From positions 1-42,593 of the forward strand of contig JAHDCI010000022.1 in assembly GCA_020629955.1 (NCBI GenBank): a stretch of 42,593 nucleotides of DNA. The letters run 5' to 3'. This stretch comes from Myxococcota bacterium (GTDB taxonomy: Bacteria; Myxococcota_A; Polyangia; Polyangiales; Houyiibacteriaceae). Shown one piece after another: positions 1-42,593 of this stretch. The number at the start of each line of letters is the position of its first letter. Position 1 is the first letter of the stretch. A program made the position numbers and the translations under genes. Under the pieces are notes generated by a model. That model saw nothing but the letters and a program-made list of their open reading frames with translations, was not told the DNA's origin and searched no databases.

Positions 1-2
1 AT

Positions 3-1244
3 ACGATCCAAGAGGGGCAGACCCTCTGGGCCATCTCTCGGACCTATGACGTTAGCGTTGACCGCATCCTAGAGTTTAACGAAATGTCACAACGCGACGC
101 GCGACGGCTGCGCCGGGGAAGCACACTTCGGATTCCTGGCGAACACGAGACGGGGGATCTTGAGCTTGCCCGTGTGGGCCCGGCGCGAATCGAAGATCTT
201 CCACCTCTCGAGGACGGCGCCTATCACCTGCTCGCGGAGGGTGAGACGCTCTGGGATGTGGCGCACACGTATGAGAAGACGCTGGCGGAGATCGTGGAAC
301 GCAACGAGCTCGACGACGACGCGATGCGCAGCCTGCGGGCTGGCCGGCCGATCATTATTCCCGGGCTAACCCAGGACCAGATCCGCGTCGCTGACCCGAG
401 CACGAGCCGCGCCGGCTTTCGCCATACGGTTGGGCGCGGACAGACAATCTGGGATCTCGCGCGCTCGTTCCGCGTCAGCGTTTCGCAGCTCATGGCGGCC
501 AATGGCCTCGACCAGAGTGGAGCGCAGGGCATTCGCGAAGGACAGCGATTGTGGATTCCGGGCGGCCGGCGACAAGCGCGGGAGGACGGAGAGCCACAGC
601 TCAGCCGAGCGCAACAACAAGCGCTTCGCCTGGCCGAACGGCTTGGTCTTGGTAGCGTCGAAGCGGGACGCGAGCTCCTTCGGGGTCGACTCGAACGCCG
701 CTGGATTCGCGCCGCACGCGGACGCGCCGGCAGGCTCCCGGGAACCCTTCGCTGGCCCGTACGAAACGGCCGTTTTGTCCGAGGCTATGGTTCTGGCGAG
801 CAGGGTTATCACCTGGCCATGGACATCGCGGGCGATATCGGCTGGAACGTTCGCGCGGCAGCTCCAGGGATTGTCGGATACTCCGGTGATGGCATTCGGG
901 GCTTCGGCAACGTCGTCATCCTCATCCATCCAGGAGGCTGGGTAACGCTCTACGCACACAACTCCATGAACTTCGTCGTTGCAGGAGAGCGAGTGCCTGG
1001 CGGCGGCGTGATCGCAGAGCTTGGCAGCAGCGGCATCAGCCGCGGACCGCACGTGCACTTCGAGTTCATCTACGATGGACAAAACTGCGACCCGGCCACC
1101 CTCTTCCGCCCGGGCGTGCAGCACGAGTCTCGGCTGGCACGCATTCCTCGCGAAACCTGGACCCGCCCGAACGACCGCCCCGACGGCGTGCAGTGTCAGC
1201 GCCGGCGCCGTCATCCTCGCTCGCGCTGGGTGGTTAGCGAATAG
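3..1244 (+). CDS. LysM-repeat M23 family peptidoglycan endopeptidase (5' partial)
   Basis: The frame is open from the first bases of the window, so the true start lies upstream. Three LysM-like modules are visible: one before the first internal ATG (84), with the pattern EGQTLWAISRTYDVSVDRIL, and two more with EGETLWDVA and RGQTIWDLA cores, each ending in a (W/I)IPG motif. LysM binds N-acetylglucosamine in peptidoglycan. The C-terminal half is an M23 (lysostaphin/LytM-type) metallopeptidase: HLAMD supplies the HxxxD zinc ligands, YAHN follows, and HVHFE gives the HxH motif. All expected catalytic residues are present, so it may be active, unlike EnvC/NlpD-type activators. It probably acts in the periplasm or outside the cell on peptide cross-links. 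The signal peptide is not in view. The C-terminus is Arg-rich and Cys-containing. The gene is convergent with the LysR gene, with a palindromic element between them. Confidence 0.9.
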   Translation, partial: TIQEGQTLWAISRTYDVSVDRILEFNEMSQRDARRLRRGSTLRIPGEHETGDLELARVGPARIEDLPPLEDGAYHLLAEGETLWDVAHTYEKTLAEIVERNELDDDAMRSLRAGRPIIIPGLTQDQIRVADPSTSRAGFRHTVGRGQTIWDLARSFRVSVSQLMAANGLDQSGAQGIREGQRLWIPGGRRQAREDGEPQLSRAQQQALRLAERLGLGSVEAGRELLRGRLERRWIRAARGRAGRLPGTLRWPVRNGRFVRGYGSGEQGYHLAMDIAGDIGWNVRAAAPGIVGYSGDGIRGFGNVVILIHPGGWVTLYAHNSMNFVVAGERVPGGGVIAELGSSGISRGPHVHFEFIYDGQNCDPATLFRPGVQHESRLARIPRETWTRPNDRPDGVQCQRRRRHPRSRWVVSE

Positions 1245-1293
1245 GGTCCCTCAAGAATCGTCACGCAGCGAAAGAGCGCCTTTGAAAACCGCG

Positions 1294-1455
1294 CTAGTGC
1301 GGGGATCACATCGATCGAAGGGATGATCTTTCGTGAGGGGCGCCGAGGCGAGCTTCGGAGAGCCGACGACATGCCGCGTATATGAACGAAGAGCGAAGCT
1401 CGCCTCGGCGTTCTGGCGGAAGAGGGCCCTTCGAGCGATGTGAACCACGCACTAG
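1294..1455 (-). repeat. Palindromic MITE-like element, copy A (full length, about 162 bp)
   Basis: Both ends read CTAG followed inward by a related sequence: on the minus strand the left arm starts CTAGTGCGTGGTTCACATCG and the right arm reversed starts CTAGTGCGGGGATCACATCG. The arms continue as imperfect inverted repeats (GAAGGGNNNNTCTT) and an inner inverted repeat around CGCCGAGGCGAGCTTCG, so the whole element can fold into one long hairpin. The same architecture recurs at 15617-15820, and parts recur at 12460-12527 and 26400-26474. No transposase is encoded. The minus-strand LysR gene ends with TAG formed at one tip (1452-1454). The element lies between two convergent genes and could act as a bidirectional transcript 3' end, which is inference. 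Confidence 0.85.
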
Positions 1456-2357
1456 GAACGCGCCAACGCCTCAAGCGCAAGGCTGATGCGCGGGGTGAGA
1501 AAGTCGAGCAAGGCGCGCAGCCTCAGGGATGCGAGACGCGCGTTCGCGAACACAAAACTGACCGGAAGCGACGGCGGCTCGAACCTCTCAAGAACGACCT
1601 TCAGCCGCCCCTGCTCAACCAACTCCGCAACCTGGTATTGCAGAAAACACCCATAGCCAAGCCCCGCGGCGCACGCTTCTACCCCGGCGGCGATGTGATT
1701 GGTTCGAATGCGGCCGCGGGTTGGAACAGTGTTGCGCGCTCCTTCCGCCGCGAACGTCCACCGTGAGTTCGTTCCAGCCCCGACAAGAATGCAGGGCAGC
1801 ATTTCCAGCGAAGCGGGCGTCAATATCGGTCCGTCTTCGCGAATCCGGTCCGGACTTGCGACCACCACTTGCCGCATCGTTCCCACTTGGCGGGCGACCA
1901 AACTCGAATCCACAAGATGGCCAATGCGCACAGCAAGATCGATGCTCTCCTCTACGAAGTCCATCAGTCGGTCGGCGAGAACGAAGTCGAGCTCCACCCC
2001 GGGATGTTCCGCCGCGAATTCCATCAGCGCCCCGGCAACATGGAGTTCGCCAAAGCGAACAGGAGCCGTGACTCGGAGCGGTCCGCGCAACGCGCCCGGC
2101 TTTGAGACGAGCGAGGCCTCCGCCTCGGCGACGTCTGCAAGGATTTTTCGAACGCGCTGAAGATAGGTTCGCCCTTCCGCGGTCAACGCCATCCTGCGTG
2201 TCGTTCGGTGGAGAAGAACGACGCCGAGTGACTCCTCGAGCTGCTGAAGGGTACGGACCGCGGTGGGCAACGAGATACCGAGACGTTTGGCTCCGCTGGT
2301 CAGGCTGCCGCCCTCGGCAGTCGCAACAAAACACCGCATGGCGCGAAATCTATCCAT
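1452..2357 (-). CDS. LysR-family transcriptional regulator
   Basis: 301 residues, the usual LTTR length. The N-terminal winged helix-turn-helix spans about residues 1-60 (MDRFRAMRCFVATAEGG..., with SGAKRLGISLPTAVRTLQQLEESLG as the HTH and LLHRTTRRMALTAEG as the wing). It is followed by the linker helix and a two-lobed periplasmic-binding-protein-like effector domain (RGPLRVTAPVRFGELHVA...). It resembles the CrgA/AaeR-type subgroup often paired with redox or GST genes. It is divergent from the GST/PPOX pair that starts at 2492, the classic arrangement for an LTTR controlling its neighbours and itself. The TAG stop is formed at the tip of repeat copy A. The ATG start at 2357 matches the family N-terminus exactly. 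The inducer is unknown. Confidence 0.93.
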   Translation of the reverse strand: MDRFRAMRCFVATAEGGSLTSGAKRLGISLPTAVRTLQQLEESLGVVLLHRTTRRMALTAEGRTYLQRVRKILADVAEAEASLVSKPGALRGPLRVTAPVRFGELHVAGALMEFAAEHPGVELDFVLADRLMDFVEESIDLAVRIGHLVDSSLVARQVGTMRQVVVASPDRIREDGPILTPASLEMLPCILVGAGTNSRWTFAAEGARNTVPTRGRIRTNHIAAGVEACAAGLGYGCFLQYQVAELVEQGRLKVVLERFEPPSLPVSFVFANARLASLRLRALLDFLTPRISLALEALARS

Positions 2358-2491
2358 TCCGCCGATTGTTGCACATTATGGAAGAGTCCACTTCATTATT
2401 TTCGATTACTTCATTTCGAAAAGGGCACCAAATTCGATTCTGGGCGCGTCGCTGGACGCGCTGTTCCCTCAACCTTTCGAAGAAGACTGAA
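2358..2491. promoter_or_regulatory. Divergent LysR/GST control region
   Basis: A 134-bp gap between divergent starts. Around 2390-2440 it is more AT-rich than its surroundings and contains partial dyads such as TTCGATTACTTCATTTCGAA, in the style of LTTR T-N11-A boxes. No textbook -35/-10 pair stands out. That LysR binds here is inferred from layout. Confidence 0.45.
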
Positions 2492-3118
2492 ATGAAGCTC
2501 TACTCTTTTCCTCTCTCCGGCCACGCGCATCGCGCGGAGCTCTTTCTATCCTTGGCAAAGATCGACCACGAAGTCGTTCACCTCGACCTTCCCAGCGGCG
2601 CGCACAAACGCCCCGAGTTTCTCAAGAAGAACATCTTTGGCCAGGTTCCCGTGCTCGAAGATGAGGGGATCCATATCGCCGATTCGCATGCGATCATGGT
2701 CTACCTCGCGAAGAAGTATGACCTTCGGGATTGGTATCCTGACGACGCTCGCGGCGCTGCAGAAGTACAGCGATGGCTCGCGATCTCCGCCGGTCCCCTC
2801 GCCTATGGTCCTGCGGCCGCTCGATTGATCACGCTCTTCGGCGCCAAGCTCGATCCGGAGGTCATCACTGCGCGCGCACACAAACTATTCGGGACGGTGG
2901 AGGCCCATCTGGTCGGTCGGCAATGGCTCGCGTCGGACGCGCATCCCACGATCGCCGATGTCGCGTTCTATAGCTACGCGCACCATGCGCCGGAGGGAAA
3001 CGTCGACCTCTCCGCGTACCCAAATGTGCAGGCCCTTCTCTCCCGAATCGAATCGCTTCCAGGATTTGTTGAATTCGTCGAGAGCCCCGTTGGTCTTCGA
3101 GCGCCTTCAGTCTCCTGA
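2492..3118 (+). CDS. Glutathione S-transferase family protein
   Basis: 208 residues from the ATG at 2492. The open frame extends upstream to 2102, but that part runs antisense over the LysR gene, and the GST fold begins exactly at MKLYSFPLSGHAHRAELFL. The N-terminal thioredoxin-like domain (about residues 1-80) carries the Ser of SGHAHR, a GQVPVLED cis-Pro loop and the ADSHAIMVYL glutathione-contact region. An all-helical C-terminal domain follows, with a WLASDAHPTIADVAFYSY N-capping segment. The likely role is glutathione conjugation or peroxide detoxification in the cytosol; the substrate is unknown. It lies 5 bp upstream of the PPOX-family gene, so the two are cotranscribed, probably under the divergent LysR protein. 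Confidence 0.93.
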   Translation: MKLYSFPLSGHAHRAELFLSLAKIDHEVVHLDLPSGAHKRPEFLKKNIFGQVPVLEDEGIHIADSHAIMVYLAKKYDLRDWYPDDARGAAEVQRWLAISAGPLAYGPAAARLITLFGAKLDPEVITARAHKLFGTVEAHLVGRQWLASDAHPTIADVAFYSYAHHAPEGNVDLSAYPNVQALLSRIESLPGFVEFVESPVGLRAPSVS

Positions 3119-3123
3119 TCCCA

Positions 3124-4050
3124 ATGGCGACCGAAGCCCACCCCTTTCATGAAGGCGAAGTCGCTCTTCAGAAGCAGATGGGAGTGCACGAGCGAATCGC
3201 GAAAATCGGCGCAAAGATTATTCGCGACCATATGCCCGAACAGCATCGGTTCTTCTTCGAGAGCTTGCCTTATCTCGCTCTCGGCACTGTCGACTCCAAT
3301 GGTGATTCTTGGGCCACCTTCCTTACCGGAAGCCTGGGATTCGCCTCGTCGCCGGACGAAACGACTTTGGATATCGAAGCATCGCTCACGCCAGAGGACC
3401 CAGCCGCGAACGGGTTCGGCAAGGGCGCTTCGGTCGGCTTGCTCGGCATCGAACTCTCCAATCGTCGACGCAATCGAATGAACGGAACGGTATCGAGTTT
3501 CGGCGGAGGAATAGCCCGAGTAAGCGTTCGTCATAGCTTCGGCAATTGCCCGAAATATATCCAAACGAGAGCGCTTCAGCCGACGGGACGTACGCCTGGA
3601 TCGCGCACCGAACGGACGGCTCTTTCGACGACCGACCGCGCGCTCATCGAAGAAGCCGATACCTTCTTCGTGAGTTCGTATATCGATCTCAAAGACGAAC
3701 GACAGGTGGACGTGTCCCACCGCGGCGGGAACCCCGGCTTTGTCAAAGTCTCACCAGAGGGCACGCTAACCATTCCGGACTTCTCCGGAAATAGAGCGTT
3801 TAATACGCTTGGGAACATTCGAAAAAACCCTCGAAGTGGCCTTAGCTTCATCGACTGGACATCAGGCCATGTTCTTCAAATGACAGGGAGATCCGACATT
3901 CTCCAAGGCGATACGAATCTCGAGTTTGAAGGCGCAGAACGCTTCTGGAGATTCACGCCAGAAATGGTCGTCTTTCGAGAATATGCTTTTCCTTTTTGCG
4001 GAAGGCTCATCGAGCCGGCACCGAGCACACTACGCACCGGTCGGTGGTAA
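3124..4050 (+). CDS. Pyridoxamine 5'-phosphate oxidase-family FMN-binding protein
   Basis: 308 residues. The sequence follows the COG3576-type PPOX-like pattern: HPFHEGEVALQKQMGV at the N-terminus, IRDHMPEQHRFFF, LALGTVDSNGDSWATFLTG (split-barrel core), LLGIELSNRRRNRMNG, SFGNCPKYIQ, then a second barrel with DVSHRGGNPGFVKV, TLTIPDFSGNRAFNTLGNI and FIDWTSGHVLQMTGR. These proteins bind flavin and are probably reductases or oxygenases of small molecules; a true PNPOx role in vitamin B6 synthesis is unlikely. Many homologues continue into a ferredoxin-reductase plus 2Fe-2S module. Here the protein ends after the PPOX part, so the electron donor must be separate. It starts 5 bp after the GST stop and is convergent with the M15 peptidase gene (31-bp gap). 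Confidence 0.88.
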   Translation: MATEAHPFHEGEVALQKQMGVHERIAKIGAKIIRDHMPEQHRFFFESLPYLALGTVDSNGDSWATFLTGSLGFASSPDETTLDIEASLTPEDPAANGFGKGASVGLLGIELSNRRRNRMNGTVSSFGGGIARVSVRHSFGNCPKYIQTRALQPTGRTPGSRTERTALSTTDRALIEEADTFFVSSYIDLKDERQVDVSHRGGNPGFVKVSPEGTLTIPDFSGNRAFNTLGNIRKNPRSGLSFIDWTSGHVLQMTGRSDILQGDTNLEFEGAERFWRFTPEMVVFREYAFPFCGRLIEPAPSTLRTGRW

Positions 4051-4081
4051 GGACCGCAGGCGTTGCGGGAGCGGGGACTTA

Positions 4082-5167
4082 TTAGAGGCCCGGGAAGGCG
4101 ACAGAGCACCCTGAGGATTCGGGAGCCGATTCCTCTTCAGGAGCCTCGGTCGTCTCTTCGGTCGCGGCTTCTTCCGTCGCGCTTTCCTCCTCCGCGGTGG
4201 CCGGCGTTTGCGTCTCTTCCGTGGCTGGTTCCGCAGTTTCGGTCGCAGCTTCGGAATCGCCTTCCGTCGCGGCAGGCTCCACAGCCTCGGAGTCGGCAGC
4301 TTCGCCAGTCTCGGTTGCGTCTGTCTCGGTTGCCTCTGTCTCGGCTTCGCCTGTCTCGCCGGTTTCTACAGCCGAGCCCTCGCCCGCTTGCGCGGCCATA
4401 TGCGGCGCCGGACCTGCGCTCTTTAGGATATGCGCCGGGTCACCGAGAAACTCGAAGTGCATCGTATCCTGCAGACGGTCGCGACCGAGCCAGTAGAAAC
4501 CGAAGCGTTCGAAGACATGCACCCAGCAGGGGGGCATCGCCATTCGCTCGTAGATGCTCTCGACTGGATTCTGGCAAAGCGGATGGTCGCCCCACTGCGC
4601 GACGCACATGCAGCAGGTGTTGAGCTGTGGGTCGATATCGATCGCGATGCCGTAAACGTGATTGCTGACCTGGCCGTTGTGGTAGGTGTTGCGCGTGCGC
4701 AGCCCAGAAAGACGGACAGGCGTGTAATCGTCGTCACCACACTCGGCGCGGATCTGTTGCTCCACGCAGGCAAGCGCGGGGTGAATCTGGTTGTTGAGGC
4801 GAACGGAGAGATCCATGAACTCGACGCGGCTCGAGTTCTCCATCGGAGTATTTTCGTTGTCTCGGCGATTGCCGAAGCCCTCGAAGTAGCCGTAGTGCTG
4901 CGTTCGCCACTCCACCGCCTGCGCCTGGAGTCCGCGGCGACGACGCTGCTCTTCCGGCGGCTGGGTCCAGCGTGGGAGGAAGTTCTCGCGCACGAGGAAA
5001 TCAACCGGCGTTTGGTAGTTGCACTCCGTTGTATTCTCGGGGAGCGGCGGAGCGTCGTCCGGGATCGGGGCACGCTGCGGACGAGGACGATTCTGAGCCC
5101 GTGAGCCGGCCGCGGCAAAGCCGAGACCAAAGGCGATGAGCGAGAGCATGAAGAGCCGGACGTTCAT
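4082..5167 (-). CDS. Secreted M15-family (VanY-like) D-Ala-D-Ala carboxypeptidase
   Basis: 361 residues from the ATG at 5167. The frame is open to 5818 but that part overlaps the TPR gene on the same strand and has no family character. Residues 1-24 form a signal peptide (MNVRLFMLSLIAFGLGF...GSRA). The zinc site is visible: NHVYGIAIDID gives H170 and D177, and DTMHFEF gives H237, the D-x-MHFE form seen in Peptidase_M15_4. Several cysteines (CCMC, CQN, PPCW) may form disulfides. Predicted role: trimming peptidoglycan stem peptides or lytic cleavage. Residues about 262-350 are a low-complexity Thr/Glu/Ala tail with repeated TGE and TEE units. The protein ends SSGCSVAFPGL: a Gly-Cys motif as in myxobacterial sorting tails, but with no membrane segment after it. 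The stop lies 31 bp from the convergent PPOX gene. Confidence 0.87.
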   Translation of the reverse strand: MNVRLFMLSLIAFGLGFAAAGSRAQNRPRPQRAPIPDDAPPLPENTTECNYQTPVDFLVRENFLPRWTQPPEEQRRRRGLQAQAVEWRTQHYGYFEGFGNRRDNENTPMENSSRVEFMDLSVRLNNQIHPALACVEQQIRAECGDDDYTPVRLSGLRTRNTYHNGQVSNHVYGIAIDIDPQLNTCCMCVAQWGDHPLCQNPVESIYERMAMPPCWVHVFERFGFYWLGRDRLQDTMHFEFLGDPAHILKSAGPAPHMAAQAGEGSAVETGETGEAETEATETDATETGEAADSEAVEPAATEGDSEAATETAEPATEETQTPATAEEESATEEAATEETTEAPEEESAPESSGCSVAFPGL

Positions 5168-5256
5168 AGCGGGGGTGTAGACGCCGCAAGGACGAACGGC
5201 AACCGGCAGGCAAACTCGGCGCACGCCAACTCGATCCCTACCCCTCGAATTCGGGT

Positions 5257-7299
5257 CTACCGCGCTTCGGCCACTGGCACGATCCAGGCCGGTGCGTCCG
5301 TGCGCGAGAGCCGATATCCCGTCTCCGTCGTCAGGATTCGTGTGGGATTCGAAGCGTCCTCCTCGACCAACGTCCGAAGCCTTCGAATGGCAACGTGGAC
5401 GCGCTTCGAATCCCGAAGCGGATGATATTCCAGGAGTCCCCAGGCGGACGTCGCGAGGGTCTCGAGATCGACCTCTTTTTGCGCGAAGAGCGTTTCGAGG
5501 ATTCGAGTCGCCAGGGGAGACGCTCGCCGCGAGGAATTCGCGAGAAAGAGCGTTCTTGAACGCGGGGCGAACGCCCACGACGACGAGTTTTCGCCACCTT
5601 GAACGGTCACATCCCAGTCTCTCGGAATGCTCTCGGCGAGCAGGTGGTCGAGAGCATCCATATCCGCAGAAGGACTGCCGAGCAGTGCACGGGCAACCCG
5701 CGCGACCGTGGGAGAGGCTCCGTCGGCCAAACTCAGCTCCATCAAGCGCACGATATCTGGCCCCTCGCTCGCCATCATCATCAAGTCTGCGAGCGCGAGG
5801 TAGCGTGAGGAGTTCCAAGCCTCGGCGATGGCGTGAAGGTCAGCGAGGGAGCGGCGTAGGCGCTCCGAATCACCGAGCGATGTGTAGGCGTAGCCCTGAA
5901 TCAAAAGGAGCTCGCCATTGATGAGCCCAAAGCGGCGACGACGCGCTTCCGCGAGAAGCTCGTTCAGAATCGAAAGCGCGCCACGCTCGTCGCCGTTCAG
6001 GAGCGCTACAAAGCTCTCCACGTATCGGCAGACGATCTGAATCACCGGTCCATCGCTTGTCGATGCACGTGGGACGTCATCCCGCGAGACGCTCTCTCCG
6101 CGACGGGCGCGATGCGATACACGTAGGGCCTCCGTGTACACGGCGGCACCCCCTTTGGGTCGTGGGATCGTTTCCGGCCAGATGGGCTCCTCACGCGACA
6201 TCGAGTGGCCTAGGCTAACCAGCCTCTCAAGCAAAAACGCGAGGTGATAGAGACTCGCGTTTCCGAGTGACTCGGCATCGCCAAGGAGCGATGAACAGAA
6301 GGCATCAAGGCCTTCGTAGCGCCCTGCCGCAACGCGACCGATACCTTCGAGCGCACGCCTCGCCAGCCCAGACACGCGCGTTGGAGAAGAGCCTTCGAGA
6401 ATGCCCGAGAGTGTTTTGCCAGCTCCTCGAAGCCCGACAATGGAGACCAAACGCCAAAGGTCGAAGACCGACGCTCCACGAGAAATACGTGTCGCGCTGC
6501 GAGCACCGTCGGCGACGTGGCCCATGCGAAAGCGAAGTCCGGAGACCGCGCTCTCGTAGGCTGCGCGCTCTGAGGGAGTCACGTCTCGTAATCGCCGGGA
6601 GACTTCTTGCAAAACGGCCTGCGCCTCTTCGTTCTTGCCGAGCTGCAAATGAGCTTCCGAAAGCAGAAGGAGTCGATCCACTTCTTGCTGAGCGCCGCTG
6701 GTCGGCAACACCCGAAGAATCTCGATCGCGCGCTGGTTTTCGCCGATCGAGACCCGCGCCTCGGCCACTAGCAACTGCTCTGGCACGGTCCTCGAATTCT
6801 GTCTTTCAAGCGCGTCCAGACACCGCACGGCCTCGCCGTCGTCGAGCGCGACTCTCGCCCAACGAAGCCTGTGCGCATGATTTTCGGGCGCGGGCGCCTG
6901 GACGAGCCACACCTTTGCTTCCGGAGCCGGACTGCTCAGCGCGCGTTCGAAGCGCTCTTCCGGATGAAGGCCCGGTGACTGCCAATCGAAACGTGATGCG
7001 GCTCGAAGCTCTTCTCCCCACGGCTCCTCACCGAGCGCAACTTGAGCGAGAACACGCAAGGTCTCAAGCGAGAGATTCGATACATCGATAGGGCCGGTTC
7101 GCGCACCTCTGGCTTGCGAGACGAGTGCGCGGGCGGAGCCATTGGCCACCTCGAGGATGGCCGCGATCTCACCCTCCTTGGCGGATGGCAAGAGTTCCCG
7201 CAAAACGCGCTCCGGCGCGCGCGGAGAGAGAGGCACCACCTCGCGCTCGCTTCCCACAGACTTCACGCCAACACGATACCAGATGGGGCCCGGCTCCAC
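5257..7299 (-). CDS. TPR-repeat regulator with C-terminal OmpR-type winged helix
   Basis: 680 residues from a GTG at 7299; an in-frame stop lies just upstream, so it cannot extend far. Most of the protein is helical TPR-like repeats (for example RWARVALDDGEAVRCLDAL, LLVAEARVSIGENQRAIEIL and LLLLSEAHLQLGKNEEAQAVL at about residues 140-260, and FVALLNGDERGALSIL further on). The last 80 residues form a winged-helix domain of the OmpR/PhoB C-terminal type (VDLETLATSAWGLLEYHPL, then KRVHVAIRRLRTLVEE, then TRILTTETGYRLS). This reverses the SARP/BTAD order, where the DNA-binding domain comes first. The N-terminus resembles the end of a nucleotide-binding STAND module, but no Walker A motif is present. 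It is probably a DNA-binding regulator with TPRs for protein contacts. The M15 peptidase starts 89 bp downstream on the same strand; the divergent neighbour is the esterase. Confidence 0.75.
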   Translation of the reverse strand: MEPGPIWYRVGVKSVGSEREVVPLSPRAPERVLRELLPSAKEGEIAAILEVANGSARALVSQARGARTGPIDVSNLSLETLRVLAQVALGEEPWGEELRAASRFDWQSPGLHPEERFERALSSPAPEAKVWLVQAPAPENHAHRLRWARVALDDGEAVRCLDALERQNSRTVPEQLLVAEARVSIGENQRAIEILRVLPTSGAQQEVDRLLLLSEAHLQLGKNEEAQAVLQEVSRRLRDVTPSERAAYESAVSGLRFRMGHVADGARSATRISRGASVFDLWRLVSIVGLRGAGKTLSGILEGSSPTRVSGLARRALEGIGRVAAGRYEGLDAFCSSLLGDAESLGNASLYHLAFLLERLVSLGHSMSREEPIWPETIPRPKGGAAVYTEALRVSHRARRGESVSRDDVPRASTSDGPVIQIVCRYVESFVALLNGDERGALSILNELLAEARRRRFGLINGELLLIQGYAYTSLGDSERLRRSLADLHAIAEAWNSSRYLALADLMMMASEGPDIVRLMELSLADGASPTVARVARALLGSPSADMDALDHLLAESIPRDWDVTVQGGENSSSWAFAPRSRTLFLANSSRRASPLATRILETLFAQKEVDLETLATSAWGLLEYHPLRDSKRVHVAIRRLRTLVEEDASNPTRILTTETGYRLSRTDAPAWIVPVAEAR

Positions 7300-7460
7300 G
7301 TTGCGTTCGTCGCCACCTCACCGCGCAGGCGGCTGTTCGGGCGGATCGGTAACCCGTTGTAACCCCAAAGAACGTGAAGAACACGGAGCGAGAAGGCAGA
7401 GATAGTCCGTCGCGACGGGGTGGATCGTGACAGTTTTTGATGACCGAGGAGCCCCACAGA
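7300..7460. promoter_or_regulatory. Divergent TPR-regulator/esterase intergenic region
   Basis: 161 bp between divergent starts. A GAGGAG ribosome binding site at 7444-7449 serves the esterase ATG at 7461. No clear operator or promoter boxes were recognised. The TPR/winged-helix protein may control this region, judging only from adjacency. Confidence 0.35.
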
Positions 7461-8417
7461 ATGAATCTCAACACAATCCCAACGCGAACGAGCAGGCGCT
7501 CGCTCGCCATCGTTCTTCTGCTCTCGCTCGCGTTTGGCGCTTGCGCGGATGTGAGCGAGGCCGAGATCGCTGCCGTTGAGCAGGAGCTGACCTCTCCGCT
7601 TCCGAGCGCGGCGGGACGGCACGACCTCGCATTCGATGTCTCGAATGGGGACCAGCGCTCGTACGTTCTCCATCTCCCGCCGAGCTACGACCCGGCACGT
7701 GCCGAGGAATACAGCCTCTATGTGGTCTTTCACGGCGGAGGTCAGTCCGCAGACGCCTTCTACAATCGTCCCGGAATCGACGAGCTCAAAACGATTGTCG
7801 ATACGAGGGAGAATGAAATTCTGGTCTTTCCGAACTCTGAACCCGGGACGGACGTCACGCTTACTGGAAAGTGGAAGCCAGTTGTCACCGCGACCAAAGA
7901 CGATCCCTTGTTCGCTTTCGAGTTAATGGATCATCTTGTCGCCGGATTGAATATCGACGAAACGCGCGTCTTCGCCGCGGGCTACTCCAACGGAGGCCGA
8001 TTCGTTCACGAGCTCGCATCACGAGAGCCGGAGCGCTTCCGCGCCGTCGCGGAGATTGCAGGGTATCTCAAAACGAACTTCGAAGTAGGACCGCCGATAG
8101 CACCCGCCGGAACATTTCTCCCGATCCTGATGGTGCACGGAGAAAATGATCCGGTCGTGCCGCTTGGTGGAGGCCTCTTTTTCTCGACGCTCAACGAATC
8201 TTGGGATCGATGGAACGATAACAACGATTGCACGCTCTCCAGCTACACGATCTACCTCTCCGGCTCGGAGTACCGGACGACCGCCTGTCAGTACGGCACA
8301 TTCCGAAACTTCGTCCGCCAGCAGCTCGTCTACAATCATGGCCACAGTTGGCCAGTCTGGTCCGATGGGATGAGCGCATCGACGACCATGGTCCAGTTCT
8401 TCGACCAACAGCTTTGA
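7461..8417 (+). CDS. LpqC/PHB-depolymerase-like esterase lipoprotein
   Basis: 318 residues from the ATG at 7461, chosen over an in-frame ATG at 7437 because GAGGAG sits 11 bases upstream. Residues 10-28 are a lipoprotein signal (RRSLAIVLLLSLAFGAC) with acylated Cys28. The alpha/beta-hydrolase domain begins near residue 53: VVFHGGG (oxyanion loop), GYSNGG with nucleophile Ser176, HGENDPVVP with Asp230, and NHGHSWP with the catalytic His at 293 or 295. This order matches the esterase_PHB/feruloyl-esterase group. The predicted function is hydrolysis of an ester, such as a polyester or feruloylated polysaccharide, at the cell surface; the substrate is undetermined. A 17-bp gap separates it from the next lipoprotein gene, so they are probably one transcript. 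Confidence 0.88.
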   Translation: MNLNTIPTRTSRRSLAIVLLLSLAFGACADVSEAEIAAVEQELTSPLPSAAGRHDLAFDVSNGDQRSYVLHLPPSYDPARAEEYSLYVVFHGGGQSADAFYNRPGIDELKTIVDTRENEILVFPNSEPGTDVTLTGKWKPVVTATKDDPLFAFELMDHLVAGLNIDETRVFAAGYSNGGRFVHELASREPERFRAVAEIAGYLKTNFEVGPPIAPAGTFLPILMVHGENDPVVPLGGGLFFSTLNESWDRWNDNNDCTLSSYTIYLSGSEYRTTACQYGTFRNFVRQQLVYNHGHSWPVWSDGMSASTTMVQFFDQQL

Positions 8418-8434
8418 CGAAAGCGATCCGAACG

Positions 8435-9718
8435 ATGTCCTATCGATGGCCCCAAAGCGCCCGCGGTTTCGCCGCAGCCTGCGTACTCCTCACATCCTTC
8501 GGAGGCTGCTCCGATGAGGCTCCCGCGGTAGCCCCGATCCCGCCGGGTGCATCGCAAGCGCCTGCTGCAAACGCACCCGCTGTTGCTCAACCGGCTGCGG
8601 CTCAACCGGCTGCGGCTCAACCGGCCGCTGTTCAACCCAGCTCAGTTCCAGCCGCCGGCGCCATCCCCAGCGTCACGATCTCCGATGCGGAGCGAGCCAC
8701 CGCGGACGCGCTCGTGGCCGGGATGCAGCGAGGACGTTTCGAAACTGCGGCGACCCGTGAGCGCGCCAACGCCCTTCCCTTCCTCTACATTGCTGCCACG
8801 AGTTCGAACGAGGCAGCGGTTGCCCAAGCGCTGCGCGCGCTATCCGGCAAGTGGACGCGGAACGCCTCACAAGTCGAGGGTGGGCGCCGACTCGTCGATG
8901 CGACATTTACCGGCGTCGTCAACGCTCGGCTACGTGACCCGCGGCCTCCGGTTGTTCTCGCCGCAATGCGAGCGAGCAATATCGTCGTGAGCGGAAACGA
9001 ACCCGACGAATCGACGATGGAGATCCTGCTCGATATCGCGGCCAATCACCCTAACCACGCCGCTCGATACGCCGCGCTAAACACCGCATCGCGGGCTGGC
9101 GGAATGTACTATCGCGCACACCCAGAAGCGGCTGCGCCATTCCAGAGCGCCCTCCAAGGACCTGAGCCTTGGCTGATCTCTCGCGCGCTCTCCGGGTTTC
9201 CAACGGGGGATCGCAATGCGCGAGAGGCGCGCGCGGCACTTTTCACTCCACTCCTCTCTCACACGGACCCGGGGGTTCGTGGGCAAGCGATCGACGCGCT
9301 GGCACGGGATACGCGACTCGACAATGACGCTCGGGCACAGGTCGTCGCGGCCGCGACCCCAATGCTCAGCGATCCGCATCCCTACACTCGATCAGAGGCC
9401 TGCAACGCGCTGGCAGCGGTCGCCCACCTCCCCTCGATTCACGCCATTCAAGCGCTTCTCGAGAGCGACGAACGCAACACCTACGATATTGCGTTCACCG
9501 ACTTCGAGGGAGACCAAGCACGTGTACATCACGACGGATCCGCCTGGTCTCGCGTGAGTGATTCCGCTCTCAACGCGATCAAGCGTCTGTCGCGTCCGAT
9601 GACCGAGCGTTTCGAATATGAGATCAATGCCCGCGAGATGGAGACCTCACTTCCGGCCGCGGTCGAAGCGGCTCGCGCGTGGTATCAGCGAAACCAAGCG
9701 AATATTCCGCGTCCGTAG
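8435..9718 (+). CDS. HEAT-repeat-like lipoprotein
   Basis: 427 residues from the ATG at 8435; the longer open frame from 8228 overlaps the esterase gene. A lipoprotein signal ends at Cys25 (VLLTSFGGC). Next come an Ala/Pro linker with three near-identical AQPAA units (DNA repeat GCTCAACCGGCTGCG at about 8586-8630) and a helical domain in which motifs such as PGVRGQAIDALARD and PYTRSEACNALAAV suggest HEAT/Armadillo repeats. No catalytic motif is seen. It is likely a periplasmic or outer-membrane scaffold protein. It follows the esterase gene by 17 bp and ends before a strong hairpin terminator at 9790-9833. Confidence 0.75.
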   Translation: MSYRWPQSARGFAAACVLLTSFGGCSDEAPAVAPIPPGASQAPAANAPAVAQPAAAQPAAAQPAAVQPSSVPAAGAIPSVTISDAERATADALVAGMQRGRFETAATRERANALPFLYIAATSSNEAAVAQALRALSGKWTRNASQVEGGRRLVDATFTGVVNARLRDPRPPVVLAAMRASNIVVSGNEPDESTMEILLDIAANHPNHAARYAALNTASRAGGMYYRAHPEAAAPFQSALQGPEPWLISRALSGFPTGDRNAREARAALFTPLLSHTDPGVRGQAIDALARDTRLDNDARAQVVAAATPMLSDPHPYTRSEACNALAAVAHLPSIHAIQALLESDERNTYDIAFTDFEGDQARVHHDGSAWSRVSDSALNAIKRLSRPMTERFEYEINAREMETSLPAAVEAARAWYQRNQANIPRP

Positions 9719-9789
9719 CATCCAAGGCCGGTCGCCGATTTTCGTCGTGTTAGAGTGCGACGCGAGTCGGTCCATCTCCGCAAAAGAAA

Positions 9790-9833
9790 GCGCCCTCGCT
9801 CCGCCGTTCGGCAATGAGTGAGGGCGCCTTTTT
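9790..9833. terminator. Bidirectional intrinsic terminator
   Basis: The arms 9790-9801 and 9816-9827 form a 12-bp stem (GCGCCCTC/GAGGGCGC, one wobble, then CTC/GAG) with a 14-nt loop. A T run follows on the plus strand (CCTTTTTCG), and a pyrimidine tract (CTTTCTTTT) follows on the minus strand. It separates the convergent HEAT-lipoprotein and OmpA genes. Confidence 0.85.
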
Positions 9834-9848
9834 CGTCTCTCGAAAGAA

Positions 9849-11708
9849 TCAGTCGATCGTGCCTTGCTCCGCAGCGTTGCTGCTTCCCTGCTCGATACCT
9901 TCGGCGCCGCCAACGATATGGAACTCAACACGCCGGTTCTGAGCGTGCTCCTGGCGGCTGCTTGCGTTCGGGACAATCGGACGATCCGGACCGAAGCCAC
10001 GCGCTTCCAGGCGAGCGCGATCCACATTGCCGCGGTTGACCAGCCAGTTCACCACCGACTCGGCTCGGCGCTGCGATAGGTCCATATTGGAATCGTGCGA
10101 CCCGCGGGCGTCGGTATGCCCTTCGACTCGGACGCGGCGGATCTCGCCGTGGTTGTTGAGCACGGTCGCGACGTTCTCAAGAAGTGCAAAGGAGCGACGC
10201 TGAATCTCATCACTGCTGGTGCGGAAGTAGACCTTGTCGAGGATCTCGATGGTATCGCCAGTAATGCGGACCTGCTGTCGCTGACGGCAGCCTTGGTTTC
10301 GCGGGGAGCCAGGCTCATTCGGGCAGTTGTCGACATTGTCGGGAACCGAATCGCCATCGTTGTCCGGATCGGGACAGCCATTCTCGTCCTCAAAACCATC
10401 ACGGTCCTCGGGATCATTCGGACACTGGTCGTTCACGTCGAGAACTTCGTCGTGGTCGTTGTCCGGGTCGGGGCAGCCGTTTTCGTCCTCGAACATGTCG
10501 GCATCTTCGGGCTCATTCGGGCATTGGTCGACGTCATCCATCAGTCCATCACCGTCAGAGTCGACCGGGGCGTCCCCATCCGGGCACCCATCCTCATCTT
10601 CGACGCCGTTGAAATTCTCAGGACGCATGGGACATCGGTCATCGACATCAAGAATGCCGTCCTGATCGTTGTCCGGGTCGGGGCAGCCATCCTCGTCTTG
10701 GAAGTCGTCCATGTCCTCGTCTTCGTCCGGACACATATCGGAATCATCGACAGGTCCAAGGTCTTCGGGAACCATCCAAGCGAGCATACCGATGATGCGA
10801 AAGTCGGGGCTCCCGAAACCGCGTGTGAGCCCCGGACCGGCCGCGGCACCAAGCGTCAGACCGCTCGAGTGGAAGAACTTCAAACCGCCGTTGATCTCAA
10901 ACGCCGTGTTCTCGCGAGCGAAGAAATTCTGAAACGCCGTGGTGCCGAAACCCTGCGCCGTGATGTCGAGATGCGTGCGGGGGTCTTCGCCGCGGAACAC
11001 CACCACGCCGAGGTTCGCGCCGTAGGTAAAATCATCCTGGAATGCGAGGTTGCTAGCGCCGGTTGGTTCCGTATTCGTACGGACGAGCCCGCCGACATTG
11101 AGCGCAAACCGGACAGGACCGCCGCGGACTTCCATCAAGAGCTCGGGGTGAATGGAAAGGAATTCGTCACCTCGGAAGCGCTGCTCAGAGCCAGCGGTCG
11201 GAAAGGTCCCGCGGACCTGCAACGCCATCGCGAAGGCATCGTCGCTCTCCCCAAAGAGGCGAAGCCGAGCGCCGAGGTAGATATCCTCAAGGCCAAAGCC
11301 GTCGGGTTCGATGCCGCGGACAGGCGCTGGAACCTCGTCTCCCGTGGCGCCATCCATGATGAGCGTCAGCGGCAGGCCAGCGAAAATCACCAGCCGATCG
11401 AAAAGTCCGAGGCTGAGGCCGAGGTTGGCATCGAGCTGGTCGGACACGATTTGTGCAGATTCCGAGCCCGCCATGCCCAGATCACTCTCCCAAACGAGGG
11501 GGTCATTGGAGTAGTCGACCATGAGCTGCACGCCAAAGCGAACATGACCGAAATCACTCGGGCGGCTCACGCCCCAATCGTCTTCTGGAGTCTCTCCCGC
11601 GACGAAGCGGTTCAAACGAGCGCTGGTATCCTGCGCAAAGGCGGACGCGCTCAGAGAGAGCAGCGCGCTCAGGCAAGCAATCCGTGTGGTCGTGGATTTC
11701 AAGTTCAT
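9849..11708 (-). CDS. OmpA-family outer-membrane protein with TSP3 repeats
   Basis: 619 residues from the ATG at 11708 (the second of a tandem ATGATG, with AGGGGA just upstream). A signal peptide (STTTRIACLSALLSLSASAFAQ) leads into an N-terminal domain of about 300 residues that looks like an outer-membrane beta-barrel (alternating patterns, DFGHVRFGVQLMVDYS, HLDITAQGFG). About 150 residues of Asp-rich thrombospondin type 3 repeats follow (units of DGCPDPDNDxDG and DQCPNEPED), which bind calcium and stiffen the linker. The last 130 residues form an OmpA/MotB peptidoglycan-binding domain (KVYFRTSSDEI, VEGHTDARGS, NMDLSQRRAESV, QNRRVEFHIVG). It anchors the outer membrane to the cell wall, like OprF-type porins. 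The repeats keep antisense frames open, but those are not genes. Confidence 0.93.
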   Translation of the reverse strand: MNLKSTTTRIACLSALLSLSASAFAQDTSARLNRFVAGETPEDDWGVSRPSDFGHVRFGVQLMVDYSNDPLVWESDLGMAGSESAQIVSDQLDANLGLSLGLFDRLVIFAGLPLTLIMDGATGDEVPAPVRGIEPDGFGLEDIYLGARLRLFGESDDAFAMALQVRGTFPTAGSEQRFRGDEFLSIHPELLMEVRGGPVRFALNVGGLVRTNTEPTGASNLAFQDDFTYGANLGVVVFRGEDPRTHLDITAQGFGTTAFQNFFARENTAFEINGGLKFFHSSGLTLGAAAGPGLTRGFGSPDFRIIGMLAWMVPEDLGPVDDSDMCPDEDEDMDDFQDEDGCPDPDNDQDGILDVDDRCPMRPENFNGVEDEDGCPDGDAPVDSDGDGLMDDVDQCPNEPEDADMFEDENGCPDPDNDHDEVLDVNDQCPNDPEDRDGFEDENGCPDPDNDGDSVPDNVDNCPNEPGSPRNQGCRQRQQVRITGDTIEILDKVYFRTSSDEIQRRSFALLENVATVLNNHGEIRRVRVEGHTDARGSHDSNMDLSQRRAESVVNWLVNRGNVDRARLEARGFGPDRPIVPNASSRQEHAQNRRVEFHIVGGAEGIEQGSSNAAEQGTID

Positions 11709-12057
11709 CATTCCCCTATTCCCCGTTCGCGGCCCCTCTCCTCGGGGCCTTCTAGCCAAGATGGTGAACGTTAGGTCGCAGACCGGCACATGCGCAAGGC
11801 GGCGCTGCGCTCGTTCTCACTCCCAATCGGATCAAAATCGTCGAAGACTCCTGCGAACTCGGCGAGTGAACGAATGACAAGCACGCTCTCCCGCGATCGC
11901 GCCTCGTCGGCGTATTGCCTGCCCACTTGGGAGAGGTCGACGCCCGACAGATTCTATCGCCCGAACGCAAGCGCCACTCAATGACGAGATTGGAAGACCC
12001 GTTTGAAAACACGAAACTCACTGGCCCGAGATCACAACTCATGATAGGCGGGCAGGT
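11709..12057. other. 349-bp divergent intergenic region, ompA-like gene / small lipoprotein
   Basis: No convincing gene was seen. On the ompA side the 5' leader holds a GGCCCC/GGGGCC hairpin (11731-11749) about 20 bp before the start codon, which could affect translation. The short frames here lack a ribosome binding site and family character. On the lipoprotein side an AGGCGGGCAGGT stretch precedes the ATG at 12058. No clear promoter boxes were recognised. Confidence 0.4.
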
Positions 12058-12345
12058 ATGTGGAAGACCTTTCTAGTCCTTGCTTTCGTCAGTTTCGGCC
12101 TCATCGGATGCGATGATATGACCGACCGCCAAGCCGGCGAAGGTTGCCAGCCCGCGTGCATGACCACCGTGGACGAGTTGGACGATGAGACTCTGACCCG
12201 TGTCGTTTGTCTCGATGAAGAGTTTGATGCTGCGGCCTGTGCAACGCTTCCGGGACCGAGCTGCCCGGGTTCCGCGGAACTTGTGATGTGTGGCGACGAT
12301 GGTCTCCCCGTCTGTTCCGACGGCACGACGCCGACCTGCAACTAG
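12058..12345 (+). CDS. Small cysteine-rich lipoprotein, function unknown
   Basis: 95 residues. A lipoprotein signal (MWKTFLVLAFVSFGLIGC) places the lipid anchor on Cys18. The mature part is acidic and has eight further cysteines (CQPAC, VVC, AAC, GPSC, MCG, PVC, PTC), suggesting disulfide bonds outside the cytoplasm. No family was recognised. Similar tiny lipoproteins with spaced Cys residues are frequent in myxobacteria. The stop is TAG within ACTAGTAG. A remnant of the palindromic element (copy C) lies about 115 bp downstream. Confidence 0.7.
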   Translation: MWKTFLVLAFVSFGLIGCDDMTDRQAGEGCQPACMTTVDELDDETLTRVVCLDEEFDAAACATLPGPSCPGSAELVMCGDDGLPVCSDGTTPTCN

Positions 12346-12459
12346 TAGACTCCGATCGGAATCGGTTCCGGATCGGGTGATGGCGTCCGATTCGGGGCTG
12401 CGTGCTTCAGGCTTCTGACGAACCCGGATGGCGCTCCTCGAGAGAGGCCCGAATGAACC

Positions 12460-12527
12460 TTAGTACGCGGTTCAAATCGCCAGAAGGGCCCTCTTCCGCC
12501 AGGACGTCCGATCCGAGTTTCGCTCAT
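12460..12527 (+). repeat. Palindromic element, copy C (left arm fragment)
   Basis: Begins TTAGTACGCGGTTCAAATCG and continues with AGAAGGGCCCTCTTCCGCC and CGATCCGAG. These closely match the left half of copies A and B and then diverge at about 12527. The right half is absent, so it is a decayed or truncated copy. The rest of 12346-12578 holds only a weak hairpin (CGGAATCGGTTCCG) after the lipoprotein stop. Confidence 0.75.
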
Positions 12528-12578
12528 ACCGCTTGAGGAACTCGCGGTCGTTCTTTCCCCATGTTCCCTGCCGGCTGT

Positions 12579-14219
12579 CTAGTCTTCGTCCGCGACGTAG
12601 ATATAGAAACCAGGTGCCGAGGACGCAGATTCAAGTGGGTCCTTCGGCCCGTCCTCAGCTTCTACGACCGGCTCCTCCGCGACCGGAGCTGCGATGCCTT
12701 GAAGCGTGTGCGGGAACTGACTCGTAGGTCGTCGCGCCGACGATGATTCGCGTTGCGCGGGTGCCCCCTCCGCAACCTCGGGCGGAACACTATCGACCAA
12801 ATTTCCCTCTTCGTCCGTCGGCGAGGCGAAGAGCAAATCAAGTTCGTCATCCACTTCCGCGGCCGAGGGTTCGTTGCTCGGAACGGTATGTTCCGTCGTG
12901 GGAAGCTCGTCTGCGGGCATCTCGAGCTCATCGAGCGATTCAACAACATCTACGAGCTCGAACTCATCCGAGGACGATTGGGCGCGCTCGTCTTCTTCTC
13001 GTGCGGAAGCTTCTACGGCCGGCTTCGACAAACCTTCGACTTGAATCTCGGGGACCGGAATCGAGCTCCGCGGCGGGTTCGACTCCGGCGCCGGGGGTTC
13101 ACTCTCACCGAAAACAGAACGGAGCGAAACGTCGCTTCGAGGGACCCCTGGATCCGACTCGGGGGAAAACAGGCTCAGGTCCTCGAGAAGCGCATCTCGC
13201 TCGACTGCCGACAAGCTTTCTTCTTCCGCGGGCGGAACGGAGGGGACGGGGGGCGCTGGCCAAAGAGACGTCGAACGGAGTCGGGGCGGGCGTCCAGAGA
13301 GTACCGGGAGCTGAGGCAACTCACGTGTTGAGACACGTTCGAGCAGTGAACCAAGAGCGCCGAAATCCTCGAGGAGTCCGAGCGTGCCTGCGAGCGCTCG
13401 AAGCTCTTTACCGAGCGCGCCTGCGGACTCCCATCGATCTTCCGGAGCCCGCTGAACTGCGCGTTCGACCGCGACTCGAAAGGTGAGAGGCAGGCGCTCA
13501 AGTTCAGAAAGGTCGACCGGCGCTTCGTCGGTCACCGCATTCAGGTATTGAATGCCATCACCTGGGACCATGCGCTGTCCCGTCGCGAGCTCGTAAAGGA
13601 TCGCGCCGACGACAAAGACGTCGGCCTTTGCCGTGACCGGAGCGCGATGATGCACAGACTCCGGCGCCACGTAGCCAATCGTTCCATGAACGCCCTTTTG
13701 ATGGACTCCCGCGGCGCGATCCGCAGCCAGCGTTGCCAAACCGAAATCGATGAGAGAGAGCTGGCCTTGGGGCGAGATCAAAATGTTCTGAAGGCTCAGG
13801 TCACCATGGACAATGCCGGCAGGCTCTCCGTCGAGTTCACGTGTGTGGACATGCTCAAGTGCGTCGCATAGCGCGCAACCTATCTCGAGGACGGCCGCGA
13901 GTTCGAGAGGCCCTTCGCGCAGAATGGCTCGCAGGGAAACGCCCGGAACGTACGCCTGCGAGAGAAACCAGCGATTCTCAAGACAACGAAACTCGTGAAC
14001 GGGTGGGAGAGCTGCATGCGAGAGCATGCTGAGGATGCGGCCTTCGCGGCAGAACGACGAAACCGCCTCGTAATCGTCCCCGAGGTGTTTGTGCAGCACC
14101 TTTACGATGGTGTGACGGCGAAACCCACCGTCGCCCCATTGAACCGCGAGGTGCACTTCCGCACTCCCGCCAGAGGCGATGCGGCTCACCAGTTCGTAGC
14201 GACCGAGAAGCAGACTCAC
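12579..14219 (-). CDS. Ser/Thr protein kinase with acidic C-terminal region (HGD type)
   Basis: 546 residues, GTG start at 14219. The kinase domain fills residues 7-275: glycine loop ASGGSAEV, Lys40 in TIVKVLHK, catalytic loop HGDLSLQN (138-145), DFG 158-160, APE 185-187. The usual HRD Arg is Gly here, so it is a non-RD kinase that may not need activation-loop phosphorylation; the catalytic Asp and Asn are intact. Residues about 300-546 are Pro/Ser/Glu-rich, probably disordered, and very acidic (for example SSDEFELVDVVESLDELEMP). No transmembrane segment is visible, so it is probably cytoplasmic, unlike the kinase genes at 17238 and 19083. It is divergent from the tandem PG-binding-domain gene. 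Confidence 0.9.
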   Translation of the reverse strand: MSLLLGRYELVSRIASGGSAEVHLAVQWGDGGFRRHTIVKVLHKHLGDDYEAVSSFCREGRILSMLSHAALPPVHEFRCLENRWFLSQAYVPGVSLRAILREGPLELAAVLEIGCALCDALEHVHTRELDGEPAGIVHGDLSLQNILISPQGQLSLIDFGLATLAADRAAGVHQKGVHGTIGYVAPESVHHRAPVTAKADVFVVGAILYELATGQRMVPGDGIQYLNAVTDEAPVDLSELERLPLTFRVAVERAVQRAPEDRWESAGALGKELRALAGTLGLLEDFGALGSLLERVSTRELPQLPVLSGRPPRLRSTSLWPAPPVPSVPPAEEESLSAVERDALLEDLSLFSPESDPGVPRSDVSLRSVFGESEPPAPESNPPRSSIPVPEIQVEGLSKPAVEASAREEDERAQSSSDEFELVDVVESLDELEMPADELPTTEHTVPSNEPSAAEVDDELDLLFASPTDEEGNLVDSVPPEVAEGAPAQRESSSARRPTSQFPHTLQGIAAPVAEEPVVEAEDGPKDPLESASSAPGFYIYVADED

Positions 14220-14445
14220 GCGAATACCATACAGGAAATCAGGAAAAGCGTAAGAGATTCACGTCGAGCTATGCCATTTCGTCCGACCGGAGCGGAACTC
14301 GCTCCGCTTCCAGAACAAGATTATGACGTGATTCGACCGCAAAGTGAGCAAGCTCATAGAGAATCTGAGCAAATGATCCGATCAAGCGTCTCTGGGAGGG
14401 CGCGGGAATCGCGCGTCGCTTCGACCACGAAAGGTGAATAGAAAC
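14220..14445. promoter_or_regulatory. Divergent kinase / PG-binding-protein control region
   Basis: 226 bp between divergent starts. The plus-strand gene has a clear AAGGTGA ribosome binding site at 14431-14437, which decides its start at 14446. No operator or sigma-54-like motif was recognised. Confidence 0.4.
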
Positions 14446-15033
14446 ATGGGCGTATTAAAAGTTGGTTCCAGCGGTGCTGAAGTCACCGAGCTTCAGAACA
14501 ACCTCGCGAAGTTTGGCTTCAACGTGACGGTCGACGGCAAGTTCGGGCCGCAGACAAAGATTGCGGTGGAAGAATTTCAGGCGCACTTCGGCTACACGAT
14601 CGACGGCATCGTCGGAGACGGGACCCAGTCGCTGATCTCCGCGCAAAAAGGGTATGGCTGGTCCGTGAAGAGCGTGAAGTCCGCACTCGAGTCACAGGGA
14701 AAGCAGACCGACAAGGGACAGCTCGCGGGCGCCGATTTCACGAAGACGCTCAAGGCGGGTGAAAAAGGCGGCGAAGTTGCGATGCTGCAGCGCCGTCTCC
14801 AGGCGCTTGGGTTCTCCGCTCCGGTCACGGGCGAGTTCGACTCCGCAACGACGGAGGCTGTGAAGGGCCTGCAGAGCGCGTTCGGATACACCGTGGACGG
14901 CATCGCCGGCGGCGCCACCAACAAGCTTATCAACGCGCAGATCGGATACGACTGGCACGTTAGCAAGCAGAACGGCGGCGGCGACAAGGGCGGCGCAGCG
15001 GTTTCGAAGGGCGACGGAGTCGCAAAGAAGTAG
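14446..15033 (+). CDS. Tandem peptidoglycan-binding-domain protein (PG_binding_1 x2)
   Basis: 195 residues from the ATG at 14446 (an in-frame GTG at 14434 is part of the ribosome binding site). Two PG_binding_1 modules of about 70 residues each are clearly duplicates: GSSGAEVTELQNNLAKFGF...DGKFGPQTKIAVEEFQ...GYTIDGIVG, and EKGGEVAMLQRRLQALGF...TGEFDSATTEAVKGLQ...GYTVDGIAG, each ending in a GY(G/D)W(S/H)V segment. The C-terminus is a short Gly/Lys tail. There is no catalytic domain and no recognisable signal peptide, which is odd for a wall binder; export could use a non-classical route, or the protein may be a component of a cell-puncturing or secretion apparatus. Divergent from a Ser/Thr kinase and closed by a strong terminator. 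Confidence 0.9.
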   Translation: MGVLKVGSSGAEVTELQNNLAKFGFNVTVDGKFGPQTKIAVEEFQAHFGYTIDGIVGDGTQSLISAQKGYGWSVKSVKSALESQGKQTDKGQLAGADFTKTLKAGEKGGEVAMLQRRLQALGFSAPVTGEFDSATTEAVKGLQSAFGYTVDGIAGGATNKLINAQIGYDWHVSKQNGGGDKGGAAVSKGDGVAKK

Positions 15034-15052
15034 ACGTTTCGCCTCTCGCAGA

Positions 15053-15080
15053 AAGCCACCCTCACGAGGGTGGCTTTTTT
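15053..15080 (+). terminator. Intrinsic terminator after PG-binding gene
   Basis: A perfect 10-bp stem, AAGCCACCCT / AGGGTGGCTT (15053-15062 and 15067-15076), with a CACG loop and followed by a T run (15075-15080). Confidence 0.93.
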
Positions 15081-15131
15081 GTTGGATCCCTTGGTCGACG
15101 CAACCTCCCAACGAAGGCCAGTTGAAGCGTA

Positions 15132-15557
15132 ATGGAGAGCGCGCCACCCTACGATTCGATGTCGATTCAAATCGGAAGTACCGTGACAATGCGGGTCGAA
15201 GTGCCGCTACTTTCTTTCACGAAGCGTGACGCCGAAGGCCGTATCGATTTTCGCTCTCCCCTCCCCTGTCCCTTCAACTACGGATCACTTCTGTCCGAAG
15301 AGCGCTCACCCGATGGCGAGGCGATCGACGCTCTCGATTTCGGTGCACGTCGCGCCTTTGGAACGGTGATCCGCGGTCAGGTCGCAGGCATCGCTCTCTT
15401 TGTCGACGAGGGACTTGAAGACCCCAAAGTCCTGCTCACTTCGGACGGCAAACTCTCCCAGGTCCAACGTTTTCGCGTCCGCTCCTTTTTCTCCCTCTAC
15501 GCAAGGCTCAAAAGTCTTCGGGGTGACGCGGTCTTTCGCGGCCTTCAATCCCGTTAG
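15132..15557 (+). CDS. Small inorganic pyrophosphatase-like protein
   Basis: 141 residues against about 175 for typical family I pyrophosphatase. The family pattern is recognisable: RVEVPLLSFTK at the first strand, PFNYGSLL (for FPxNYGFIP), DGEAIDAL at the signature (usual D-G-D-P-x-D; Asp61 and Asp66 kept, the middle Asp is Glu63), RGQVAGIALF, then VDEGLEDPKVLL with Asp92, Asp97 and Lys99. Most metal ligands are therefore present, but several Lys/Arg/Tyr phosphate ligands could not be matched, and the C-terminal helix is short. It could be a divergent diphosphatase or a non-enzymatic relative. The start is uncertain; ATGs at 15159 and 15189 are alternatives. It lies between a terminator and repeat copy B, so it is probably monocistronic. 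Confidence 0.68.
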   Translation: MESAPPYDSMSIQIGSTVTMRVEVPLLSFTKRDAEGRIDFRSPLPCPFNYGSLLSEERSPDGEAIDALDFGARRAFGTVIRGQVAGIALFVDEGLEDPKVLLTSDGKLSQVQRFRVRSFFSLYARLKSLRGDAVFRGLQSR

Positions 15558-15616
15558 GAAAACGATCGTTCGTCCAGCCCACCAGCGCCTACATCGAAGG
15601 CAGGGCGATGGTTCGG

Positions 15617-15820
15617 CTAGTGCGTGGTTCAAATCGCTGGTGCGTGGTTCAAATCGCTGGTGCGTGGTTCGAATCGATAGAAGGGATGCTCTTCCGCCAG
15701 GAGCGCCGATCCGAGCTTCGCTCTTCCTTCGATATGCTCGGCATGTCGTTCGCCCGTCGAAGCTCGCCTCGGGGCCCCTGACGAGAGAGCATCCCTTCTA
15801 TCGGTTTGATCCCCGCAAGA
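15617..15820 (+). repeat. Palindromic MITE-like element, copy B (full length plus tandem end)
   Basis: Starts CTAG and has the same arms as copy A: GAAGGGATGCTCTTCCGCC...CGAGCTTCG on the left and CGAAGCTCGCCTCGG...AGAGCATCCCTTCTATCG...TGATCCCCGC on the right. The right tip is altered (CAAGAG instead of CACTAG). Without two extra 20-bp end units it is about 164 bp, like copy A. It lies in the 348-bp gap 15558-15905, which otherwise holds only a 10-bp palindrome (AACGATCGTT) near 15560 and the leader of the CbiX gene. Confidence 0.87.
15621..15680 (+). repeat. Three tandem 20-bp end units inside copy B
   Basis: TGCGTGGTTCAAATCGCTGG occurs twice exactly (15621-15640, 15641-15660) and a third time diverged (15661-15680). 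The unit is the outermost inverted-repeat segment of the element, duplicated only in this copy. Confidence 0.93.
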
Positions 15821-15905
15821 GCGCTTCTTGCGGAAGCGGCCAACGACTCGTTCACCGACTTGCACGCTTGCCAAACAGAGGCGAGCGCAGCAGGTTCGAG
15901 GAGAT

Positions 15906-16265
15906 ATGAACGCGCTAATTCTTGTGGACCATGGCTCCCGCCGCGCGGAAGCCAACGAGCACCTCGAAACGATCGCGGCTCGCGTTCAGCGGACCTTTCC
16001 CGGCACCGTCTTCGCAGCGCATATGGAGATCGCGAAGCCGAGTCTCGCTGACGCCGTCGCCCGCGCACTTTCAGAAGGCGCGGAGGATATTGTCGTCGTG
16101 CCTTTCTTTCTGAGTCCAGGTCGGCACGTGACGGGAGATATTCCTCGGCTTGTTGAGGAAGCACGGGCCTCCCATCCCGGGACTCGAATCCGGCTGGCTG
16201 CACACCTCGGCGATAGCGAGCACCTCTCGAACCTGGTCCTGGAACGTGCAGCGAATGCATCGTAA
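15906..16265 (+). CDS. CbiX/SirB-type sirohydrochlorin chelatase-like protein
   Basis: 119 residues from the ATG at 15906, preceded by GAGGAGAT; the frame is open upstream, but that part lies in the repeat. It matches the short single-domain CbiX form: LILVDHGSRR gives metal-binding His9, VVVPFFLSPGRHVTGDIPRL gives His74 and the conserved loop, and HLGDSEHLSNLVLERA ends the domain. Such enzymes insert Co2+, Ni2+ or Fe2+ into sirohydrochlorin for cobalamin, F430 or siroheme synthesis; short forms probably act as dimers. No other tetrapyrrole gene is near, so the metal and pathway cannot be told. The small lipoprotein gene starts 10 bp downstream. Confidence 0.88.
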   Translation: MNALILVDHGSRRAEANEHLETIAARVQRTFPGTVFAAHMEIAKPSLADAVARALSEGAEDIVVVPFFLSPGRHVTGDIPRLVEEARASHPGTRIRLAAHLGDSEHLSNLVLERAANAS

Positions 16266-16275
16266 GACGTGAAGC

Positions 16276-16641
16276 ATGCTTCATCGGTTTCTTGCCATCT
16301 GCACCTTCGGGGTGTCGTTTGCTTCTGGCTGCGGAGGAGCCCCCAGTCTTCTTGATATGCACTGGCAAACACTCGGTTCGATCGCCGAGGGCATGATGGA
16401 ATGTCCCGAAGCAGAACTCGCCCCGGTCGACGATACTCCTGAGACGATGACGCCCATGTCCGGCGATCCGGAAACCCGCAGGTATATCGTGACCGGCTGC
16501 GAGCGCGAGATGGCGTTTGTCTGCTACCGAGTCGCCATGGCACAGAACAATGAGACGCCTGAGTGTCGTCCGCTGCGAAGAGAGGGCGAGGGAAGCTCGA
16601 GCGGGGGCGTATACCTCGGACCGATTCGCGTCACGGATTAA
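16276..16641 (+). CDS. Small lipoprotein, function unknown
   Basis: 121 residues. A lipoprotein signal (MLHRFLAICTFGVSFASGC) gives acylated Cys19. The mature part has four more cysteines (ECPEAE, TGCERE, FVCYRV, ECRPLR), a short acidic Pro/Thr segment and a Ser/Gly stretch before the end. No family recognised. The conserved-looking core around YIVTGCEREMAFVCYRV is typical of small predicted myxobacterial lipoproteins. It follows the CbiX gene by 10 bp and is convergent with the UPF0262 gene (18-bp gap). Confidence 0.68.
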   Translation: MLHRFLAICTFGVSFASGCGGAPSLLDMHWQTLGSIAEGMMECPEAELAPVDDTPETMTPMSGDPETRRYIVTGCEREMAFVCYRVAMAQNNETPECRPLRREGEGSSSGGVYLGPIRVTD

Positions 16642-16659
16642 GAGCGAGCTCGAACGCTG

Positions 16660-17166
16660 TTAACGAATGATTCGGTGTCCATGAACGCCGACCAAGCGCG
16701 TCGTATCGTGCCGCAACGTCAAGAGAAGCGAGAAGAGTCGGCGCGCCGTCGGATGATCCACGCCCAGTGCGCGGCAGCGACGCTCGAGGAGACGCCCCGC
16801 CTTATCGTGCGTTACTTTCTTCGCCATATCGAGCGTTTCGAGCTTCTCGATCTGACGTGCTTTCGCGATCGCGCGCACGGTGTCGATATACTCGGTCATC
16901 AACTTCCGAAGGTCTTCCTTCAGCACTGAGACTTCCTCGCCGCCAGGCGCGAGCTTGAGCGCGTAGGCTTCACGGCTTCCGAGAACATGCAGTTCGCTCG
17001 CCCCCTCCACAAAGACGCACTCGCCGGGCATCAACATTTCCTTCGCGTACACCTCGAGCTCCATTCGGCGCGCGGGCGAAAACTCAGAAAGCCCCGATTC
17101 CACGATTTCGATCGCGGAAAGTTTCGCCTCTGAAGTGCTCGCTTCGATTCGAAGAGTGTCGCTCAT
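16660..17166 (-). CDS. UPF0262-family protein
   Basis: 168 residues from the ATG at 17166; an upstream extension to 17265 overlaps the kinase gene and lacks family character. The C-terminal half carries the UPF0262 pattern: LKEDLRKLMTEYIDTVRAIA, then KLETLDMAKKVTHDKAGRLL, then VDHPTARRLFSLLLTLRHD. The family was defined mainly in alphaproteobacteria and has no established function. The N-terminal half is beta-rich (LRIEASTSEAKLSAIEIVE, ELEVYAKEML, LKLAPGGEEVSVL). No signal peptide, so it is cytoplasmic. It lies 71 bp downstream of the PEGA-domain kinase on the same strand and is probably cotranscribed, suggesting a link to signalling, by context only. Confidence 0.72.
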   Translation of the reverse strand: MSDTLRIEASTSEAKLSAIEIVESGLSEFSPARRMELEVYAKEMLMPGECVFVEGASELHVLGSREAYALKLAPGGEEVSVLKEDLRKLMTEYIDTVRAIAKARQIEKLETLDMAKKVTHDKAGRLLERRCRALGVDHPTARRLFSLLLTLRHDTTRLVGVHGHRIIR

Positions 17167-17237
17167 AAAAGAAGCGTACCCGAAATGAACAAAGACGCGG
17201 CTCCGAAGTTGGTGCTCTCGCTGGAGATTTCCGCGAG

Positions 17238-18992
17238 CTATTCCCATTCCTCGAGCGTGTGCCACCGAACATTTAGCAAAGTCGGCTCATCCTCTGAAAC
17301 GCCCATCCATAGGATGCGGGTTTCACCGGCAGAATGAACGAGCGCCGGGACACGACCAAGCGGCACGGGAACGTCGATAAGAGGAAGCTCGCCAAAATCT
17401 TCGCCTCCGATCTCGACGCGTCCGGGAACGTCGAGACGAACGGATGCGACACCCGGCCGATTCGTCATATCGAGTTCAGGCAAAAGTCGAACGGTGTGAG
17501 AGAGCAACGCATCTTCGACTCGGAGATGAACCAACCGAGTCTGAAAGCCATCTGCACTCACGCGTAACTCAACATCCCCAGGCTCGCTACGGAAGTGAAG
17601 CGGTGCTGCGCCAAGCGATCGGTCTCCTCGCTGCACGACAGCGCCCGCAGGAACAGTCGTGATAACAACATCGGTACCCGCTTCTTGCCGGACCAGGGGC
17701 TCGACGGGTGGAGGGTTGTTTTCGAGGTCTGGTTCGTCCGCGGAGGCGATGGCGAAATACGCACCTGCGCCGATCAAACCGAGCAGTACAAGACCAAGAC
17801 CAAAGATGTTGAGGGCCGCACTCGAACCGGAAGGTCGCTCTACGACGGCAGGGGTTTTCGCAGGAGCACGGCCTGGCGCGGTGCGAATTCGCTGCTGGTG
17901 TGAAGAGTCGATCGAGATCGGCTCCGCTCCAAGAGAACGTTCGGATTCGGAAGGAGCTACGTCGAGTTCGAGGCTCAGCTCTCGGCTCTCCCGGTCATCC
18001 TCAAGCTGCAATTCTCCGCCGCCGGTCGTCTCGATAGTGAGCGATGGAGGGACACTATTGGCGAGCGGACGTCCCGAGGCATCCGAACCGGAGGCGTCGT
18101 AAATCGAATCGCCAAACGTATCGCGCTGGGCTTTCAGGGATCGTTTGATCGTCTTCTTGAGCCCCTCGAAGCGCGCGAGCGGTTGAAGTGCCCGCTCGAC
18201 TTCCGAAGCGTCCAAAAAGCGCTTTTCGGGATCTTTCTGCAGGAGCTTCTCGACGATCGGAGCCAACCCACCGGCTGAGCGAGGGAGCGGCGCGGGCAAG
18301 GTCTTGGTGACCGCATCGAGAGTCTCTTCGCGAGTCCCGCGCTGAAAGGGATTGGTTCCGGTCAGCGCCTCATAGAGAACGACGCCGAGTGAGAAAAGAT
18401 CCGTACGAGCATCTACGGGATAGCCTCGCACCTGTTCTGGCGCGACGTATGCCACTTTTCCTTTGAGGCCACCGGCGGTGGTGGTCGGCGATGAACCGAC
18501 CTTGGCAACGCCCATGTCGATCAGGACCGCCCTCCCAGAATCATCGATGATGATATTGGATGGCGAGACATCGCGATGCACCAAACGAAGCGATCGACCT
18601 TTGGGACCGATCGCCCGATGAATATGAGAGAGAGCGCCTGCCAGTTGAACGCCCACGGATGCGACGGCGTGCGCATCCAGAGGTCCCATTCGCTGCAGCA
18701 AAATATCGAGGGGCACTCCAGGGATCCACTCGATTTCCAGATAATAGAGGCCGTCGATCGACCCGGAGCTGAGCTTTCGCGGAATACTCGAGTGCTCGAG
18801 ACAATCCATGATCGCCGCTTCCTTGCGGAGCAGTTCTGAGTGAACGGAGGAATGACGATGCTCGGGCAAAACTCGCTTTAGAACACTCGGCTCAGGGCGT
18901 CCCGGAGCACGCACCAAAAGCACCTCGGCCATGCTTCCATGGGCAATACGTGTCAGAACCCCGAAGTTACCGACCTGCCCCAGCGCGGACAT
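17238..18992 (-). CDS. Membrane Ser/Thr protein kinase with PEGA domain
   Basis: 584 residues from the ATG at 18992; a GTG at 19034 would add 14. The kinase domain (about residues 8-270) has glycine loop AHGSMAEV, Lys39 in SVLKRVL, HRDVSPSN (139-146), DMG 159-161 where DFG is usual, and APE 184-186. The DMG variant keeps the metal-binding Asp, so activity is possible. A linker rich in Ser/Glu is followed by one membrane helix (FGLGLVLLGLIGAGAYFAIA) and an extracytoplasmic part with a PEGA-type domain (ITTVPAGAVVQRGDRSLGAAPLHF...VELRVSADGFQTR), a beta-sandwich typical of envelope sensors. This is the Pkn-type layout of myxobacteria: cytoplasmic kinase, outside sensor. It leads into the UPF0262 gene. 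Confidence 0.9.
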   Translation of the reverse strand: MSALGQVGNFGVLTRIAHGSMAEVLLVRAPGRPEPSVLKRVLPEHRHSSVHSELLRKEAAIMDCLEHSSIPRKLSSGSIDGLYYLEIEWIPGVPLDILLQRMGPLDAHAVASVGVQLAGALSHIHRAIGPKGRSLRLVHRDVSPSNIIIDDSGRAVLIDMGVAKVGSSPTTTAGGLKGKVAYVAPEQVRGYPVDARTDLFSLGVVLYEALTGTNPFQRGTREETLDAVTKTLPAPLPRSAGGLAPIVEKLLQKDPEKRFLDASEVERALQPLARFEGLKKTIKRSLKAQRDTFGDSIYDASGSDASGRPLANSVPPSLTIETTGGGELQLEDDRESRELSLELDVAPSESERSLGAEPISIDSSHQQRIRTAPGRAPAKTPAVVERPSGSSAALNIFGLGLVLLGLIGAGAYFAIASADEPDLENNPPPVEPLVRQEAGTDVVITTVPAGAVVQRGDRSLGAAPLHFRSEPGDVELRVSADGFQTRLVHLRVEDALLSHTVRLLPELDMTNRPGVASVRLDVPGRVEIGGEDFGELPLIDVPVPLGRVPALVHSAGETRILWMGVSEDEPTLLNVRWHTLEEWE

Positions 18993-19082
18993 TCGCGAGG
19001 CGATTCGCGCGTCAACGATGCGATCAGAATGCACTACGCCACCCGTGGACTGAATCTATCGTTCGTCGATACACGTTCAGAA

Positions 19083-20981
19083 CTACGACCCAAGCCCTCG
19101 TTCTTCGGTCGAATCGATCGCAGGTGGAGCGACGTATTCCAGCGCGATGGCAATGCCTGCCGCGATCGCCGCTACCAGGAAGAGCAGAAGGACCAACCAG
19201 CGGACCCAGACCGGAGCGCTCTTACGCTCTTTGGTCGCGTCTTGTTGGCCAGGCGTTGGCCCGACCTCTGAGTCATCTTTGAAGGCCTCGGTATCGATAT
19301 CGACGGCCAACGTTCGAGGGTTCTCCGCCTCTAGCTCCGAAGCGGCCGGAGCGGAAGCTTGAGAACTCGTATTCCCTTTCGGGCGTTCAGTAGGACGTGA
19401 ATCCATCTGCGCAAGTTCAGGCGCTCCAAACAAATCAGGCGTGGGTCGGGGCGCGCTCTCGACCTTCGGTGACGGGATCGGAATCTCGTTCGCCTTGCCG
19501 ATATCGTACGAGGCACCGAAGGGTGTGGAATCCACCGCGGGCCCTTTGCGCATCTCTTCCAAGAAGAGTTTTCGTACGACGCGGGCGACCGAGATGTCAT
19601 CCGCGGGAACGCCGGAACGTTTCGCATACATCCGCAGGACATCCCGCATCGCAGCCGCAGTCGGATACCGATCTTCGGGCGCCTTCGCGAGTGCCGTCGA
19701 AACGATCGCTTCGAGCTCCCTCGGAGGTCGTTCAAGGCGCTCGGAAAGTTTCGGCACCGGCCCCTTCACGATCGCCCGCATGGTCTCCATTTCGCTGCCA
19801 CGCCGGTAAAGAGAGCGACCCGTCAGCGCCTCGTAGAGAACGACGCCGAGAGCAAAGATATCGATCCGATAATCGATCTCCAGGCCGCGACACTGCTCCG
19901 GCGCCATATAGGCGAACTTGCCCTTCACCACGCCCGCGCGGGTGTGGTGCGCCTGAACCTCCGCCTTCGCGATACCGAAGTCGAGCAGTTTCGGCTGCCC
20001 GGTGTAGGAGATCATGATGTTGTGCGGAGACACATCGCGGTGGACAAGTCCCATCACGACGCCCGTTTCATCGCGAGCCGTATGCGCGTAGTGCAAGGCG
20101 TCGGCGACCTTCGCGAGCAACGCGCAGACCATCCCCGCCTCGAGACCTCCTTGGTCCCGCGCGCGTCGGATCAGGCGACCGAGCGTGACACCATTCACCC
20201 ATTCCATGGCGATGAAGAGCTGGTTATCGATTTCGCCGGAGTCGAGAAAACGGCAAATCGACGAATGTCCCAGTTGCGTCCCGATATGCGCTTCGTCGAG
20301 AAACATCTCAACAAACTCATCGTCCTGTGCGTACTGGGCGAGGATCTTCTTTAAAACGATCGGAGCCGAACCGGCGTCCTCTCGGTTCCTCGCGAGGAGG
20401 ATTTCTGCCATCCCCCCCATCGCGAGTCGACCGAGGATATCGTAGGGGCCGAAATGGCCTATCACCGGGAGTTCGACCGCAAGTTCACTCAGGTCGGACG
20501 ATTCCGGAAGGTCAGGAAGCGGCGGAGGAGCCGATGGACGACCCGCGATCTCTCCCGGCCGCCTTCCAGGCGTTGGAGGTGACGAGATGCGGGGAGCTTT
20601 GGCTGCTCGGGTGGGAACGGAGGGGCGTTCGAACGCGGGCCGTTCACTGCCGACAGACGGCGCCGAATCGCGCGCAAGAGGCTCTGGTGATGCCCGCATC
20701 CCCGAGCCAATCTCCGGACCGGCTTTGGCACGAGGTTGACTCTGAACCGCGGGCGCGGCGGGTTTCGACGCCTGGACTTTACTGGCGCGGTTTCGTTTCC
20801 GGCTTGGGGCCTGCGGCAGTCCTACTTCCGCAAACTTCGCATCGTCGAGCTTCTTTTTGCGGACCGGGGCGCCGATGTGCCGAGGGTCGTCTTCCCATTC
20901 CTGTCGTAACTCGTCTCGGGAAGCGCTCCGTCGCTTAATAACGACTTTGGCTTGGCCTTCTTCGATGGGTCTGCTGCTCAC
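19083..20981 (-). CDS. Ser/Thr protein kinase with long N-terminal extension and C-terminal membrane anchor
   Basis: 632 residues from a GTG at 20981. Residues 1-175 are basic, Pro/Ala/Ser-rich and probably disordered. The kinase domain spans about 178-460: glycine loop AMGGMAEI, Lys211/212 in IVLKKIL, HRDVSPHN (314-321), DFG 334-336, APE 360-362, all canonical. Next comes a Pro/Ser-rich stretch with TPFGASYDIGKANEIPIPSP, then a single C-terminal transmembrane helix (VRWLVLLLFLVAAIAAGIAIALEYV, about 598-622) with only a short tail outside. It is a tail-anchored kinase with little room for an extracellular sensor. About 50-90 bp separate it from the PEGA kinase on the same strand, so both may share a transcript. 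No substrate is evident. Confidence 0.92.
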   Translation of the reverse strand: MSSRPIEEGQAKVVIKRRSASRDELRQEWEDDPRHIGAPVRKKKLDDAKFAEVGLPQAPSRKRNRASKVQASKPAAPAVQSQPRAKAGPEIGSGMRASPEPLARDSAPSVGSERPAFERPSVPTRAAKAPRISSPPTPGRRPGEIAGRPSAPPPLPDLPESSDLSELAVELPVIGHFGPYDILGRLAMGGMAEILLARNREDAGSAPIVLKKILAQYAQDDEFVEMFLDEAHIGTQLGHSSICRFLDSGEIDNQLFIAMEWVNGVTLGRLIRRARDQGGLEAGMVCALLAKVADALHYAHTARDETGVVMGLVHRDVSPHNIMISYTGQPKLLDFGIAKAEVQAHHTRAGVVKGKFAYMAPEQCRGLEIDYRIDIFALGVVLYEALTGRSLYRRGSEMETMRAIVKGPVPKLSERLERPPRELEAIVSTALAKAPEDRYPTAAAMRDVLRMYAKRSGVPADDISVARVVRKLFLEEMRKGPAVDSTPFGASYDIGKANEIPIPSPKVESAPRPTPDLFGAPELAQMDSRPTERPKGNTSSQASAPAASELEAENPRTLAVDIDTEAFKDDSEVGPTPGQQDATKERKSAPVWVRWLVLLLFLVAAIAAGIAIALEYVAPPAIDSTEERGLGS

Positions 20982-21058
20982 TGAGCTAGCAGCTTACACC
21001 TGTTGTGAACCCAGGTTCAATGGCCGATGCGCTGGAAAACACATTGGCCATCGCCTGT

Positions 21059-21787
21059 TCAGCCAGAGTGCCGGTGCGTCGCGTAACTTGTCAGAATATG
21101 CTGCCCCGCGCGGGTCTCTCGCCACCGGCGGACCTGGTCTTTCGCCGCGTCTGGCAAGAGTTCGAGGTGAACGCTCTCGGGGGGCAGGAAGCCGGCGCCG
21201 TAGTCGCTCGGGAACACCGCAGGAGCCCCGAGTGAGGCAAACGCGAGATCAAGCGCACCAAACTCTTGGCCAGAAAGAAACGGCTGCTCTTTCAGAATGG
21301 AGCCGACGGCTTCGAAGACCTGGTCGATTTTCGCCCGACTTCGCTCCACCCCCGCTGCGTCAATCTTCAACAACTTACGAATGGCCGCAGCGATGACCGG
21401 CGCTCCGAGACGCGCGCCCTTGGCTCCGAGAGAGCTTGAAGAACAGAGCCCCATCGCTTGGCGAAAAGAAGCCGGTTTCTGCATTAGATAGCCGTAGGTC
21501 CAGCGGCGCGTCGCGCCGCCAAGCGGACCTTCGATCGAGCGCGCAATATCGAGATCGAGGCCGGCTGCCGCCGGGTCGGCAAACGCTTGAATCTTGTCGG
21601 AACCCTCGATCACCCCGTCCCTCGTTTCGAGAATTGGGACTTGCTGACCGTAGCCTTTCAATCGCGTTCCGCGAAGATGTATGAGCGGAGCGTACGCCGT
21701 CTCTTCAAACGGCAAACCCGCCCGCTGGAGAGCCCAACGAGCGCGTTCGCAATAGTGGCTTACGCCAATGGTGATGAGGTGATTCAA
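21059..21787 (-). CDS. Glutathione S-transferase family protein
   Basis: 242 residues. The thioredoxin-like N-terminal domain (MNHLITIGVSHYCERARWALQRAGL, KGYGQQVPILETRDGVIEGSDKIQAF) has a Ser-x-x-Cys-like start and the SNAIL-type glutathione loop as EGSDKI. The C-terminal helical domain includes QPFLSGQEFGALDLAFASL. No stronger subfamily can be given. Its ATG overlaps the stop of the acyl-CoA dehydrogenase gene by 4 bp (ATGA), so it is translated by coupling to that gene. This hints at a role in clearing thiol-reactive acyl or aldehyde products of the partner enzyme, which is inference. Confidence 0.88.
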   Translation of the reverse strand: MNHLITIGVSHYCERARWALQRAGLPFEETAYAPLIHLRGTRLKGYGQQVPILETRDGVIEGSDKIQAFADPAAAGLDLDIARSIEGPLGGATRRWTYGYLMQKPASFRQAMGLCSSSSLGAKGARLGAPVIAAAIRKLLKIDAAGVERSRAKIDQVFEAVGSILKEQPFLSGQEFGALDLAFASLGAPAVFPSDYGAGFLPPESVHLELLPDAAKDQVRRWRETRAGQHILTSYATHRHSG

Positions 21788-23622
21788 ACGGGGCCGAAAG
21801 CCAGGTCGTCGATCTCGACCGGAGATTCGTCGGCAGCCGCAAGAATCTTCGAGTCGCCAATGACTTCCGGGAGAATGTTCATCGCGTAATAAAGCGCGGC
21901 GAACTTCTTACCTGAGTAGAAGGCTTTGTCCGAGTCAGACTCAACTTCTTCGAGTCGCTTGATCGCAATGGCGGCACCTTCGAGGAGAAGCCAACCGATG
22001 GCGAGCTTGCTCATCATGTGAAGGAATCGCTCAGCGACGAGGACAATATTCGCCATCTTGTTTCCCTGGAACCAGCCGAGGAACTTCATCGTGCTCGCGC
22101 CCACGGCGCCGTGCGCCTTCTTCAGGTTCGCGACAGCGTCCTTGAGGACCTCATGCTCTTCGTTCTCCGAGATGAACTTCTGAACGTCTCCGAGGAACGC
22201 CTTGGTGTTCTTTCCGCCGCCCTGTCCGAGCTTACGACCGACAAGGTCGAGCGCCTGAATCGCGTTGGTTCCCTCGTAGATCGAGAAGATCTTCGAGTCG
22301 CGCGCATACTGCTCTACAGGCCAATCGCGGAGGTAGCCGGCGCCGCCGTAGACCTGGATAGCCTTCTCGCAAATGCGGAATGCTTCATCCGACGAGTACG
22401 CCTTCACGAGAGGGGTCAGAAGGTTCATCTGACCTTCGTGGTAGTCCTTCGAAGCGTCGTCCGAATCACCGAGCGCTTTGATGCGGTCTTGATGGACCGC
22501 GAGCTTCGTGATCAAGGCGCGCATGCCTTCGACCTTGGCTTTCATTTCGAGAAGGTCGCGGCGGATGTTCGGGTGATTGATGATCGCCACGCGCTCGGCG
22601 GACGCATCTTTCCAGTCCTTGATGGAGCTTCCCTGCTTACGGTCACGGGCGTACTCGAGCGCGTTAAGATAAGCGCTCGATGCAACGGCCAGGCCCTGAA
22701 TGCCGACGCCGATGCGGGCGAAGTTCATCATCTTGAACATCTGGCGCATGCCCTGATGCTCAACGGTTCCGACGAGGTATCCGAGGCAGCCATCGTCGTC
22801 GCCGAAGTTCAGCGCACAGGTGGCCTGGCCGTTGATGCCCATCTTGTGCTCGATGGACGAAACCTGGACGTCGTTCGCGTCGCCAAGAGAACCATCTTCG
22901 TTCACACGGATCTTCGGAACCACAAAGAGCGAGAGCCCCTTGGTGCCGGGGACGGCGCCTTCGACGCGCGCGAGCACGAGGTGGATAATATTATCCGCCA
23001 TATCGTGGTCACCGCCGGAGATGTAGATCTTCGAACCCTTGATGGAGTAGGAACCATCGCCGTTGTTCTTGGCGGTCGTGGTCGAACTGCCGACGTCGCT
23101 TCCGGCGTGCGGCTCGGTGAGGCACATCGTGCCGCCCCACGTGCCGTTCAGCATATTGTCGAGATAGATATGCTTTTGCTCGTCGGTCGAGAACTCGGCG
23201 ATGACTTCCGCCGCGCCGAGCGTGAGGCCCGGGTACATGTTGAACGCGGTATTTGAACCGCTGAGGAGCTCATCCGAAAGCACTGCGACCGTCGAAGGGG
23301 CATCCATGCCGCCGTGATCGCTCGATACGCCGATCGTGCGCCAGCCTGCCTCATAGAGCTTGTCCCACGCTTCCTTAAAGCCGGTCGGAACGATGACTTT
23401 GCCATCGACCAGTTTGCAGCCTTCGATATCGCCGACCTGGTTGAGCGGTCCGGTCACGTCTGTCGCGAATCGGTAGACCTGGTTCATCACTTCTTTGATG
23501 GTGTCCGGGTCCCATTCGGAAAACGGTTCTTTCCCGAGAACTTCCTGCAGGTTGAACTGCTCGAACATGAGGAAGGAAAAGTCTCGAAGGTCCGCTTTGT
23601 AGCGGTTAATCGCTTGGGCCAC
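21784..23622 (-). CDS. Acyl-CoA dehydrogenase (large, C-terminally extended type)
   Basis: 612 residues from a GTG at 23622 with GGAG about 10 bases upstream, matching the family N-terminus (VAQAINRYKADLRDFSFLMFEQF); an ATG at 23673 would add 17 poorly conserved residues. Domains in order: N-terminal extension, helical ACAD domain, beta domain (MCLTEPHAGSDVGS, GSKIYISGGDHDMADN), and C-terminal helical domain with GGAGYLRDWPVEQYARDSKIFSIYEGTNAIQ, where the Glu of YEGTN is the expected catalytic base. An extra C-terminal domain of about 130 residues follows. FAD enzymes of this size act on long-chain or unusual acyl-CoAs in the cytosol. Coupled to a GST gene. The chain length preferred cannot be read from the sequence. 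Confidence 0.93.
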   Translation of the reverse strand: MAQAINRYKADLRDFSFLMFEQFNLQEVLGKEPFSEWDPDTIKEVMNQVYRFATDVTGPLNQVGDIEGCKLVDGKVIVPTGFKEAWDKLYEAGWRTIGVSSDHGGMDAPSTVAVLSDELLSGSNTAFNMYPGLTLGAAEVIAEFSTDEQKHIYLDNMLNGTWGGTMCLTEPHAGSDVGSSTTTAKNNGDGSYSIKGSKIYISGGDHDMADNIIHLVLARVEGAVPGTKGLSLFVVPKIRVNEDGSLGDANDVQVSSIEHKMGINGQATCALNFGDDDGCLGYLVGTVEHQGMRQMFKMMNFARIGVGIQGLAVASSAYLNALEYARDRKQGSSIKDWKDASAERVAIINHPNIRRDLLEMKAKVEGMRALITKLAVHQDRIKALGDSDDASKDYHEGQMNLLTPLVKAYSSDEAFRICEKAIQVYGGAGYLRDWPVEQYARDSKIFSIYEGTNAIQALDLVGRKLGQGGGKNTKAFLGDVQKFISENEEHEVLKDAVANLKKAHGAVGASTMKFLGWFQGNKMANIVLVAERFLHMMSKLAIGWLLLEGAAIAIKRLEEVESDSDKAFYSGKKFAALYYAMNILPEVIGDSKILAAADESPVEIDDLAFGPV

Positions 23623-23813
23623 GTGTCTGCTCCGTGCGTGAAAAACGGGAAAGATAATGAGGTTCGCGCTCATTAAATGAGTCGCGGTTCAGGAATCGTG
23701 CAGCGCGACCTGGCCTACGTCAAGCCCGATCCATCGCCAAACTGTGTAGAGCTTTCACTCCTGTGAGTGAACGCCCGTTTGAGGTGTGAGGTTTCCGCCG
23801 CAGACGCAAAAAA

Positions 23814-23837
23814 GCGCCCCGGTTTTCGCCGGGACGC
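23814..23837 (-). terminator. Intrinsic terminator after bioB
   Basis: On the minus strand the stem is GCGTCCCGG / CCGGGGCGC (one mismatch) with a 6-nt loop and a run of six T (plus-strand A run at 23808-23813). It lies about 20 bp after the bioB stop. The rest of the gap 23623-23857 is the leader of the acyl-CoA dehydrogenase gene, with no gene seen. Confidence 0.9.
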
Positions 23838-23857
23838 GTTGTGCACTTAAAGGTCCG

Positions 23858-24814
23858 CTACGCTTCGATGGTCGGAATCAACGCCTTCATGCCAGCGTCT
23901 CGCAGGAGCGCCATGTCCGCGTCCGCGTCCGGGTTCGGCGTCGTCAGCAGTTTTTCGCCGTAGAAGATACTGTTCGCTCCAGCCATAAAGCAGAGGAGCT
24001 GTGCTTCGCGGGTCAAGCCCTCGCGCCCCGCCGAAAGACGAACCCGCGCTTTCGGGAGGAGGATGCGAGCCACGGCGCACATACGGACGAGCTCGAGCGG
24101 GTCGACCGGCTCGCGTCCTTCGAGAGGCGTCCCGGGAACCGCCACCAGAGCATTGATCGGAACACTCTCTGGCTGCGGCGTAAGATTCGCGAGCGTGACG
24201 AGCATGCCCATGCGATCGCCATCGGTCTCGCCCATCCCGATGATGCCACCGGCGCATACCTGAATCCCAGCATCGCTGACGCGCTGGATCGTGTCGAGAC
24301 GCTCCTTAAACGTGCGCGTCTGGATAATCTCGCCGTAGAACTCTTTCGAAGAGTCGATGTTGTGGTTGTAGGCGGTAAGCCCCGCTTCTTTCAGCTTCGC
24401 GGCCTGCTCATCCGTGAGCATTCCGAGCGTACAGCAGGCTTCCATACCAAGCTCGCGGACACCCTTGACCATCTCGAGCACGGCATCGAACTGGTGACCA
24501 TCACGCGCATCGCGCCAGGCGGCGCCCATGCAGAAACGGGTCGCACCGCGCTCACGCGCAAGGCGGGCCTTGGAGAGCACCTCTTCGACCGGGAGCAAAC
24601 GCTCCGGCTCGAGGTCCGCATTGTGATGCCCCGATTGCGGGCAATACGCGCAGTCTTCCGAGCATGCGCCCGTCTTGATGGAGAGGAGCGTACAGAGCTG
24701 CACCGCATCGGGCTCGTGATGCTCACGATGGATGGTCTGCGCCCGAAACAGGAGCTCCGTAATGGGCAGCTGATGAATCTTCTTGGCTTCCGCGATCGTC
24801 CACGTCTTTGACAT
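23858..24814 (-). CDS. bioB: Biotin synthase
   Basis: 318 residues, the normal length. This radical SAM enzyme inserts sulfur into dethiobiotin to make biotin. [11 protein letters not shown] gives the three 4Fe-4S cysteines at 51, 55 and 58. Further family motifs are [26 protein letters not shown] (second-cluster and substrate contacts), [22 protein letters not shown] and RVRLSAGRE, whose Arg is the unusual ligand of the 2Fe-2S cluster, and [20 protein letters not shown]. No other bio gene is adjacent, so biotin synthesis must draw on genes elsewhere or on imported dethiobiotin. No BirA-type operator was recognised upstream. It is separated by 83 bp from pyk on the same strand. Confidence 0.97.
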
Positions 24815-24897
24815 CTGATGGCTCTAGCAGCGACCTCACCAAGAAGCACACTCAAAAACGCGGGGACGAACGCGCCCCCAAGTGAACACCGTTCGAC

Positions 24898-26334
24898 CTA
24901 CAAACGGTGGAGCTTCACTGTATTTGTGCGCCCAGAAACCGGCCAACCAACGACCATGGCGAAAGCGTCTCCCTTGGACGCGATCTTTTCGCGGGCCAGG
25001 AGAGAACTCGTGATCCGAAGCGTCTCCTGAAGGTCGTCTGCGGGAACCTCGAGTCGTGGCATGACGCCCCATTCGAGCGCCAGCCGCTGAGCCACGCTGG
25101 GATTGGAGGTGATCGCGACAATCATCGCGCGCGGTCGAAACTCGGCGAGGAGCTGCGCGGAGCGTCCGTCCCGGGTCATCGTGACAATCGCCTTCAGCGG
25201 AAGGTGAGTCGAAAGCACGGCAGCTGCTCGCGCCGCCGCTTCGGGGAACTCCCAGTCTTCGTGCGCGACGATCTTCTCGTTTCGAATTCGTTTCGAGAGA
25301 TCTTCGACCGACTCGACCTCTACCTCACGCGCGATGAGGTCCATCATCTGCACGGACTCGACCGGGAATGCGCCCGCGGCTGTCTCACCACTCAGCATGA
25401 TCGCATCGGTCCCGTCGATCACTGCATTCGCAACATCCGCCGCTTCCGCGCGGGTCGGACGAGGATTGCGCATCATCGAGTCGAGCATCTGCGTTGCGGT
25501 AATCACAATCTTCCCGCGCCGATTCGTTTCGCGAATAATCCGCTTTTGAACGAGCGGAACTTTCTCAGCCCCGACCTCTACGCCGAGGTCACCCCGCGCA
25601 ACCATCGCGCCGTCGGCGGCATCGAGGATTGCGTCGAGGTTCTCGATGGCTTCCGGCTTCTCAAGCTTCGCGATGACGGGGGTCCCGTTCGCGAGCGCTT
25701 GAGCACGCTGAATATCTTCCGCAGTTCGCACAAAGCTGAGCGCTAGGAAATCCACCTTGAGCTCATCGACGGCGAAACGGAGGTCGCGCTCGTCCTTTTC
25801 GGTGAGCGCCGGAGTGCTGAGTTCAACGCCAGGGAGGTTGAGGCCCTTCCGGTCGGAAAGTTCGCCACCGACTTCGACCTCCGTGATGACGTCTGTGTCG
25901 CTGGTGGAGACAACGCGGAGCTTTCGGAGGCCGTCGTCGAGTAGGATCGCGTCGCCCTCTTTCACGTCGCGCGGCAACGCGGGATACGACACGTGGACCT
26001 GAGTCGCGTCACCATCCACCTCACGGGTGGTTAACGTGAAAGTCTCCCCCGCGACCAACTGGATGGGCCCACCGGGGAAGCGACCGATCCGGATTTTTGG
26101 ACCGCAGAGGTCCGCCAAGATGGCAAGCGGACGACGGGCTTTCGCCGAGGCGCGACGAACCTTTTCGGCCATTTCACGATGCGATTCATGCGTGCCATGC
26201 GAAAAGTTCAGGCGGGCGCAATCGAGTCCAGCCGCGACGAGGGCGTCAAGGACTTCCGGGTCGGAGGAGGCGGGACCGAGGGTGCAAACAATCTTCGTAC
26301 GGCGCATCTCACGCATGGGCGCATAGAACCCCAT
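24898..26334 (-). CDS. pyk: Pyruvate kinase
   Basis: 478 residues in the longest form; the conserved N-terminus MRRTKIVCTLGPASSD suggests a start near 26307 (ATG), which would remove nine residues. It catalyses PEP + ADP to pyruvate + ATP, the last step of glycolysis, in the cytosol. Motifs: CARLNFSHGTHE, LADLCGPKIRIGRF, the B-domain insertion, ALSFVRTAEDI, VIAKLEKPEAIENLD (active-site Lys region), GAMVARGDLGVEV (metal and PEP site), VITATQMLDSM, TDAIMLSGETAAGAFP, and a C-terminal allosteric-type domain (VTMTRDGRSAQLLAEFRP). The length is typical. The 3' end is followed by bioB. No regulator is seen nearby. Confidence 0.97.
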   Translation of the reverse strand: MGFYAPMREMRRTKIVCTLGPASSDPEVLDALVAAGLDCARLNFSHGTHESHREMAEKVRRASAKARRPLAILADLCGPKIRIGRFPGGPIQLVAGETFTLTTREVDGDATQVHVSYPALPRDVKEGDAILLDDGLRKLRVVSTSDTDVITEVEVGGELSDRKGLNLPGVELSTPALTEKDERDLRFAVDELKVDFLALSFVRTAEDIQRAQALANGTPVIAKLEKPEAIENLDAILDAADGAMVARGDLGVEVGAEKVPLVQKRIIRETNRRGKIVITATQMLDSMMRNPRPTRAEAADVANAVIDGTDAIMLSGETAAGAFPVESVQMMDLIAREVEVESVEDLSKRIRNEKIVAHEDWEFPEAAARAAAVLSTHLPLKAIVTMTRDGRSAQLLAEFRPRAMIVAITSNPSVAQRLALEWGVMPRLEVPADDLQETLRITSSLLAREKIASKGDAFAMVVGWPVSGRTNTVKLHRL

Positions 26335-26399
26335 TCAAAAGCAAGCGCCGGTTTCGGAAACTTCCAAAACGGGCGCTGCATGCGGGAAGTGCTCGCCGG

Positions 26400-26474
26400 C
26401 TAGTGCAGGGTTCAGATCGCGAGAGTGGCCCTAACGAAGGATCATCCTGTCCATCGACTTGATCCCCGCACTAG
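26400..26474 (-). repeat. Palindromic element, copy D (75-bp internal deletion derivative)
   Basis: Bounded by CTAG at 26400-26403 and 26471-26474. The left 25 bp (CTAGTGCAGGGTTCAGATCG...) are joined directly to a right end matching the right 45 bp of copies A and B (CCCTAACGA...ATCATCC...TGATCCCCGCACTAG). The core of the full element is deleted. One tip supplies the TAG stop of the lipoprotein gene at 26471. The rest of 26335-26470 is the leader of pyk. Confidence 0.83.
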
Positions 26475-27823
26475 CGAACTGGTCCGAGCGGGGTACCTGG
26501 ACGGGCGAAGGCAACATCCGCCTCATCGTCGGTGATCAGACCGAGGTCCCGTTCGGACTGCGGCGAGATATCGAGGATTCGATTTGTTCTGGTATGCGGG
26601 CCCCAGTCGACGTTTCGCACCACAACTTCCACACCGGTCGACGGGTTTCGAATCACGAGATTGTTTGCGCGCCAGAAATCTCGACCGCCCGGCGAGTAGT
26701 TGTAACGCATCGCGACGTAGTAGTAATCCTCCGGACGAGAGGCGAGATCGGCCGCCGACGGGTCGAGCGGGTTGTTCAACGAACGAAGATTCTCCCCCGT
26801 GATGGCCCCCGTTTCCGTCGCGCTTACACCGGTATCATCCGGTCCGCCGAAGTGGCTAATCGTGCCGCGAACCCACTGTTGGCCAGCCACCGTAACAACC
26901 CTGCCGTGTGGCTCGACCGCCACGCCGAGCGTCCGCTCCAGCGTGCCATTCGCGATTCCCTCGCGAGGAATCTCGTTCCCATCACGGGAGATTCCACCAT
27001 ACGCGCTCGCACCCGGTTCGGGTGGCGCACACATCTGCATAATGGAGAAAGAGTAGGTGACGTCCGTTCCCGGTCCCGTCTCGAAGCCAGAGTCAACCGT
27101 CGCCCAGCCAGTGATATGGGCGAAGAGCGGCACAGCAACATCGGATTGAAGCGTGACTTCGGAGACCATGCCCCCGCGACCCGCGGTCGCCTCCGTGACT
27201 CGAATATCCGGATCGAGCCCACCGTCGCCAAGCCAAACCGGTGAACCGTCCTGGCGGGTAATCCAAATCGCGGGCGCAAACGATCCGGAGTTGCGTACGA
27301 GGCGGAACACCACCGGGCCTCCGCCAGGCATCGTGAGCTCGAACTGGTGAACATCGAAGCGACCGCTCGAGAAATCTTCATCGATATTCCACATGCCGCA
27401 CGCAGCAAGCTCCGCGTCGGGACGCCAGCAACGCCCGGCGGAACAAGGCTGCACGCCGTCATCACAACCGGTACCCGGGAACGCGCACGCAGCGGAAGCT
27501 TCCTGGCATCCTCCACCTGAGGCGCAGAAGCTGCATTCCGGGTCGAGATCGCAACCGGCGCAGGTCAGTCGTGAGCAATCGCGCTCTGGCGGTCGCGTGT
27601 CCGTGCCTGAATCTTCAGGGGCATCGATGCCGGTATCGCGAGGCGGCGAAGTATCCATGGGCATGCTGACGTCGAGCGGGACAAAAGCATCCACGCTCCC
27701 GTCTTCGTCCGTGGATGCGTCGAAGCCACCATCGTCAAACATACGTCCATCATCGTCGCTGCAAGCGAACCCACCGATGGAGAGGATGGTGGCGAAGCAA
27801 AAAGAAAAAGCTCGGAAACCCAT
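26471..27823 (-). CDS. Lipoprotein with Cys-rich module and DPBB-like C-terminal domain
   Basis: 450 residues. The lipoprotein signal (FSFCFATILSIGGFAC) is followed by an Asp/Pro-rich acidic linker (SDDDGRMFDDGG...) and a Cys-rich module (CSRLTCAGCDLDPECSFC...). The middle is beta-rich (FELTMPGGGPVVFRLVRN, AIWITRQDGSPVWLG). The final 90 residues resemble the double-psi beta-barrel of RlpA and expansins: FWRANNLVIRNPSTG, VVVRNVDWGPHT and RILDISPQSERDLGLI line up with the VRINDRGPF and IIDLSxxAAxxLGM motifs, with an Asp in the DWGP position. RlpA-type proteins bind or cut peptidoglycan and expansins loosen cell walls, so a wall or polysaccharide role is possible. The TAG stop is formed with the tip of repeat copy D. 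No neighbour clarifies its job. Confidence 0.65.
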   Translation of the reverse strand: MGFRAFSFCFATILSIGGFACSDDDGRMFDDGGFDASTDEDGSVDAFVPLDVSMPMDTSPPRDTGIDAPEDSGTDTRPPERDCSRLTCAGCDLDPECSFCASGGGCQEASAACAFPGTGCDDGVQPCSAGRCWRPDAELAACGMWNIDEDFSSGRFDVHQFELTMPGGGPVVFRLVRNSGSFAPAIWITRQDGSPVWLGDGGLDPDIRVTEATAGRGGMVSEVTLQSDVAVPLFAHITGWATVDSGFETGPGTDVTYSFSIMQMCAPPEPGASAYGGISRDGNEIPREGIANGTLERTLGVAVEPHGRVVTVAGQQWVRGTISHFGGPDDTGVSATETGAITGENLRSLNNPLDPSAADLASRPEDYYYVAMRYNYSPGGRDFWRANNLVIRNPSTGVEVVVRNVDWGPHTRTNRILDISPQSERDLGLITDDEADVAFARPGTPLGPVR

Positions 27824-27955
27824 GCGAGAAGATTACCGGAAACGGGCAGAAATCGAAGTGACGGTGACAAAGTTGCTCAAGAATCGCTGAACACCGTTCG
27901 CCACGCATTGCCTGAAGCATCGGGCGGTCTCGCAGCCGGTTCGCGCAACAACCCG

Positions 27956-28960
27956 CTAGCTCAAGGTTCGCGCTCGCTCCTGTTGAGCACGGATGTCGGC
28001 GAGCGAGGCGGGCGCCCTTCGCCGATCTCGAATCGCATCAACACCAACTTCCTTCACCCATTTGCGAAGCTCAACAAAACCTTCCGCATGCGTGATGGAA
28101 GGCTCAAAGTCGAGTCTCTGTCTCGCCCGTCGCCCATCGAGCGAGCACGTCTGCGAGCGAATCAAAATTTCTTCAGGGGGCACATCTCCTCCGCGGCGGG
28201 CTCCCGCCAGAGTGAGCGCCAACGGAAGCGCGCGGCCCGTCTTCGGAGACGCGAGCTCAAGAACTTCACAGAGCTCACCATAGAAAGTGCGCGACGGCGT
28301 CAGCTCGCCGTCCAAGACGTGCAGCACCGAGCCATTTGCGGCGTCAGACTCCAGCGCCTTCGTGACCGCCTGAACCAAGTGTCCGATATACGTCGTCGAG
28401 ACAAGATTGGTCCCTCGTCCAAACAGGCGAATCGCACCGCCTTCCGCTTCTTTCAAGAGCTTCGGCAATCGGGAAAAGTCCCCTGGGCCCCAAAGGAGGC
28501 TCGCGCGAAGTACGAGGGTCTCGAGATATGCTCCCGCGCCGATGACCGCTTCCTCCGCCTCAAGCTTGGTTTTGGTGAACGCGGAAAATGACTTCGCCGG
28601 AGTCCGGTCCTCGTCCCACCCTTCGCGTGAGCCAGGATGCAATGACACATCCGTGCAGCTGAGCGCGATCATGCGACGAACTTCTGCATGTCTCGCTGCC
28701 CGGAGCACATTTTCCGTGCCGGCGACGTTGATCCATCCGAGCGCGTTTACGTCACTCCGGTAGTGATTGTCTCCGGCCGCATGGACGACGATTTCGCACC
28801 CCTCAAACGCCTCCGCGAGCGACGCCGGATCTCCGAGCGAAGCACCGAGCACACCTTCCCCGCCGCGATGCACCCTGCGAACTTCGATGCCGAGTTCTTC
28901 CAGCGAGGACGCGATCGCGCCACCGGCAAAACCTGAGCTTCCAACAACGGCTACGCGCAT
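27956..28960 (-). CDS. NAD(P)-dependent epimerase/dehydratase-like SDR protein
   Basis: 334 residues from the ATG at 28960, preceded by GAGGAAGG; the open frame upstream overlaps the divergent gene and is not real. The Rossmann fold starts at once: VAVVGSSGFAGGAI (G7, G10, G13), a DPASLAEAF segment, and VVHAAGDNHY. It is an extended SDR related to 3-beta-HSD/steroid-type epimerases (GTENVLRAARHAEVRRMIALSCTDV, LRASLLWGPGD). The catalytic YxxxK reads F128-TKT-K132, so the Tyr is replaced by Phe, which argues against normal oxidoreductase chemistry. The substrate is unknown; NAD(P) binding is likely intact. It is divergent from the membrane protein/STAS pair. Confidence 0.82.
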   Translation of the reverse strand: MRVAVVGSSGFAGGAIASSLEELGIEVRRVHRGGEGVLGASLGDPASLAEAFEGCEIVVHAAGDNHYRSDVNALGWINVAGTENVLRAARHAEVRRMIALSCTDVSLHPGSREGWDEDRTPAKSFSAFTKTKLEAEEAVIGAGAYLETLVLRASLLWGPGDFSRLPKLLKEAEGGAIRLFGRGTNLVSTTYIGHLVQAVTKALESDAANGSVLHVLDGELTPSRTFYGELCEVLELASPKTGRALPLALTLAGARRGGDVPPEEILIRSQTCSLDGRRARQRLDFEPSITHAEGFVELRKWVKEVGVDAIRDRRRAPASLADIRAQQERARTLS

Positions 28961-29140
28961 CCGAGCGCCTTCCTCGCGTCCATTCCCAAACGATGCGATG
29001 AAGTCCGAGGCAAGGCAATAGTGCGGATTCCAGAACCGACCAATCGTGTGACGGGAGAGGGCACATCCGCCCCCGGCGCTGCATCGCCTCTCGACCTGAT
29101 TCGCGCGCTCCGAATCGGTTTTGCTGATATGCTGCGCACC

Positions 29141-29683
29141 ATGGCAGAGCCCGATCCTTTGGAGAGCTACTCCAACTTCTTGCAGTCCGCGATTCGTCGC
29201 TACTGGGACCGAAAAGGTTCCTCGAAGGTGACCTTCCTCGCCCTCATGCTCGCAACCCGGCACGCATGGGGCGTCGCGGTAGACCGCGGTCTCAGCGCCG
29301 AGAGCGGAAAGCGTGCCCTCTCCGGTGCCGCAGGAGTTGCCGCCGTCGGCGTTGTTATCCGACTATTCCTGGGCGGACCTTTGGGACTTCTGCTCGCAGG
29401 AGCTTCGGCGGTCTCTCTCCTGGCCGTCTACGGACGAAACCAAGAAGCCATCTGGCGAAAGGTGGCTCGCTTCCGCGGCCTCATCGACGAATACGAGCTG
29501 AAGTATTCAGAGCTTTCAGAGCGCAAGGGCAACGACGATGACCGCAACCTAATGCTTGAAGGTCTTATGGCTCGCTTTCTCGATGAGCTCGATACGATTC
29601 CGCCTCAGGAAGAGGAACCGGAGCCGGAGCCAAAGCTTCGTGGCTTCGCGGCACACGTCGCAAAGCAGCGCGAAGAAGAGTGA
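29141..29683 (+). CDS. Membrane protein with central hydrophobic segment, function unknown
   Basis: 180 residues from the ATG at 29141 (ATG at 29129 is an alternative; the frame is open further up). A cytosolic N-terminal part (SYSNFLQSAIRRYWDRKGSSK...) precedes a hydrophobic stretch of about 35 residues (VAAVGVVIRLFLGGPLGLLLAGASAVSLLAVYG), probably two membrane helices or a hairpin. A helical, charged C-terminal region follows (YELKYSELSERKGNDDDRNLM...FLDELD), ending in Glu/Pro-rich sequence. No family recognised. Its stop overlaps the GTG of the next gene by 4 bp, so the two products are translationally coupled and probably work together. Confidence 0.65.
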   Translation: MAEPDPLESYSNFLQSAIRRYWDRKGSSKVTFLALMLATRHAWGVAVDRGLSAESGKRALSGAAGVAAVGVVIRLFLGGPLGLLLAGASAVSLLAVYGRNQEAIWRKVARFRGLIDEYELKYSELSERKGNDDDRNLMLEGLMARFLDELDTIPPQEEEPEPEPKLRGFAAHVAKQREEE

Positions 29684-30078
29684 CGACAGCAGAAGTTTCA
29701 AACTACGAGTTCGATCGCAAAAGCCGCTTCTGCCTCCGTGTCGTCATGCGCGGGCACGTTTCGGAAGCCGAGTTCGATCGCTTCATCGACGATATGGAGT
29801 CGGCGTACCGGAGCCATGCCCGGGTAGGCTGGTTGGTCGATGTCCGCGAGCTCAAGCATATTCCGATCGCACACTCGCTGCGTTTGGCCAACTGGATGAA
29901 AGAACATCGATCGATCGTCGAAGCGCAATGCGCCGGCGTCGCCCTGGTCACCAACGGCCCGATACTTCGATTTGCGCTCTCCGCGATCTTTCTCATCCAG
30001 CCAATGCCTTGCCCGTACGTCGTTGAGCGTTCGATGGACGAGGCGCGTGACTGGCTTCGGGCACGAGCATCGTCGTAG
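29680..30078 (+). CDS. STAS/SpoIIAA-like single-domain protein
   Basis: 132 residues from GTG (29680) inside the GTGA overlap with the preceding gene. The alternating beta-alpha pattern FCLRVVMRGHVSEAEFDRFIDDM, VGWLVDVRELKHIP, AHSLRLANWMKEHRSIVE and CAGVALVTNGPILRFAL matches the SpoIIAA-like/STAS fold, in which VDVRELK corresponds to the phosphorylation-loop strand. A Ser at the phospho-site position of anti-sigma antagonists is not clearly present. Small STAS-like proteins of this type are often membrane-associated or act as partners in switches. Coupled to the membrane protein, it may be its cytosolic partner. The function is not known. Confidence 0.65.
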   Translation: MTTAEVSNYEFDRKSRFCLRVVMRGHVSEAEFDRFIDDMESAYRSHARVGWLVDVRELKHIPIAHSLRLANWMKEHRSIVEAQCAGVALVTNGPILRFALSAIFLIQPMPCPYVVERSMDEARDWLRARASS

Positions 30079-30210
30079 TGGGTCGGTGAGCGATGTCTCA
30101 GCTGCGTTGGTGAACCGCGCCGGCGCTCTTTGGCTCCGCCAGCACAAGGTCCCGAATAGGTGGTGAGGCAATGTCTCCGCCTCAAAAAGAGCACCGCCGA
30201 ACCACAACGC

Positions 30211-30240
30211 AAAAAGCGAGGAAGCCGAAGCTTCCCCGCT
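30211..30240 (-). terminator. Intrinsic terminator with UUCG loop after outer-membrane protein gene
   Basis: Minus strand: AGCGGGGAAGC-TTCG-GCTTCCTCGCT followed by TTTT; an 11-bp stem with one mismatch and an extra-stable tetraloop. It lies 28 bp beyond the stop of the outer-membrane protein gene. The remainder of 30079-30267 contains no gene. Confidence 0.9.
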
Positions 30241-30267
30241 CTGCGGTCCCCACTCAGAAGGCTTCTT

Positions 30268-31071
30268 CTAGCGACGTCCCATGTAGAAGTGGAAGCCGAC
30301 GTTAAAGAGTGCTCCGATGGAAGTGTTTGTCTCGCGTCCCGTGAAGTCATCGCGGAACTCGTATCCGGACCCGAGCGCTTCGCGCAGGATGATTCGACCC
30401 GTCGCAGACATCGCGAAGCGTCGGCCGAAGCGCCACTCCATGCCCGCTCCACCCTGCACGCCGACGTGAAGGAAGTCGCGCTCGTAGTAGGTGTCCCAGT
30501 CGCCGGTCTGGAGCGTCGTGAAGGAGACGCCAGCGCCCGCGGAGAGGAAAAACTGAAAGCGATCCGAACGATTTAGAAAGAAGAGAAAATCGAACGTGAC
30601 CGGAGTTTCAGAACGTGTGGTGTCCCAATCGTCAGTTCCGTTGTAGTGCCCGATCAGCGCCTGAATGCCGAAGACGCGAGAAGGCCGAAAACGGAACCCA
30701 AGGTCACCGCCCATCGCGAACGATTCACTCCCGCCGCCGCCGCCGAAGCGGGCCATCAGCGAGAATCGGTACGGACGAACCGCCTGAGGAGGTCGTGGGG
30801 CGGTCGATTCGTAAACGATCGGCTGCGCGTATTGCGGCTGCACATACTGCGGCTGCGCGGGCGGCGCCGGAGGAGGTTGCGGTGGAGGCGCGGGCTGAAC
30901 GTAGACCGGCGCGGGGGGCGGCGGCTGCGCAGGCGGCGCCGGCTGGGCACCTCCGCCGACTTGAATATCAACCTCAGCACAGAAGACCGCGTCTGGGGCG
31001 CACTGTGCCTCCGTCACGGAGGGAAGCGCGAGTAGCGCAGCGATCGAAGAAAGAAGAAGGGCTCGTTTCAT
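30268..31071 (-). CDS. Outer-membrane beta-barrel protein with Pro-rich linker
   Basis: 267 residues from the ATG at 31071, with GAGGAA at a good distance upstream; an upstream in-frame start at 31128 is poorer. A signal peptide (KRALLLSSIAALLALPSVTEA) and a short Cys segment (QCAPDAVFCAEVDIQ) lead into a Pro/Gln-rich stretch of about 60 residues (repeated PPAQPP, PPPAP and QPQYVQPQY units). The C-terminal 170 residues look like an eight-stranded barrel of the OmpA/Ail/OprF-like type: FSLMARFGGGG, GGDLGFRFRP, FQFFLSAGAGVSF, GVQGGAGMEWRF, and a last strand NVGFHFYMGRR. It likely sits in the outer membrane. It is the only gene on its transcript, with a terminator at 30211-30240. Confidence 0.78.
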   Translation of the reverse strand: MKRALLLSSIAALLALPSVTEAQCAPDAVFCAEVDIQVGGGAQPAPPAQPPPPAPVYVQPAPPPQPPPAPPAQPQYVQPQYAQPIVYESTAPRPPQAVRPYRFSLMARFGGGGGSESFAMGGDLGFRFRPSRVFGIQALIGHYNGTDDWDTTRSETPVTFDFLFFLNRSDRFQFFLSAGAGVSFTTLQTGDWDTYYERDFLHVGVQGGAGMEWRFGRRFAMSATGRIILREALGSGYEFRDDFTGRETNTSIGALFNVGFHFYMGRR

Positions 31072-31437
31072 GGGGGATTCCTCTCGGTGCCAGAGATCCT
31101 TGCAACTTTGGTACCCAAAGAAGTTCACGAAGCCAATCTCACGAAATGATTAATGTTTTCAGCATCCGGCGTGAAATATCACTCCCAAGTGATTGGTTTC
31201 GGCCAAGATCTGGGCCGTGACGGCACAGCCTGCCGTGAAGATGTGTTCACAGGTGGGCCAGGTCGCCACGCCACATGTGTGAGACCTCCTACGAATGCAT
31301 GGCTTGCAAAGATGGGTTGCAAAGACGACCCGCAAACTTCACGCATGGGCGGCTCCAAAAGGAGCAAAGCCCGCCTCCTCGAAAGGGGCGGGCTCGACTT
31401 CCACAAGGGTCACGCTTGGCGCGACCTGCGCGAACGA
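31072..31437. other. 366-bp gap between outer-membrane protein gene and the giant surface-protein gene
   Basis: Both neighbouring genes are on the minus strand. The gap contains the 3' hairpins of the giant gene (31351-31394) and the leader of the outer-membrane protein gene. On the minus strand TTCACG followed by 17 bp and TAATCA (about 31140-31170) is a weak sigma-70-like candidate. A small hairpin, TCACT/AGTGA, lies near 31171. No gene seen. Confidence 0.35.
31351..31394 (-). terminator. Terminator-like double hairpin after the giant surface-protein gene
   Basis: Plus strand AGCCCGCC (31368-31375) pairs with GGCGGGCT (31387-31394). On the minus strand this stem is followed by TTGCTCCTTTTGGAGCC, a second small hairpin (GGCTCC/GGAGCC-type). 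The T content is moderate. It lies about 45 bp beyond the stop at 31438. Confidence 0.55.
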
Positions 31438-34400
31438 CTACTCGCGGCGGCGACGGCGTCCGAAGAGGAAGAGCATTCCAAGAAGGCCGAGCACGCTCGC
31501 GCCACCCTCGGCAGCACTTCCAGCCGAGCAGAACGCACCGCCTGCGTATCCACCTTCGGTGTCGCCACCGTCACCACCGTTGTCCGGGTCGAGGTAGTCA
31601 GGCGTTCCATCCATATCGCTGTCCGCGGCATCGTCCGGATTTCCATCGCCATTCGCGTCCGGGTTCTCGTCCGCCGTGTCCACACCGTCACCGTCATCGT
31701 CGGGGTCGAGGTAGTCCGGCGTTCCGTCCGAATCCGTGTCGCGCGATGGCGGGGCCTCGAACTCGGTCAGGATGCCGTCACCATCATCATCCGGGTCGCG
31801 CCAATCGGCGAGGTCGTTATCGTCCGTATCCGGGAGCGCTGGGCTCTCGTCTTCGAACGCGTCGTCGATACCGTTGCCGTTCTCATCGCTACCCGCGGGG
31901 AGTACGTCCGCCGTTCCGTCCATGTCGCCGTCCCAAGCTTCGGTCGCATCGGGCACGCCGTCATCGTCCGAGTCCGCATCCTGGAAGTCCCAGGTGCCGT
32001 CATCGTCCGTATCGGGGAGCGGCCAAGCGCTTCCGCCATCATCGACGTCCACGATATCCGCAAGGCCATCACCGTCCGTATCCGAGTCGTCGTCCACGCG
32101 GCCGTCGCCATCCGAATCGGTACCGTCGGCCTCGAAGATATCCAAGAGGCCATCGGCATCGGAGTCGAGGTCAAGCATATCCGGGAGTCCGTCACCGTCG
32201 GTGTCGAGCGGATCGCCAGGCTCACCGTACGCGTCGAGCAGGCCGTCACCGTCGCTATCGGTCGCGTCGTCTGCGATGCCGTCACCGTTCGCATCGAGCT
32301 CTCCATTGCCGTTCTCCCAAAGGTCGGGGATTCCGTCGTTGTCGGCGTCGAGGTCGAGGTGATTGCCAAGTCCATCGCCATCGGTATCGGCGGAGCCTTC
32401 CTCAATGGTCGGGATACCGTCGTTATCGTCGTCGATGTCGTCAAAGTCCGGGCTTCCGTCGTTGTCGCTATCTTCACAGCTCGCGACATCGGGAAGCGTG
32501 GAGCATTCCACGGAGTCCGGGATTCCGTCGCCGTCGGTGTCCTCGGGCGCGAAGTCCGGGTCCAGGTAATCGAGAATACCGTTGGCATCAACGTCGCCGT
32601 CACCACCGCCATCGCGGGTGTCTTCGACGCCATCGTTCGTACCGTCGTTGTCGGCGTCTTCGTCGTACCAGTTCGGGTTTCCATCACCATCAACGTCGCT
32701 GCCATCCGGGGCTTCACCGATGCCGTCCTCGTCGTAGTCCATCGCGTCCTGGATCTCGGTCGCGGTGTCGATTCCGTCGTCATCGTCATCCGCATCTTGA
32801 TAGTTGGGCGCGCCATCTTCATCGAAGTCCGGAAGCGCGGCGATAACGCCTACAACACCGCAGGCCGCGCCGACACAATCCGGATCGTACGCATCGTCGA
32901 TTCCGTCACCGTCGGTGTCGCTACCGGACGGCTCCGTATCCGGAGTTCCGTCATGGTTCGCATCGTGCCCCTCGGTCGCATCCGGGATGCCGTCGTTGTC
33001 GGCGTCAAGGTCGAGGAAATCCGGGCCGGCTTCGCCATCCGAGTTCGGAAGGGGAAGCGGCGCGGCCTGAACATTGTCGGAAAGGCCGTTACCGTCCGCA
33101 TCCGCGAATCCATCGACAATACCGTCGCCGTCCGCATCGACCGGAGCCGCGCCGACCTCACCACCTTCGTTCGCATCGGTGATTCCGTCGCCATCCGCGT
33201 CGAGATCGAGATGATTCGGAATACCATCTCCATCTGCATCGACTTCTTCGGCGGCGGCGTCGCAAACACCATCGCTATCTTCATCGTCGCAGGTCACCGA
33301 ATCGGGATCCTGATAGTCGAGCACACCGTCGTCGTCGCTATCTCCGTCGAGACCATCCGCGAGTTCTTCGGCGTCTGGGATCCCATCGTTATCGTCGTCG
33401 AGGTCCTCATCGTCCGGAGTGCCGTCCATATCGCTATCGGGCTGCTCGCAGGTGTTGGAGCTGAGGTCGCAGGTCTCGGTGCCCATGCAGTCGGAGTCCA
33501 TCAGACACTCCACGCACTCACGCGCCGTGGTATCGCAGATGGGCGTATCGCTGCCATCGCAATCGCTCATCATATCGCAACCGGGGACACATGTATTTCC
33601 GGCTCCGCACACGGTGCCAGCCTCGGTGCAGTCGCCATCGACAACGCACTCAACGCACTCGGGCGCGGCGCCCGAATCGTTGCAGATGATGGTGTCGCCA
33701 TCACAGCCATTGTCCATTGTCGCCGCTGCGGCAGCGCTATCCTCACATGGAACGCATGTATTCGTATCGCCCGAGGTGTCGCAGACTGGGCCTGCGGCGC
33801 CTGCGAGTTCGCAGCCCACATCGGTCATGCCCGTCGTGTCATCAAGACAAGGCTGGCAAGCCGTCCCGGGCAGTCCCGAGCCAGCAGCGCCGGCGCAGAT
33901 CGGAGCGGAAGCAGGGCAGCCCTGGTCCATGCCCGAACCGGTCATCGTATCGAGACAGACTTCGCAGGTATTGTCCGCGGAGCATACGCCACCTTCTCCG
34001 CAGTCCGCGTCCGCGACGCATTCAACGCAGGTCGGAGCCGCGGCGTCGCTATCGTCGCAGGCCGGCATCATGGCGCTGCAGCCACTGTCGGTGGAACCTG
34101 CGGGCGAGTCATCGATGCAGCCGAGGCACATCGCCATGCCATCGCAGACGCCGCCCGTGCAGGAGGTACCTGCAGCAGTGTTCGCGCTCGCACAAGCATT
34201 CGCGGCGGTGCAGCGGTCGGTCGTACATTCGTTGCCGTCATCGCACTGCGCAGCGCTCACGCACTCGACGCACATCGGCGAGCTCGCTGCACCGTCACAG
34301 ACGCCACCGGCGCACGCGGTTCCAGCGGTCAACGACTCATTTTCGCAGGCGTTCGCCACGCACGAATCGGTCGTACACTCGTTGCCATCATCGCAATCCG

Positions 34401-36015
34401 AGGCGCCTTCACACTCAACGCAAGTCGGCGCGCCGCCCACGACGACACACGCCGGGGTATCCGCATCACAGCCGCGGTCGACGCCGCTGGCCGAAGTATC
34501 GACACAGGCTTCAAGGGTGCAGGTCGCGGAACACCCGTCGAGCGCATCCGTGCCTCCATCGTCGCACTCTTCATCGATGGACTGAATGCCATCGCCACAG
34601 ACATCGGTGGCGGCTTCGCACTGCGGCATCCGCGCAAACGCGTGAGCTTGAGCGTGATCTCCAAGGATCTGCCAGACGTACACAAAGCCGTCTGTCGGTC
34701 CAGTGAACGCAAGCATCGAAGTATTCGCGCCAGACGGGTTCTGATCGGCGCGCGTCGCCAGCACATCACCATCCGAGTTTACGACGTGGACAACCGAGTT
34801 CTCCCGCGCGCCGCCATCGTTGAGTGTAAGGGAAACCGCTTCTCCTGGAGCAACATCGATGCGATGCACGACTGCGGAATACTCCGGAACGGTGCCAACA
34901 AACGCGGTCGAGCTCCCCACAACGCCAGCGCCCGTTTGCGTGCGGTCGGGCGCCGAATCGACGATGCGATAACGACCATCGCTATCGAGAAGGACCGAGG
35001 GATGGAAATCCGTAATCCGAATACCAGCGGTCGTATCGCGACCCGCGATATTCGTGGGCGCGAAAGGACCATCCCAGCTTGCAACAAAGCCAGAGCAGCT
35101 GTCCGCCGGAACCATCGGGGGCTCGTAGAAATCCATGGTGCATCGCGAGGGGCCGCGCTGTGCGCAAGCAATCGGCGTCGTCGCCTGGACCGAACACTGA
35201 AGGCTACACGCCCAGCGATCTTCGATGACGCACGCCGAGGAGCAGCCGTCGCCGCTCGCAGCGTCGCCGTCGTCACACTCTTCGTCGCCTTCGATGATGC
35301 CATCGCCGCACTCCGGCGTAAGAGGAACCATCGCAGTGTACATGGTCGGCGACCCCGTGCGGCCCCCATCCGTGCCGCCAACGTTCACGTCATCACCGGT
35401 CGTGACGCGCACTTCGATCTCCAAACCATCGACCCAGTCATCGCCATGGTCGATCAGAACGCGGAACTCGTCCGTGAACGGAGTCGCATTCATATTCGTG
35501 CGGTATTCGACGCCCGTGAGGCCGCCGGGAAGCGAAACGATTCGGGCATATTCGGAACCGGAAGGTTCGGTCGCGCGCGCGCTCGCGGTGTAATCGACAC
35601 CCGGCGCGAGCCCCCAAGTTGTGTCGGTCGCGATAAGAGGCGCTTCCGCCAACACCACGCCGAGAACCGTCACCGATGCGGGAAAGACAACCACGCCCTC
35701 TGTTTCGGGGTTCCGTGAGTTGTCCGTCTCCGGCCCTGAGCGGAAGAAGATCGACTGACTGAAGCGTCCATCGCGGGTCGGGTCCGCCGGCGTGAGGGTG
35801 ACTCCCGAGCCCGTCATATCGGGGGGAGTCGTAGAGAACGATTGCTCGCGTAGAACGCTTAGTTCGCCGCGGGTCGTCGGGCCGCCCGAAGACGAAGCCA
35901 CTCCCGCTGGGGCGGTGTAGAGCTCAGTGTCTTGATAGGGCTGCGCGAATGCTGTCGTCGTTGACCCCGCAAGGGCGAGAACGACGGCTGAGAGAAGAGA
36001 AGTTTTCAGTCGCAT
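31438..36015 (-). CDS. Giant secreted Cys-rich/TSP3-repeat surface protein with MYXO-CTERM-like tail
   Basis: 1525 residues. Signal peptide [20 protein letters not shown]...AFA. Residues 26-230 are beta-rich with no known fold. Two Myxococcus Cys-rich repeats follow ([15 protein letters not shown] at about 236, [16 protein letters not shown] at about 475), and then many CVEC/CxxC modules such as [13 protein letters not shown] (about 500-845). From about 850 to 1480 the protein is a run of thrombospondin type 3-like calcium repeats ([19 protein letters not shown] type). It ends [31 protein letters not shown]: a Cys, a membrane helix and an Arg cluster, the MYXO-CTERM pattern sorted by myxosortase to the outer surface. 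It probably forms a calcium-stiffened surface or adhesion fibre. Alternating GAC/GAT/GGC codons keep antisense frames open. Confidence 0.88.
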
Positions 36016-36256
36016 CCGAGCAACGTATCAAAAGAGTGACCCCTCTAGACAAGAATATTCCATCCACAGGAGTCGGAATTGACTAACCCAAACGGGCAAA
36101 ATTTATAAATATCAAAATTATCCAACTACAGTAAGAATACGGCGCTTTTTGTCCTACTTTGTAGGGATCGTAGTACACCTCGATAGTCCCGCTCGAGATG
36201 CCGCGCTGGTGCCACGCACTCTTAAAGTGAGGAAAGCCCCCAAAAGGGATGGTGTT
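36016..36256. other. 241-bp leader of giant gene with AT-rich patch and orphan promoter-like signal
   Basis: 36040-36140 is markedly AT-rich for this genome. On the plus strand TTGACT, 17 bp, then TTTATA/TATAAA (about 36078-36111) resembles a sigma-70 promoter, but it points away from the giant gene and into a stretch with no convincing plus-strand gene. A short hairpin CCTACTTTGTAGG follows at about 36152. The minus-strand promoter for the giant gene must also lie here. Nothing else was recognised. Confidence 0.35.
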
Positions 36257-36610
36257 TTAGCGGGGACGCCACACCATCAGCGCGAGGATTCCGAGGAGGG
36301 ACACCAGCGTCAGCCAGAACGCGCCACGTGTCGATTCTCGCTCCTTTGTCGAGGCGAAAAGGACGCCTTGGAGTGAGAGCAGAGAGAGAACGAGCGAACC
36401 GACAACCCAAGTGCTGAGAAAGCGGTACTCCATCCAAGCGGCGAGCCAAAACCCGCAAATCCAGGTTCCTCCGAACGAGAGGCCTCCGATCGCAAGACCC
36501 AGCCTTCGCCGCGTGGCCAAAGGAATCTCTGCCGGGAACGTGGCAGCCAGCGCAGCGAAGACATAAGCGCAGGCAAAAAAGAGCTTCAAGAAGCGAAGAA
36601 GAGTCAGCAT
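36257..36610 (-). CDS. Small integral membrane protein (about 4 helices), function unknown
   Basis: 117 residues. Hydrophobic segments FLKLFFACAYVFAALAATF, LGLAIGGLSFGGTWICGFWLAAW, TWVVGSLVLSLLSLQGVLFA and FWLTLVSLLGILALMVW indicate four membrane helices with a basic loop (ATRRR). No family assigned. Short, all-helical and preceded by no strong ribosome binding site, so confidence is moderate. It lies downstream of element E and the 194-residue protein gene on the same strand, and may once have been part of that operon. Confidence 0.6.
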   Translation of the reverse strand: MLTLLRFLKLFFACAYVFAALAATFPAEIPLATRRRLGLAIGGLSFGGTWICGFWLAAWMEYRFLSTWVVGSLVLSLLSLQGVLFASTKERESTRGAFWLTLVSLLGILALMVWRPR

Positions 36611-36644
36611 ATCAGCGGCAAGATGTCTCGGAGGGAGGGATCGC

Positions 36645-36808
36645 TAGCAGCCCGTTGATTTACTCTCATTTTGATTCTTGGGACGTTTGGGAGCGCAGAT
36701 GCGTCTGAACCGAAGCCAAGGATTGTGGATACGCGGCTAGGACTCGATGGCGTTTGAGCGCGTGAAAATGTCGCGAGCCGGGATTCAGAGCAAATCAACG
36801 GGCTGTTA
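36645..36808. repeat. Second MITE-like element E with 21-bp inverted ends
   Basis: The left end TAGCAGCCCGTTGATTTACTCT and the reversed right end TTAACAGCCCGTTGATTTGCTCT are a near-perfect inverted repeat (ACAGCCCGTTGATTT core; one difference at the first base and one at the 16th). Both are flanked by TA. No transposase is encoded in the roughly 130-bp interior. It is unrelated in sequence to copies A-D but has the same TA-bounded design. The right tip supplies the TAA stop of the gene at 36806. It fills nearly all of 36611-36805. Confidence 0.82.
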
Positions 36809-37390
36809 AGGAAGAATACTGAGGGCCGCGAGCGTGAACCCGATACCGGCCACGGTTGCTGCCAATGGGCCACCCTTCACTTCGCCGCGCGAGGTCATCA
36901 TCACGCCGCCGCCAATCCAGCCAATCATGCCAAGCAGCGCCACCAGCATCCAGAGCCCGAAGGATTTGGGTCGCGTTGGCCCACTCTCCCACTCGGAATC
37001 CACGTCCTCGAGGACCTGCTGCGCGCTCGCAACGGTATCGGGATAGGGTCGATGAAAGGATTCCACGGCGCGCACCGCTCCGATCAAACTGATCGCGCTG
37101 TGACGGCGAATCTCTTCAGGATGATCACTCGAGCGGGCGATCCGCAAAAGCTCGTCTGCCGCCTCCGCGCTGTATGGATTGCCGGGCGCGTACCAACGAA
37201 GAGATCGACGATACGCTTCGACCGCGGCACGAATATCCCCGCGTTCTTCCGCCGTATGAGCATGCCGTAGTTCTGCTTTCGCCGAGAAGAACGCGCGGCC
37301 CGCGGCGAGACCGAAAACCAATCCGATGAGCGTGAGAACGCCGACGAAGAGTCGGAGAAGGGATCGCGAAGATGCAACCTCGGCGCTCAT
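36806..37390 (-). CDS. Membrane-anchored TPR-like protein, function unknown
   Basis: 194 residues from the ATG at 37390. N-terminal membrane helix (SLLRLFVGVLTLIGLVFGLAAGRAFF), then a helical extracytoplasmic or cytosolic domain with TPR character (AELRHAHTAEERGDIRAAVEAYRRSLRWYAPGNPYSAEAADELLRIA), and a C-terminal pair of hydrophobic segments (FGLWMLVALLGMIGWIGGGVMM, PLAATVAGIGFTLAALSILP). No family recognised. Its ATG overlaps the stop of the ABC-2 permease gene by one base (TGATG), so translation is coupled and the two probably form one machine. The TAA stop is formed by the tip of element E. Confidence 0.72.
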   Translation of the reverse strand: MSAEVASSRSLLRLFVGVLTLIGLVFGLAAGRAFFSAKAELRHAHTAEERGDIRAAVEAYRRSLRWYAPGNPYSAEAADELLRIARSSDHPEEIRRHSAISLIGAVRAVESFHRPYPDTVASAQQVLEDVDSEWESGPTRPKSFGLWMLVALLGMIGWIGGGVMMTSRGEVKGGPLAATVAGIGFTLAALSILP

Positions 37391-38304
37391 CAAACGAAAT
37401 CACGTCGTTGAAAAAGGAGCGTCGCGAGGCAGAGCGCAATCGCCGCATAGATGACCCCGTGGCCAGCCGCGCTGCCCACGTACGACCAGAGAGACTCTCC
37501 CTCTAAAACCGCTCGTCCAGGAACAAAAAGGTTGTAGTTCGGAACCACGTGCCCCACCCCGCGCAGCAACTCCTTCATTTCCTCGCTCAAGAGTTGGGAG
37601 CGAATCGTGAGGAGGGTGTCGGCGCTGCGCCCCATCAGCCAAACGCCGAAGCTAAGCGCTCCGGAGAGGAACGGAGTCGAAAATGCACCGAAGACCAAGG
37701 TTACCGCGCTGAGCACCATCACCTCTGCAGAGGTGAGAACGAGTGAACCGAGAACGGGTTCAACCGCAGCTCCGCGGGATAGGACCCAACTGCCAAGAAC
37801 CAAAAATCCAAGGCCGAAGGGAAGCACGACTAGGCTTCGGTCACGAGATTTCCAGGCACCAAGCCCAAATAGCGCGATCCAGACAAGCCCCACCCCTAGG
37901 GTTAGGCCGAGCCCTTCCCCCGCTTGCGCAGCCATCACGAGGAGCTGAATGCCGCCCATGATGCTGATAAAGACAGCAACCGTAACGACGATGCCCAGGT
38001 ACTTCCCGACTAGAAATTCCCATCGATGAATCGGTCTCGGCAGCACCAGATAGAGCGTTTTTCGCTCGATATCCTTGTAGAGCAGGGAGGCCCCGAGAAA
38101 GATCGAAACGAGGACAGAAAAGAACGAAATCGACGCAAGGCCGATATCTTGGACCACGCGCCGCTGTTGATTGAGCGAGAGCTCTGCGAGCGCGAGGGTA
38201 AAGACAAGGACGGCTGCCGCGAGGAAGACAACCCCGTAAAGGACTCGGTCGCGAACGGCTTCGCGATAGGTATTCAGCGCGACTCCGAAGATCCGGCCAA
38301 ACAT
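37390..38304 (-). CDS. ABC-2-type transporter permease
   Basis: 304 residues from the ATG at 38304 (38307 is an alternative); the much longer frame to 38493 overlaps the upstream gene and is Arg-rich filler. The pattern is that of ABC-2 permeases of the NosY/YhaP kind: MFGRIFGVALNTYREAVRDRVLYGVVFLAA at the N-terminus, SISFFSVLVSIFLGASLLYKDIERKTLYLVLPRPIHRWEFLVGKYLG (the conserved coupling-helix and gate region), then several membrane helices. Such permeases export polysaccharide, lipid or drug substrates, or support gliding and protein secretion, with a separate ATPase. No ATPase gene lies in the window, so the partner must be elsewhere. Coupled by overlap to the genes on both sides. Confidence 0.87.
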   Translation of the reverse strand: MFGRIFGVALNTYREAVRDRVLYGVVFLAAAVLVFTLALAELSLNQQRRVVQDIGLASISFFSVLVSIFLGASLLYKDIERKTLYLVLPRPIHRWEFLVGKYLGIVVTVAVFISIMGGIQLLVMAAQAGEGLGLTLGVGLVWIALFGLGAWKSRDRSLVVLPFGLGFLVLGSWVLSRGAAVEPVLGSLVLTSAEVMVLSAVTLVFGAFSTPFLSGALSFGVWLMGRSADTLLTIRSQLLSEEMKELLRGVGHVVPNYNLFVPGRAVLEGESLWSYVGSAAGHGVIYAAIALCLATLLFQRRDFV

Positions 38305-38927
38305 CATCCGCCCCCGAAGAAAAGCGCTCGGCCGACGATGGGCACACTCAGCGCGTTTACGGTCACCAAAAGAAAGAGAAAGGCAGCGAGGATCGCAAGC
38401 AAGCTTCCGATCGAGAGACCGCTCGTTTTTGGCGCGAGAATTCTCGCGCTCGCGTGCTCGACCACGAGGGACATCGCTGAAAATCCGACGCAATAAAGGA
38501 TCGCTTGTACGGGGGTGCTCAGCGCTTGAATGCGACCGAAGACGACCAACCCATCCACGCCCCGAATGACCGGCAGCCAGAAAAGGAATGCGTGGGCGCT
38601 GATGGTCAGAAGCGCAATCGGCGTCACGAGGAGTTGCAGCCGTTCGTGTCCTTCTCGAAACACGCCGCGATCACGATTCTGAACGGAGACGAACGCCCAA
38701 ACCCAGGCCAGTGCCAACGTGGCGATGGCGACCGGCCGGAACCCCTCAGGACGCACGCGCGATGCGTACTCAACACCCGGTGCGGCGGTGAGTTGCCAAT
38801 GGAGCAAACCCGCAAACCCGACAGTCCACGCGGCTCCGAGGATCGCGATCGATCGGCTCGTCGCGAGGCTGAGCGGGCCTCGGCCATGCGACGCGTCCGC
38901 TTTGGTATCGCTTGAATCGGAACTCAT
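38304..38927 (-). CDS. Integral membrane protein, unknown family
   Basis: 207 residues from the ATG at 38927. Hydrophobic helices: SIAILGAAWTVGFAGLLHWQL, FRPVAIATLALAWVWAFVSV, LQLLVTPIALLTISAHAFLFWLPVI, ALSTPVQAILYCVGFSAMSLVV, and SIGSLLAILAAFLFLLVTVNALSV, i.e. about five. The N-terminal 25 residues are Ser/Asp-rich and soluble. No motif is recognised. Its stop TGA overlaps the permease ATG, so it is translated with it; it may be a second membrane subunit of the transporter. Confidence 0.7.
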   Translation of the reverse strand: MSSDSSDTKADASHGRGPLSLATSRSIAILGAAWTVGFAGLLHWQLTAAPGVEYASRVRPEGFRPVAIATLALAWVWAFVSVQNRDRGVFREGHERLQLLVTPIALLTISAHAFLFWLPVIRGVDGLVVFGRIQALSTPVQAILYCVGFSAMSLVVEHASARILAPKTSGLSIGSLLAILAAFLFLLVTVNALSVPIVGRALFFGGG

Positions 38928-38990
38928 CAAGACGGTCCTACTTCGATCGAAGGATCGCAGTCAAATCGCTTGCACTTCTCGCGAAGGAAG

Positions 38991-39542
38991 TCAGCTGCGG
39001 CGGCCGCTCGAATAGAGCCGGTAGACCGTAAATGCGGTCCCAACGAAGAGCAGACTGCTCATGACCAGCGCGCCCTGAGCCAGGGAGCTCTGCGAAAATG
39101 GGGTCAGTCCGAAGCCGCCCTCGAACTGACCGATCGACCCGACCATCGAAAGCCGCTCTTTCGCGACGAGGACCACACCAACCGCCGCCAGAATGGAAAG
39201 CGCGATCAATACTCCGCCCAATGCTTCGCGCTGACCTCGAACCATACTCGCGCCAACTGCAAAACCGATCGCTCCAACGCCGCCAACTCCGACAAACCCA
39301 ACCAAGGCCAAGGCGGAGGGGATCTGTTGAGAGTCGCCTGCGTATAGGAGGAACCAATCGCCATGGAAGAGATAGAAGTACGCGCCCACCGGTACGAGTA
39401 CGAGCGAAAGAAAGATCGCGTAGGCGGCAAACCCACGCGTTAGAAGCGGCGGCCTGGGGGTTACCCGAAGCTCGATCGACGCTGCGAGGGCCGCGGCCAA
39501 ACCCGTAGCGAACGCGATGCAGATAAGGGTAGGAAGGGGCAC
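38991..39542 (-). CDS. Integral membrane protein, unknown family
   Basis: 183 residues from a GTG at 39542. Hydrophobic segments: TLICIAFATGLAAALAASI, LLTRGFAAYAIFLSLVLVPVGAYFYLF, SALALVGFVGVGGVGAIGFAVGASMV, LGGVLIALSILAAVGVVLVA, and ALVMSSLLFVGTAFTVYRLY, i.e. five. A second frame over the same stretch (38938-39558) is Arg/Ser-rich and not hydrophobic; the frame chosen gives a coherent membrane protein. No ribosome binding site is obvious. It lies 63 bp upstream of the next membrane protein gene on the same strand. Confidence 0.62.
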   Translation of the reverse strand: MPLPTLICIAFATGLAAALAASIELRVTPRPPLLTRGFAAYAIFLSLVLVPVGAYFYLFHGDWFLLYAGDSQQIPSALALVGFVGVGGVGAIGFAVGASMVRGQREALGGVLIALSILAAVGVVLVAKERLSMVGSIGQFEGGFGLTPFSQSSLAQGALVMSSLLFVGTAFTVYRLYSSGRRS

Positions 39543-39613
39543 GGGTCGAGACTACCAAAGGATGGGGAACGCTCCAGAGGAAACCTTCAAGAACGTGGAA
39601 AAAAGTCCGCTTC

Positions 39614-40546
39614 TTACGCGAACGCCTCCGATGCTTCGGCGAGGGTCACGAAGGAATAGCCTTGCTTCTTCAGGGTCTCTACCGCAGCGACGAGGGCGGC
39701 CGCCTTCTGTTTTGCCGTTTTGCTCAAATCGGGTTGGTGGGAGGCCAACTCTTGGAGGCCATCCTCTTCGGCATCCGCGAGATCGATCCCGTGGAGTTCA
39801 AGATTGACCAGCGGACGACCGACCATCTGCCGGCTGAGCAAGCTCGCGCCACGTTCCCCCGAAAGCACCACGCTCGTGCCGATATACGGAAGACGCAACC
39901 CGCGCGTGACCCCGATCGGCAACTCGAGGAGTCCGCTCCCCTTCCTCCAATAGGGCATTCCAACGCGATAAGGGTCCGAGGGAGAGCGAAGCACCCGAGG
40001 GTCATCGATCACGCTCTCGCTGGCGCGGCCCTGACCATAGATTGCGCGGAGCTTGTAGCTCTGGATCGCAACCGCTTTGGCTGCGTAATAGGCAGGGCAT
40101 GGAAAGACGGACGTGTCGTAGCGATAGCCTTGATCCGCCAAGACATCCAAAACCACGTCGGTAATGGTGTAGCCCGGAGCCCGAAAACCGACAGGTCGGG
40201 CGCCCGAGGCCTCTTCGATGCGGTTGGCAGCTTCGCGAACCTCAAAGGCAACGGTCTCGCGTGGGCGTCGAGTCAGATCGTAGAGGTGATTCTGCGTGTG
40301 ATTGCCAAGCTCATGCCCAAGTTCACGCAAGTTGCGCAGGCGTGGCGCATTTTCCTCATCAACGTCCCGGCCGATCACAAAAAACGTGCATGGAACCTCC
40401 AGCTCTTTAAAAAGCGACACAAGCCGCGGCAGCGCGTGCCGATAGATCGCGCGCTGTGCTCGGCCGGAAGGATTCGGCAATCCGTGGATGGAGGTGTAGC
40501 AGTCGATTTCGTCGAGATCGACGGAGAGCGCCGCAAGTCGGACCAT
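39614..40546 (-). CDS. Polysaccharide deacetylase (NodB/CE4 family)
   Basis: 310 residues. CE4 motifs: LSVDLDEID with Asp10 (catalytic base) and Asp12, GHELGNHTQNH with His83 and His87 (the H-T/S-x-x-H metal site), and GFRAPGY with Arg122. It removes N-acetyl groups from a polysaccharide such as chitin-like chains, peptidoglycan or a capsule-type glycan. No signal peptide or membrane segment is seen, so it may act in the cytosol, or use an unrecognised export route; some proteins of this subgroup deacetylate lipid-linked intermediates. It is the first gene of a minus-strand run that includes the ABC-2 permease, which suggests a shared exopolysaccharide function, by context only. ATG start at 40546. 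Confidence 0.92.
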   Translation of the reverse strand: MVRLAALSVDLDEIDCYTSIHGLPNPSGRAQRAIYRHALPRLVSLFKELEVPCTFFVIGRDVDEENAPRLRNLRELGHELGNHTQNHLYDLTRRPRETVAFEVREAANRIEEASGARPVGFRAPGYTITDVVLDVLADQGYRYDTSVFPCPAYYAAKAVAIQSYKLRAIYGQGRASESVIDDPRVLRSPSDPYRVGMPYWRKGSGLLELPIGVTRGLRLPYIGTSVVLSGERGASLLSRQMVGRPLVNLELHGIDLADAEEDGLQELASHQPDLSKTAKQKAAALVAAVETLKKQGYSFVTLAEASEAFA

Positions 40547-40915
40547 ACAAAGTCATCGCATGTTCCGAGCACCAATCAAGCGCATGCACCGCAGGAACCT
40601 GACTCACGAAGAAATTCCTGAAAAAGGCAAAACTCTCACAGCTACCCAAAACGGTTAAATTCATCGAGCGCTCCAAAGAAATGCTTCCTTGGATTCATCG
40701 ACCGAAGCGAGAAGTGAACCTGAATCACATTCTTTGATTCGTCTTGTACGTATTTCCTGCTATTTTTGGTTAGATGGGTTTGGAAGACCGAACGCCTCGA
40801 AATGGGCGGATAGAGTCAAACAGGGGTGGGGCGGAAGGCCCTCCCGATGCCCCTCTTCCGAACGACCTTCACCCGTAGAGCTCTCCGTAACCGCAACGAC
40901 GACTCAAAGAAACCT
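40547..40915. other. 369-bp divergent intergenic region
   Basis: Between the deacetylase and the MopE-like lipoprotein gene. An AT-rich stretch (about 40715-40785) contains TTGTACGTATTTCC and TATTTTTGG, but the -35/-10 spacing is poor. Short frames here do not look like genes. No terminator, operator or riboswitch was recognised. Confidence 0.35.
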
Positions 40916-42593
40916 ATGCACTTCCTATCCCCCCGAACGCTTTTGTCTGTCTTCTTGCTCGTCGCTATGACCGGCTGCGGAGGCTGTGGAGATGAACCCG
41001 AAGGTCGCTCATGTCGCTCGCGTCTTGAGTGCAACGACGGTGAAGTCTGCGTCGCCAATATGTGCGTTGAGGAAACGCCGATGACCGGTGAGATGTGCTC
41101 GCCGGAATGTCTCGACGATCAAATCTGCGTCGATGGCCTCTGCCTCAGCGAGAACGAGGGCTGCATCGACGGCGACGGTGACGGCTATGGCGTGATGTGC
41201 CGCCGCGGCGACGACTGCAATGACGGTGACCCGCGCCAGGGCAACCGCGAAATCTGCGACGGTTTTGACAACGACTGCGACGGCGAAGCGGACAACGGCG
41301 TCCTGAGCGAGTGCGGAGATTGCAACCTCGACTGCCGCCTGGGGGGTATCGGCGGGGACGATGACCCGTTTGACCCGGAATCCGAAGATGCGGACGGCGT
41401 CGGCGTGGACGATGATGGCGACCTGGTGCTCGACTCACGCCGAATCAACACCAACTTCATTTGGTTGGCGAATACGAGCGAAGGCACGATCTCTCGACAC
41501 AACACAACCGCCCCCTACGCGGAGGTCGCGCGCTACCGCATCGGTCCCGCTGGCACGACGCTCGATCCTTCTCGGACCTCGGTCAACTCCTTGGGCGACG
41601 CGTTCGTCGGTAACCGGCGCGGGAACACGCTGACCCGCATCTCCGTGCTCGCCGAAGGCTGCCCAGACACGAACGCGGACGGTGTCGTCACGACCTCCAC
41701 CGACGTGAATGGGAACGGTGTCATTGACGGAGCCGAGCTACTGGCCTGGGGCGAAGACGATTGCGTGCTCTGGCAGACGCAGCTGGACACCGCCGGCCTC
41801 AACCTGATTCGCGGTGTCGCCGCACAAGATGTCTACGGCCCGGATGGCGAGCTACAGCAGTTTGTCTGGGTCGGTGGCTGGAGTTCAATCTCGGTCGCCA
41901 AACTCGACGCGGTGACGGGCGAAGTTCTGTTCACAACCCCCTCCCCGGTGAACCCCTACGGACTGGCGCTCGATGGCAACGGAAACCTCTGGGTCTCTGG
42001 ATGGACCGGAAACGCGATCGCCCGTATCGATACGAACGTTTGCGTGGATGAAGCGAGCTGTATGGAGAGCTGCGACGGCGCTGCAGGCGACGCTTGCGCG
42101 AAGCAGCGCATACCGACTCAGTTCGGAAGGTCCTACGGTCTCACGGTCGACTTCGAACAGCGCGTTTGGGTCGGCGGCGATGCGGTCGCGAGTTACGATC
42201 CAAGCCGTCCCTACGCGGAGCGCTGGACCAATGCGAACGTCTCTGGTTTCTCGCATGGGATCGCAGCAGACGCGGAGGGCTTCGTTTGGGCGGCAGGCGG
42301 CGGCGCGGGAATCTTCCGCGTGGACGCGGATAACCCCACGATGAACACGGTCGTGGCAGGCACGGTCGGAATCAACAACAAGGGGATGGCTGTCGACGCA
42401 GAAGGAAAGATCTGGTCGATCGCGCGACTCGCGGGGGCAAACGCGGTCGCCGCGGTCATCACACCCGGCCCGACGCTCATGGAAGCAACCGTTGAACCCT
42501 CGGTAGCTCCGATCGCGGGCATTGACCGCTACACCTATTCGGACATGACTGGAGTTCAGCTCCGCCTCGCGACCAACCCACGCGGGCACTACC
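40916..42593 (+). CDS. Lipoprotein with MopE-like metal-binding motif and beta-propeller (3' partial)
   Basis: At least 559 residues; the frame is open to the window end. A lipoprotein signal (LLSVFLLVAMTGC) is followed by small Cys-rich DICV/GEVC modules. The MopE-type motif appears next: a Cys, then DGDGDGYGVMC, then GDDCNDGDPRQG, then EICDGFDNDCDGEADNG, an Asp/Cys-rich copper or calcium binding signature known from Methylococcus MopE and common in myxobacteria. The rest is a repeat-rich beta-propeller of the NHL/Vgb type: NPYGLALDGNGNLWVSGW, SYGLTVDFEQRVWVGG, SHGIAADAEGFVWAAGG, NKGMAVDAEGKIWSIA. It probably sits on the outer surface and binds a ligand or partner. Confidence 0.88.
   Translation, partial: MHFLSPRTLLSVFLLVAMTGCGGCGDEPEGRSCRSRLECNDGEVCVANMCVEETPMTGEMCSPECLDDQICVDGLCLSENEGCIDGDGDGYGVMCRRGDDCNDGDPRQGNREICDGFDNDCDGEADNGVLSECGDCNLDCRLGGIGGDDDPFDPESEDADGVGVDDDGDLVLDSRRINTNFIWLANTSEGTISRHNTTAPYAEVARYRIGPAGTTLDPSRTSVNSLGDAFVGNRRGNTLTRISVLAEGCPDTNADGVVTTSTDVNGNGVIDGAELLAWGEDDCVLWQTQLDTAGLNLIRGVAAQDVYGPDGELQQFVWVGGWSSISVAKLDAVTGEVLFTTPSPVNPYGLALDGNGNLWVSGWTGNAIARIDTNVCVDEASCMESCDGAAGDACAKQRIPTQFGRSYGLTVDFEQRVWVGGDAVASYDPSRPYAERWTNANVSGFSHGIAADAEGFVWAAGGGAGIFRVDADNPTMNTVVAGTVGINNKGMAVDAEGKIWSIARLAGANAVAAVITPGPTLMEATVEPSVAPIAGIDRYTYSDMTGVQLRLATNPRGHY

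Follow-up and report, generated by a model that had tools for sequence, protein, structure and literature searches.

Tips of two short TA-duplicating element families form the stop codons of adjacent genes in a Myxococcota genome

Introduction

The insertion sequence IS630 prefers as its target a TA that lies within CTAG (Tenzen and Ohtsubo 1991, as cited in passages of PMC2170065 and PMC6811581). ISY100, of the IS630/Tc1/mariner family, duplicates TA, and its cuts lie two bases inward of the 5' ends (PMC2170065). The accessible parts of this literature yielded no description of stop codons as landing sites of IS630. Several short elements resemble these systems in one respect or another. RUP of Streptococcus pneumoniae is short, duplicates TA and is ascribed to IS630-Spn1 (accessible text of PMC2229807), and in the same species BOX supplies the stop of 36 genes, without strong evidence for truncation (accessible text of PMC3049150). 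The enterobacterial ERIC/RU elements, also short and hairpin-forming, have TA duplications and occur at the 3' ends of genes (PMC2759123). MITEPsy1 of Pseudomonas syringae is short and IS5-like, inserts at CTAG or YTAA and makes a 4-nt duplication (PMC3189936).

Here we describe two short mobile element families (denoted A and B), present in well over a hundred copies in the genome of a Myxococcota bacterium, which came to attention in a stretch of 42,593 nucleotides, here called the window. TA duplication and CTAG preference are common to IS630 and to A and B, but here there are short non-coding elements only, and a matching transposase was not found. As far as the accessible parts of the RUP and BOX accounts go, A and B are like RUP in being short TA-duplicating elements and like BOX in being repeats that supply gene stops; in those parts the stop is not tied to a target rule, whereas in A and B it consists of TA plus the tip base, and pre-insertion codons and conservation were measured. 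In the reported ERIC/RU case the normal stop was removed and the protein extended (PMC2759123), whereas the tip base of A or B rebuilds the stop. MITEPsy1 shares the CTAG-type target, but its duplication is 4 nt, as against TA only in A and B.

Results

Family A has the tip GTGCG, its ends read TA-GTGCGnGGnTCAAATC, and ~156 bp separate its two TAs. In family B, which spans ~160 bp, the ends read TA-(G/A)CAG (tip GCAG or ACAG). Both are non-coding and hairpin-forming, with element lengths of ~70-165 bp, and in both the two tips align as inverted copies, that is, as terminal inverted repeats. In the 5.6 Mb assembly, which is 82% complete and divided into 355 contigs broken at repeats, the A tip pattern gave 249 matches at up to 3 mismatches and its reversed control 7, and a B copy used as query gave 42 matches. 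Family A produced isolated background matches only in 57 relatives, and the A tip pattern had no match in the genome contigs searched from other species; both families appear to be new. They show the features of IS630-type elements, namely terminal inverted repeats, a TA duplication, a CTAG-type target and short length without coding capacity. Judged by their ends, duplication and target, A and B likely belong to IS630; no DDE_3 (IS630-type) transposase matched in the 82% complete assembly and neither an autonomous copy nor a transposase-like ORF was seen behind unpaired tips of A or B. REP/BIME palindromes (20-40 bp, without target duplication) were ruled out, as the elements are ~160 bp long and have a TA duplication. 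A and B elements also stand end to end with the TA shared or nearly so (L117, 10178-10456; L101, 2426-2711; L074, 4780-5092; L073, 5013-5313), as if one element had inserted at the tip of the other.

The elements, the stops at their tips and the free C-TAG stops of the window are as follows.

1297..1452, no strand: family A element whose flanking TAs are 156 bp apart, C-TA flanks intact at both ends
1452..1454, minus strand: TAG ending the LysR gene (1452..2357), made of the TA duplicate (1453-1454) and tip base G (1452)
12343..12345, plus strand: free C-TAG stop, element-less
12461..12527, no strand: partial family A element with a single tip, TTAGTACG...
12579..12581, minus strand: free C-TAG stop
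15618..15820, no strand: family A element, 20-bp tip three times, right-hand TA decayed
26403..26471, no strand: short family A element with internal deletion, 69 bp, target CTAG
26471..26473, minus strand: TAG ending the lipoprotein gene (26471..27823), made of the TA duplicate (26472-26473) and tip base G (26471)
27956..27958, minus strand: free C-TAG stop
30268..30270, minus strand: free C-TAG stop
36647..36806, no strand: family B element, 160 bp, target C-TA-A
36806..36808, minus strand: TAA ending the 194-residue membrane protein gene (36806..37393), made of the TA duplicate (36807-36808) and tip base A (36806)

The preliminary description had claimed that the stops of three window genes are each made of TA and the first base of an element, and this is borne out at 1452-1454, 26471-26473 and 36806-36808; family A adjoins the LysR and lipoprotein genes and family B the 36806 gene. 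The empty CTAG stops to which it pointed nearby (12343 and 12579) are present as claimed, with two more at 27956 and 30268. The three tandem repeats of the 20-bp A tip lie at window positions 15617-15675, and a tandem tip occurs in L069 too.

Stop rebuilding extends from the three window genes to a genome-wide sample of 100 stretches around copies (0.965 Mb including the window), the copies having been picked by tip-consensus similarity and not exhaustively. Both families were modelled, after which 249 tips (165 A and 84 B) were placed in 146 elements; that the tips placed equal in number the genome-wide A-tip matches is a coincidence. A simple, ad hoc caller based on a periodic Markov model gave 773 genes, with 86% of the sequence coding. 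The stop of a gene on the incoming strand lies exactly at TA plus tip (offset 0) for 57 of the 249 tips, 41 of 165 in family A and 16 of 84 in family B, and the elements with such a stop number 54 of 146, roughly a third of the sampled copies. The second most frequent stop offset in family A, -4, occurs five times. Just three genes in the sample read past the tip into the element, and none of the elements sampled in the 0.965 Mb lies within a gene. Three A elements (L064, L070 and L104) rebuild stops at both ends, each for one convergent gene, and the gene pairs concerned formerly overlapped in one common CTAG or CTAA.

The TA is retained on both sides in 40 two-tip elements (25 A and 15 B), the targets of which are CTAG in 22, CTAA in 13 and others in 5. 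A tips read TA-G even at CTAA targets, indicating that the duplication is TA only and that the G belongs to the element; for the same reason an IS5-type 4-bp YTAR duplication was ruled out. The idea that C-TAG stops are the natural targets needs widening: CTAG is indeed the commonest target, but CTAA and TTAG are used as well. A Y-TA-R site in frame is always a stop, so that insertion in that frame hits only stops, and any tip whose first base is G or A will restore one. The identity of the stop can switch on insertion with the protein unchanged, as from TAG to TAA at 36806, where the rejoined pre-insertion codon is TAG and the present stop TAA, and from TAA to TAG elsewhere.

CTAG is rare inside genes, as had been supposed. 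The window contains 25 against 57 expected, and the free CTAG sites of the sample number 225 in ~827 kb of coding DNA versus 171 in ~115 kb of non-coding DNA, the latter comprising 44 stops and 127 others. Elements at Y-TA-R sites lie at stops in 36 of 79 cases (46%), compared with 153 of 575 free non-coding Y-TA-R sites (27%; OR 2.3, Fisher p=0.0008) and with 9% of all free Y-TA-R sites (OR 8.7, p~1e-16). For CTAG alone, stops account for 18 of 48 elements (38%) and 44 of 171 free non-coding sites (26%), which is not significant (p=0.15). The excess at stops anticipated for the whole genome is seen for all Y-TA-R sites but is not significant for CTAG alone. An active attraction, by which insertion would be guided to stops beyond the Y-TA-R preference, whether by the transposase or by termination of transcription at gene ends, could account for the 46% versus 27%, a difference that is stable over gene-score cut-offs, but the result for CTAG alone speaks against it and the same residual would follow if insertions upstream of genes were selected against, and we hold such attraction to be quite unlikely. 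Since the CTAG-alone excess is not significant, the pattern reflects for the most part target availability and purifying selection, with no special attraction to stops; the residual twofold excess may come from selection against insertions upstream of genes.

The copies might also be kept at gene ends for a function of their own, their hairpins acting as terminators or as stabilisers of mRNA 3' ends. The whole-element hairpins are strong, with z-scores of -9.2 for the family A copy at 1297..1452 and -4.8 for the family B copy at 36647..36806, and many copies stand between convergent genes or directly past stops. Yet many others are upstream of genes, with 52 A and 37 B tips facing gene starts, and a hairpin is expected of any inverted-repeat element; a selected function is held to be improbable.

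We then compared the genes with their element-free and pre-insertion states. The 26471 gene has an orthologue that is free of the element, L184 in G002, which belongs to another genus of the same family. This orthologue stops at the same residue as the window gene, with GTTCGC TAG in both, and its C-terminal residues are ...STPLGPVR against ...GTPLGPVR in the window protein. The orthologues in L185, L186 and L189 have a TGA stop and end within one or two residues. Orthologues ending elsewhere would have spoken against the proposal for this gene, and they do not end elsewhere. The C-terminal tails of LysR relatives are alike, and the LysR substrate domain is nearly complete (profile 3-205 of 209, ending 13 residues before the stop). 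Complete C-terminal domains are found in further proteins with rebuilt stops: aspartate carbamoyltransferase (296/297), NADH dehydrogenase subunit 1 (297/298), two MlaE permeases (211/212 and 212/212), OmpA (98/98) and a PdxR-like regulator (447/448). The C-terminus of the 194-residue protein is ~8 residues shorter than in many distant homologues, despite the rejoined codon TAG.

The pre-insertion codon was obtained by joining the flanks with one TA removed, for which 43 cases were testable. It is TAG or TAA in 40, the LysR gene (TAG) among them, and TAC in 3. Together with the element-free orthologue ending at the same residue, this indicates that existing stops were hit and that the genes were not truncated; insertion leaves the protein unchanged, as the preliminary description held, and its view of 3' ends as safe landing sites is supported. 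That elements instead entered genes and their tips (TA plus G or A) made premature stops is highly improbable: a TA-duplicating element with G or A as its first base would always make a stop in an in-frame Tyr codon, as the three TAC cases would allow, but the other 40 codons were stops already, the C-terminal domains are complete, the L184 orthologue has its CTAG at the same residue, and random intragenic insertions predict that ~2/3 read into the element, against the observed 57 stops at the tip to 3.

The TAs at the tips differ in their conservation. Those in the stop frame are intact in 57 cases and decayed in frame in 1. At the opposite tips of stop-bearing elements, 22 TAs are intact and 15 changed (p=5e-6 versus the stop frame), and at all other tips, not used as a stop, 94 are intact and 83 changed (p=5e-11 versus the stop frame); the Fisher tests were computed conservatively with 57:2, and the counts exclude a few tips too degraded to place. 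The TA being intact in the stop frame and decayed at other tips says that many insertions are old and that the rebuilt stop is maintained by selection. Of the unused tip TAs, 47% have changed, a faster decay than one would expect from an element body that is ~90% identical. In family A the changes are mostly to GA or TC (A:T to C:G), and the internal CTAG of this family behaves likewise.

Discussion

Very probably A and B are YTAR-targeting, TA-duplicating MITE families whose G or A tips rebuild stops, with intragenic insertions being lost and rebuilt stops kept. By the look of their ends and targets, they would be non-autonomous miniature transposons, probably mobilised by a transposase of the IS630/Tc1-mariner type. 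Insertion occurs at the TA within Y-TA-R, mostly C-TA-G or C-TA-A, with duplication of the TA, and the G or A of the element end re-forms TAG or TAA next to the gene, whose protein stays the same. The target is symmetric, so that each of two convergent genes on one site gets a stop of its own. Insertions in other frames would break the gene and presumably be removed by selection; with intragenic insertions lost and CTAG scarce inside genes, the survivors would be those at stops or in non-coding DNA. Selection then keeps a rebuilt stop intact, whereas the TA of the opposite tip, being unused, decays. The cause looks ordinary, a combination of TA duplication, the Y-TA-R target, the scarcity of CTAG in genes and purifying selection, and it has precedents in the CTAG preference of IS630 and in the stops that BOX supplies.

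Such a simple sequence rule lets a mobile element increase its copies in a bacterial genome dense in genes and do no harm to proteins. The rule has two parts, the target being a stop in the one gene-shortening frame and the tip base restoring that stop, and it predicts that TA-inserting elements with G or A tips gather at gene ends, and that those with C or T tips extend proteins. In the open-licence literature we came across no earlier formulation of the Y-TA-R rule together with the rebuilding of stops, and on insertion into stop codons little beyond BOX. Annotators should be aware that the stops of dozens of genes here are partly transposon, for example those of aspartate carbamoyltransferase and an NADH dehydrogenase subunit.

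Excision, too, could be silent. It would leave TA-GC-TA (CTAGCTAG), in which the TAG of the gene survives, and a two-base 5' stagger like that of ISY100 (PMC2170065) acting on the GC ends of family B would yield this same TA-GC-TA footprint. Among free CTANNTAG, CTA-GC-TAG is not generally in excess at empty sites, which counts against this reading, and the footprint idea thus concerns tip-adjacent cases only. We suggest tentatively, and with more doubt than conviction, that stops serve as reusable docking sites at which both insertion and excision are silent over repeated rounds. CTAGC is the direct flank of 8 of the 249 tips. CTAGCTAG lies directly at tips in L084 (tip 4732), L090 (tip 4049), L145 (tip 2740), L256 (position 1500) and others, possibly as an excision footprint or as a tip duplication. 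Of the 12 GCTAGCTAG loci in the genome, 8 seem to lie in contact with a tip of A or B, and one has CTAGCTAGCTAG; at several GCTAGCTAG loci a frame of 300-500 codons ends at the first TAG.
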